Part shown: positions 1 through 34,491 of the stretch, in pieces
How the letters are laid out: the number at the start of each line of letters is the position of its first letter
Position numbering within the stretch: the stretch's first letter is position 1
Assembly: GCF_029263575.1 (NCBI RefSeq)
Contig: NZ_JAJUFV010000011.1
Coordinates: 1 to 34,491 of the forward strand
DNA: 34,491 bases
DNA from: Microbacterium sp.
GTDB taxonomy: Bacteria; Actinomycetota; Actinomycetes; Actinomycetales; Microbacteriaceae
Direction of reading: 5' to 3'
Notes under the pieces: model-generated
Told to the model about the DNA's origin: nothing
What the model saw: the letters and a program-made list of their open reading frames with translations, nothing else
Database searches by the model: none
Made by a program: the position numbers and the translations under genes

Positions 1-486
1 AAGACGCTCATCAAGGACCTCGACATCTCGAAGCCGGTCTACGTCGAGGCGATCAAGGGCCTGCCGCTCGAGAAGGACCTGATCGTCGACATGGAGCCGT
101 TCTTCGCGGCGTTCCGCGAAGTGCAGCCGTTCCTGCAGGCGCGCTCCGCGCCGGAGAAGGGCAAGGAGCGCCATCAGACGATCGCCGAGCGCGAGCGCTT
201 CGACGACACGACGAAGTGCATCCTGTGCGCCGCATGCACCTCGTCGTGCCCGGTGTTCTGGACCGACGGGCAGTACTTCGGTCCGGCCGCGATCGTCAAC
301 GCGCACCGTTTCATCTTCGACTCGCGCGACGACAACGCTGATGTGCGCCTCGACATCCTCAACGACAAAGAGGGCGTGTGGCGGTGCCGTACGACCTTCA
401 ATTGCTCGGAGGCCTGCCCCCGCGGCATCGAGGTCACCAAGGCGATCGCCGAGGTCAAGCAGGCTGTCCTTCGCGGCAAGCCCTGA
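1..486 (+). CDS. sdhB: Succinate dehydrogenase iron-sulfur subunit, 3' part
   Basis: The frame is open from base 1 and ends with TGA at 484-486, so about 161 C-terminal residues are present and the start lies outside the window. The visible part carries the C-terminal ferredoxin-like domain. CILCAACTSSCP fits the CxxCxxCxxxCP site of the [4Fe-4S] cluster, and the later CRTTFNCSEACPRGI supplies the cysteines for the [3Fe-4S] centre and the last 4Fe-4S ligand. In the family this subunit carries electrons from the SdhA flavin to quinone in the membrane anchor (complex II, TCA cycle). The gene should be the last of an sdhCDAB operon, because a strong hairpin follows 21 bp after the stop. The ORF track begins at an internal ATG (91); the reading frame is clearly continuous upstream. 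Confidence 0.96.
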   Translation, partial: KTLIKDLDISKPVYVEAIKGLPLEKDLIVDMEPFFAAFREVQPFLQARSAPEKGKERHQTIAERERFDDTTKCILCAACTSSCPVFWTDGQYFGPAAIVNAHRFIFDSRDDNADVRLDILNDKEGVWRCRTTFNCSEACPRGIEVTKAIAEVKQAVLRGKP

Positions 487-507
487 TCTGAAGCGTTTTC
501 GACGACG

Positions 508-533
508 GCCCCCGCCCTGGATAGGGTGGGGGC
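508..533 (+). terminator. Hairpin after sdhB that also contains the next promoter's -10
   Basis: An 11-bp stem with one G.U pair (arms GCCCCCGCCCT and AGGGTGGGGGC) closes a 4-nt loop. It begins 21 bp after the sdhB stop and ends at the base before the GTG of the next gene. No U-tract follows, as is common for actinobacterial terminators. The 3' arm holds the TAGGGT -10 of the downstream gene. Confidence 0.7.
522..527 (+). promoter_or_regulatory. Leaderless -10 (TAGGGT) of the BrkB gene
   Basis: TAGGGT ends 6 nt before the GTG at 534, which would place the transcription start on the start codon. A weak -35 (TTCGAC, 498-503) sits 18 bp upstream. There is no Shine-Dalgarno sequence. Confidence 0.65.
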
Positions 534-1676
534 GTGTCTGTGTCCGAGTCCGCTGAAGCCGAGGCATCCGACCGCGGCCGACTCGACGCCGCCGTCGAGA
601 AGGCGACGAAGATCACCAAACGCACGCTGGCGCTGTTCCCGGTGCGTGTGTGGCGCCATTTCCTGCAGAACAACGGCTTTCTGCTCGCCGCTGGCGTGAG
701 TTATCAGGCGCTGTTCGCGATCTTCGCCGCGATCTACTTGGCCTTCGCGATCACGGGCCTCTGGCTGGGTGGCAGTCAGGATGCCGTGGATGCCATGATC
801 AACGTGATCAACGGCTACATCCCTGACCTCATCAACCCCGACAGCGAGTTCCTCAAGCCGGCGCAGGTGTACGAGATCGTCGCGCGCACGACCGGTGTGC
901 TGAGCATCACCGGCCTTGTCGCGGTGGCCGTGCTGGTGTGGACCGCGATCGGCTGGGTCACCTTCTCGCGCCGTGCGGTGCGCGATATCTTCGGCCTTCG
1001 CCCCGACGGCCGCAATTACGTATTTCTGAAGGCGCGCGATCTGCTCGCAGCGCTGCTGTTCGGCCTGTCGTTGATTCTCGGGTCGATTCTGAGCTCGGTC
1101 AGCGGTCGGGTGCTGAGCTGGCTGCTGGCGCAGCTGGGATGGGATGCCGGATCAGCCGGCGTGAACGTGATGATCCGCGTCGGGACGATCCTCGTCTCCT
1201 TCGTCGTGCTCTCCGGTGCCCTGGCGGCGATGGTGCGATTCCTCGCCGGAACCGCGCTGCAGTGGCGCACGATCTGGCCCGGTGCTCTGCTGGGCGGCGC
1301 CGCGATGACCGTGCTGCAGTTCGGCGCGGGGTATCTGCTGAGCTACACACCCACCAATCCGCTACTGGCGACGTTCGCGATCTTCATCGGGCTGCTGCTG
1401 TGGTTTCGGGTCAATGGCGTGGTGATGCTGGTCGCCGCCGCATGGATCGCTGTGACGGCGCGAGATCGCGACGTGCCTCTCACCGAGCAGCAACGCCGCG
1501 AAGCCGCGCACAATGCGCAGCTGCAGAAGGCGCGCATCCGGCTTCGACAGGCCGTGCGACAGCGCGATGAGGCACCCTGGTATCGCCGCTGGCAAGCCGG
1601 CAGAGCAGTGAGCGCTGCGGCGACGGATCTGGCGCGACTGAAGGCCTCGGCATCCGATGTCGATGGCCCTCGTTAG
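534..1676 (+). CDS. YihY/BrkB family membrane protein
   Basis: The 380-residue product matches the YihY/virulence factor BrkB family in length and layout. A charged N-terminus leads into a segment around FLQNNGFLLAAGVSYQALF (residues 40-60), which resembles the family signature. About six hydrophobic helices follow up to roughly residue 310. A basic, glutamine- and arginine-rich cytoplasmic tail ends the protein. BrkB proteins are inner-membrane proteins of uncertain function; older annotation as RNase BN is wrong. The GTG at 534 is chosen because of the leaderless promoter. The gene sits between sdhB and xth on the same strand, and its stop codon TAG forms the first three bases of the -10 of xth. 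Family assignment is firm, function is not. Confidence 0.88.
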   Translation: MSVSESAEAEASDRGRLDAAVEKATKITKRTLALFPVRVWRHFLQNNGFLLAAGVSYQALFAIFAAIYLAFAITGLWLGGSQDAVDAMINVINGYIPDLINPDSEFLKPAQVYEIVARTTGVLSITGLVAVAVLVWTAIGWVTFSRRAVRDIFGLRPDGRNYVFLKARDLLAALLFGLSLILGSILSSVSGRVLSWLLAQLGWDAGSAGVNVMIRVGTILVSFVVLSGALAAMVRFLAGTALQWRTIWPGALLGGAAMTVLQFGAGYLLSYTPTNPLLATFAIFIGLLLWFRVNGVVMLVAAAWIAVTARDRDVPLTEQQRREAAHNAQLQKARIRLRQAVRQRDEAPWYRRWQAGRAVSAAATDLARLKASASDVDGPR

Positions 1677-1679
1677 GCT
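1674..1679 (+). promoter_or_regulatory. Leaderless -10 (TAGGCT) of xth
   Basis: TAGGCT ends 6 nt before the ATG at 1686. Its first three bases are the stop codon of the upstream BrkB gene. Confidence 0.65.
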
Positions 1680-1685
1680 GGATGC

Positions 1686-2525
1686 ATGCCGCATCTTCGC
1701 ATCGCTTCAGTCAATGTCAACGGAATCCGCGCGGCGGTCCGCAACGGAATACACCGCTGGCTCGACAGCGCCGACGTCGACATTCTGACCCTGCAAGAGG
1801 TTCGCGGACAGGACGAACACCTCGAGGCCGCCCTCCCTGGCTGGCACATCGTGCACGACGAGGCCACAGCGAAGGGCCGTGCCGGCGTGGCGATCGCAAG
1901 CCGTACCCCGGCGCTGGCACACCGCACGACCTTCGGCGCCGAAGATTTCGACTCGAAGGGACGGTGGATCGAGGCAGACTTCCAACTCGGTGACCGTCCG
2001 CTCACCGTCGTCAGCGCCTACGTTCACACCGGCGAAGCAGATACGCCGAAGCAGGACGAGAAGTGGAAGTTCCTCGATGCCTTCGGACTGCGTCTGGCCG
2101 AGTTGAACGAGAACGATGCCCTGGCGCTCGTGACCGGTGACCTCAACGTCGGCCATCGCGAGTTCGACATCAAGAACTGGCGCGGCAACCGCAAGAAGTC
2201 CGGCTTCCTCCCCCGTGAACGCGCCTACTTCGATCGCTTCCTCGGTACAGCCGGTGACGAGATCACCGGTGTCGACGGATCCGTGGGCACCGGCCTGGGC
2301 TGGATCGATGTCGGTCGGCGCGCGCATGGCGATGTCGACGGGCCCTACACCTGGTGGTCGATGCGCGGTCAGGCCTTCGACAACGACACCGGTTGGCGCA
2401 TCGACTATCACCTGGCTACGCCGGCTCTCGGCCAACGTGCGTCGAACTACCAGGTGGCGCGAGCTGCCAGCTACGCCGAACGCTGGAGCGATCACGCTCC
2501 CGTCATCGTCGACTATTCGTACTGA
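1686..2525 (+). CDS. xth: Exodeoxyribonuclease III
   Basis: The 279-residue protein has the endonuclease/exonuclease/phosphatase fold of the ExoIII/APE1 family, which cuts DNA at abasic sites and removes 3' blocking groups in base-excision repair. Visible motifs are IASVNVNGIRA at the start, LQEVRG with the metal-binding Glu38, AYVHTGE (Tyr112), GDLNVGH (Asp152 and Asn154), RIDYHLA (Asp240), and SDHAPV near the C-terminus with the catalytic His270. All expected catalytic residues are present and the length is normal. The start at ATG 1686 fits both the homology and the leaderless -10. It is followed by trpS with its own promoter. Confidence 0.95.
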   Translation: MPHLRIASVNVNGIRAAVRNGIHRWLDSADVDILTLQEVRGQDEHLEAALPGWHIVHDEATAKGRAGVAIASRTPALAHRTTFGAEDFDSKGRWIEADFQLGDRPLTVVSAYVHTGEADTPKQDEKWKFLDAFGLRLAELNENDALALVTGDLNVGHREFDIKNWRGNRKKSGFLPRERAYFDRFLGTAGDEITGVDGSVGTGLGWIDVGRRAHGDVDGPYTWWSMRGQAFDNDTGWRIDYHLATPALGQRASNYQVARAASYAERWSDHAPVIVDYSY

Positions 2526-2571
2526 GCGTCGCCTGCTGCGGTGACGGCCAAGCATTCCCGGGGGCTGCCTC

Positions 2572-2577
2572 TAGGAT
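2572..2577 (+). promoter_or_regulatory. Leaderless -10 (TAGGAT) of trpS
   Basis: TAGGAT ends 7 nt before the GTG at 2585. It supports that GTG over the far-upstream start in the ORF track. Confidence 0.65.
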
Positions 2578-2584
2578 TGATGCT

Positions 2585-3589
2585 GTGAAGAAACCTCGTC
2601 TCTACTCAGGAATGCAGCCGTCCGCCGATTCTCTCCAGATCGGTAACTACATCGGAGCTCTCCTGCAGTGGCGACAGCTGCAGACGTCGTACGACGCGTT
2701 CTTCTCGGTCGTCGACCTGCACGCCCTGACCCAGCCGAACAACCCGGAAGAGCTGCGCGAGAAGACGCGTCGCACGGCTGCGCAGTACATCGCTGCCGGT
2801 ATCGAGCCGTCGCAGTCGACGCTCTACGTGCAGTCTCACGTTCGCGCGCACGCCGAGCTCGCATGGGTGCTGAGCACCATCACCGGCTACGGCGAAGCCG
2901 GGCGCATGACGCAGTTCAAAGACAAGTCAGCGCGCTACGGCACGGACTCCACGAGCGTCGGCCTGTTCACGTATCCCGTGCTGATGGCCGCCGACATCCT
3001 GCTCTACCAGAGCGATGTCGTCCCCGTCGGTGACGACCAGAAACAGCACGTCGAGCTCACCCGCGACCTCGCCGAGCGCTTCAACAAACGATTCGGAGAA
3101 GCGTTCACGGTTCCGATTCCGGTAATCCAGAAGGACACCGCCCGCATCTACGATCTGCAGAACCCGACGTCGAAGATGTCGAAGTCGGCCGAGAGCGACG
3201 CCGGCGTGCTGTGGATGCTCGATGACCCGGCGAAGTCGGCGAAGAAGATCATGCGCGCGGTCACCGACAACGAGGGTGTCGTGCGTTTCGACCGCGAGAA
3301 CAAGCCCGGCGTCTCGAACCTGCTGACGATCTATGCGGCACTCACCGGCCGGCAGATCGCCACGATCGAAGACGAGTACGCCGGTCGCGGCTACGGCGAC
3401 TTCAAGAAGGGGCTCGCCGAGGTCGTGGTCGCTGAGTTCGAACCGGTGCGTGGCCGTGCGCTCGAACTGCTCGACGACCCGGCAGAGCTCGACCGCATCC
3501 TCGCCGCCAACGCCGCCCGCGCCGACGCCGTCGCCGATGCGACTCTCGCCGATGTCTATGAGAAGGTCGGTCTGCTGCGCCGCGTGTGA
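2585..3589 (+). CDS. trpS: Tryptophanyl-tRNA synthetase
   Basis: This class I aminoacyl-tRNA synthetase attaches tryptophan to tRNA-Trp. The 334-residue product starts VKKPRLYSGMQPS, as usual for bacterial TrpS. The HIGH-equivalent is QIGNYIGA (residues 18-25), and KMSKS is exact at residues 197-201. The segments VVDLHALT and GDDQKQHVELTRD are typical of the family. The ORF track begins at 2354, but that extension lies inside xth in another frame. The GTG at 2585 gives the normal length and sits 7 nt after a TAGGAT -10. Nothing is missing or odd. Confidence 0.96.
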   Translation: MKKPRLYSGMQPSADSLQIGNYIGALLQWRQLQTSYDAFFSVVDLHALTQPNNPEELREKTRRTAAQYIAAGIEPSQSTLYVQSHVRAHAELAWVLSTITGYGEAGRMTQFKDKSARYGTDSTSVGLFTYPVLMAADILLYQSDVVPVGDDQKQHVELTRDLAERFNKRFGEAFTVPIPVIQKDTARIYDLQNPTSKMSKSAESDAGVLWMLDDPAKSAKKIMRAVTDNEGVVRFDRENKPGVSNLLTIYAALTGRQIATIEDEYAGRGYGDFKKGLAEVVVAEFEPVRGRALELLDDPAELDRILAANAARADAVADATLADVYEKVGLLRRV

Positions 3590-3611
3590 CCATGGTGAAA
3601 CGCGCTGCCCG

Positions 3612-3617
3612 TAGGAT
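3612..3617 (+). promoter_or_regulatory. Leaderless -10 (TAGGAT) of the proline-rich membrane protein
   Basis: TAGGAT ends 6 nt before the GTG at 3624, with no Shine-Dalgarno sequence between them. Confidence 0.65.
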
Positions 3618-3623
3618 GGGGGC

Positions 3624-4256
3624 GTGACCGATCCGCAGCTTCCGCCGCCCGCGCCGTATGGCTCCGTTCCACCCGTGCCTCCGGCACCGATTAACGACGC
3701 TGTTCCGCAGCCCCCGGCGCCCGCCGCAGCTCCCGCCGCGCCCGGCTATCCGGCGCCCGCGCCCGCGCCCGGGTATCAGGCTCCTCCCGGAGCCTATGCG
3801 GCGCCCGTCGGGGGCTACGCCGCTCCCACGGGTGCGTACCAGGCGCCCGCTGCACCGGTGACGCCGAAGTCGGCGATGCTGGGCATCATCGCGTTCGTGC
3901 TGGGCATCGTCGCGGCCGTTGTCGCTCCTATTCTCGGCGGCGTCTCGGCGTACCAGGTCGGTTTCGGCCTGCCGACGGTCGTGCAGTACATCGACTCCTC
4001 GGGCGATGATCTGTCTTTCCTCGCACCCGTGCGCGATCAGGTGCTGCTGGGTGAGATCGGCGCCTGGTCCGGCACGATTGCGGGCATCGCCGCGATCGTG
4101 CTCGGGATCATCGCGATCGTGAAGCGTCAGGGGCGCGGTTGGGGTATTGCCGGCCTGATCCTCGGCGTGATCGCCCCGATAATCTTTTTCGTCGTGCTCA
4201 GCGTGATGCTCGGCATCGGCACGGGTGCGGGTGCCACGAGCTACTACGGCGCATAA
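3624..4256 (+). CDS. Proline-rich membrane protein, DUF4190-like
   Basis: The 210-residue product has two parts. Residues 1-80 are a low-complexity Pro/Ala/Gly/Tyr tail with repeated units such as GYxAP and GAYxAP. The rest holds about three hydrophobic segments: one near residues 84-108, one near 140-166 (GTIAGIAAIVLGIIAIVK), and one near 172-200. The GRGWGIAGLILG step between the last two is typical of DUF4190-type proteins, common in actinobacteria and of unknown function. The N-terminal tail is probably cytoplasmic and could bind proteins. The gene is convergent with pth, and the two stops share a palindrome. Confidence 0.8.
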   Translation: MTDPQLPPPAPYGSVPPVPPAPINDAVPQPPAPAAAPAAPGYPAPAPAPGYQAPPGAYAAPVGGYAAPTGAYQAPAAPVTPKSAMLGIIAFVLGIVAAVVAPILGGVSAYQVGFGLPTVVQYIDSSGDDLSFLAPVRDQVLLGEIGAWSGTIAGIAAIVLGIIAIVKRQGRGWGIAGLILGVIAPIIFFVVLSVMLGIGTGAGATSYYGA

Positions 4257-4267
4257 GCTTATGCGCC
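4248..4267. terminator. Palindrome containing both convergent stop codons
   Basis: GGCGCATAAGCTTATGCGCC is a perfect 20-bp palindrome (8-bp stem, AGCT loop). It contains the TAA of the + strand gene (4254-4256) and the TAA of pth on the minus strand (4259-4261). It is a compact candidate for a bidirectional terminator, without a T-tract. Confidence 0.6.
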
Positions 4268-4846
4268 ACGCGGAGCGTGATGCTTCTGCTGGGCGGCCAG
4301 CAGCCCGTCCGAGACGAGCAGCTCAACCGCATCCGCGCTGTCGCTGACGAGAATTCCCAGGGTCTTACGCTCTGCTGCGGCGAACGGTGACAACACCCAG
4401 TCCGCGGCGTCCTGGCGCACGGACGGGCGGCCGATGCCGACACGCACACGCGGAAAATCAGCCGTGCCGATCGCACGGGCGACATCACGCACACCGTTAT
4501 GTCCGCCATGCCCGCCGCCGATCTTCAACTTGAGGGTATCGAACGGAATGTCGAGCTCGTCGTGCACGATCACGGTTCGCTCAGCGGGAACGGAATAGAA
4601 ACGCGCGAGTGCGGCGACCGGCGTGCCCGAGACGTTCATGAATGAATTCGGCTTGGCAAGGACCATCTTGTCGGCGCCGGGGCGCACCCACGTCTCGACC
4701 ACGCGCGCACCCGCCTTGTGCTCGCGAAAGCGCTCACCGCGGCGATCTGCCAGCTCATCCACGACGAACTGACCGACGTTGTGACGAGTCGCCTCATAGC
4801 GCGGACCCGGATTTCCGAGTCCGACGATCAACCAGGTATCGACCAT
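4259..4846 (-). CDS. pth: Peptidyl-tRNA hydrolase
   Basis: Pth cleaves the ester bond of peptidyl-tRNAs that fall off the ribosome and is essential in most bacteria. The 195-residue protein shows the full family pattern. LIVGLGNPGPRYEATRHNVG includes Asn12 and the catalytic His22. KPNSFMNVSG includes Asn71, HDELDIPF includes Asp96, and GGGHGGHNGVRD includes Asn117. The start ATG at 4846 gives MVDTWLIVGLG, and GAGAGG lies upstream as a ribosome binding site. The gene lies downstream of rplY on the same strand with a strong hairpin between them. The pth-rplY pairing is well known in actinobacteria. Confidence 0.97.
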   Translation of the reverse strand: MVDTWLIVGLGNPGPRYEATRHNVGQFVVDELADRRGERFREHKAGARVVETWVRPGADKMVLAKPNSFMNVSGTPVAALARFYSVPAERTVIVHDELDIPFDTLKLKIGGGHGGHNGVRDVARAIGTADFPRVRVGIGRPSVRQDAADWVLSPFAAAERKTLGILVSDSADAVELLVSDGLLAAQQKHHAPRGA

Positions 4847-4872
4847 GAATGCCCTGCCTCTCGAACGTCGCC

Positions 4873-4878
4873 AGGATA
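4873..4878 (-). promoter_or_regulatory. Putative -10 (TATCCT) of pth
   Basis: TATCCT on the minus strand lies just downstream of the rplY terminator hairpin and about 27 nt before the pth ATG. It would give pth its own short-leader transcript. Confidence 0.45.
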
Positions 4879-4879
4879 C

Positions 4880-4916
4880 GGCAGAGGGGACGCGAAGTGC
4901 TCGCGTCCCCTCTGCC
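4880..4916 (-). terminator. Strong hairpin after rplY
   Basis: A perfect 16-bp stem (arms starting GGCAGAGGGGACGCGA) with a 5-nt loop sits 14 nt past the rplY stop. No T-tract follows in either direction. It is probably an intrinsic terminator of the actinobacterial type, separating rplY from pth. Confidence 0.8.
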
Positions 4917-4930
4917 GGATGAAGCGGAGA

Positions 4931-5548
4931 TTACTCGGCAGCGGCCTCTTCGGCAGGCGCCTCAGCAGCCTCGCCCTCAGCGGCTTCCTCTGCGTCGTCG
5001 GCGACCTCAGCGGCCGGAACCGACACAGCCAGCAGCAGCAGGTCGGGCTCATCCAGCAGCGTCGCGCCCTTCGGCAGGACGACGTCGCCAGCGGTGATGT
5101 GAGCGCCCTCTTCCAGCCCCTCGACCGAAACCTCGAGGTGCTCGGGGATGTCGGTGGCGGCCACCTCGAGGCGGATGGTGTTGACGTCGATCGTGACGAT
5201 CGTTCCCGAGAAGGAGGTGCCGGTGGTGTAGATCGGAACCTCGACGTGAACCTTCTCACCCTTCTTCACCACGAGCAGGTCGACGTGCTCGATGATCTGC
5301 TGCACCGGGTCACGCTGAACGTCCTTGACGAGAGCGAGCTGCTCTTTGCCCTCGATGTCGAGGTCAAGCAGAGCGTTGGCGCGACGGATGATGAGCGAGA
5401 CCTGGTGGCCAGGCAGCGCGATGTGCACCGGGTCGGTGCCGTGGCCGTAGATGACGGCGGGGATCTTGCCGGCGGCGCGCAGGCGGCGGGCGAAGCCCTT
5501 ACCGAACTGCTCGCGAATCTCGGCGTGGACCTTGGTGTCCTCAGACAT
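4931..5548 (-). CDS. rplY: 50S ribosomal protein L25/general stress protein Ctc
   Basis: The 205-residue protein is the long (Ctc/TL5) form of L25, which binds 5S rRNA. Residues 1-95 form the L25 domain (FGKGFARRLRAAGKIPAVIYG, HVDLLVV). Residues 95-185 form the C-terminal TL5 domain (EVPIYTTGTSFSG, DIPEHLEVSVEGLEEGAHI). The tail is an acidic Ala/Glu run, common in actinobacterial homologues. The ORF track starts six codons too early. ATG 5548 (MSEDTKV) is preceded by AGAAGGAG at good spacing, unlike most genes here, and by a leader that can fold. Confidence 0.96.
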   Translation of the reverse strand: MSEDTKVHAEIREQFGKGFARRLRAAGKIPAVIYGHGTDPVHIALPGHQVSLIIRRANALLDLDIEGKEQLALVKDVQRDPVQQIIEHVDLLVVKKGEKVHVEVPIYTTGTSFSGTIVTIDVNTIRLEVAATDIPEHLEVSVEGLEEGAHITAGDVVLPKGATLLDEPDLLLLAVSVPAAEVADDAEEAAEGEAAEAPAEEAAAE

Positions 5549-5567
5549 GGATTCTCCTTCTAGCACA

Positions 5568-5684
5568 CGGCGAATCGTCGCTGTGTGGTGGTCTTCTGGT
5601 CGGTGTCTCGGACGCAGACGTGCGAAAAAACCACATGGCTTGATTCGCCGCGTCGATAACGGATGCAGCGCTCAGGAAGCATCC
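5568..5684 (-). promoter_or_regulatory. Structured leader of rplY
   Basis: If transcription starts near 5697, the rplY mRNA has a leader of about 150 nt. It contains a 9-bp long-range stem (CGGCGAATC at 5642-5650 with GATTCGCCG at 5568-5576), a nested 6-bp stem (5584-5589 with 5630-5635), and a separate GGATGC/GCATCC hairpin at 5661-5684. The long stem ends close to the Shine-Dalgarno sequence. Autogenous control by L25 is an inference. Confidence 0.4.
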
Positions 5685-5703
5685 CTCGCCGAGGAACAGC
5701 TCT

Positions 5704-5709
5704 ATCGTA
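5704..5709 (-). promoter_or_regulatory. Putative -10 (TACGAT) of rplY
   Basis: TACGAT on the minus strand lies about 155 nt upstream of the rplY ATG. The -35 is weak. It is divergent to the -10 of the small membrane peptide only 13 bp away. Confidence 0.4.
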
Positions 5710-5722
5710 CCGGATGAGCCGG

Positions 5723-5728
5723 TAGGCT
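5723..5728 (+). promoter_or_regulatory. Putative -10 (TAGGCT) of the small membrane peptide
   Basis: TAGGCT is the same hexamer as at xth. Here the expected start is near 5735, giving a leader of about 35 nt before ATG 5770. Confidence 0.45.
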
Positions 5729-5769
5729 GGAACACAGCTTTGTCCCCTTTGCAGAATATGGAGTCCGGC

Positions 5770-5895
5770 ATGCTCGATGGCGCCTTCCTCTCACACGTCC
5801 TCTTCTGGTTGATCGGCGCGATGAGCGTGGGGGCTGTCGCGCTCATGACAGGTGCGCTCTTCGCGATGGGCCGCACGGGCTACCGCAAGGACTGA
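5770..5895 (+). CDS. Small single-helix membrane protein, 41 aa
   Basis: This gene is too short for the ORF track. From ATG 5770 to TGA 5893-5895 it encodes 41 residues. About 25 hydrophobic residues (FLSHVLFWLIGAMSVGAVAL onward) are followed by the polar tail GRTGYRKD, so it should be a single-pass membrane peptide with a cytoplasmic, positively charged C-terminus. GGAG lies 6 nt before ATG 5770, while the in-frame ATG at 5758 has no ribosome binding site, so 5770 is preferred. A -10 lies upstream and an imperfect hairpin follows the stop. I know of no assigned function. Its place between divergent rplY and gnd gives no clear hint. Confidence 0.65.
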   Translation: MLDGAFLSHVLFWLIGAMSVGAVALMTGALFAMGRTGYRKD

Positions 5896-5903
5896 CGCGC
5901 CGC

Positions 5904-5936
5904 ATGCCGTAACGCACGAACCGCGCGTATCGGCAT
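5904..5936 (+). terminator. Imperfect hairpin after the small membrane peptide
   Basis: ATGCCG/CGGCAT arms (6 bp), an internal two-base mismatch and a further four pairs form a hairpin 9 nt after the stop codon. There is no T-tract. Confidence 0.4.
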
Positions 5937-5941
5937 CCCGG

Positions 5942-5947
5942 TAACCT
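5942..5947 (+). promoter_or_regulatory. Putative -10 (TAACCT) of gnd
   Basis: TAACCT lies 56 bp before the gnd ATG, giving a leader of about 50 nt. Unlike most genes here, gnd has a leader and a Shine-Dalgarno sequence. Confidence 0.4.
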
Positions 5948-5972
5948 GAAACTGCCCGTGCGGTCACTCCTG

Positions 5973-5991
5973 CGTGGGCATATCCCCCACG
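5973..5991 (+). promoter_or_regulatory. Hairpin touching the gnd ribosome binding site
   Basis: CGTGGG/CCCACG (6 bp, 7-nt loop) ends on the first base of the GGAAGG Shine-Dalgarno sequence (5991-5996). It could affect ribosome access; that role is inference. Confidence 0.35.
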
Positions 5992-6003
5992 GAAGGTGCA
6001 TCA

Positions 6004-7473
6004 ATGTCCTCTGCCGCCTCGGCAAACATCGGAGTCGTCGGACTCGCCGTCATGGGTTCGAATCTCGCCCGCAACCTCGCCAGCCGCGAGGGCAACACCG
6101 TGGCGGTCTTCAACCGCAGCTTCGAGAAGACCCGGACGCTGCTGGACGAGCATCCCGAAGCCGGTTTCATCTCGGCGTCGTCGTATCAGGAGTTCGCTGA
6201 CAGCCTGCAGAAGCCGCGCACCGCGATCATCATGGTCAAGGCAGGCAAGCCGACGGATGCCGTGATCGACTCTCTGCTCGAGGTCTTCGAGCCCGGCGAC
6301 ATCATCGTCGACGGCGGCAACGCGTACTTCCCCGACACGATTCGACGCGAGAAGGCCGTGCGCGAGACGGGTGTGAACTTCGTCGGCGCCGGCATCTCCG
6401 GTGGCGAAGAGGGCGCGTTGACCGGGCCGAGCATCATGCCCGGCGGCTCGGATGAGTCCTGGGTCACGCTCGGACCGATCCTGAAGTCGATTGCCGCGAT
6501 CGCCGAGGGCGAGCCGTGCGTCACCCACGTCGGCCACGACGGTGCCGGGCACTTCGTCAAGATGGTGCACAACGGCATCGAATACGCCGACATGCAGCTC
6601 ATCGCCGAGGCGTACGATCTGATCCGCCGCGGAACGGGCAAGTCTCCCGCCGAGATCGCCGACATCTTCGCCGAGTGGAACGCGGGCGAGCTCGAGTCCT
6701 ACCTGATCGAGATCACCGCTGAGGTGCTCCGCCAGGTGGATGCCGCGACCGGCAAGCCGCTGGTCGATGTCATCCTCGACCAGGCGGGCGCCAAGGGCAC
6801 CGGTGCGTGGACCGTGCAGACGGCTCTCTCCCTCGGTGTCCCCGTCTCGGGTATCGCCGAGGCGACTTTTGCCCGTTCGCTGTCCAGCCACCCGGAACAG
6901 CGCGCCGTCGCGGTGAACCTGCCCGGCCCGTCGACGGGCTCACGGGCCGACGGCGAGTTCTCCGTCGACGATGTCGACGCGTTCATCGAAGACGTCCGCC
7001 TCGCGCTGTACGCATCGAAGATCGTGGCCTACTCGCAGGGCTTCGACGAGATTCGCGCCGGCGCCGCCGAGTACGGTTGGGACATCGACCTCGGCGCGAT
7101 CTCGAAGATCTGGCGCGGCGGATGCATCATCCGCGCCCAGTTCCTCAACCGCATCGCCGATGCCTACGACGAGACGCCCGACCTGCCGGTGCTGATGACC
7201 GCTCCTTACTTCGCTGAGGCATTCGACCGCGCCCAGGCGTCCTGGCGCCGTGTCGTCGTCGCCGCCGCGACCGCGGGGATCCCCGCTCCGGCGTTCTCGT
7301 CGTCGCTGTCGTACTACGACGGCATCCGCGCCGATCGCCTGCCCGCCGCGCTCGTGCAGGGCCAGCGCGACTTCTTCGGCGCCCACACCTACAAGCGCAT
7401 CGACAAGGACGGCACCTTCCACACGCTGTGGTCGGGCGACCGCACCGAGATCGAGGCTGAAGACACGCACTGA
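6004..7473 (+). CDS. gnd: 6-phosphogluconate dehydrogenase, decarboxylating
   Basis: The enzyme converts 6-phosphogluconate to ribulose 5-phosphate, CO2 and NADPH in the oxidative pentose phosphate pathway. The 489-residue product is the long, homodimeric type. GVVGLAVMGSNLARN (residues 10-24) is the dinucleotide site, and FNRS (36-39) fits NADP preference. VDGGNAYF, GISGGEEGA and GPSIMPGG follow. GHFVKMVHNGIEYAD holds the catalytic Lys186 and Glu193, IIRAQFLN lies near 375, and RDFFGAHTYKR near 455. ATG 6004 is preferred because GGAAGG lies 7 nt upstream; the ORF track start at 5974 lies in the leader hairpin. It converges on the aldonate locus, whose kinase makes its substrate. Confidence 0.97.
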   Translation: MSSAASANIGVVGLAVMGSNLARNLASREGNTVAVFNRSFEKTRTLLDEHPEAGFISASSYQEFADSLQKPRTAIIMVKAGKPTDAVIDSLLEVFEPGDIIVDGGNAYFPDTIRREKAVRETGVNFVGAGISGGEEGALTGPSIMPGGSDESWVTLGPILKSIAAIAEGEPCVTHVGHDGAGHFVKMVHNGIEYADMQLIAEAYDLIRRGTGKSPAEIADIFAEWNAGELESYLIEITAEVLRQVDAATGKPLVDVILDQAGAKGTGAWTVQTALSLGVPVSGIAEATFARSLSSHPEQRAVAVNLPGPSTGSRADGEFSVDDVDAFIEDVRLALYASKIVAYSQGFDEIRAGAAEYGWDIDLGAISKIWRGGCIIRAQFLNRIADAYDETPDLPVLMTAPYFAEAFDRAQASWRRVVVAAATAGIPAPAFSSSLSYYDGIRADRLPAALVQGQRDFFGAHTYKRIDKDGTFHTLWSGDRTEIEAEDTH

Positions 7474-7487
7474 CGCCGGCGCGTCAC

Positions 7488-7533
7488 CACGCTGACGGGT
7501 CCGTCACCACTCGGCGACGGACCCGTCAGCGTG
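7488..7533. terminator. Bidirectional terminator of gnd and dgoD
   Basis: A perfect 18-bp stem (arms beginning CACGCTGACGGGTCCGTC) with a 10-nt loop lies 14 nt after the gnd stop. Its right arm covers the last nine or so codons of the convergent dgoD gene. No T-tract is seen. Confidence 0.8.
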
Positions 7534-8658
7534 TCGCCAGATGGGGTTCTGCCACCTCGTCCATCGCGATGCGGCCTGGCGGACGGCGCTCTCATCGATC
7601 TCGATACCGAGACCGGGGCCGGTGAGCCGTTCGAAGTTGCCGGCGACGAATTTCAACGGCTGCGTGTCGAGAACGTAGTCGAGCACTTCGGCTCCTTGGT
7701 TGTAGTGGATTCCGATCGACTGCTCCTGGATGAGATAGTTCGGCGTCGCGAAGGCCACCTGCAGGCATGACGCGAGCGCGAGCGGTCCGAGTGGACAGTG
7801 CGGCGCGATCACAGCGTCGAACGTCTCGGCGAGCGCCGCGATCCGACGCACCTCGCTGATTCCACCGGCGTGTGAGAGATCGGGCTGCGCGATGGCGATG
7901 CCGGCCTGCAGCACCGGTAAGAACTCCTGCCTGCTGTACAGTCTCTCCCCTGTCGCGATCGGCGCGGTCGTGGCTTCCACCATGCGACCGATCACGTGTG
8001 AGTTCTCGGGCACGACCGGCTCTTCGATGAAGAGCGGATGCAGCGGCTCCAGCAGCGGCGCCAATCGGCGTGCCGTGGCCAGGGTGAACCGGCCGTGCAG
8101 ATCAACGGCGACGTCGCGCTCCGGGCCGAGCACCTCGCGAGCGCTCTCGACACGTGCCACGACGCCCGCGATCTCAGCCGCCGAGGCGCCTCGCCCCATT
8201 CTGCCGGAGGCGTTCATCTTCACAGCGGTGAGCCCCACCTCCAGCTGAGCCGAGATGTGATCGGCGACCTCTGCCGGATCGTCACCGCCGACCCAGCCAT
8301 AGGCTCGGACGCGATCGCGAACCGCGCCGCCGAGCAGGTCATGCACAGGAACGCCGAGACGCTTGCCCTTGAGATCCCAAAGGGCCTGGTCGACTCCCGC
8401 CACGGCGCTGGCGAGCACCGGCCCCCCGCGGTAGAACTGACTCTTGGTGAGTACCTGCCAGTGATCCTCGATGAGACCGGGGTCACGCCCGACGAGGTAG
8501 TCCGCGAACTGATCGACGGCGGCTCGCACCACGTCCGCGTAGCCTTCCAGCGACGCTTCCCCCCACCCGACGAGACCGTCGGTGGTCTCGATGCGCACGA
8601 ACAGCCATCGGGGTGCGACAGGGAACGACTCGATGCGTGCGATGGTAATGACGGTCAT
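7504..8658 (-). CDS. dgoD: D-galactonate dehydratase (enolase superfamily)
   Basis: The 384-residue protein belongs to the mandelate racemase/muconate-lactonizing group of the enolase superfamily. It closely follows the DgoD pattern, which dehydrates D-galactonate to 2-keto-3-deoxygalactonate. Visible residues are DLHGRF (Asp186, His188), FIEEPVVPEN (Glu212), ATGERLYSR (Glu238), QPDLSHAGGI (Asp260) and APHCPLGP (His287), all within two or three positions of the E. coli enzyme. The start ATG overlaps the gntK stop (ATGA), with GAGGGA as ribosome binding site, so the two are translationally coupled. A related aldonate (for example gluconate) is a possible substrate. No keto-deoxy-aldonate kinase or aldolase gene is nearby. 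Confidence 0.88.
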   Translation of the reverse strand: MTVITIARIESFPVAPRWLFVRIETTDGLVGWGEASLEGYADVVRAAVDQFADYLVGRDPGLIEDHWQVLTKSQFYRGGPVLASAVAGVDQALWDLKGKRLGVPVHDLLGGAVRDRVRAYGWVGGDDPAEVADHISAQLEVGLTAVKMNASGRMGRGASAAEIAGVVARVESAREVLGPERDVAVDLHGRFTLATARRLAPLLEPLHPLFIEEPVVPENSHVIGRMVEATTAPIATGERLYSRQEFLPVLQAGIAIAQPDLSHAGGISEVRRIAALAETFDAVIAPHCPLGPLALASCLQVAFATPNYLIQEQSIGIHYNQGAEVLDYVLDTQPLKFVAGNFERLTGPGLGIEIDESAVRQAASRWTRWQNPIWRHADGSVAEW

Positions 8659-9176
8659 GACAGTTCCCTCGTGGAGGCAAGGTCGGCGACGATGTCGGCG
8701 ACGATCTCGTCCGGTGCAGGCTCGGCGCTGAGGCGAACTCCTCGTTCATCATCGCCGAGCGGTTCGAGCATGTCGTACTGCGATTGCAGCAGAGTCGGCG
8801 GCATGTACTCGTGCGTGCGTGCCATGATGCGCTCACGGACGAGCTCGATAGGAGCCCACGGTTCGACGAGATAGAGTGCTGGAGCGTGTCGACGAAGCAC
8901 ATCTCGGTAATCACGACGAAGTGCCGAGCACGCCACGACAATACCCGTGTCCGCGGCATCTGCGAGCACCTGTCCGACAGCGGCCAGCCACGGAGCGCGG
9001 TCGGCGTCGGTCAGGGGCGTTCCAGAGGCCATCAGCTCGATGTTGCGCGCGGGATGCAACGAGTCGCCGTCGACGAACTCCACGCTGAGCCGTTCGGCCA
9101 GCAGGGCCCCGATCGTCGATTTGCCGACTCCTTGCACTCCCATCACGGCGATGGGAACAACGGATCTGTGCGTCAT
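8655..9176 (-). CDS. gntK: Gluconokinase
   Basis: This 173-residue P-loop kinase phosphorylates D-gluconate to 6-phosphogluconate. The Walker A is GVQGVGKST (residues 13-21). The gluconate-binding region DGDSLHPARNIELMASGTPLTDADR and the segments VVACSALRRDYRD, HEYMPPTLLQSQ and DMLEPL are diagnostic for the GntK family, and the length is normal. GAAGGG stands 7 nt before the ATG, inside the end of the upstream permease gene, and the stop overlaps dgoD. The position in a transporter operon supports uptake of an aldonate, and the product feeds gnd next door. A kinase for a different sugar acid is possible but less likely given the strong motifs. Confidence 0.93.
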   Translation of the reverse strand: MTHRSVVPIAVMGVQGVGKSTIGALLAERLSVEFVDGDSLHPARNIELMASGTPLTDADRAPWLAAVGQVLADAADTGIVVACSALRRDYRDVLRRHAPALYLVEPWAPIELVRERIMARTHEYMPPTLLQSQYDMLEPLGDDERGVRLSAEPAPDEIVADIVADLASTRELS

Positions 9177-9179
9177 CCG

Positions 9180-10064
9180 TCAGCCCTTCGTAGCCCCGGC
9201 GGTCAGCCCGGAGACGATGTAGCGCTGAGTGAACAGCGCGATGAGCATGATGGGTGTTGTCACGACGACGGATGCCGCCATGAGCGCGCCCCAGTCGATC
9301 GAGGCGTATCCGATGAAGTCGAAGATCGCCACCGGGAGGGTCTTGGTGGAGTTGCCCGACAGCACCAGAGCGAACATGAAGTTGTTCCAGCTGAAGATGA
9401 ACGAGAGGATCGTCGCCGTCGCGATGCCGGGCACCGACAGCGGCAGAGTGATCCGGAAGAACGCGCCGATCGCTGTCAACCCGTCCACCTGCGCGGATTC
9501 CTCGAGCTCTTCGGGCAGCTGATCGAAGAACGACATCATGATGTAGAGGATCAGCGGCAGCGAGACGAACATGTGCGACAGGATCAGCGGCAGGTATCCG
9601 CCGGTCATCTTCAGCTGGGCGAAGATGAAGTACCACGGCACCAGCAGGCTGACACCGGGGATGATGCGCGCGAGCAGAACGGCCATCGCCGACTTGTTCA
9701 TCAGGAACCTGCTCATGGCATAGGCCGCAGGAAGAGCGAGCACCATCGACAGCGCCGTGGCCATGAAGGCGACGAAGAACGAGTTCCAGATGTAGACGAG
9801 GTAGTTGCCGCGCCGCGGATCGAAGACCGTGTCGTAATTGTCCAGCGTCGGCTCGAAGATGAACGCTTTGGATGCGTCATAGATCTGCACGTTGTATTTG
9901 AAGCTGGCCAGCACCATCCACAGGATCGGCCCGAGAAACGCCAGCACGATCAGCGCGATGCCGATGGCTCTGCCCACCGATCCGGCACGGATCTTTCGGC
10001 GCCGCGGCGGAAGTGGGGCTCGCCCGCCCGTGACGAGACTGTGCGTATCGGTCATCGTCGTCAT
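9180..10064 (-). CDS. Carbohydrate ABC transporter permease, MalG type
   Basis: The 294-residue product has six predicted membrane helices and the ABC-permease EAA loop (EELEESAQVDGLTAIGAFFRITLPLSVPGI), which contacts the ATPase. MalG-type permeases of the CUT1 family form the second half of the channel for mono- or oligosaccharides. The correct start is ATG 10064, whose ATGA overlaps the stop of the partner permease; the ORF track start at 10442 runs into that partner gene. A short basic, proline-rich cytoplasmic N-terminus (APLPPRRRK) precedes the first helix. Three bases separate its stop from the gntK start, confirming a single operon. Confidence 0.92.
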   Translation of the reverse strand: MTTMTDTHSLVTGGRAPLPPRRRKIRAGSVGRAIGIALIVLAFLGPILWMVLASFKYNVQIYDASKAFIFEPTLDNYDTVFDPRRGNYLVYIWNSFFVAFMATALSMVLALPAAYAMSRFLMNKSAMAVLLARIIPGVSLLVPWYFIFAQLKMTGGYLPLILSHMFVSLPLILYIMMSFFDQLPEELEESAQVDGLTAIGAFFRITLPLSVPGIATATILSFIFSWNNFMFALVLSGNSTKTLPVAIFDFIGYASIDWGALMAASVVVTTPIMLIALFTQRYIVSGLTAGATKG

Positions 10065-10987
10065 GAGTCCTTGACCTTTCTCTGCATCTGGAGGACCCAG
10101 ATCACGGCGAGGATGATGAGGAAGAACAGGAGCAACACCGCCGAGGCCACCCCGTACTCGTTGTAGTCGAAGCTCAGCCCGTACGCGTAGATGTTGAGCG
10201 TCTCGGCGTCGTGGAATGCCCCGCCTCCTTTGCCCTTGGTGGCGTAGATCAGATCGAACGTCTTCAGCGCGTCGATACCGCGCAGCAGCACCGCAGCCAC
10301 GATCACGCTGCGCATGAGCGGCACCGTGACGTACCAGAACCGCTGCCAGCCGTTCGCTCCGTCGACCTTCGCCGCCTCCTGCGGTTCGTCGGAGAGCCCC
10401 GTGAGACCGGCGAGCAGAATGAGCGCCACCATCGGCGTCCACTGCCAGACATCCACGAAGACCAGTGTGGCGAGAGAGGTGGAAGGATCAGCCAGCCAGG
10501 GCTGCGCTGGGATGCCCACCCAGCTGAGCATCTCGTTGATGAAGCCGATGTTGGGCTCGAACAGCAACCGCCACATCATTCCGACAGCGACGGGCGTCGC
10601 CACGAGCGGAAGCAGAATGATCGTTCGCACGGCGCCCTGCCCGCGAAACGGCTTCCACAGCAGCAGGGCGATGATCATCCCGAGAATGAGCTCGAACACG
10701 AGCGCGCCGCCAGTGAAGGCGAAGGTGCGCCATACCGCCGGCCAGAACCGCTCGGTGTCAGTGAGCACCTGCGCGTAATTCTCCAGTCCGTTGAAGTCGA
10801 ACTTCCGGCGGACCGAACGTTTGGCGTCGGTGACGCTGAGAAACAGAGTCCAGCCGAGGGGAATGGCCAGCAGCAGGACGGTGAACGATATCGCCGGCGC
10901 GGCAAAAAGCCACTTGCGGTGCCGGTTGGACCAACGACTGAAGCGCTCGCGCGCGCCGATCGTCTGTGGGCTGTGTAGTGCAGTCAT
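10061..10987 (-). CDS. Carbohydrate ABC transporter permease, MalF type
   Basis: The product of 308 residues starts MTALHSPQTIG at ATG 10987. It has six hydrophobic helices, a short extracytoplasmic loop after the first one (FDFNGLENYAQVL, usual for CUT1 permeases), and the EAA loop DEPQEAAKVDGANGWQRFWYVTVPLM. The ORF track start (11131) would extend through the hairpin and into the lipoprotein gene, so it is rejected. Only a weak GGAT lies before the ATG. The gene is separated from the lipoprotein gene by an inverted repeat and overlaps the next permease by 4 bp. Confidence 0.91.
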   Translation of the reverse strand: MTALHSPQTIGARERFSRWSNRHRKWLFAAPAISFTVLLLAIPLGWTLFLSVTDAKRSVRRKFDFNGLENYAQVLTDTERFWPAVWRTFAFTGGALVFELILGMIIALLLWKPFRGQGAVRTIILLPLVATPVAVGMMWRLLFEPNIGFINEMLSWVGIPAQPWLADPSTSLATLVFVDVWQWTPMVALILLAGLTGLSDEPQEAAKVDGANGWQRFWYVTVPLMRSVIVAAVLLRGIDALKTFDLIYATKGKGGGAFHDAETLNIYAYGLSFDYNEYGVASAVLLLFFLIILAVIWVLQMQRKVKDS

Positions 10988-11008
10988 AAACGCATCCGTG
11001 AGTGTGAG

Positions 11009-11045
11009 CCGTCGCCGCCCCGGATCACGAGCGGGGCGGCGACGG
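11009..11045 (-). promoter_or_regulatory. Intercistronic hairpin between binding protein and permease genes
   Basis: A perfect 14-bp stem (CCGTCGCCGCCCCG and its complement) with a 9-nt loop lies in the 70-bp gap. Such hairpins in sugar ABC operons commonly stabilise the upstream message or partly stop transcription, so that binding protein exceeds permease. That role is inference here. Confidence 0.65.
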
Positions 11046-11057
11046 AAGGAAAATCGA

Positions 11058-12371
11058 CTACTCGGAGTCCTCGAGCAGGAACGCGTCGAAGCTCTCGTTC
11101 GCGCTGTCGACGGCGGCGTCCACATCGCCACCGGCTATTGCTTCGACGATCGGCTCACCGACCATCTCGCGCGCCTGAGCGACCTGGAACACCAGCGGGC
11201 GGTCCTGGCCGACGCCGTTCTCACCGTTGGTCTTGATCGCCTCGATGAGCTCAGCCGGGTAGTCAGCCGTGGCATCCGTGTCTTCCCACACCGACGTGCG
11301 AGCGCCCATGACCCCGAGCGTCGACATCTCGAGAGTGATCTCCTTCGACGTCGCCCACTTGATGAACTGCCACGCGGCGTCTTTGTTGGCCGCGGTCTCA
11401 TTCATCGCCAGCGCCCACGCTGCCACGTTGTACGGTTTGGAACCGGCATCTCCTGCAGGGAACGGCGCGAAGCCGACCTGATCCGAGACCGTCGACTGCG
11501 TCGGATCGGTCATGTTCTTGTAGAGGCTGTCGGCATCGGCGATGAACGCCGCCTGCCCCTGCTGGAACACGGCGAACGCCTCGGGCCAGCTCATCTCGGG
11601 GTTGATGGTGGCGTCGGTGTGCTCGCTGATGAGGTCGCCGTAGAACTTGTAGGCGCTGCGCGCCTCGTCGCTTCCGATGGCTGAGGTGCCGTCATCGTTG
11701 ATCCACTGGCCGCCCGAGCTGAACAGGAAAGCGCTGAACTGCGTCACCGCCGCAGACTTTCCGGTGCGGCCGATGTACCCGGCGATGTCTGGGTGCAGCT
11801 CGTGCACGGCCGCGGCCGCGGCCTCGAGCTCTTCCAGCGTCGTCGGAACTTCGACGCCCGCCTCCTCAAGGAGATCCTTGCGGTAATAGAGCACCGTGCG
11901 TTCGGTGATGATCGGAACGCCGACGACCATCTCGTCATAGGTGGTCAGCGACGCCGGCCCGCTCTGGAAGTCAGACCAGTCCCAGTCGGCATCCCCCTCG
12001 ACGAGCTCGGCCATATCGGCCAGGTAGCCGTTGCTGGCGAACAGCTTGTTCTCCTGCAGCGGACGATACATCAGCACGTCGATCTCATCGGTGCCCGCAT
12101 TGAGCTTGACGTTGTACTGATCGGAGAGCTGATCTTCGGCGAGCTGACTGATCTCGACCGTTGCACCGGTAGCCTCTTCGAACTCGGGGATGAGCTCTTT
12201 GATCGTCTCTGTCCAGACGTGATTGGCGAGGGTGACGCGAATGGTCTCGCCTTCGATTCCGGCGTTCTCGTCGACGTCGCTGCCGCCCGAGCTGCAGCTG
12301 ACGAGCGCGCCTGCGACGACTGCTGTTGTTGCCGCCGCGATGAAGCGGGCGGTCTTGGATCCGTACTTCAC
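11058..12371 (-). CDS. Sugar-binding lipoprotein of the ABC transporter
   Basis: The 437-residue product belongs to the family 1 extracellular solute-binding proteins. Its N-terminus has basic residues, a hydrophobic stretch and the lipobox LVSC (Cys26), so it should be lipid-anchored outside the membrane. EGETIRVTLANHVW and ELIPEFEEATGATVEI are typical of the first lobe. FQQGQAAFIADADSLYKN and AWQFIKWATSKE are typical of family 1 proteins. The start is GTG 12371, preceded by GGAG at 5 nt. The upstream ATG at 12428 would push the signal peptide inward and is less likely. It is the first gene of the aldonate operon. The neighbours suggest gluconate or galactonate as ligand, which is not proven. 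Confidence 0.9.
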   Translation of the reverse strand: MKYGSKTARFIAAATTAVVAGALVSCSSGGSDVDENAGIEGETIRVTLANHVWTETIKELIPEFEEATGATVEISQLAEDQLSDQYNVKLNAGTDEIDVLMYRPLQENKLFASNGYLADMAELVEGDADWDWSDFQSGPASLTTYDEMVVGVPIITERTVLYYRKDLLEEAGVEVPTTLEELEAAAAAVHELHPDIAGYIGRTGKSAAVTQFSAFLFSSGGQWINDDGTSAIGSDEARSAYKFYGDLISEHTDATINPEMSWPEAFAVFQQGQAAFIADADSLYKNMTDPTQSTVSDQVGFAPFPAGDAGSKPYNVAAWALAMNETAANKDAAWQFIKWATSKEITLEMSTLGVMGARTSVWEDTDATADYPAELIEAIKTNGENGVGQDRPLVFQVAQAREMVGEPIVEAIAGGDVDAAVDSANESFDAFLLEDSE

Positions 12372-12446
12372 TGTGACTCCATCCTGAGCCGCGCTTCTTC
12401 GTGCTGGCTCCTGGTGCAGGTGTTCCATTACATCTGCTCAGTGATC

Positions 12447-12476
12447 AAGCTAGTGACTATAAGTCATACTTATCAA
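12447..12476 (-). promoter_or_regulatory. Putative promoter of the aldonate ABC operon
   Basis: On the minus strand, -35 TTGATA (12471-12476) and -10 TAGCTT (12447-12452) are 18 bp apart. The palindromic operator sits in the spacer, which suits repression. Confidence 0.5.
12459..12473. promoter_or_regulatory. Palindromic operator for the FadR-type regulator
   Basis: ATAAGT-CAT-ACTTAT is a perfect 6-3-6 palindrome in an AT-rich island between the divergent operon and the regulator gene. GACT and AGTC extend the arms with a two-base offset. It fits the size of GntR-family operators. Confidence 0.6.
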
Positions 12477-12494
12477 GTCCTTTGGCCAAAAAGA

Positions 12495-12500
12495 TATGCT
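12495..12500 (+). promoter_or_regulatory. Leaderless -10 (TATGCT) of the FadR-type regulator
   Basis: TATGCT ends 7 nt before ATG 12508. The upstream in-frame ATG at 12496 is part of the -10 itself, so 12508 is the better start. Confidence 0.6.
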
Positions 12501-12507
12501 CGTCCGT

Positions 12508-13263
12508 ATGGCGACAGAAAAAGACCTCGACACGAGAACCGCCGCTCCCGCTCCGGTGAGCGCAACGGGCGATCTGCGCAACTTCGTGCTCGACGCTCTC
12601 GGCCGCGAGATCTGCGCGGGCGAGATTGCCCCGGATTCGACGTTCACGACCGAGTCGATCGAAGACCGCTTCCAGGTGTCGAGGCCGGTCGTACGTGAGG
12701 CCCTGCGCGGCCTGCAGACGCTCGGGCTGGTCACCCCGAAGCGTCGCGTCGGCGTGCGCGTGCTAGCCCTTCCGCACTGGAATGTGTACGATCTCCAGGT
12801 CATCCGCTGGCGGCTGGCAGGTCCCAGCCGGGTCGCGCAATTACGCTCGTTGACCGAATTGCGCGGCGCCATCGAGCCATCCGCCGCGCGGCTGGCCGCG
12901 ATCCGTGCACCCCTGAACGAGGCGAGCGACCTGGTCGGTCTCGCCGGGCGCCTATGGGCCGCAGGCAAGCAAGGAGACTCCGAAGAGTTCCTCCGCCTCG
13001 ACCTGCAGTTTCATCAGCTGATCCTGAAGCTCAGCGGCAACGAGATGTTCGCACAGTTGCACCACCTTGTCGAGGAGGTGCTGCGCAGCAGAACGCAGTA
13101 CAACCTCATGCCGCAGTTCCCTGCGGCTGAGGCGCTGCAATGGCATGTCGATATCGCCACCGGCATTCAGACCGGCAATGCCGAGAAGGCCGCACAGTCG
13201 ATGATCGCGATCACCGAGCGCGCGCTCGACGAGATGAGCTCGCTCTGGGACAGGGAAGGCTGA
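12508..13263 (+). CDS. FadR-subfamily GntR transcriptional regulator
   Basis: The 251-residue protein has an N-terminal winged helix (residues 20-85; DSTFTTESIEDRFQVSRPVVREALRGLQTLGLV) and a C-terminal all-helical FCD ligand domain (about 100-240). The FCD metal-site residues are visible in the DLQFHQLI segment and the later WHVD histidine. Such regulators usually bind sugar acids and are released from DNA by them. It is divergent to the aldonate transporter operon with a palindrome between, so it most likely represses that operon and itself and senses gluconate, galactonate or a derivative. A leucine is encoded by the rare codon TTA (12841-12843), next to an internal inverted repeat. The ORF track start at 12496 is rejected because it lies in the -10. 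Confidence 0.9.
   Translation: MATEKDLDTRTAAPAPVSATGDLRNFVLDALGREICAGEIAPDSTFTTESIEDRFQVSRPVVREALRGLQTLGLVTPKRRVGVRVLALPHWNVYDLQVIRWRLAGPSRVAQLRSLTELRGAIEPSAARLAAIRAPLNEASDLVGLAGRLWAAGKQGDSEEFLRLDLQFHQLILKLSGNEMFAQLHHLVEEVLRSRTQYNLMPQFPAAEALQWHVDIATGIQTGNAEKAAQSMIAITERALDEMSSLWDREG
12835..12864. repeat. Inverted repeat inside the FadR-type regulator gene
   Basis: GCGCAATT and AATTGCGC form perfect 8-bp arms around 14 nt, in a locally AT-richer patch of the coding sequence. It may be a hairpin or an internal operator; I cannot tell which. Confidence 0.4.
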
Positions 13264-13285
13264 TTCACAGATCGTGCATAGTGAC

Positions 13286-13304
13286 CTCCATAGAAACTCC
13301 ATAG
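13286..13304 (+). promoter_or_regulatory. Tandem CTCCATAG repeats before the response regulator gene
   Basis: CTCCATAG occurs at 13286-13293 and 13297-13304, an 11-bp period (one helix turn). This is the usual layout of OmpR-family binding sites. The repeats overlap the -35 region, so autoregulation is plausible. Confidence 0.5.
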
Positions 13305-13313
13305 GAGATTGAT

Positions 13314-13319
13314 CACAAT
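13314..13319 (+). promoter_or_regulatory. Leaderless -10 (CACAAT) of the response regulator
   Basis: CACAAT ends 6 nt before ATG 13326. It lacks the first consensus T but keeps the exact leaderless spacing seen elsewhere in the window. Confidence 0.45.
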
Positions 13320-13325
13320 GGACGC

Positions 13326-14054
13326 ATGACCCACGACCAGCCAGAACTGCATCGCCCCGACGGCTCGCCCCTGCGCATCCTCGCGGTGGACGACGAGCAG
13401 ATGCTCACCGATCTGCTGGCGATGGCGCTGCGCATGGAGGGCTGGGAGGTGCGCACCGCGTCATCGGGCCTGGAAGCGCTTCAGGTCGCGCACGAGTTCG
13501 AGCCGGACGCGCTCGTCCTCGACATCATGATGCCCGATCTTGACGGGATGAGCGTGCTGAAGCGGCTGCGAGAGTCCGGAAACCTCGTGCCGGTGCTGTT
13601 CCTCACTGCCAAAGACGGCGTCGGCGACCGCATCGCCGGCCTCACCGCGGGCGGCGACGACTACGTGACGAAGCCCTTCAGCCTGGAAGAGGTCATCGCC
13701 CGCCTTCGCGCCGTCATCCGGCGGACCGGCCTCGCCGCAACGGACGAGGGCCAGTCGATTCTCCGTGTGGGAGACCTCACGCTCAACGAAGACAGCCACG
13801 AGGTCGAGCGCGACGGGACCGAGATCGAACTCACCGCGACCGAGTTCGAGCTGCTGCGCTATCTCATGCGCAACGAGCGGCGTGTGCTCTCGAAGGCACA
13901 GATCCTCGATCGCGTCTGGAGTTACGACTTCGGCGGAAAGTCCTCGGTCGTCGAGCTCTACATCTCGTATCTGCGTAAGAAGCTCGATGCCGGTCGCACT
14001 CCCCTGCTGCACACCGTGCGCGGTGTCGGATACATGATCAAGGCCCCGCAATGA
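13326..14054 (+). CDS. OmpR-family response regulator
   Basis: The 242-residue product has a receiver domain (residues 16-130) with the acidic pair Asp22-Asp23, phosphoacceptor Asp66 in LVLDIMMPDLDG, and Lys116 in YVTKPF. A winged-helix DNA-binding domain follows (about 145-240; LTATEFELLRYLMRNERRVLSK, VVELYISYLRKKLD, HTVRGVGYMI). It is co-translated with the kinase that follows (ATGA overlap). It resembles actinobacterial regulators of the CutR/TcrA/MprA type, but I cannot name the signal. It follows the FadR-type regulator at 62 bp but has its own promoter. Confidence 0.94.
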   Translation: MTHDQPELHRPDGSPLRILAVDDEQMLTDLLAMALRMEGWEVRTASSGLEALQVAHEFEPDALVLDIMMPDLDGMSVLKRLRESGNLVPVLFLTAKDGVGDRIAGLTAGGDDYVTKPFSLEEVIARLRAVIRRTGLAATDEGQSILRVGDLTLNEDSHEVERDGTEIELTATEFELLRYLMRNERRVLSKAQILDRVWSYDFGGKSSVVELYISYLRKKLDAGRTPLLHTVRGVGYMIKAPQ

Positions 14055-15541
14055 CACAGGCGGGGATGAAGCACCACCCGCTGACCCTTCAGACGCGGCT
14101 CATGGCCGCCGTCATCGGTTTCGTGTCGCTCATCCTCATCATCGTTGCCGTCATCACCAGCGCAACTCTCGGCACATCGCTGGAAGGACGCCTGAACGAT
14201 CAGGTCAAAGCGAACGCCGAGCGCACCAGCTACCTCGTTGCGCAACAACAGCTCAGATCACCGGCGACCGGCGAGCCCGTCACCGCGCGCACCGCACTCG
14301 CCGGCGAGCGTTTCCAAGTCTCTGGTCTCCTGCTAGCCGTCTCTGTGCCTGAGGGAACCAGTGGGGTCGTCGCAACCCCCCGAGGCACGACCGATCTCAC
14401 CCACGAGCAATTGCGCATCCTGCGCGACGCTGTCGAGACGTCCAACCACGCGGTCGTCAGTCTGCCGGGCGTCGGATCCTTCACCGTCCTCGTCCACAAG
14501 AGCGAAGACTTCGTCACGGTCACCGGTCTCCCCCGCGACGAAGTGCAGAGCACGATGGCTCAGCTGCTCACCGTGATCACGCTCACCACGCTCGGAGGGC
14601 TCATCCTCCTCGCGCTCACCACCGCGGTCACGATCAGCGTGAGTCTGCGTCCGCTGCGCGCGGTCGCAGGAACAGCCATGCGGGTCGCGAATCAGCCACT
14701 GGATCGTGGCGAGGTGAGCATCACCGAGCGCGTGCCAGCGGCAGAAGCCGACCCGCGCACCGAGACCGGGCTCGTCGGTGCGTCGCTGAACAAGCTGCTC
14801 GATCACGTCAACAACTCTCTGGCCGCACGTCAGAGCAATGAAGAGCGGATGCGTCGCTTCGTCGCCGATGCCAGCCATGAGCTGCGCACGCCGCTGGCTT
14901 CGATTCGCGGATACTCCGAGCTGTCGCTGCGCGACCAGGAGCTTCCTGATACCGCGCAGACCGCATTGGAGCGAATCCAGGCCCAATCATTGCGGATGAC
15001 TCGGCTGGTCGAGGATCTGCTGCTGCTCGCCCGACTCGATGAGGGCCAAGAGCTCGTGCACGGTTCGGTCGATCTGACCCAGTTGGCGTTGGAAGGACTC
15101 GCCGATGCGCGACCGACGGCACCCGAGTACCGCTGGAGTGTCGATGTGTCGGAAGAGCCCACCATCGTGCTCGGAGACGCCGGCCGCCTGCACCAGGTCG
15201 TCGCGAATCTGCTCGCCAACGCCCGCACCCACACGCCCGCTGGTACCGAGATCACCTTGAGCGTCAGGCGCGAAGGCGACTGCGCCGTCATCCGTGTGCA
15301 TGACAACGGCCCCGGGATCGAACCCGATGTGCGCGATGAGCTCTTCGCGCGCTTCGCGCGCGGTGACAGCTCGCGCGCACGTCAAACCGGCGGAACCGGG
15401 CTCGGCCTCGCCATCGTCAAGGCGATCGTGGAGGGCCACAGCGGATCCATAGACGTGGAGAGCGAACCCGGCAGCACCACCTTCACCGTACGGCTTCCGT
15501 TGTGGCCGGCCCCCGAACAGGCGACCCAAGCGGCTGGGTAA
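14051..15541 (+). CDS. HisKA-type sensor histidine kinase
   Basis: The 496-residue membrane kinase has helix 1 (about residues 18-40), an extracytoplasmic sensor of roughly 130 residues without recognised motif, and helix 2 (172-195). HAMP follows (198-255), then HisKA with phosphoacceptor His276 in FVADASHELRTPLASIRGYSEL. The ATPase domain carries NLLANARTHTPAG (N box), HDNGPGI (G1) and GGTGLGLAIVKAI (G2). The start ATG overlaps the response regulator stop, so the two proteins are made together. No target operon is evident. Neighbouring convergent flavin genes may or may not be related. Confidence 0.94.
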   Translation: MTQAGMKHHPLTLQTRLMAAVIGFVSLILIIVAVITSATLGTSLEGRLNDQVKANAERTSYLVAQQQLRSPATGEPVTARTALAGERFQVSGLLLAVSVPEGTSGVVATPRGTTDLTHEQLRILRDAVETSNHAVVSLPGVGSFTVLVHKSEDFVTVTGLPRDEVQSTMAQLLTVITLTTLGGLILLALTTAVTISVSLRPLRAVAGTAMRVANQPLDRGEVSITERVPAAEADPRTETGLVGASLNKLLDHVNNSLAARQSNEERMRRFVADASHELRTPLASIRGYSELSLRDQELPDTAQTALERIQAQSLRMTRLVEDLLLLARLDEGQELVHGSVDLTQLALEGLADARPTAPEYRWSVDVSEEPTIVLGDAGRLHQVVANLLANARTHTPAGTEITLSVRREGDCAVIRVHDNGPGIEPDVRDELFARFARGDSSRARQTGGTGLGLAIVKAIVEGHSGSIDVESEPGSTTFTVRLPLWPAPEQATQAAG

Positions 15542-15561
15542 GCGCTGCCGTGCGCTGACGC

Positions 15562-17136
15562 TCAGTACCCGGCGAAGGCGTCGGTCGTGAGTGAGCGCGC
15601 CTTGTGCAGGGCTGGCGCGAGGTCAGCGATCAGTCGCGGTGGCCCCGAGATGAACGCATGGCGGGAAGCGAGGTCGGCGACAGCGCTCTCAAGGACCCGG
15701 GCATCCAGGCGCAGGCCCTCAGCCCACCGCCAATGCTCCGCGAGATCCGCCGGTGCATCCCGCGTGAACACGACCGTCGGAACGCCCGTCTCCTCCAGTT
15801 CGTCGCGGAACGCGAGCTCTGATGCCTCTGCAGCCACGTAGATCAGCACGACATCGCGCTGGGAGCCTTCGGCACGAAGCTGGCGCAGCTGCGAGACGAA
15901 CGGTGTGACGCCGATGCCCGCTGCGACCATGAGCACCGGGGCGTCACCGCGCGGTAACACGAAGTCTCCCCAGGTACCCGTGACAGCCAGCACCGCACCG
16001 GGCTCGGCAGCCGCGAGCGCACGCTTGTAGCTGGAGGGATGTTTCTGATCACCGTTCTTATAGGCGATCCGCAGCGTCGGAAGATCAGCCGGAGCAGACA
16101 CGATGCTGAACTCGCGGCGTGTGCCTCGTGCGTCCGGCCGATGGTGCGGAACGTCGAGTTCGAGGTACTGTCCGGGCAGGAACGAGAGCTTTCCTCGCGC
16201 CCGGAAGGTGAGCTCCTGCGCCGTCGGAGTGATGAACTCTCGCTTCTCGAGCGTCAGTCGCACTGAGCCCCGCACAGCAAAGGCGAAGGCCAGCAGGTTG
16301 CCGATCAGCAGTGCGCGCTCCTGGCCAAGCGTGAACAGCCCACCGACCATGATCGGCCAGCCGGCCAGCACGCCGACCAGCGCGGCGACAGAGAACTGCT
16401 GCCAGCGTCGTGGCGGGCTCGTCAGAGGCTCGGACACCATGAAGGCGCCAAGGAAGAGGAACGGCGTCTGCAGCACGGCAAACGAGATCGCCGCCGTCAC
16501 ATCGAAGGCGATCTCGAACTGCTGGGCTTGAACCGCCTGGCGGACGACGGCCGTTCCGATCGCGATCAGCACGAACACCAGCACGACGCGCACCTTCTCC
16601 GTGCGCCACAGCACGATGAGCCCGAGCACCGCGACGGGAATCGCCATCGATCCTGTGCCGATCCACCACGATGACGAGGTGCCGAGCCGCTCGAAAGCAC
16701 CGAAGGATCCGACGACCGATACAATGGCTGCACCGAAGGCGGCCGGGTTCACAATGTGCCGACCGCGCCAGACGATGAGGTACTTCGAGATGCTTGCCAG
16801 GGCGCCCGCGAGCGCGAGCCCGGCCAGCGCAGCAGGAGCCAACCCCGGTCGCATCACGAACAGCAGGATCAGCGCGGTGACGAGAGACGATTCCACACGC
16901 CAGGGCAGATGCAGCAGGCGCTGAACACCGGCGTCGACCAGGGAGATGACCACGGCCAGCACGGCGAACGACGCGAGGATCTCGAGCGGCGACGGCGAGA
17001 CGATGACGCCGAACATCGACAGGATGAGGGCGATCAGCGCCAACGCCACGAGCGAGAAGAGCACCAGCCGGTACATCGAGATCGTGCCGAGAACAGCGAG
17101 CACGCGCGAGCGCATGGCGGCGAACGAGAACATCAC
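15562..17136 (-). CDS. NqrB/RnfD-like membrane domain fused to an FAD/NAD(P)H reductase
   Basis: The 524-residue protein has about nine helices in residues 15-300, with NqrB/RnfD-family stretches SKYLIVWRGRHIVNPAAFGA and FMVSEPLTSPPRRW. The SGAT-type covalent FMN site of NqrB/RnfD is not seen. From about residue 303 comes a ferredoxin reductase-like module: RREFS (340-344, FAD), GTWGDFVLP, AAGIGVTPF (about 405-413, nucleotide) and FISGPPRLI (about 495). Electrons would pass from cytosolic NAD(P)H through FAD into the membrane. The start is GTG 17136 or ATG 17133, with GAAGAG upstream. The order FMN-binding lipoprotein, ApbE, this protein fits the flavin-based extracytosolic electron transfer systems described in many bacteria. 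The acceptor is unknown. Confidence 0.87.
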   Translation of the reverse strand: MMFSFAAMRSRVLAVLGTISMYRLVLFSLVALALIALILSMFGVIVSPSPLEILASFAVLAVVISLVDAGVQRLLHLPWRVESSLVTALILLFVMRPGLAPAALAGLALAGALASISKYLIVWRGRHIVNPAAFGAAIVSVVGSFGAFERLGTSSSWWIGTGSMAIPVAVLGLIVLWRTEKVRVVLVFVLIAIGTAVVRQAVQAQQFEIAFDVTAAISFAVLQTPFLFLGAFMVSEPLTSPPRRWQQFSVAALVGVLAGWPIMVGGLFTLGQERALLIGNLLAFAFAVRGSVRLTLEKREFITPTAQELTFRARGKLSFLPGQYLELDVPHHRPDARGTRREFSIVSAPADLPTLRIAYKNGDQKHPSSYKRALAAAEPGAVLAVTGTWGDFVLPRGDAPVLMVAAGIGVTPFVSQLRQLRAEGSQRDVVLIYVAAEASELAFRDELEETGVPTVVFTRDAPADLAEHWRWAEGLRLDARVLESAVADLASRHAFISGPPRLIADLAPALHKARSLTTDAFAGY

Positions 17137-17151
17137 AGAGACAACTCTTCC

Positions 17152-18018
17152 CTATCCGCGAGAGGCCGGGGCCGTGAACAGCTCGAACGGACAGTTTTCC
17201 GATCGCTGCGCGCGCCCGTCAGTGCTCATCCGCACCCATTCGACGCCCCAGCGGTGTGCGAGCTCGACGCCACCGTCGAAGAACAGCGCGGTGGCCGCGG
17301 CATCCGCCAACATGGCCGTGGGCGCAAGCGCCCACGTCGCCGCCCACGTCCTCACCGGGGCGCCCGTGCGCGCATCGAGCACGTGATGGATGCCGTCGCC
17401 CCACACGCGTCGGTTGATCGCAGAGGCGCACAGCGCCTGATCCACGACAGTCGCCACGCCGATCGCTCGGCTCGGGTCGAACGGATGCTCCAGCGCGATG
17501 CGCGCCTCCCCGCCACGCACGGCGATATCGCCACCGGCGTCGACCGTCACGTCTGCGGCGACAGCACCCAGCTCTGCGAGCACCAGATCGACCAGTCGCC
17601 CTTTGCCGAGCGCTCCGACATCGATCATCGCCGGGGATGTCAGTGTCAGCTGTTCATCCGTCCAGGTTGCGACCTCGGCCCAGTCACGAGGAGCGGGCCG
17701 CGCGGCACCGACGACGAAGGAATAGTCGGCGTCGTAGCCGAGTGCGGTGAGGCTCTCCCCCACCAGCGGATTGACCGCACCGTCGGTGGCTGCGTCGACC
17801 TCTCGATACGCGGCGAGCATCGGCGCAGCATCCGTGGAGCGAAGCGTCCCGCCCGATCGCGCCAGGCGCGACACGTCCGAATCGGCACGGAAGCGTGACC
17901 AGGTGCGGTCGAAATCGTCGATCACGTCGCCGATTCGCGCACGCGTGTGCGTGTCGAGGGGCCGTGCTGTCTCGATCTCCCAGCGTGTGCCGATCGCGTC
18001 GAAGGGCCACAGCGCCAT
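17152..18018 (-). CDS. apbE: FAD:protein FMN transferase, ApbE family
   Basis: ApbE attaches FMN from FAD to Thr or Ser of target proteins by a phosphodiester link. The 288-residue product shows the family pattern: GTRWEIE at the start, FRADSDVSRL (about 43-52), NPLVGESLTALGYD, MIDVGALGKGRLVDLV, DAGGDIAVRGG, HHVLDARTGAPV, and the Mg-binding region TAMLADAAATALFF near the end. There is no N-terminal signal peptide or lipobox (it starts MALWPFDAIG), which is unusual if flavinylation takes place outside the membrane. ATG 18018 lies 5 nt after the stop of the FMN-binding lipoprotein gene, and its own stop is 15 nt before the reductase gene. The most likely substrate is the adjacent lipoprotein. 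Confidence 0.92.
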   Translation of the reverse strand: MALWPFDAIGTRWEIETARPLDTHTRARIGDVIDDFDRTWSRFRADSDVSRLARSGGTLRSTDAAPMLAAYREVDAATDGAVNPLVGESLTALGYDADYSFVVGAARPAPRDWAEVATWTDEQLTLTSPAMIDVGALGKGRLVDLVLAELGAVAADVTVDAGGDIAVRGGEARIALEHPFDPSRAIGVATVVDQALCASAINRRVWGDGIHHVLDARTGAPVRTWAATWALAPTAMLADAAATALFFDGGVELAHRWGVEWVRMSTDGRAQRSENCPFELFTAPASRG

Positions 18019-18023
18019 CGCGA

Positions 18024-18449
18024 CTACTTCGCCGCCTGCGATTTGATGTCTTCGACCGCGGCGTTGAATCCGCCGCTGGTCAGCGACGAACCGGCGACAC
18101 GGCTCACATCGAGATCATCGATGGCGACACCGACGACCTCCTCGGCAATGCCGCTGATGAAAGCACCCTGGTACTGTTCGGTCTCCGGCGCCTGCGGGTC
18201 ACCCTCGACAGTGACCTCGCTCACGACACCGGCTTCGAGCGTGACGGTCACCGAAATCTGCTCGACGGTCTCGGGCGTCTGGTACGAGCCATCGGCCGTG
18301 TACGTGCCGTCGTTGTACCCATCGACCGCAGCAGTGTCGCCTTCAGCGTCGGCGGCTCCAGAACACCCTGCCAGCACAAGAGCGCCGGCGAGGCCCGCAA
18401 GCGCGGCCCCTTTGCGGACAGGAGACGAAGCGGTCGCGCTGCTGATCAT
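18024..18449 (-). CDS. FMN-binding domain lipoprotein
   Basis: The 141-residue product begins with a lipoprotein signal (hydrophobic run then LAGC, Cys29). A short Ala/Asp/Gly linker leads into an FMN_bind domain (about residues 44-138): DGTYTADGSYQTP, VSVTVTLEAGVVSEVTVEGD-like strands, and the C-terminal helix GGFNAAVEDIKSQA. The flavin acceptor motif, usually DxxSGAT with a Thr, appears as AGSS (residues 119-122) followed by LTS. If flavinylated, Ser122 would take the place of Thr. The protein should sit on the outer face of the membrane and carry electrons outward. The first gene of the operon, it has a leaderless promoter. Confidence 0.86.
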   Translation of the reverse strand: MISSATASSPVRKGAALAGLAGALVLAGCSGAADAEGDTAAVDGYNDGTYTADGSYQTPETVEQISVTVTLEAGVVSEVTVEGDPQAPETEQYQGAFISGIAEEVVGVAIDDLDVSRVAGSSLTSGGFNAAVEDIKSQAAK

Positions 18450-18455
18450 GCTGCG

Positions 18456-18461
18456 AGAGTA
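18456..18461 (-). promoter_or_regulatory. Leaderless -10 (TACTCT) of the flavin operon
   Basis: On the minus strand TACTCT ends 6 nt before ATG 18449, with no Shine-Dalgarno sequence. Confidence 0.6.
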
Positions 18462-18514
18462 GAACGGGCCCCTATGCGGACGCTGAGATCACTACCCGGC
18501 GTCGAGCCGTACGC

Positions 18515-19549
18515 CTACGCGTCGCCGCCGAACATGCTGGTGACGGAGCCGTCTTCGAAGACCTCACGGATCGCTCGGGCCAGCAGTGGCGCGATAGGAA
18601 GGATCGTGAGCCCATCCCAACGGCGCGACTCGGTCAACGGGATCGTGTCAGTGACGACGACTTCGTCGATCGCCTCGTCTTGCAGCCGCTCGTTGGCCGG
18701 GTCGCTGAAGATCGCATGCGTCGCCGCGACGATGACGCGGTGTGCGCCGTTCGCTTTGAGCGCCTGCGCCGCTTTCACGATGGTCCCGCCCGTGTCGATC
18801 ATGTCGTCGACGAGCAGACAGGTGCGACCCTCCACCGCGCCGACGATCTCGTGCACCGAGACCTGGTTGGCGACCTTCGGGTCACGGCGCTTGTGGATGA
18901 TCGCCAGCGGTGCGCCGAGGCTATCTGACCAGGTGTCGGCGACGCGCACACGCCCCATGTCTGGGGAAACGACCGTCAAGATCTCGCGATCGGCAGCGCT
19001 CAGCGTGCGCTCGAAGTAGTCCAGCAGCACGGGCTTGGCGAACAGATGATCGACCGGACCATCGAAGAAGCCCTGGATCTGCGCGGCGTGCAGATCGACG
19101 CTCATGTCGGGGTCGGCGCCAGCGGTCTTGAGCAGGTCCGCGACCAGACGGGCGCTGATCGGCTCACGACCGCGGCCCTTCTTGTCTTGGCGCGAGTACG
19201 GGTAGTAGGGAGCGACGACGGTGATGCGCTTGGCCGATGCGCGCTTGGCGGCATCGATCATGATGAGCGTCTCTATCAGCCATTCGTTGACGGGCTCGCC
19301 GAAGGTCTGAACCAAGAAGAGGTCACAGCCGCGGATCGATACCTCGAAGCGCGAGTAGATCTCACCGGAGGCGAAGGTGCGGTGCTCGGTCGGGGCGATC
19401 TCGGTGCCGAGGCCCGCTGCGACGGCGGCGGTCAGCTCGGGGTGCGAGCGGCCGCCCGCGACGACGAGTCGCTTCTTCGTCTTGGCGATGATCCCCGGGG
19501 CTACGCCGTTTTCACGATCCAACTCAGTCGTCTTCTTCTTGCGCCCCAT
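18515..19549 (-). CDS. prs: Ribose-phosphate pyrophosphokinase
   Basis: PRPP synthetase transfers pyrophosphate from ATP to ribose 5-phosphate, supplying nucleotide, His and Trp synthesis. The 344-residue product shows FASGEIYSRFEVSIRG, VVAPYYPYSRQDKKG (ATP loop), SVDLHAAQIQGFF, VVSPDMGRVRVADTWS, and the PRPP loop VDDMIDTGGTI. It is somewhat longer than the usual 310-325 residues because of a basic N-terminal stretch (GRKKKTTELDRENG). The ORF track start at 19630 runs into glmU. ATG 19549 is 8 nt after the glmU stop, with AAGGCAGG upstream. Co-transcription with tRNA-Gln and glmU is likely. Confidence 0.96.
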   Translation of the reverse strand: MGRKKKTTELDRENGVAPGIIAKTKKRLVVAGGRSHPELTAAVAAGLGTEIAPTEHRTFASGEIYSRFEVSIRGCDLFLVQTFGEPVNEWLIETLIMIDAAKRASAKRITVVAPYYPYSRQDKKGRGREPISARLVADLLKTAGADPDMSVDLHAAQIQGFFDGPVDHLFAKPVLLDYFERTLSAADREILTVVSPDMGRVRVADTWSDSLGAPLAIIHKRRDPKVANQVSVHEIVGAVEGRTCLLVDDMIDTGGTIVKAAQALKANGAHRVIVAATHAIFSDPANERLQDEAIDEVVVTDTIPLTESRRWDGLTILPIAPLLARAIREVFEDGSVTSMFGGDA

Positions 19550-19557
19550 GACCTGCC

Positions 19558-20988
19558 TTACTCTGTGGCTCTGCCGGCCCGGGACGCCGCCTCTGCGGCG
19601 CCGGTTCCGGCCCGGTTCTTCTCGACCCACCCCTCAACATTTCGCTGAGGGGCGACGCTCAAGGCCAGGGCACCAGCGGGGATGTCTTTTCTGACCACCG
19701 CTCCCGCTCCGGTCTTCGCTCCGTCTCCGATTCTAACCGGCGCCACGAACACGTTGTGCGACCCGGTGTGAACCTCGTCACCGATCTCGGTGCGGTGCTT
19801 GACGAGGTCATCGTAGTTAGCCGTGATGGCTCCGGCGCCGATGTTGGCCCTCTCGCCGATCGTGGTGTCGCCGATGTACGACAGGTGCGGCACCTTGCTG
19901 CCCGCGCCGATCTGCGAGTTCTTCGTCTCGACGAACGTGCCGATCTTGCCACCGTCGGCGAGGACGGTGCCCGGGCGGATGTAGGCGAACGGTCCGACGT
20001 TCGTCTTTGTTCCGATCACGGCGAGGGTCGCGTCGGTGCGGCGGATGACCGCGTCTTCGCCGACCTCGCAGTCAACGAGCGAGGTGTCGGGACCGATCTG
20101 CGCGCCGGCAGCGACCACGGTCGCTCCCGCGATGTAGGTGTTGGGAAAGAGCGTGACATCGGGCGCCAGCTTGGCGTCGTCATCGATCCAGGTCGTCGCC
20201 GGATCGATGATCGTCACGCCCTCAAGCTGCCAGCGACGCACGATGCGCGCGTTGAGCAGCCTGCCCACCTCAGCCAGTTGGGCACGATCATTGACGCCGA
20301 ACGTCACCGTGACATCCTTGACGACGGATGCCGCGACCTTCTGACCAGCCCGGCGCAGCAACGCGGGGACGTCAGTGAGATACTTTTCGCCCTGCGCGTT
20401 GTCGACCCCGATTGTCGGCAGGTGCTCGCGCAGCGCAGACGCACGGAACACATACATGCCGGCATTGATCTCGGCAACCGCGGCTTCGTCTGCCGTGGCA
20501 TCCTTCTGCTCGACGATGCGGTCGACGTCGCCCTCAGCATCGCGAATCACGCGGCCGTACCCGGCCGGTTCGTCGACGACCGCCGTCATCAGGGTTGCCG
20601 CAGCGTCGGCTGCGCGGTGCTCGGCGATGAATGTCGCGAGCGTCTCAGCATCCGCCAGCGGGCAGTCTCCCGAGAGAACGAGCACGTCGCCGTCGAAATC
20701 GGGGATCGCATCGATCGCGACCTCGACGGCGCGCCCCGTGCCGGGCACGTCATCCTGATCGACGATCGTCGCGTCGGGGTACTGCTTCGCAAGCACATCG
20801 ACGACCCGGTCACGGTCGTGCCGCACGACGACTTCGATGTGCTCGGCACCCAGACGGGATGCCGCGGTGAGAACGTGCCCGACAAGCGGGCGTCCGCTGA
20901 TCGGATGCAGCACCTTCGGCAGTCGCGATTTCATGCGCGTGCCCTGGCCAGCGGCAAGAACGATGATCGCCAGCTTGTTCTCGGTCAT
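19558..20988 (-). CDS. glmU: Bifunctional UDP-GlcNAc pyrophosphorylase/GlcN-1-P acetyltransferase
   Basis: GlmU acetylates glucosamine 1-phosphate and then uridylates it to UDP-GlcNAc, the precursor of peptidoglycan. The 476-residue protein has an N-terminal nucleotidyltransferase (LAAGQGTRMKSRLPK at 11-25, LSGDCPLAD, NAQGEKYLTD) and a C-terminal left-handed beta-helix with hexapeptide repeats. The acetyltransferase residues lie in the later repeats (VGPFAYIRPGTVL, KVPHLSYIGDTTIGERANIGAGAITANYDDL, GSHNVFVAPV). The ATG is one nucleotide after the 3' end of tRNA-Gln, and no usable ribosome binding site lies before it, so translation probably follows tRNA processing. prs follows 8 nt after the stop. 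Confidence 0.96.
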   Translation of the reverse strand: MTENKLAIIVLAAGQGTRMKSRLPKVLHPISGRPLVGHVLTAASRLGAEHIEVVVRHDRDRVVDVLAKQYPDATIVDQDDVPGTGRAVEVAIDAIPDFDGDVLVLSGDCPLADAETLATFIAEHRAADAAATLMTAVVDEPAGYGRVIRDAEGDVDRIVEQKDATADEAAVAEINAGMYVFRASALREHLPTIGVDNAQGEKYLTDVPALLRRAGQKVAASVVKDVTVTFGVNDRAQLAEVGRLLNARIVRRWQLEGVTIIDPATTWIDDDAKLAPDVTLFPNTYIAGATVVAAGAQIGPDTSLVDCEVGEDAVIRRTDATLAVIGTKTNVGPFAYIRPGTVLADGGKIGTFVETKNSQIGAGSKVPHLSYIGDTTIGERANIGAGAITANYDDLVKHRTEIGDEVHTGSHNVFVAPVRIGDGAKTGAGAVVRKDIPAGALALSVAPQRNVEGWVEKNRAGTGAAEAASRAGRATE

Positions 20989-20989
20989 G

Positions 20990-21061
20990 CTCCGCCGCCA
21001 GGACTCGAACCTGGACTTAACAGCTCCAAAGGCTGTCGTGCTGCCATTACACTACGGCGGA
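20990..21061 (-). tRNA. tRNA-Gln (anticodon UUG)
   Basis: The 72-nt gene folds as a full cloverleaf. The acceptor stem is TCCGCCG/CGGCGGA with the U1-A72 pair usual for tRNA-Gln and discriminator G. The D arm is GTGTAATGGCAGCAC. The anticodon stem is ACAGC/GCTGT with loop CTTTGGA (anticodon TTG). The T arm is CCAGG-TTCGAGT-CCTGG. CCA is not encoded. The next base is C, followed at once by the glmU ATG. Confidence 0.96.
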
Positions 21062-21070
21062 CCGTGGCCG

Positions 21071-21076
21071 ACCATA
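21071..21076 (-). promoter_or_regulatory. Putative -10 (TATGGT) of tRNA-Gln/glmU/prs
   Basis: TATGGT on the minus strand would start transcription about 3 nt before the tRNA. It lies in the loop of a 7-bp inverted repeat (21062-21068 and 21079-21085). Confidence 0.5.
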
Positions 21077-21136
21077 CAGCCACGGATCAATTCTGCCATG
21101 CCCGAGGGAGAGGTCACTGACCGGTGGACGCCGGAG

Positions 21137-21142
21137 TAGTGT
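21137..21142 (+). promoter_or_regulatory. Leaderless -10 (TAGTGT) of the GNAT gene
   Basis: TAGTGT ends 6 nt before ATG 21149. Confidence 0.6.
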
Positions 21143-21148
21143 CCTCAT

Positions 21149-21802
21149 ATGAAATTGGAGAGCATCTGGCCGCTGTTCGGGCTCGAGATCGCCGCGCCGC
21201 GCATTGTCTTGCGCCCCGTCAGGGACGAAGACCTGCCCGGGCTCGCGCAGGCTGCCTTGGCTGGCGTGCACGAGCCTGATCGGATGCCTTTCGACCCGCC
21301 GTGGACCGATGCCGATCCTGCGGATCTGCCACGCAACCTCGCCGAGTTCCAGTGGAGTCGACGAGGCAAGGTGAGCGCCGCCGACTGGACCATCTCGTTT
21401 GCCGTCCACTTCGATGGCCGCATCGTGGGGGCCCAAGACGTTTCAGCGCGAGACTTCCCAGCCCGTCGGACCGTGAACACCGGCTCGTGGTTGACCGCAT
21501 CCGTTCACGGTCAGGGCCTGGGCACCGAGATGCGTGCGGCGGTGTTGATGTTCGCCTTCGATGAGCTGGGCGCCGAGTGGGCGGAATCAGGCGCGAAGAG
21601 CTGGAACCAGGCATCCCTGGGCGTGTCGAGGAAACTGGGCTATGAGCTGAACGGTGTGACTCGTGTCGCCCCGCGCTCTGGCGAGCCGGTCGACGAGCAG
21701 CGTGTGCGCCTGGAGAAGACGGCTTTCGTACGACCGGATTGGGCGATCTCGACACGAGGAGCAGCGCCCGTGCTCGCACAGTTGAGGATACCGGTGCGCT
21801 AA
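21149..21802 (+). CDS. GNAT acetyltransferase, RimJ/RimL type
   Basis: The 217-residue protein belongs to the RimJ/RimL branch of the GNAT superfamily, which transfers acetyl groups from acetyl-CoA to N-termini or small molecules. The N-terminal strand APRIVLRPVRDEDLPGL is typical. The CoA-binding loop is GQGLGTEMRAAVLMFAFDELGAEW (about residues 120-143), followed by SWNQASLGVSRKLGYELNG, the usual last motif. The substrate cannot be told from sequence. It stands alone, with its own promoter and hairpins after the stop. Confidence 0.87.
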   Translation: MKLESIWPLFGLEIAAPRIVLRPVRDEDLPGLAQAALAGVHEPDRMPFDPPWTDADPADLPRNLAEFQWSRRGKVSAADWTISFAVHFDGRIVGAQDVSARDFPARRTVNTGSWLTASVHGQGLGTEMRAAVLMFAFDELGAEWAESGAKSWNQASLGVSRKLGYELNGVTRVAPRSGEPVDEQRVRLEKTAFVRPDWAISTRGAAPVLAQLRIPVR

Positions 21803-21804
21803 CC

Positions 21805-21823
21805 CTGCTCGGCCATCGAGCAG
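21805..21823. terminator. Hairpin after the GNAT gene
   Basis: CTGCTCG-gccat-CGAGCAG is a 7-bp stem 2 nt after the stop. A second 6-bp hairpin (CGCTCG/CGAGCG, 21827-21843) follows directly. There is no T-tract. The pair may serve both convergent genes. Confidence 0.5.
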
Positions 21824-21846
21824 AACCGCTCGCAGACCGAGCGCGG

Positions 21847-22095
21847 CTACGCGAGATTCGTCATCAGGTCGGCCACGTCGCTCAGCACGGCATCACGCGA
21901 GCGCCCGTATTTGGCGAGCATCTCTTCGGGGGAACTGATGAGGGCCTTCCACAGCGCCCAGGCAGCCCGGAAGGTGCGGTTGTCCCACCCCTGATCTTCC
22001 ACGGGGCGGATCGGCAACGTCGACCACTGAGGGAACTGCTCCGACACAAGCGAGCGAACCAGCGAAGAAGTGATCTCGTCGGAAGCGGCAGCCAT
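21847..22095 (-). pseudogene. Aminoglycoside phosphotransferase-like gene with a large in-frame internal deletion
   Basis: The 82-residue frame begins like actinobacterial APH/choline-kinase-fold proteins (SLVRSLVSEQFPQW, LPIRPV, GWDNRTFR, residues 11-43). It then jumps to what looks like the C-terminal end of the same family (AWALWKALI, residues 45-53, then a helical tail). Full-length members have about 290-300 residues. The middle, with the catalytic loop HGD and the DFG-like metal site, is absent. The apparent junction is near 21966, and the frame is preserved. A leaderless -10 is intact, so a small product may still be made, but it cannot be a kinase. The reading as one deleted gene rests on remembered family patterns. 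Confidence 0.7.
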
Positions 22096-22101
22096 CGCGT
22101 C

Positions 22102-22107
22102 AGCTTA
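22102..22107 (-). promoter_or_regulatory. Leaderless -10 (TAAGCT) of the deleted APH-like gene
   Basis: TAAGCT on the minus strand ends 6 nt before ATG 22095. Confidence 0.5.
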
Positions 22108-22174
22108 TTGGAGGACCCCGCGAGCAGTCGGGTTGATCCGCCACCCGCGACGCGCGAAAGATATCTCGGAGAGC

Positions 22175-22312
22175 ATGACTGCGGCTACTGCGGAGCCGAC
22201 AGAATCGTTCGATCAGATCGCGAGGGTCGCCCGCGAGGTGTTGCCAGGGATGAAGGTTCGCCGGGGCATGTTCTGGCGTTACACGGCGGTCTGGGTGAGG
22301 AGCATCGACTGA
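22175..22312 (+). pseudogene. Short fragment, possible C-terminal remnant
   Basis: From ATG 22175 the frame encodes 45 residues ending in LPGMKVRRGMFWRYTAVWVRS. This LPGxxVRRxxxWRY pattern resembles, from memory, the extreme C-terminal tails of some larger actinobacterial enzymes (methyltransferase- or dehydrogenase-like). I could not identify the family. The ATG is within GGAGAGCATG, with poor spacing. It may be a gene remnant or not coding at all. The rest of the gap between the APH remnant and the HNH gene (22108-22399) holds only the HNH promoter region. Confidence 0.3.
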
Positions 22313-22338
22313 CACTAGCCCCTATCGGATGCTCATAA

Positions 22339-22352
22339 ATATTCGAGAATAT
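22339..22352. promoter_or_regulatory. AT-rich inverted repeat upstream of the HNH gene
   Basis: ATATTC-GA-GAATAT is a perfect 6-2-6 palindrome 12 bp upstream of the -35, in the most AT-rich stretch of the window. It may be an operator. Confidence 0.4.
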
Positions 22353-22364
22353 ATAAATCTGCCC

Positions 22365-22393
22365 TTGCGGCTTTCGAAGTTTTGTTCGATAAT
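22365..22393 (+). promoter_or_regulatory. Leaderless promoter of the HNH gene
   Basis: -35 TTGCGG (22365-22370), a 17-bp spacer and -10 GATAAT (22388-22393). The -10 ends 6 nt before ATG 22400. Confidence 0.7.
22374..22389. promoter_or_regulatory. LexA (SOS) box of the HNH gene
   Basis: TCGAAG-TTTT-GTTCGA matches the actinobacterial LexA site TCGAAC-N4-GTTCGA at 11 of 12 defined positions. It lies in the spacer and touches the -10, a typical place for repression. Confidence 0.7.
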
Positions 22394-22399
22394 AGCACT

Positions 22400-23641
22400 A
22401 TGCCCATCACAGCAGAACGGACGGATCCGGTTATCGCCGATGAGCGTCGTGCCGCCCCGCTCGATGAATGGGTCGATCTCGGGGCGCAGATCGCCGCGCT
22501 TGAGGCACGCCGCGCGACGGTGCTCGCCGAGCGTGCTGCGCTGCTCGCATACGAGACAGGGCCGACTGTCGCCTACAGCTCCATGGCGGAGCGATCGGCG
22601 ATTGCAGAGTTTTCGGCGGCCGGCCACGTTTCGTCGCGATCGATGAGCCACCAGTTCGGCGTCGGCATCGCACTCGCGAACGAGTACCCCGAGACGCTTC
22701 GCGCGCTGAGTGAGGGGCGAATCAGCCGTCGTCACGCCGAGGTGATCCTGGAGGCCGCACCGCGCAACATCGACGACGCCGACGATGGCGGAGCGACACT
22801 GCGGGCCGCCTACGAGCGCGATGTCGTGCCGTACGCCTGCGGCACGACTCCCCCGCGCACACGGGCACATGCGCGGGCGGTAGCCGCAACGCTGCAGCCG
22901 GTGACGCAGGAAGAAGCTCATCGCGAAGGGCGGAAGGAGCGAGAGGTTCGTGTGCGTCCCACCGACGATGGCATGGCGCAGATGCTCAGCGCTATTCCTG
23001 AACTGCTGGCCTTCGCTATCTTCGATCGGCTGACGGCGATGGCCGCCGCGATGGATGACGACCGCACGATGGACCAGCGACGCGCCGACCTCTTCTGCGA
23101 CCTGCTGCTGACCGCTGTGCCGTCGTCGGCCGTGGGAACCGATATGGAAGCATTCCGCCCGACAGTGCAGGTCACGATCGCGGCCAGCACGCTCGCCGGT
23201 CACGATGATCTGATGGCCGAACTCGACGGCGTTGGTCCGATCCACCCCGACCTCGTCCGCAGCCTGGCGGGGAACGCACCGAGCTTCACCCGGCTCTTTC
23301 TCGACCCGAGCGGCATGGTTACCAACGTCGACACCTACGTCCCCTCCAGCAGGATGAAGCGCTATCTGCGGGCCCGAGATCAGCATTGCCGGTTCCCCGG
23401 ATGCCGGGCGAAACCCTCTCGGTGCGAAATCGACCACAACCACGATCGTGCTCTGGGCGGGGCTACGGCGCTGAACAACCTCGCTTGCTTCTGTTCGAGT
23501 CATCATCCACTCAAACATCCTGATGTCGACGCACGACATCGATGGACCGTCCGGCAACAGCCGGAAGGAACACTGATCTGGCGGAGCCCGCTCGGGCGCA
23601 AGTACATCGACAGCCCGGAACTGCGCGTGATGTTCGTGTAG
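22400..23641 (+). CDS. DUF222/HNH endonuclease domain protein (13E12 type)
   Basis: The 413-residue product has an N-terminal helical DUF222 region (about residues 25-290; EAxxR and SRRHAEVILEAA segments) and a C-terminal HNH nuclease domain. The latter shows HCRFPGC (Cys330, Cys335), CEIDHNHDRALGG (Asp345, His346), TALNNLACFCSSHH (Asn360, Cys364, His368) and a W-rich tail. This is the 13E12-type family, often multicopy in actinobacterial genomes and of unclear role; several mycobacterial members are in the LexA regulon. The start is ATG 22400, not the TTG of the ORF track, because of the leaderless promoter. The stop lies in a short tandem repeat. Confidence 0.88.
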   Translation: MPITAERTDPVIADERRAAPLDEWVDLGAQIAALEARRATVLAERAALLAYETGPTVAYSSMAERSAIAEFSAAGHVSSRSMSHQFGVGIALANEYPETLRALSEGRISRRHAEVILEAAPRNIDDADDGGATLRAAYERDVVPYACGTTPPRTRAHARAVAATLQPVTQEEAHREGRKEREVRVRPTDDGMAQMLSAIPELLAFAIFDRLTAMAAAMDDDRTMDQRRADLFCDLLLTAVPSSAVGTDMEAFRPTVQVTIAASTLAGHDDLMAELDGVGPIHPDLVRSLAGNAPSFTRLFLDPSGMVTNVDTYVPSSRMKRYLRARDQHCRFPGCRAKPSRCEIDHNHDRALGGATALNNLACFCSSHHPLKHPDVDARHRWTVRQQPEGTLIWRSPLGRKYIDSPELRVMFV

Positions 23642-23699
23642 AGCGTGATGTTCGTATAGAGCGCGCTCGTCGCGTAAAGCTTGTCACTCGTCGTGTAGA
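23625..23699 (+). repeat. Degenerate 18-bp tandem repeat spanning the HNH stop codon
   Basis: GCGTGATGTTCGTGTAGA (23625-23642) is repeated with one change at 23643-23660, again more diverged at 23661-23678, and as a 21-bp form at 23679-23699. The first unit encodes the last residues and the TAG stop of the HNH protein. Confidence 0.65.
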
Positions 23700-23728
23700 G
23701 CTTGTCCAAGGAGCGCCGCGCTCTGCTC

Positions 23729-23734
23729 GATAAT
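23729..23734 (+). promoter_or_regulatory. Leaderless -10 (GATAAT) of the MarR gene
   Basis: GATAAT ends 6 nt before ATG 23741. It supports that start over the TTG at 23702. Confidence 0.65.
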
Positions 23735-23740
23735 GGAACG

Positions 23741-24235
23741 ATGAGCGAGGCAGATGAAGTCGATCGGATCGTCGGCGCATGGAACACCCAGCGCCCCGAC
23801 CTCGACTTCTCGCCGCTCGAAGTTCTCTCGCGCATGGACCGCCTCTCGAAACATCTCGACCGGGCCCGGCGCGAGGTGTTCCGGCGCAGCGACATCGAAT
23901 CGTGGGAGTGGGACGTCCTCTCCGCTCTTCGCCGAGCAGGCGCGCCGTTCCAGCTCTCCCCGAAGCAGCTCCTTCAGCAGACACTCGTCTCCAGCGGCAC
24001 CATGACCAACAGGATCGACCGCCTCGTCGCGCGGCGCTTTGTGCACCGCGGCCCCGACCCGGCCGACGGACGCAGCGTCCTGGTGACGCTGACAGACGAG
24101 GGCCAGATCCGCGTCGACGCCGCGATCACCCGACTCGTCGATGTGGAAGCCGAGCTGCTTCAGGCGCTCTCGCGCCCCGACCGCGACCGCATGGCCGCGC
24201 TGCTGCGCAAGCTCAGCCTGAGCTACGACTCCTGA
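23741..24235 (+). CDS. MarR-family transcriptional regulator
   Basis: The 164-residue protein is a MarR-type winged-helix dimer. The helices around ESWEWDVLSALRRAG lead to the recognition region LSPKQLLQQTLVSSGTMTNRIDRLVARRFV (about residues 78-108). The wing has DPADGRSVLVTLTDEG, a MarR signature. C-terminal helices form the dimer interface. MarR proteins usually repress adjacent genes and release DNA on binding phenolic or other small ligands. The gene 13 nt downstream encodes an RluA-type synthase, so they may be co-transcribed, though a functional link is not obvious. Confidence 0.92.
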   Translation: MSEADEVDRIVGAWNTQRPDLDFSPLEVLSRMDRLSKHLDRARREVFRRSDIESWEWDVLSALRRAGAPFQLSPKQLLQQTLVSSGTMTNRIDRLVARRFVHRGPDPADGRSVLVTLTDEGQIRVDAAITRLVDVEAELLQALSRPDRDRMAALLRKLSLSYDS

Positions 24236-24254
24236 TGGCTGATTCCTGATGGCT
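24230..24254 (+). repeat. Short duplication at the marR/rluA junction
   Basis: TCCTGATGGCT occurs at 24230-24240 and 24244-24254 (14-bp period). The first copy holds the MarR stop and the second the start of the next gene. It looks like a slippage duplication. Confidence 0.5.
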
Positions 24255-25163
24255 ATGCGCTCTCCCCTGCCCGTCCGCGACGGCGTCGGCGCCACACGCC
24301 TGCACCTGCCACGCACCGGGCCCTGGCCGACCGTCAGCGCCTATATGATCGAGCGGTTCTTCCACCTCGACGCCCAGTGGCTCCTCGAACGTTTCGACCG
24401 GGGCGAGATCGTCGCGTACGACGGCACGGCCCTGACCCGCCACACGCCCCTCGATGCCACCGAGTTCATCTGGTACTACCGCGACCCTCCGGTCGAGCTC
24501 GAGATCCCGTTCGACTCCGAGATCCTGCATCAGGATGACGATCTCGTCGTGATCGACAAACCACATTTTCTGCCGACGAGCCCCGCCGGAAAGTACGTGC
24601 AGAACTCGGCGCTCGTGCGACTTCGACGGCTTCTCGACAACGCCGACCTCGCCCCCATCCACCGCCTCGATCGCGCCACCGCGGGCTTGCTGATGTTCTC
24701 GGCGCGCCCCGAGACGCGTGGCGCCTACCAGCACATGTTCCAACGCCGCGCGATCGAGAAGGTCTACGAAGCTGTGTCCGCACGCCCCGAAGACTGGGAC
24801 GATCCGCTGCCGTTGACGGTACGCACGCACATCGAAAAGCTTCGCGGTCAGGTCTGCGTCCAGGTCGACCCCGAGCGCGAGCCCAACTCCGAGACCCTCA
24901 TCGAACTGATCGACGCCGACGATCGGGTAATCCATACACGCCTGACGCCGCACACGGGCAAGATGCACCAGCTGCGGGTGCACCTTGCCTCGGTGGGAAT
25001 CGGCATCCTGCACGACAGCTTCTATCCCGTGCTGACCGACGAGAAGCCCGACGATCACGACCGTCCCCTGCAACTGCTCGCCCGCGAGCTGCGCTTCACC
25101 GACCCGCTCACCGGCATAGATCGCGAGTTCGTCACACGACGCACCCTGCAGTACGCCCCCTGA
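24249..25163 (+). CDS. RluA-family pseudouridine synthase
   Basis: The 304-residue protein isomerises uridine to pseudouridine in RNA. The catalytic motif is PIHRLDRATAGLLMF, with the nucleophile Asp141. LVVIDKPHFLPT (about 99-110), KVYEAV and the late HTGKMHQLRVHLASVGIGILHDSFYPVL segment complete the RluA fold. It resembles the large actinobacterial branch of RluA-like enzymes that lack the S4 domain. The N-terminal 85 residues are a family-specific extension with GATRLHLP. The target (rRNA or tRNA) cannot be told. ATG 24249 is used; ATG 24255 is also possible. Confidence 0.9.
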   Translation: MAMRSPLPVRDGVGATRLHLPRTGPWPTVSAYMIERFFHLDAQWLLERFDRGEIVAYDGTALTRHTPLDATEFIWYYRDPPVELEIPFDSEILHQDDDLVVIDKPHFLPTSPAGKYVQNSALVRLRRLLDNADLAPIHRLDRATAGLLMFSARPETRGAYQHMFQRRAIEKVYEAVSARPEDWDDPLPLTVRTHIEKLRGQVCVQVDPEREPNSETLIELIDADDRVIHTRLTPHTGKMHQLRVHLASVGIGILHDSFYPVLTDEKPDDHDRPLQLLARELRFTDPLTGIDREFVTRRTLQYAP

Positions 25164-25177
25164 TCACGCGGCACCGT

Positions 25178-27061
25178 TTACGACCGCCGCGCCATACTGC
25201 GCCGGCCCACGACGACCATGGTCACCACGGGCAGTACGGAAACCACCACCGCGAGCGCGCCCAGAAGCAGCGGATCGAAGGCCGCGAAGGGGTTGCCCAG
25301 CATCCCGATGCCGAACCCGACCAGCGCAGGCAGGGCCGCAAGCACACCCAGCGTGAGCGCACCGGCTCCGACGAACACCGCTTCCACCGCGATCATCGCT
25401 GTCAGCTGGGCACGCGTCGCTCCGCTGCGACGCAGCAGCTCGAATTCGGCTCGACGCTCGGAGATCGAGGTCGCCAGCGCCTGCAGCGCGGCAACAGCGA
25501 TGAACGCGAGAAGGGCGAAGAGTAGAATGTTCGACAGCTGCTGCTGATCGCCGCTCCCTGCCTGGGCGGCGTCAACATACTCTGTCAGGCTCAGAACCAC
25601 GACACCGTCGGATTCGAGCGCTGCACGTACTGCGTCGGCGCTGTCGGATGCTGTTTGCACCAGCACCACGGTCGATGAAGCAGTGACGTGATCGGGATCG
25701 TGCGCCATCAGGTAGTTGCCGACGCCGAGCGCGTTGTCGTAGATCGCGACGATTCTCGCCGCGGTCTCGTCACCGCCGCCGAGCCGAACATCCACACTGT
25801 CACCGATGCCTTTGCCGGTGAACACGATCGCATCACTGCTGACGGCGATCGTGCCCTCGTCCTGCAGCGCGTCGAGCGATCCCGCCGTCACCCCCGGATC
25901 GAACAGGGCGGAATCCACGGGCGTCACGGTGCGAATCGCGGTCGGTTCCCAACCGATCTCCGTAAGGAATGGAACGTCTTCGTCAGGCTCGTCGACCCGC
26001 ACTGACGCGGCGACAGTCGATGTCTGGGCCACCGCGACAACGCCGCTGCGCTCGGCGATTGCCTCGGCATCCGGTGCCATTCCGCCGTCGCCCACGACAA
26101 CGAGATCAGCACCCAGTGCCTGCTCGAGTTGCGCACCCGTCGCCGCGGCGGAGGCGACGCCGACGCCGGATTGCACGGCGCCCAACGACAACAGCAGCGC
26201 AAGTGGAACGATCACCGCCGCATAACGACGCGAGAATCCCCGCGCGTTAGCCGCTGCCAGCACGAGCGCGGAAGACGAGTTCGAGGCTGTCGCCGTCGCC
26301 GCCCGCGTCGAGACCGCGCTGACGAGGATCGGCCCAGCCAGCGCGGTCGCCACGATCATCAAGAACACGCTGCTCGCCCCGGAGGCCGCACCGAGGATTC
26401 CCTCGGTGAACAACGGCGTCACCGCGACGATCAGGCCGGCCGCCGCGGTCGCCGCAGCCGCGATGCGCCGGCCACGCGAGATGGTCGCGGGTTCATGGCT
26501 GCTCTGCTGAACCGCGGCGGTCGGGCTCAGCCGCGCGCTCTCACGCGCGGCGAGACGGCCGGCGATCAGCGCGGTCGGGATCAGCACCGCCACGGTGACG
26601 ATGATCGACAGCGGCGAGAACGGCAACGCGAAATCAGCGGGCACGATGCCATTCGCAGCAAGCAGCGGCGTCAGCGACGGCGCGAGCACGCTGCCCGCCA
26701 CAGCGCCGACGGGGGCGGCCGCCAACACGACGACAAGCACCTCTGCGCTGATCTGCTGGCGCACCTGCGCCACGGTGGCACCGACCGCGCGCAGTAGCGC
26801 AAACTCACGCCGTCGACCGCGTAGCGCCGTAGAGACAGTGGATGCGACGATGAACACGGCGATGATCAGCGTCGTTCCGGCAAACGATGAGGCCAGCGCC
26901 GAAAGCATCGAGGAACTTGCGAGCTCGGCCGCCGTCCAGCCGGCCTGCAGCCATGCTCCGGTCGCCGTGAGCAGCGCGGTCGCGATGGAGACGACGACGA
27001 AGGCCCCCACGAGGCTCGCCCGGTTGACCAGCAGCGCCGATCGGATGGCCGCGCCCATCAT
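25178..27061 (-). CDS. FtsX-family ABC transporter permease
   Basis: The 627-residue permease contains two FtsX-like units. Helix 1 (about 14-36) is followed by three helices around residues 55-160, with the MacB/FtsX signature RRREFALLRAVGATVAQVRQQISAE. A central block of further helices follows (200-310). A large extracytoplasmic domain covers about 315-500. A second copy of the motif, RRAEFELLRRSGATRAQLTAMIAVEAV, has three final helices. Such permeases with a LolD/MacB-type ATPase export peptides or lipids, or give resistance to antimicrobial peptides. The start overlaps the ATPase stop (ATGATG). The neighbouring two-component system suggests an envelope-stress or peptide-resistance role. 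Confidence 0.9.
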   Translation of the reverse strand: MMGAAIRSALLVNRASLVGAFVVVSIATALLTATGAWLQAGWTAAELASSSMLSALASSFAGTTLIIAVFIVASTVSTALRGRRREFALLRAVGATVAQVRQQISAEVLVVVLAAAPVGAVAGSVLAPSLTPLLAANGIVPADFALPFSPLSIIVTVAVLIPTALIAGRLAARESARLSPTAAVQQSSHEPATISRGRRIAAAATAAAGLIVAVTPLFTEGILGAASGASSVFLMIVATALAGPILVSAVSTRAATATASNSSSALVLAAANARGFSRRYAAVIVPLALLLSLGAVQSGVGVASAAATGAQLEQALGADLVVVGDGGMAPDAEAIAERSGVVAVAQTSTVAASVRVDEPDEDVPFLTEIGWEPTAIRTVTPVDSALFDPGVTAGSLDALQDEGTIAVSSDAIVFTGKGIGDSVDVRLGGGDETAARIVAIYDNALGVGNYLMAHDPDHVTASSTVVLVQTASDSADAVRAALESDGVVVLSLTEYVDAAQAGSGDQQQLSNILLFALLAFIAVAALQALATSISERRAEFELLRRSGATRAQLTAMIAVEAVFVGAGALTLGVLAALPALVGFGIGMLGNPFAAFDPLLLGALAVVVSVLPVVTMVVVGRRSMARRS

Positions 27062-27831
27062 GCTCGTGCCCCCAGCTCCAGCATCCGCGCCGAGATACCG
27101 GCGACACTCGGATCGATGATCTGACCGTGCAGACGGCCGTCGCGCAGGAAGAGCACGCGTTCAGCCGCTGCCGCGGCGCGCGCATCATGCGTGACCATCA
27201 CGAGCGTCTGCCCGAGCTGCGACGCCGTCGAGCGCAGGATCTCCAGCACCTGATCGCCCGTGTGTGCGTCCAGCGCCCCGGTCGGTTCGTCGGCGAAGAC
27301 GACCGTCGGCCGGGCGATGAGCGCTCGTGCGATCGCCACCCGCTGCGCCTGTCCGCCCGACAGAGCCGACGGCAACCGGTCTTCCAGACCGGCCAGGCCG
27401 ACAGCTTCGATCAGCCAGCGCTGCCACTCCGGATCCGCCTGGCGTCCGGCCAGGACGAGCGGCAACCGGATGTTCTCGGCCACGGTGAGGTGACCGAGAA
27501 GGTTGTACGCCTGGAAGACGAAGCCGACCTGCGTGCGGCGAAAGCGAGTGAGGTCGTCGACAGACATTCCGGCCAGCTCGACGTCACCGACGACCACGCG
27601 CCCGTGGGTGGGGCTGTCGAGCCCCGCGGCGACATTGAGCAAGCTGGACTTGCCAGAGCCGGACGGCCCCATGATCGCGGTAAACGATCCGGGCGCGATC
27701 TCCAGGGTCACAGCGTCCAGCGCCGCTGCGAAATCGGGGCCGTTCGGATACAGCCTGCTGACCTGTTCGAAGCGCACCGCATTGGCAGCACGCATCATGG
27801 ACGGGTGGGATTCACGGACAGTTGAGTTCAT
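27058..27831 (-). CDS. ABC transporter ATP-binding protein (MacB/LolD type)
   Basis: From ATG 27831 the product has 257 residues. Walker A is GPSGSGKS (about 55-62), the Q-loop is FVFQAYNLLGHLTVAENI, the signature is LSGGQAQR (157-164), Walker B is VVFADEPTGALD, and the switch is MVTHDARA. This type pairs with FtsX-like permeases; its partner follows with a 4-bp overlap. The ORF track start at 27972 is rejected. The sequence before ATG 27831 holds a leaderless -10, and the extra 47 residues (MGVSESHRGRAGRR...) are not family-like. Confidence 0.92.
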   Translation of the reverse strand: MNSTVRESHPSMMRAANAVRFEQVSRLYPNGPDFAAALDAVTLEIAPGSFTAIMGPSGSGKSSLLNVAAGLDSPTHGRVVVGDVELAGMSVDDLTRFRRTQVGFVFQAYNLLGHLTVAENIRLPLVLAGRQADPEWQRWLIEAVGLAGLEDRLPSALSGGQAQRVAIARALIARPTVVFADEPTGALDAHTGDQVLEILRSTASQLGQTLVMVTHDARAAAAAERVLFLRDGRLHGQIIDPSVAGISARMLELGARA

Positions 27832-27838
27832 GTCTTCG

Positions 27839-27844
27839 ACGCTA
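27839..27844 (-). promoter_or_regulatory. Leaderless -10 (TAGCGT) of the ABC exporter
   Basis: TAGCGT on the minus strand ends 7 nt before ATG 27831. The 12-mer TAGCGTCGAAGA is identical to that before the CPBP gene. Confidence 0.6.
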
Positions 27845-27877
27845 CGAACGGCCAGTCCCCGCTCCCAGCCATCAGCG

Positions 27878-27899
27878 GATGCACTCGGAAGTTTGCATC
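27878..27899. promoter_or_regulatory. Inverted repeat upstream of the ABC exporter
   Basis: GATGCA and TGCATC are 10 nt apart (22 bp in all), about 35 bp upstream of the -10. It could be a binding site for the adjacent NarL-type regulator, which is inference. Confidence 0.4.
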
Positions 27900-27920
27900 T
27901 TTCGACGCAGTCCCGCGCGA

Positions 27921-28598
27921 TCAGGACGAGGCGTCGTCCGGCACGGCCACGATGCGATTCTGATACGCCCAAACGACAGCCTGCAGCCGGGAGCGGACAC
28001 CGATCTTCGGCAGCATCCGGGCCAGATGAGATTTCACAGTCGATACCTCGACGACCAGGCTCGCGGCGATCTCGTCGTTCGACATGCCCTGTGCGAGCAG
28101 CAGGAGGATCTCGCGTTCACGTGTCGTCAGGAGGTCGTCTGCGCGCCGAGCTGTGACCGGTTGCAGCTGTCGCCGCTGTACGAACTCGCGCAGGATGCGT
28201 CGGGTGAGTGTCTGATCGATCGTGCCCTGCCCCGCCGCGACCTGGCGGACAGCCGCAACGATCACGTCCGGTTCGGCGTCTTTGAGCAGGAACCCCGAAG
28301 CCCCGGCCTCGAGCGCACTGAAGACATAGTCGTCAAGATCGAAAGTCGTGAGGATGAGCACGGGGATCTCGTCGCCCTCGCCACGCGCACTGAGCTCACG
28401 CGCCACTTCGATGCCGTCTCGCCCGGGCATACGAATGTCAAGACAGGCGACATCCGGCACATGTTCGCGCGCAAGTGCGAGAGCTTCAGTGCCGTTCTCC
28501 GCCACCGCGACGACCTCGATGTCATCTTCGCTGCCGAGCAGCGCCGCCAGTCCCGCTCGTACAAGTGCCTGGTCGTCTGCAATCAGCACGCGGATCAT
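27921..28598 (-). CDS. NarL/LuxR-family response regulator
   Basis: The 225-residue protein starts MIRVLIADDQALVRAGL. It has a receiver domain (phosphoacceptor Asp54 in CLDIRMPGRDG, LTTFDLDDYV, and Lys in FLLKDAEP) and a C-terminal LuxR helix-turn-helix (LTTREREILLLLAQGMSNDEIAASL, STVKSHLARMLPKIGVRSR). The ATG 28598 overlaps the kinase stop (ATGA), with GGAAGG in front. The ORF track start at 28637 lies inside the kinase gene. It probably acts on the ABC exporter genes directly downstream and perhaps on the CPBP gene. Confidence 0.94.
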   Translation of the reverse strand: MIRVLIADDQALVRAGLAALLGSEDDIEVVAVAENGTEALALAREHVPDVACLDIRMPGRDGIEVARELSARGEGDEIPVLILTTFDLDDYVFSALEAGASGFLLKDAEPDVIVAAVRQVAAGQGTIDQTLTRRILREFVQRRQLQPVTARRADDLLTTREREILLLLAQGMSNDEIAASLVVEVSTVKSHLARMLPKIGVRSRLQAVVWAYQNRIVAVPDDASS

Positions 28599-29854
28599 GA
28601 GGTTCCTTCCCGCGGGATGACGAGGTGCACTTCCCAACCACCGGCGTGAGTGCGCCCGTAACTCAGGTCGGCACCGACGAGTTCGGCGCGCTCACGCATA
28701 CCCACCAGCCCGAAGCCGCCGGCACCGGACGCACGCGGAGGGTTCGGTTGGACCGGCGGAGCGTTGCGCACAAGGACACGCACATCCGTTCCCTGCGTGT
28801 CATCGATCTCAACGACGCAGTCGGCCCCGGGCGCGTGCATTGCGGCGTTGGCGAGTGCCTCCTGGATGGCGCGAAATGCCGCAAGCTGCGCGAGCGGACC
28901 GACGCCATCGCCGAGGGCGCGACCGTCATCTGCGCGCAGAATCGAGAGCCGCACCTCACTCGCGCGTCCGAGGTTGGCTGATTGGACGAGCTCCGGGACG
29001 GTGGCGAAACTCTCGACAGAACGCTCCCCCGTTTCGTCTTCTCTCAGCAGCCCGACCACGCGTCGCAGATTCTGCAGCACCGCTGTGCTCTCGGCTCTGA
29101 TCGCCGTTGCCGACGCCCGCGCGGCATCCGGATCTGTCGACACCTGCCGCTCGACGGCCGACGCCATCAGCGCGATCCCCGACATGTGGTGCGCGGCGAT
29201 ATCGTGCAGCTCACGCGCCATCGCCGCTCGCTCGCGCGCCACCTTCGCGTCGACGAGCGCATCGCGTTCACGGGTGAGGGCACGCAGCTCGCGTCGCTGT
29301 GCATCGCGCGATTCTCGCCGCGCGCGAAGCACGACGGCCAGCAACAGCGGAATCCCGAACAGCCCACCCACCTGCACGAAGGACTCACCGAATGCGGCAA
29401 GGGGATCGGCGCCCTCGGCGCCGAACGCGTTGATAAAGTTTCCGGCCAGATTCAGCAGCCCGGCCACAGCGAAAGCCCACCACAGGCCGCGTGACGGGGT
29501 CGCCAAGAACGCACAGAAGACTACGAGAATGATCGCGGGGGCGGTCACATCGAGCACAGTGCCCGGAAGGGTCGCCGCGAACAATCCGGCCGCCGCCGAC
29601 ACTCCCAGCACCGCCGTCTTACGCGCATGACGTGCCCACACCAGGAACACGCCCTGCGCCAGAAGGCAGCCGACCGCCGCCCACCATGGTGCTGCTCCGA
29701 CGGCCGGAACACCGGGGACGGCAGGCACGGCATCCGGCAACTCGGTCACCAGATCGGGAAAGAGAAACAGCAGACCGATGCCCACCGCAGCGCCCAGCGC
29801 GGCGACGAGAACGTCTGTCGCACGGGGCGCGCGGAGGGTTTCGACGACGGGCAT
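28595..29854 (-). CDS. HisKA_3 (NarL/DesK-type) sensor histidine kinase
   Basis: The 419-residue kinase has about six N-terminal helices (residues 12-178) with almost no extracytoplasmic domain, so it probably senses the membrane itself or a membrane partner. A short coiled segment follows. The HisKA_3 dimerisation domain has AMARELHDIAAHHMSG, with His217 as phosphoacceptor. The ATPase domain shows AIQEALANAAMHAPGA (N box) and GGFGLVGMRERAELVGADL (G box). Its promoter is leaderless and overlaps the CPBP stop codon. It forms a pair with the response regulator that follows with a 4-bp overlap. Confidence 0.93.
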   Translation of the reverse strand: MPVVETLRAPRATDVLVAALGAAVGIGLLFLFPDLVTELPDAVPAVPGVPAVGAAPWWAAVGCLLAQGVFLVWARHARKTAVLGVSAAAGLFAATLPGTVLDVTAPAIILVVFCAFLATPSRGLWWAFAVAGLLNLAGNFINAFGAEGADPLAAFGESFVQVGGLFGIPLLLAVVLRARRESRDAQRRELRALTRERDALVDAKVARERAAMARELHDIAAHHMSGIALMASAVERQVSTDPDAARASATAIRAESTAVLQNLRRVVGLLREDETGERSVESFATVPELVQSANLGRASEVRLSILRADDGRALGDGVGPLAQLAAFRAIQEALANAAMHAPGADCVVEIDDTQGTDVRVLVRNAPPVQPNPPRASGAGGFGLVGMRERAELVGADLSYGRTHAGGWEVHLVIPREGTS

Positions 29855-29860
29855 GTGCGG

Positions 29861-29866
29861 AGTCTA
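29861..29866 (-). promoter_or_regulatory. Leaderless -10 (TAGACT) of the kinase gene
   Basis: TAGACT on the minus strand ends 6 nt before ATG 29854. Its first three bases are the CPBP stop codon. Confidence 0.6.
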
Positions 29867-30775
29867 TTGCCTGACCGGCGCGGCCTCGGTCGACACCGGC
29901 GGATTCTGCGCGACCTCCCGAGCGAGAGGCACGCCCAGCCGACCCCGGGTCGCGATGACGATGGCGGCAGCCATGATCGAGGCGATGACCAGCAACATGA
30001 GGCTGTTCAGCTCGGTCGTCATGGTCGGGAACATCACCGGCACGAGCACCGAGACGGTGTTGTTGACGCCGACGTGCAGCAGCATCGAGATGGGCAGGCT
30101 CTGGTTGGTGCGATTGAACACCCATGACATCACGATGTTGAACGCGATGCAGAACCCGATGAAGGATGCCACGTGCAGCAGAGTCGAGTTCGGGAAGCCG
30201 CCCCACTCGGTGAGGAACAGGGGCATGTGCCACAGCGCCCACAGCGGCCCCAGCACGAAGCTCGCCGCGAGAGGACTGAAGCGAGCCTGCAGGCGCGGCA
30301 GCGCGAAGTCACGCCAGCCGGGCTCTTCTGCCAGCCCGGTCGTGACCATCTGCAGCATCAGCGCGGGCACGAAGAGCACGAGCGCCTCGACCGGGGGCGC
30401 CTGCACGGTGCCGCCGGAGAACACAAAACCTCCCACGATGATCGCCAGCGGCATGCCCAGCAGCGCCAGCGCGTACCAGCGCCAGTTGACGCGCCAACGC
30501 CACAGCCGCGCACCCCAGCGGCGCAGTCCCGCCCGACCGTCGACGATCGCGGTGACCAGGAGGGCGGATGTGATCGGCCCGAGATACGCCCCGGGCAGCA
30601 CTCCGACGAGCTGTGTGGTGCCCAACAGCGCAGGAAAGTCGTAGTCCCACAGGCCCAGCCCGCTATTGGAGAGGATGTACGGCATCCACGCTAGCCAGCT
30701 CAAGGCATTGGCGAGAGCGAAGAAACTGATGAGCGGATGCCGCGCTATCGCGCCACGGATCGTCCGAGTGGTCAT
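29864..30775 (-). CDS. CPBP (Abi) family intramembrane metalloprotease
   Basis: The 303-residue membrane protein has about eight helices and the three CPBP motifs: EEPGWRDFALPRL (Glu150, Glu151, Arg155), FVLGPLWALWHMP (His183) and HVGVNN (His234, Asn238). These form the glutamate/histidine active site of the Rce1/Abi type of intramembrane proteases, often linked to bacteriocin self-immunity. GAAAGGA lies before ATG 30775. Being first in a block with a two-component system and an FtsX-type exporter, it fits an antimicrobial-peptide response. Its proteolytic activity is inferred from motifs only. Confidence 0.9.
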   Translation of the reverse strand: MTTRTIRGAIARHPLISFFALANALSWLAWMPYILSNSGLGLWDYDFPALLGTTQLVGVLPGAYLGPITSALLVTAIVDGRAGLRRWGARLWRWRVNWRWYALALLGMPLAIIVGGFVFSGGTVQAPPVEALVLFVPALMLQMVTTGLAEEPGWRDFALPRLQARFSPLAASFVLGPLWALWHMPLFLTEWGGFPNSTLLHVASFIGFCIAFNIVMSWVFNRTNQSLPISMLLHVGVNNTVSVLVPVMFPTMTTELNSLMLLVIASIMAAAIVIATRGRLGVPLAREVAQNPPVSTEAAPVRQ

Positions 30776-30819
30776 TGTGAGGTCCTTTCATCAACCGGAC
30801 GGGTATGTCCCGCTCTTCG

Positions 30820-30825
30820 ACGCTA
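30820..30825 (-). promoter_or_regulatory. Putative -10 (TAGCGT) of the CPBP gene
   Basis: TAGCGT on the minus strand, part of the same 12-mer as at the ABC exporter. The leader is about 38 nt and includes a Shine-Dalgarno sequence. The rest of the 200-bp gap up to 30975 holds a GGAGGA/TCCTCC inverted repeat (30855-30877) and the divergent promoter. Confidence 0.45.
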
Positions 30826-30963
30826 GAAACGGTCGAGCCGCGCGACGAGAGCGCGGAGGACGAAACTCGGATCCTCCATCGAAAGGTGCAAGCTGTTCGA
30901 TCAGACCAACAAGGCGGCCATTCCCTGTTGAGATCGACAAACCCCGGCGGGAGCGGTTCTGCC

Positions 30964-30969
30964 TAAAGT
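30964..30969 (+). promoter_or_regulatory. Leaderless -10 (TAAAGT) of the serine hydrolase
   Basis: TAAAGT ends 6 nt before ATG 30976. Confidence 0.6.
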
Positions 30970-30975
30970 GAGGCC

Positions 30976-32361
30976 ATGGAAAGCCACGAAGAAGTTGCTG
31001 AATTCCTGCAGACCGAACTCGCGCGTCGGGCCACCGAGCGCGGGGTTCCCGGCGCCGCGGTCGCGGTTGTCATCGACGGCGAGATCATCGATCATGCCGT
31101 CGGGGTGCTCAGCACCGCGACCGCGGTTGAATCGACGCCCGAGTCGGTGTTCCAGATCGGATCGATCACGAAGGTCTGGACGGCCACCCTCGTGATGCAG
31201 CTCGTCGACGACGGTCTCGTCGACCTCGATGAGCCGGTCCGGACATACCTGCCCGAGTTCCGACTCGGCGACGATTCCGCCACAGCCTCCATCACCGTGC
31301 GGCACCTGCTCACGCATCGGGCGGGTTTTGAAGGTGATATCTTCACCGACACCGGTCGCGGCGACGACGCCATCGCGAAGTTCGTCGAACTGCTGGCCGA
31401 TATGCCGCAGACGTCGGCTCCGGGTGAGATGTTCTCGTACAACAACGCCGGATACATTCTGCTCGGCCTCCTCGTCGAACGCCTGCGTGAGACGACCTGG
31501 GAACAGGCACTGGTCGAGCGGATCGCGGCGCCCCTCGGCTTGGAGCGCGTCTCGCCGAGCCCGTACGAGGCCATCCTGCACCGTGCCGCCGTCGGCCATC
31601 TGGAGGCAGGAGAAGACGGCGCCTTGACCGCGGCACCGATCTGGGCGATGGCGCGCTCGAATGAGCCGGCCGGATCGATGCTCGCCATGACAGCGCGCGA
31701 TCTCGCTGGTTTCGCCCGCATGCACCTGTCGGAGGGCAAGGCACCCGACGGCACGACCGTGCTCGCGGAGTCGTCAGCACGGGCGATGCGCGCCGCGAGC
31801 GTTCATCTGCCCGTCATCACCGGCCTCGGCACCGCGTGGGGTCTGGGCTGGGAGATCGATCGCGACGACGACGTCAGGCTCTACGGTCACGACGGCAACA
31901 CGGTCGGACAGGCGTCCTTTCTGCGCATCGCCCACGACGCACAGGTCGCCGTCGTTCTGCTCACCAACGGCGGAGATGGGTCAGGGCTCCTGCACGACAT
32001 CGTCGACCCGCTGCTGCGTGAGCTCACCGGGCAGGGCCTGCCGCACACGCCGGAGCCGCCCACCGAACCCGCGGCCATCGACGCCACCTCATACATCGGC
32101 ACGTATTCGAACTCGATCTTCGATCTGGAGGTGTCGCAGGACGACGTCGGGCGCGTCTGGCTCGACCAGCGTCCGAAGGGCCTCCTCCTCGAGATGGGTG
32201 AGCAGCCCTCCCGCGATGAGCTCGTGGCTTTCGGCGACGACGCCCTGATCCTGCGTGAGAAGAAGAGCGGCATGCACATCGTCTACACGTTCCTCTCCCC
32301 CGACGCCGATGGTCGGCACTCCTTCATCCAGTTCGGCCGCGCGATCGCGCGCACGAGCTGA
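30976..32361 (+). CDS. Beta-lactamase-fold serine hydrolase (class C/DD-peptidase-like)
   Basis: The 461-residue protein belongs to the Pfam beta-lactamase (class C) group. The nucleophile motif SxxK is SITK (Ser63, Lys66), the second motif YxN is YNN (Tyr155, Asn157), and the third is HDG (His305-Gly307), as in D-aminopeptidases and esterases rather than true class C beta-lactamases (KTG). The last 100 residues form an extra C-terminal domain. No signal peptide is present, so it should be cytoplasmic, which argues against a resistance enzyme. The peptide transporter genes that follow suggest peptidase activity on imported peptides, but esterase activity is equally possible. Confidence 0.87.
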   Translation: MESHEEVAEFLQTELARRATERGVPGAAVAVVIDGEIIDHAVGVLSTATAVESTPESVFQIGSITKVWTATLVMQLVDDGLVDLDEPVRTYLPEFRLGDDSATASITVRHLLTHRAGFEGDIFTDTGRGDDAIAKFVELLADMPQTSAPGEMFSYNNAGYILLGLLVERLRETTWEQALVERIAAPLGLERVSPSPYEAILHRAAVGHLEAGEDGALTAAPIWAMARSNEPAGSMLAMTARDLAGFARMHLSEGKAPDGTTVLAESSARAMRAASVHLPVITGLGTAWGLGWEIDRDDDVRLYGHDGNTVGQASFLRIAHDAQVAVVLLTNGGDGSGLLHDIVDPLLRELTGQGLPHTPEPPTEPAAIDATSYIGTYSNSIFDLEVSQDDVGRVWLDQRPKGLLLEMGEQPSRDELVAFGDDALILREKKSGMHIVYTFLSPDADGRHSFIQFGRAIARTS

Positions 32362-32398
32362 CCTGCACACTGCGGTAAGTCCCGAATATTCATTGCCC

Positions 32399-32405
32399 AG
32401 GAGGA
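32399..32405 (+). promoter_or_regulatory. Strong ribosome binding site of the peptide-binding protein gene
   Basis: AGGAGGA lies 6 nt before ATG 32412, the best Shine-Dalgarno match in the window. It suggests high expression, as expected for a binding protein. Confidence 0.8.
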
Positions 32406-32411
32406 ATCGAA

Positions 32412-33995
32412 ATGACACCGAAACGCGCGGCGACAGCAGCCGTGACAGCTGTGACCGTCCTTGCACTCGCTCTCGTCGGCTGTTCATCCGGCGGCGGTGA
32501 CACACCCAGCGATGTCGTCGAAGGCGGAACGTTCACCCAGATCCTGAATGCCGACCCCGGCAATCTCGACCCGCAGATGTCGGCGGGCAGCGCCCTGTTC
32601 GACGTGAGCATCTTCGCTTACGACACACTGGTGGGCGTCGATGAAGACGGCCAGCCGCTGAGCCAGTTGGCGTCGGAGTGGACGCTCGAGCCGCTCGAAG
32701 CGACGCTGACGATCAAAGACGGAATCGTCTGCAGCGACGGCACGGAATTCACCGCGCAGACGGCAGCCGACAACCTGAACTGGATATCGGATCCCGCCAA
32801 CCAGAGCGCCTTTCTCGGGGCGTTCTTCCCCGCGGGCGTATCCACGGTCGCCGAGGGCGACACGATCACCCTGACCCTCAGCACGCCGGCGCCGTTCCTG
32901 CTGCTGGGGCTCGCCAACCTTCCCATGGTGTGCGACGCCGGCCTCAACGACCGCTCATTCCTCGCCGATGCATCCAACGGCACGGGCCCATACGTGCTGA
33001 CCGAGGCCGTACCGAACGATCACTACACCTTTGAGGTGCGCGAAGAGTACGCCTGGGGTCCCGATGGAGCGACGGTCGATGAAGCCGGTATCCCCGCTGT
33101 CGTGAACGTTCGCATCGTCGCCGACGGAACAACGGCGACGAACCTCATGCTCTCAGGCGAGGCGAACGCCGCTCAGCTGCTCGGCCCCGACGCCGAACGC
33201 GCCTTGGGCGCTGATCTGGACGCGCTCGAAACGAGTGCCGTCGTCGGCGAGCAGTGGTACAACCATGCCGACGGTCACCCCACCAGTGATCCGGCCGTGC
33301 GCATGGCACTGACGCAAGCGGTTGACCTCGACGAGCTGGCCAATGTCATCACCGCGGGCAACGGCGGCCCGGCCACTGCTCTGGCAACCGTCGCTCCGCG
33401 TGGGTGCACGTTCGACTCGATCTCGGGTGTGATCCCGAGCTACGACGTCGACGCCGCCGCCGCGACTCTCGATGAGGCGGGCTGGGTGCTCGGCTCCGAC
33501 GGTGTGCGCGAGAAGGACGGCACACGCCTCAGCATCGTGTTCCTGTACCAGAACGGCCTCGGGGCGGCTGGATCCGCCGGCGCCGAGCTCGCGATCGAGG
33601 CCTGGGAGAGCATCGGCGTCGAGGTCGACGGCAGAGAGCAGGACGAACCGTCGATCCTGGACGCGATCTTCAACACCGGCGCCTGGGACATCAGCTGGGT
33701 ACCGGTGAGCGTGAACAGCCCCGACCAGCTCATCGGATTCCTCAGCGGTGCCACGCCCCCCGAGGGCATGAACTTCTCGGGTATCCAGAACGACGAGTAC
33801 GATGCCGGCGTCGCCGAGGCGATGCAGCTTCCGGGTGTGGAAGGCTGCCCCGTCTGGCAGGAGGCAGAGTCGACCCTCATCGAGGAGGCTCATCTGGTGC
33901 CCTTCGCCGAGGACACCGTGTACATGTTCTCCAGCGATGCCGAGTTCAGCTGGACCGGACAGATCGCCCCCACCAGCATCCGCATGATGGGCTGA
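32412..33995 (+). CDS. Peptide ABC transporter substrate-binding lipoprotein (DppA/OppA type)
   Basis: The 527-residue product is a family 5 solute-binding protein. It has a signal peptide with lipobox LVGC (Cys24), then GGTFTQILNADPGNLDPQMS, YDTLVGVDEDGQ, LASEWTLEPLEATLTIKDGI and DGTEFTAQTAADNLNW, all typical of DppA/OppA/NikA proteins. NGTGPYVLTEAVPNDHYTF and VRMALTQAVDLDELANVI follow in the usual order. Such proteins capture di- or oligopeptides, nickel or related ligands. The permease start lies one base after its stop. The upstream hydrolase 50 bp away may be in the same transcript. Confidence 0.93.
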   Translation: MTPKRAATAAVTAVTVLALALVGCSSGGGDTPSDVVEGGTFTQILNADPGNLDPQMSAGSALFDVSIFAYDTLVGVDEDGQPLSQLASEWTLEPLEATLTIKDGIVCSDGTEFTAQTAADNLNWISDPANQSAFLGAFFPAGVSTVAEGDTITLTLSTPAPFLLLGLANLPMVCDAGLNDRSFLADASNGTGPYVLTEAVPNDHYTFEVREEYAWGPDGATVDEAGIPAVVNVRIVADGTTATNLMLSGEANAAQLLGPDAERALGADLDALETSAVVGEQWYNHADGHPTSDPAVRMALTQAVDLDELANVITAGNGGPATALATVAPRGCTFDSISGVIPSYDVDAAAATLDEAGWVLGSDGVREKDGTRLSIVFLYQNGLGAAGSAGAELAIEAWESIGVEVDGREQDEPSILDAIFNTGAWDISWVPVSVNSPDQLIGFLSGATPPEGMNFSGIQNDEYDAGVAEAMQLPGVEGCPVWQEAESTLIEEAHLVPFAEDTVYMFSSDAEFSWTGQIAPTSIRMMG

Positions 33996-33996
33996 T

Positions 33997-34491
33997 ATGA
34001 CCACGGTGACAACCAGACTGGCGGAGGATGCCACGCGCATCAGCGATCATCGCTGGCCACGTTTCATCCTCCGCCGAACCTGGCGGCTGATCGTCTCGCT
34101 GTGGGTGCTGGTGACGGCATCCTTCCTGATGATCCATCTCGTCCCCGGCGACCCGGTGCGCACAGCTCTGGGGCCCACGGCCTCCGCCGAGATCGTCGCG
34201 GCCCGTCGCGAAGCGCTCGGCCTCAACGACCCGATCTGGGAGCAGTACCTGAACTTCCTGCGCGGTCTGCTGACGGGCGATCTCGGGGTGTCGATCGGAT
34301 CGCAGCTTCCGGTGGCAGACATCATCGCCCAGCGGCTGCCGGCCACCGCCGCACTGGCCGGGCTCGCCTTCCTCTTGGCCGTCGTCGTCGCCATTCCCCT
34401 CGGCGTCGGCGTGGCGATCGCCACCCAGCGCGGCCGAGCACGCGGACTTGAGCTGGGTTTCAGCTCGTCGAGTGTGCTGCTGGGTTCCATC
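33997..34491 (+). CDS. Peptide ABC transporter permease (DppB type), 5' part
   Basis: This gene is not in the ORF track because it is cut by the window end. From ATG 33997, 165 codons are open. After about 30 polar residues comes a helix (LIVSLWVLVTASFLMIHLVPGDPV), where HLVPGDPV is the family hallmark. LGLNDPIWEQYLNFLRGLLTGDLGVSI is the conserved periplasmic segment, and the next helix is LAFLLAVVVAIPLGVGVAIA. This matches DppB/OppB permeases, which pair with DppC. It begins one base after the binding protein stop, so the two are in one operon. Confidence 0.92.
   Translation, partial: MTTVTTRLAEDATRISDHRWPRFILRRTWRLIVSLWVLVTASFLMIHLVPGDPVRTALGPTASAEIVAARREALGLNDPIWEQYLNFLRGLLTGDLGVSIGSQLPVADIIAQRLPATAALAGLAFLLAVVVAIPLGVGVAIATQRGRARGLELGFSSSSVLLGSI

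Follow-up and report, generated by a model that had tools for sequence, protein, structure and literature searches.

In animal mitochondria, the excision of tRNAs creates mRNA 5' ends with very short leaders or none at all, and these tRNA-punctuated messages are translated as leaderless mRNAs. The cut at the 3' end of the mitochondrial tRNA is made by RNase Z (ELAC2). To our knowledge, the leaderless mRNAs of bacteria are held to originate at promoters. Leaderless mRNAs account for 33% in C. glutamicum (PMC3890552) and for 24% in M. smegmatis when leaders of up to 5 nt are counted (PMC6448022), and in P. acnes 138 starts lie at the transcription start site or within 10 nt of it, with both AUG and GUG in use (PMC3848588). 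Leaderless mRNAs are also generated in E. coli by MazF (cited in PMC3848588).

The window analyzed here is the whole stretch of 34,491 nucleotides from a Microbacterium genome, and it carries a tRNA-Gln(UUG) gene that adjoins glmU, followed by prs (Table 1). The preliminary description of this DNA had placed the discriminator G at 20990, a single C at 20989 and the glmU start codon from 20988, and reading the minus strand confirmed all three: ...GTTCGAGTCCTGG-CGGCGGA-G(20990)-C(20989)-ATG(20988). The Rfam tRNA model stops at the discriminator, while ARAGORN gives the tRNA-Gln(TTG) as 20989-21061 because it includes the C. It was the sole tRNA-Gln(UUG) gene found in the assembly by the tRNA survey. 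The score of the GlmU ORF exceeds the NF010932 cut-off of 611 bits, and no other ATG, GTG or TTG occurs between its ATG and the conserved LAAGQGTRM motif. The nearest named relatives are nearly all from Microbacterium, with GlmU identities of up to 81%, and the assembly belongs to that genus group. No terminator was found at the junction, and prs starts 8 nt past the glmU stop codon. Elsewhere in the window, an ORF of 419 aa on the plus strand (22382-23641) has a C-terminal HNH-like motif (CRFPGC...CEIDHNH...HH) and resembles, judged by eye only, the HNH-endonuclease/DUF222 proteins of actinobacteria.

Table 1. Features at the tRNA-Gln/glmU junction and in the adjoining transcription unit (window coordinates).
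Feature	Position	Strand	Basis
Predicted -10 element CAGAAT of the tRNA-Gln-glmU-prs unit, inside the conserved block TGGCAGAATTGA	21090..21095	-	conservation
tRNA-Gln, anticodon UUG, G73 = 20990, CCA not encoded	20990..21061	-	ARAGORN; Rfam RF00005 66.3 bits; tRNA survey
Single base (C, position 74) separating discriminator and start codon; predicted cut on either side	20989..20989	-	sequence; C74 in tRNA genes
glmU, bifunctional UDP-N-acetylglucosamine diphosphorylase / glucosamine-1-phosphate N-acetyltransferase, ATG start	19558..20988	-	NF010932 672.8 bits
prs, ribose-phosphate diphosphokinase, ATG at 19549, probable co-transcript	18515..19549	-	NF002844 519.6 bits

In tRNA punctuation the start codon stands 0-3 nt past the 3' end of a tRNA on the same strand, and here that distance is 1 nt. 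As in mitochondria, tRNA excision would create a short or leaderless mRNA 5' end at glmU. The glmU case differs in that it concerns a bacterial chromosome, a single tRNA-mRNA junction and an organism from which RNase Z is apparently absent, and no shared descent is implied. It resembles the leaderless mRNAs of C. glutamicum, Mycobacterium, Cutibacterium and Streptomyces in having an RTG within a few nucleotides of the proposed 5' end and no Shine-Dalgarno sequence; however, the known ones are started at promoters and bear a triphosphate, whereas the glmU end would be cut and bear a monophosphate. It also resembles bacterial tRNA-mRNA co-transcripts, in which a single RNA carries a tRNA together with a coding sequence and is cleaved at the tRNA, but those keep an mRNA leader, usually with a Shine-Dalgarno sequence, and the glmU junction would leave none. 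Like the mRNAs made by MazF, the glmU mRNA would arise by cutting and not by transcription, although MazF is a toxin that cleaves under stress and the tRNA maturation proposed here would be constitutive.

The junction was compared over 209 non-redundant glmU upstream regions, a set nearly all from the same family and weighted towards close relatives, in which glmU start sites were assigned by rule. In a first group of about 104/209 loci, the tRNA-Gln adjoins glmU with a gap of exactly 1 nt; this gap was assigned to 105 loci, and 104 were left once L176 was removed, which has an SD-led GTG further down and was probably misassigned. The second group (63/209) has the tRNA-Gln 16-214 nt upstream of glmU, which fits the ordinary form of a tRNA-mRNA co-transcript. 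A Shine-Dalgarno sequence is present in 51 of these 63, and some of the remainder have a -10-like box beside the start. The third group (41/209) has no tRNA upstream: 20 of the 41 carry AGAAT or AGACT at the position expected for a leaderless start, another 16 lack this element but have a Shine-Dalgarno sequence, and in 5 neither is present. Gaps of 0 or of 2-15 nt did not occur among the 168 loci with an upstream tRNA.

Conservation of the 1-nt gap, which the preliminary description had regarded as informative, was found in 73/73 named Microbacterium-clade loci and, by a pattern search, in 18/18 same-genus genomes including the source genome, all of them reading exactly tRNA-G-C-[A/G]TG. Since the exact spacing is kept throughout these loci and genomes, the junction is more than chance. 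Within the first group, the median identity between loci at fourfold-degenerate sites is 51%, 9-35 codons precede the LAAG motif, and the -10 block lies 21-73 nt, mostly 21-46 nt, ahead of the tRNA. Of the 104 loci, 97 start with ATG and 6 with GTG. Judged from these comparisons, the junction is fixed while its surroundings drift, and recent ancestry does not explain its constancy. The junction is also found in the genera g2, g34, g57 and g80, in one Agromyces and in G568, a genome of another family (GlmU of 501 aa). Two outside matches to the junction pattern, in G450 and G408, were rejected, the downstream gene not being glmU. Among other tRNA-gene pairs in two genomes, short starts were seen near tRNAs, none of them established as a real gene at 1 nt. 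One further locus (L019, G289:C1) has tRNA-Gln-C, then a mini-ORF (ATG CTG AAG TAA) and then an SD-led glmU start 28 nt past the tRNA, which looks like a replaced leaderless start.

The preliminary description had also stated that no usable Shine-Dalgarno sequence is present, and this is essentially right: the closest purine run is GGAG, 1 nt from the ATG and within the acceptor stem. In the relatives that do not have the junction, glmU is mostly preceded by a leader with a Shine-Dalgarno sequence or by a promoter placed for a leaderless start, whereas the junction genomes have neither, because the acceptor stem fills the bases just upstream. The median anti-SD pairing is -4.8 kcal/mol in the junction genomes versus -7.7 kcal/mol in the relatives with a tRNA and a leader. 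The junction combines the two features expected of a leaderless message, no upstream Shine-Dalgarno sequence and an ATG or GTG start, and from its geometry the leader of the glmU mRNA is predicted to be 0 or 1 nt long.

Upstream of the tRNA, a TGGCAGA[C/A]TTG block is conserved in the loci of the first group. In many relatives without the tRNA, the same predicted -10 element stands 6 nt ahead of the glmU start (GGCAGAAT-N6-ATG). At the junction itself, the place of a -10 hexamer for a promoter-made leaderless mRNA, some 7 nt ahead of the glmU ATG (at -12 to -7), is taken by the T-stem and the acceptor stem, and no such hexamer is present. It is likely that tRNA-Gln and glmU-prs are transcribed together.

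A cut before C74 would give pCAUG, the 1-nt leader of the preliminary description, and a cut after C74 would give pAUG; the two are about equally probable. Mapping has placed endonucleolytic cuts beside tRNA 3' ends in S. coelicolor and in P. acnes, where a tRNA-Gln(TTG) is among the tRNAs concerned. In both organisms, P. acnes being without an obvious RNase Z, the cuts in CCA-encoding tRNAs fall between the two Cs, which corresponds to a cut after C74. If one encoded base stays on the tRNA after such processing, C74 should be encoded nearly everywhere. A C directly follows the discriminator in 39/40 tRNA genes of the source genome, in 46/46 of the complete genus genome G106 and in 34/34 sampled from G568 (L191-L229; L279-L324; L328-L357), most of which do not encode CCA. 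If only the genes without CCA are counted, C74 is found in 27/28 (source genome) and 34/34 (G106), and positions 75-76 vary. This pattern suggests an unusual rule of 3'-end processing in the order. A tie between C74 and the loss of RNase Z was considered and rejected, since G568 has an RNase Z and yet encodes C74.

RNase Z, which had been named as the cutting enzyme, was not supported. No TIGR02651 match was found in the source genome, whose assembly is 88% complete, and 0/60 family genomes gave a match above the cut-off. Because actinobacterial RNase Z falls short of the TIGR02651 cut-off, the RNase Z of a relative was the better query; searched in 26 genomes, it matched only in G148 and G568 and in 0/13 genus genomes. 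RNase Z was rejected as the probable cutter, no gene for it having been found in these 13 genus genomes. More broadly, RNase Z is undetectable in Microbacterium and in most sampled Microbacteriaceae and is present in two genomes of genus g2 (G001, G148). An RNase E/G homologue, with Val at the position equivalent to F67 as in mycobacteria, and an actinobacterial CCA-adding enzyme are present. In mycobacteria, RNase E cleaves on the 5' side of cytidine, at RR↓CNU (PMC10641625). The junction, AG↓CAU, fits this site and is the sole match among the tRNA 3' ends of two genomes (1/46 and 1/40). Part of this fit is built in, since A72 and G73 are bases of tRNA-Gln and the U comes with any NTG start at gap 1, and the match is not independent evidence. 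Mycobacterial RNase E also favours single-stranded sites, and position 72 at the junction is paired.

We propose that one promoter, 28 nt upstream of the tRNA-Gln(UUG), would give rise to a tRNA-Gln-glmU-prs precursor. The 5' end of the tRNA would be made by RNase P, and an endonuclease, either RNase E or another tRNA 3' nuclease, would cut at its 3' end within 1 nt of the discriminator, after which the CCA-adding enzyme would complete the tRNA. The same cut would release a 5'-monophosphorylated glmU-prs mRNA, pCAUG or pAUG, that would be translated by the leaderless route ordinary in Actinobacteria. What the sequences show is the geometry, its conservation, the lack of a Shine-Dalgarno sequence and of a leaderless promoter, the presence of RNase E and of the CCA enzyme and the failure to detect RNase Z; co-transcription, the cut with its exact site, the enzyme and leaderless translation are inferred. 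With neither a Shine-Dalgarno sequence nor a leaderless promoter at the junction, cleavage at the tRNA 3' end is the simplest source of the mRNA 5' end. The argument of Shell et al. that mycobacterial leaderless transcripts come from transcription and not from processing (PMC4633059) counts against the model. On the sequence evidence as a whole, we consider the model of one promoter, a tRNA 3' cut and a leaderless glmU-prs mRNA probable. Thus, of the preliminary description's proposal, the leaderless mRNA made by tRNA processing is supported by the comparison of relatives and RNase Z is not. An active, regulatory link from tRNA maturation to the making of cell-wall precursors and PRPP, as was also suggested, is speculation.

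Other ways to read the junction have to be weighed against this model. If a promoter within the tRNA gene transcribed glmU separately, the mRNA would have its 5' end inside the tRNA or at the ATG. There is a TAGTGT near the 5' end of the tRNA-Gln that fits TAnnnT, and in relatives a separate leaderless promoter is often present at glmU; however, a start at TAGTGT would give a leader of about 50 nt made of partial tRNA and devoid of a Shine-Dalgarno sequence, and the hexamer needed for a start at the ATG itself is missing. A scan found no promoter-like site, although its consensus was of the E. coli type, which makes this weak evidence. Such a promoter would also leave the gap of exactly 1 nt unexplained, and we regard it as unlikely. 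The spacing could instead be a frozen accident that arose when the genes were packed together and that does not matter for the expression of glmU. The junction genomes belong mostly to one genus and its neighbours and are not independent in that sense. The synonymous sites have nevertheless strongly diverged and the flank lengths vary, yet intermediate gaps do not occur, the start codon has switched between ATG and GTG in place, and the junction is found in the further genera listed above and in another family. An accident of this kind seems improbable to us.

It could also be supposed that the tRNA-mRNA precursor is translated uncut, the purine-rich acceptor stem serving as a Shine-Dalgarno sequence once the tRNA unfolds. 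The acceptor stem does read GGAGG, 6 nt ahead of the start, in a few further genera that share the junction, and the precursor is predicted to fold better, by 3.6 kcal/mol, in a form that breaks up the cloverleaf. In most junction genomes (81/104), though, the acceptor reads GGCGG and not GGAGG, the anti-SD pairing is weaker than in the genomes with a leader, and identical acceptor variants are seen at loci whose tRNA lies far from glmU. Each use of an uncut precursor would moreover cost one tRNA, and we give this reading very little credence. In the free fold of the precursor (20940-21061, minus strand), the T-arm and the 3' strand of the acceptor of the tRNA pair with the LAAGQG codons of glmU. 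Refolding of the precursor as a switch was rejected: the difference from the cloverleaf seen here falls to a median of only 2.1 kcal/mol over 103 relatives.

Processing at the tRNA 3' end remains the reading that we prefer. We also lean, with some reserve, towards its stronger form, a bacterial counterpart of mitochondrial tRNA punctuation: throughout Microbacterium and in some relatives, the mRNA of glmU, an essential cell-wall gene, would have no functional 5' end other than the one made by the 3' maturation of tRNA-Gln without RNase Z, and the mRNA would be monophosphorylated, leaderless and in a strict 1:1 ratio with the tRNA. Each ingredient is already known, namely leaderless mRNAs, tRNA-mRNA co-transcripts and endonucleolytic cuts at tRNA 3' ends. 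A search of open-licence PMC papers found no report of a leaderless mRNA processed from a tRNA in bacteria. Because the gap is either 1 nt or at least 16 nt, the junction is a natural test of how far a start codon may stand from the 5' end. It points to another tRNA 3' endonuclease, or to RNase E acting as one, in bacteria seemingly without RNase Z, with the GlmU protein as a readable downstream product. If the model is true, these bacteria would have a conserved and constitutive leaderless mRNA that owes its 5' end to RNA cutting, and the translation of an essential gene would be set by nothing but RNA maturation.

Follow-up and report, generated by a model that had tools for sequence, protein, structure and literature searches.

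Results

The promoter and product of the DUF222/HNH gene

The window analysed in this study is a stretch of 34,491 nucleotides that corresponds to one contig (C11) of a Microbacterium genome (G000; 3.09 Mb in 247 contigs, 88% complete), which has M. murale, M. ihumii and others as named relatives. The window contains a DUF222/HNH gene, the features of which are collected in Table 1. The region from 22365 to 22402 has the layout TTGCGG-N17-GATAAT-AGCACT-ATG, with the start codon at 22400-22402. The predicted SOS box lies inside the 17-nt spacer, its last two bases are the first two of the -10 element, and 10 nt separate its 3' end from the ATG. Direct reading confirmed the near-consensus LexA site of the earlier note, with a single mismatch (C6 to G) to TCGAAC-N4-GTTCGA. 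The same note had called the promoter well formed, which holds for the -10 element and for the conservation among orthologues but not for the -35 element, which is weak. The latter agrees with TTGACA at 3 of 6 positions, and for this reason the promoter is missing from the list of a simple sigma-70 scanner.

Table 1. Features of the DUF222/HNH gene and its promoter in the window
Feature	Position	Strand	Basis
-35-like element TTGCGG	22365..22370	+	sequence read directly; orthologue version TTGCAT
Predicted LexA/SOS box TCGAAGTTTTGTTCGA	22374..22389	+	motif scan, recA+lexA matrix, identity with Bi121
-10 element GATAAT	22388..22393	+	direct reading; kept in orthologues
DUF222/HNH gene, 413 aa	22400..23641	+	PF02720 (E=2e-18); PHROG HNH endonuclease (E=1e-6); orthologue starts
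DUF222 domain, residues 47-327	22538..23380	+	Pfam
HNH nuclease motif, residues 330-373	23387..23518	+	alignment and PHROG HNH matches

The open reading frame tool placed the start at a TTG at 22382, within the box; the orthologues start at the position of the ATG. Since six bases lie between the -10 element and this ATG, transcription is expected to begin at the ATG itself, and the transcript should be leaderless. The motif of the PafBC promoter (TGTCGG-N10-TAnnnT) was not found before the gene, where the SOS box stands alone. Just 5' of the gene, a 45-aa open reading frame was observed at 22175-22312, and M. ihumii (L233) has a close counterpart at the equivalent position, with FDQI..VA.E.LPG.K.RRG..WRYTAVWV shared between the two.

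The protein scored 67 bits against PF02720, the cut-off being 24.4. Its HNH motif (CRFPGC...CEIDHNHD...GG.T..NL..FC..HH..KH) is intact, and the Cys, Asp-His, Asn and His residues were invariant in an alignment of 21 sequences. With all HNH residues kept, the protein should be an endonuclease, and it most likely cuts double-stranded DNA through this predicted active site. The AlphaFold model was of moderate quality (pLDDT 73, falling under 50 for some of the HNH region); a PDB fold search with it gave no match at E<=0.001, and a PADLOC search of the gene for defence systems gave no match. Similarities to IscB and McrA were set aside, being weak and confined to the HNH part (McrA, E=0.33). The HNH nuclease MSMEG_1275, which kills M. 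smegmatis (PMC9416677), was set aside as a functional guide and serves only as a lead, with a hypothetical link to DUF222.

The box compared with recA, lexA and orthologous promoters

The window contains one site with at most one mismatch to the consensus against 0.18 expected, and 15 of 100 shuffled sequences contained at least one. Across the genome, 25 such sites were found with the pattern and 10 with the reversed pattern. Judging the site by its mismatch count was therefore dropped as not distinctive. A weight matrix was built from 30 recA and 30 lexA boxes of the genus (60 sites, with zero DUF222 sequences among them), on which the window site reached 20.3 bits. The recA boxes themselves range from 17.7 bits, and in 400 kb of background a score of 15 bits is attained at only 2 of about 400,000 positions.

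Each of the 30 Microbacterium recA promoters inspected carried TCGAA-N5-GTTC[GT]A, and all 30 lexA promoters carried a box of the CCGAA-N6-TTCGA type. Both genes are present in the window genome, lexA in contig C32 and recA in contig C76. The recA box of this genome (L102), TCGAAGATGTGTTCGA, has the same G at position 6 as the window box, so the variant base is normal for the lineage. Searches of the host genome were made by pattern and by family, and its full SOS set is not visible because the assembly is 88% complete. In the promoters of recA (L102 and 29 others), CGGCGTGTC directly 5' of the SOS box and GCGTA-N3-T on its 3' side were both strongly conserved, and these flanks are possibly a second damage element.

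Orthologues with 74-77% protein identity carried TTGCAT-N17-GATAAT or GATACT, with the box at the same place and the ATG at about the same distance; the -35 element TTGCAT is kept 17 nt 5' of GATAAT/GATACT in L231, L232 and L233. Moreover, the box of the orthologue in Microbacterium sp. Bi121 is identical to that of the window. M. murale and M. ihumii are among the species with an orthologue. The position of the operator, in the spacer and on the -10 element in the window and in the orthologues alike, is compatible with blocking of RNA polymerase. By position and comparison, and not by the motif alone, the box was confirmed as a genuine predicted SOS site.

Genus- and order-wide occurrence of the promoter pattern

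The box, the T of the -10 element and the ATG were combined into a 29-base pattern (TCGWA-N6-TTCKA-N3-T-N6-ATG). A search of 59 Microbacterium genomes with it gave 70 matches, and the reversed control gave 0. According to Pfam checks, the genes after the matches comprised 46 DUF222/HNH genes, 10 imuA, 7 sprT-like genes and 7 others, and the gene 3' of imuA reads as imuB. Since imuA and the sprT-like genes are established members of the DNA-damage response, the presence of the pattern on them fits a LexA site. The claim that the box belongs to a DUF222/HNH promoter and overlaps its -10 element was therefore supported by the recA and lexA boxes, the orthologous promoters and this genus-wide test. 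In 198 genomes of the order, the pattern again had 0 reversed-control matches; at the loci examined it preceded genes recognised by eye as imuA-, imuB- and UmuC-like, as well as DUF222 genes in two other families. A conserved protein of about 85 aa (HPQLLARE..PAHWVM.DAR..VAGTIELRR) also has a leaderless promoter with an SOS box in three Microbacterium genomes (L276, L354, L373), and a Pfam search of the L373 copy gave no match.

Two promoter classes in the DUF222 family

The family was sampled in Microbacterium as 100 DUF222 regions together with 400 kb of background. The recA and lexA matrix found 36 sites of at least 12 bits in 104 DUF222 upstream regions against 1.4 expected. The box started exactly 26 nt 5' of the start codon in 21 DUF222 genes, compared with 0 of 698 background open reading frames. 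In 23 further DUF222 genes TGTCGG was located exactly 28 nt 5' of the start, and in 3 more at 29 nt; among the 698 background frames there were 4 such cases. In both motif and spacing, this element (TGTCGG-N10-xAnnnT-N6-ATG) matches the mycobacterial PafBC promoter, a RecA-independent damage promoter reported as TGTCGG-N10-TA-N3-T (PMC8151990). In many DUF222 copies, C or G replaces the T of TAnnnT. The strict form occurred 1-47 times per Microbacterium genome, with 1 reversed-control match across all 59, and the matches examined preceded uvrB, mgsA/rarA, sbcD and genes for a UvrD-type helicase, SRAP, a sprT-like protein and polymerase delta, as well as radA by sequence.

When 98 DUF222 proteins were placed on a tree, promoter class tracked the clade; shuffled labels were never as ordered, a comparison made with the first class labels, which missed starts in long open frames. 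In the clade of the window gene, the final labels assign an SOS box, at 9-10 nt from the start, to 27 of 28 genes, and the remaining gene (L142) had a hybrid, TGTCGGAGGTATGTTCTA. Outside this clade, 48 of 70 DUF222 genes were of the PafBC type, under a final class rule that is looser and lets in a small number of false additional sites (L147, L206, L210 and L196 among others). Regarding the scan of DUF222/HNH paralogues that the earlier note had proposed, the box is thus the rule in the window clade, and most other clades have the PafBC type instead. Leaderless promoters of that type at the fixed 28 nt were observed outside the window clade in L163, L166, L168, L169, L186 and many others. Four of the 70 genes (L119, L145, L146 and L158) have a composite form, TCGAACnnATGTCCGA, whose right SOS half-site serves at the same time as the -35 motif of PafBC. 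Since the two motifs can share one register relative to the -10 element, few substitutions would interconvert them.

The DUF222 paralogues within the window genome are diverged. Further copies lie on C98 and C213, both with the box (degenerate on C213), and on C32, with neither motif. The copy number is very variable: genomes range from 0 to about 21 matches, and several have only 2-3. In another genome (G011), four DUF222-like genes (L380-L383) have a PafBC-type promoter, TGTCGG-N10-TAnnnT, and an SOS-like palindrome, TCGTAnnTTTGTTCTA, encloses its -10 element and extends to the start codon. The window genome also encodes pafC (C4, 5225-6402; L384, L387), with HTH_PafC and WYL domains, which adjoins a second WYL gene and is followed by tatC. 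The known pafBC-tat arrangement has this same order.

Discussion

Taken as a whole, the comparisons in this study make it very probable that the window site is a LexA operator, which would repress a leaderless DUF222/HNH promoter until DNA damage occurs. A LexA dimer at 22374-22389 would sit between the -35 and -10 elements, covering the first bases of the latter, and may thereby keep RNA polymerase off the promoter. According to established SOS biology, DNA damage would lead to RecA filaments and these to self-cleavage of LexA, after which the DUF222/HNH protein would be made directly from the 5' AUG. The SOS-box wiring appears to be standard for the window clade, and most other DUF222 clades would rely on a PafBC-type promoter of equal, leaderless geometry.

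It is quite improbable that the palindrome is bound by a different regulator with a similar site, for example an ArsR-type repressor. The ArsR consensus of E. coli does resemble the mycobacterial SOS box (PMC8151990), but none of the recA and lexA promoters inspected lacked this motif, which also precedes imuA and the sprT-like genes, classical genes of the damage response. Still less credit can be given to the explanation that the conserved block is a mere promoter element, an extended -10 of the form GTTC-TAnnnT in which the palindrome is incidental. The right half-site does touch the -10 element, and in most paralogues it reads TTCTA, the final TA of which begins TAnnnT. However, the left half, TCGAA, lies outside both the -10 and -35 elements and is equally conserved, while the flanks diverge. 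Moreover, the window box is recognised by a matrix from recA and lexA promoters, in which the box lies at other promoter positions.

A far more serious contender, which we place a little short of even, accepts damage induction of the gene and holds that the protein is chiefly a repair nuclease or a restriction-like or defence nuclease, rather than a multi-copy element that provokes recombination. DUF222 genes are wired together with uvrB, radA, sbcD, mgsA, imuA and sprT-like genes, a role in mismatch repair has been proposed for 13E12 HNH genes (PMC4181829), and a very weak match to McrA was found. Against these points stand the highly variable copy number and the PADLOC and fold searches, neither of which gave a significant match. 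We have a weak preference for break-induced recombination among DUF222 copies, in which a dispersed multi-copy nuclease would make breaks that are repaired by recombination while the repair machinery is induced. This role is preferred because the copy number is variable and because gene-conversion hotspots have been reported at the REP13E12 loci of M. tuberculosis (PMC13061034).

The earlier note had stated that mycobacterial 13E12 genes belong to the LexA regulon, and this is documented for M. tuberculosis (PMC5005354, PMC4181829); five RecA-dependent HNH endonucleases have likewise been reported (PMC8151990). LexA control of 13E12-type genes is thus already known, and Microbacterium would be a new lineage for it. 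The 13E12 genes of M. tuberculosis (REP13E12; Rv0515, Rv1702c, Rv3074 and Rv3776) are alike in that a multi-copy family of putative HNH nucleases is under SOS control through TCGAAC-N4-GTTCGA, and the REP13E12 regions were described in a 2026 preprint as being without a defined biological function (PMC13061034). Microbacterium differs in belonging to another actinobacterial family, in the constant 10 nt between the box and the start codon on a predicted leaderless promoter, and in having most paralogues under the PafBC type. The LexA/SOS motif of S. venezuelae (tCGAAC-N4-GNNCGa; PMC9380542) is of the same operator type and likewise has recA and lexA as targets, but the terms DUF222 and HNH are absent from the text of that regulon paper.

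The PafBC promoters are alike in motif and spacing to those found in Microbacterium before uvrB, radA, sbcD, mgsA and SRAP genes and in the majority of DUF222 clades other than that of the window gene, which itself lacks the PafBC motif. Our literature search found no paper joining 13E12 with PafBC, and the terms 'Microbacterium' and 'SOS box' co-occurred only in a Corynebacterium genome paper. The split of DUF222/HNH genes between LexA and PafBC-type promoters may therefore be new.

In conclusion, it is somewhat probable that damage control, by LexA or by a PafBC-type promoter, is the near family-wide wiring of DUF222/HNH genes in Microbacterium, with the clades split between the two regulators, both leaderless with fixed spacing and some composite, and that the family is a dedicated damage effector of Actinobacteria and not incidental mobile DNA. 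DUF222/HNH (13E12) is a much-multiplied gene family in Actinobacteria, and a conserved, family-wide damage control in a second lineage, by two regulators, would argue for a role of its proteins in cells with damaged DNA. Direct functional testing of this family is possible in those Microbacterium strains that have few copies.
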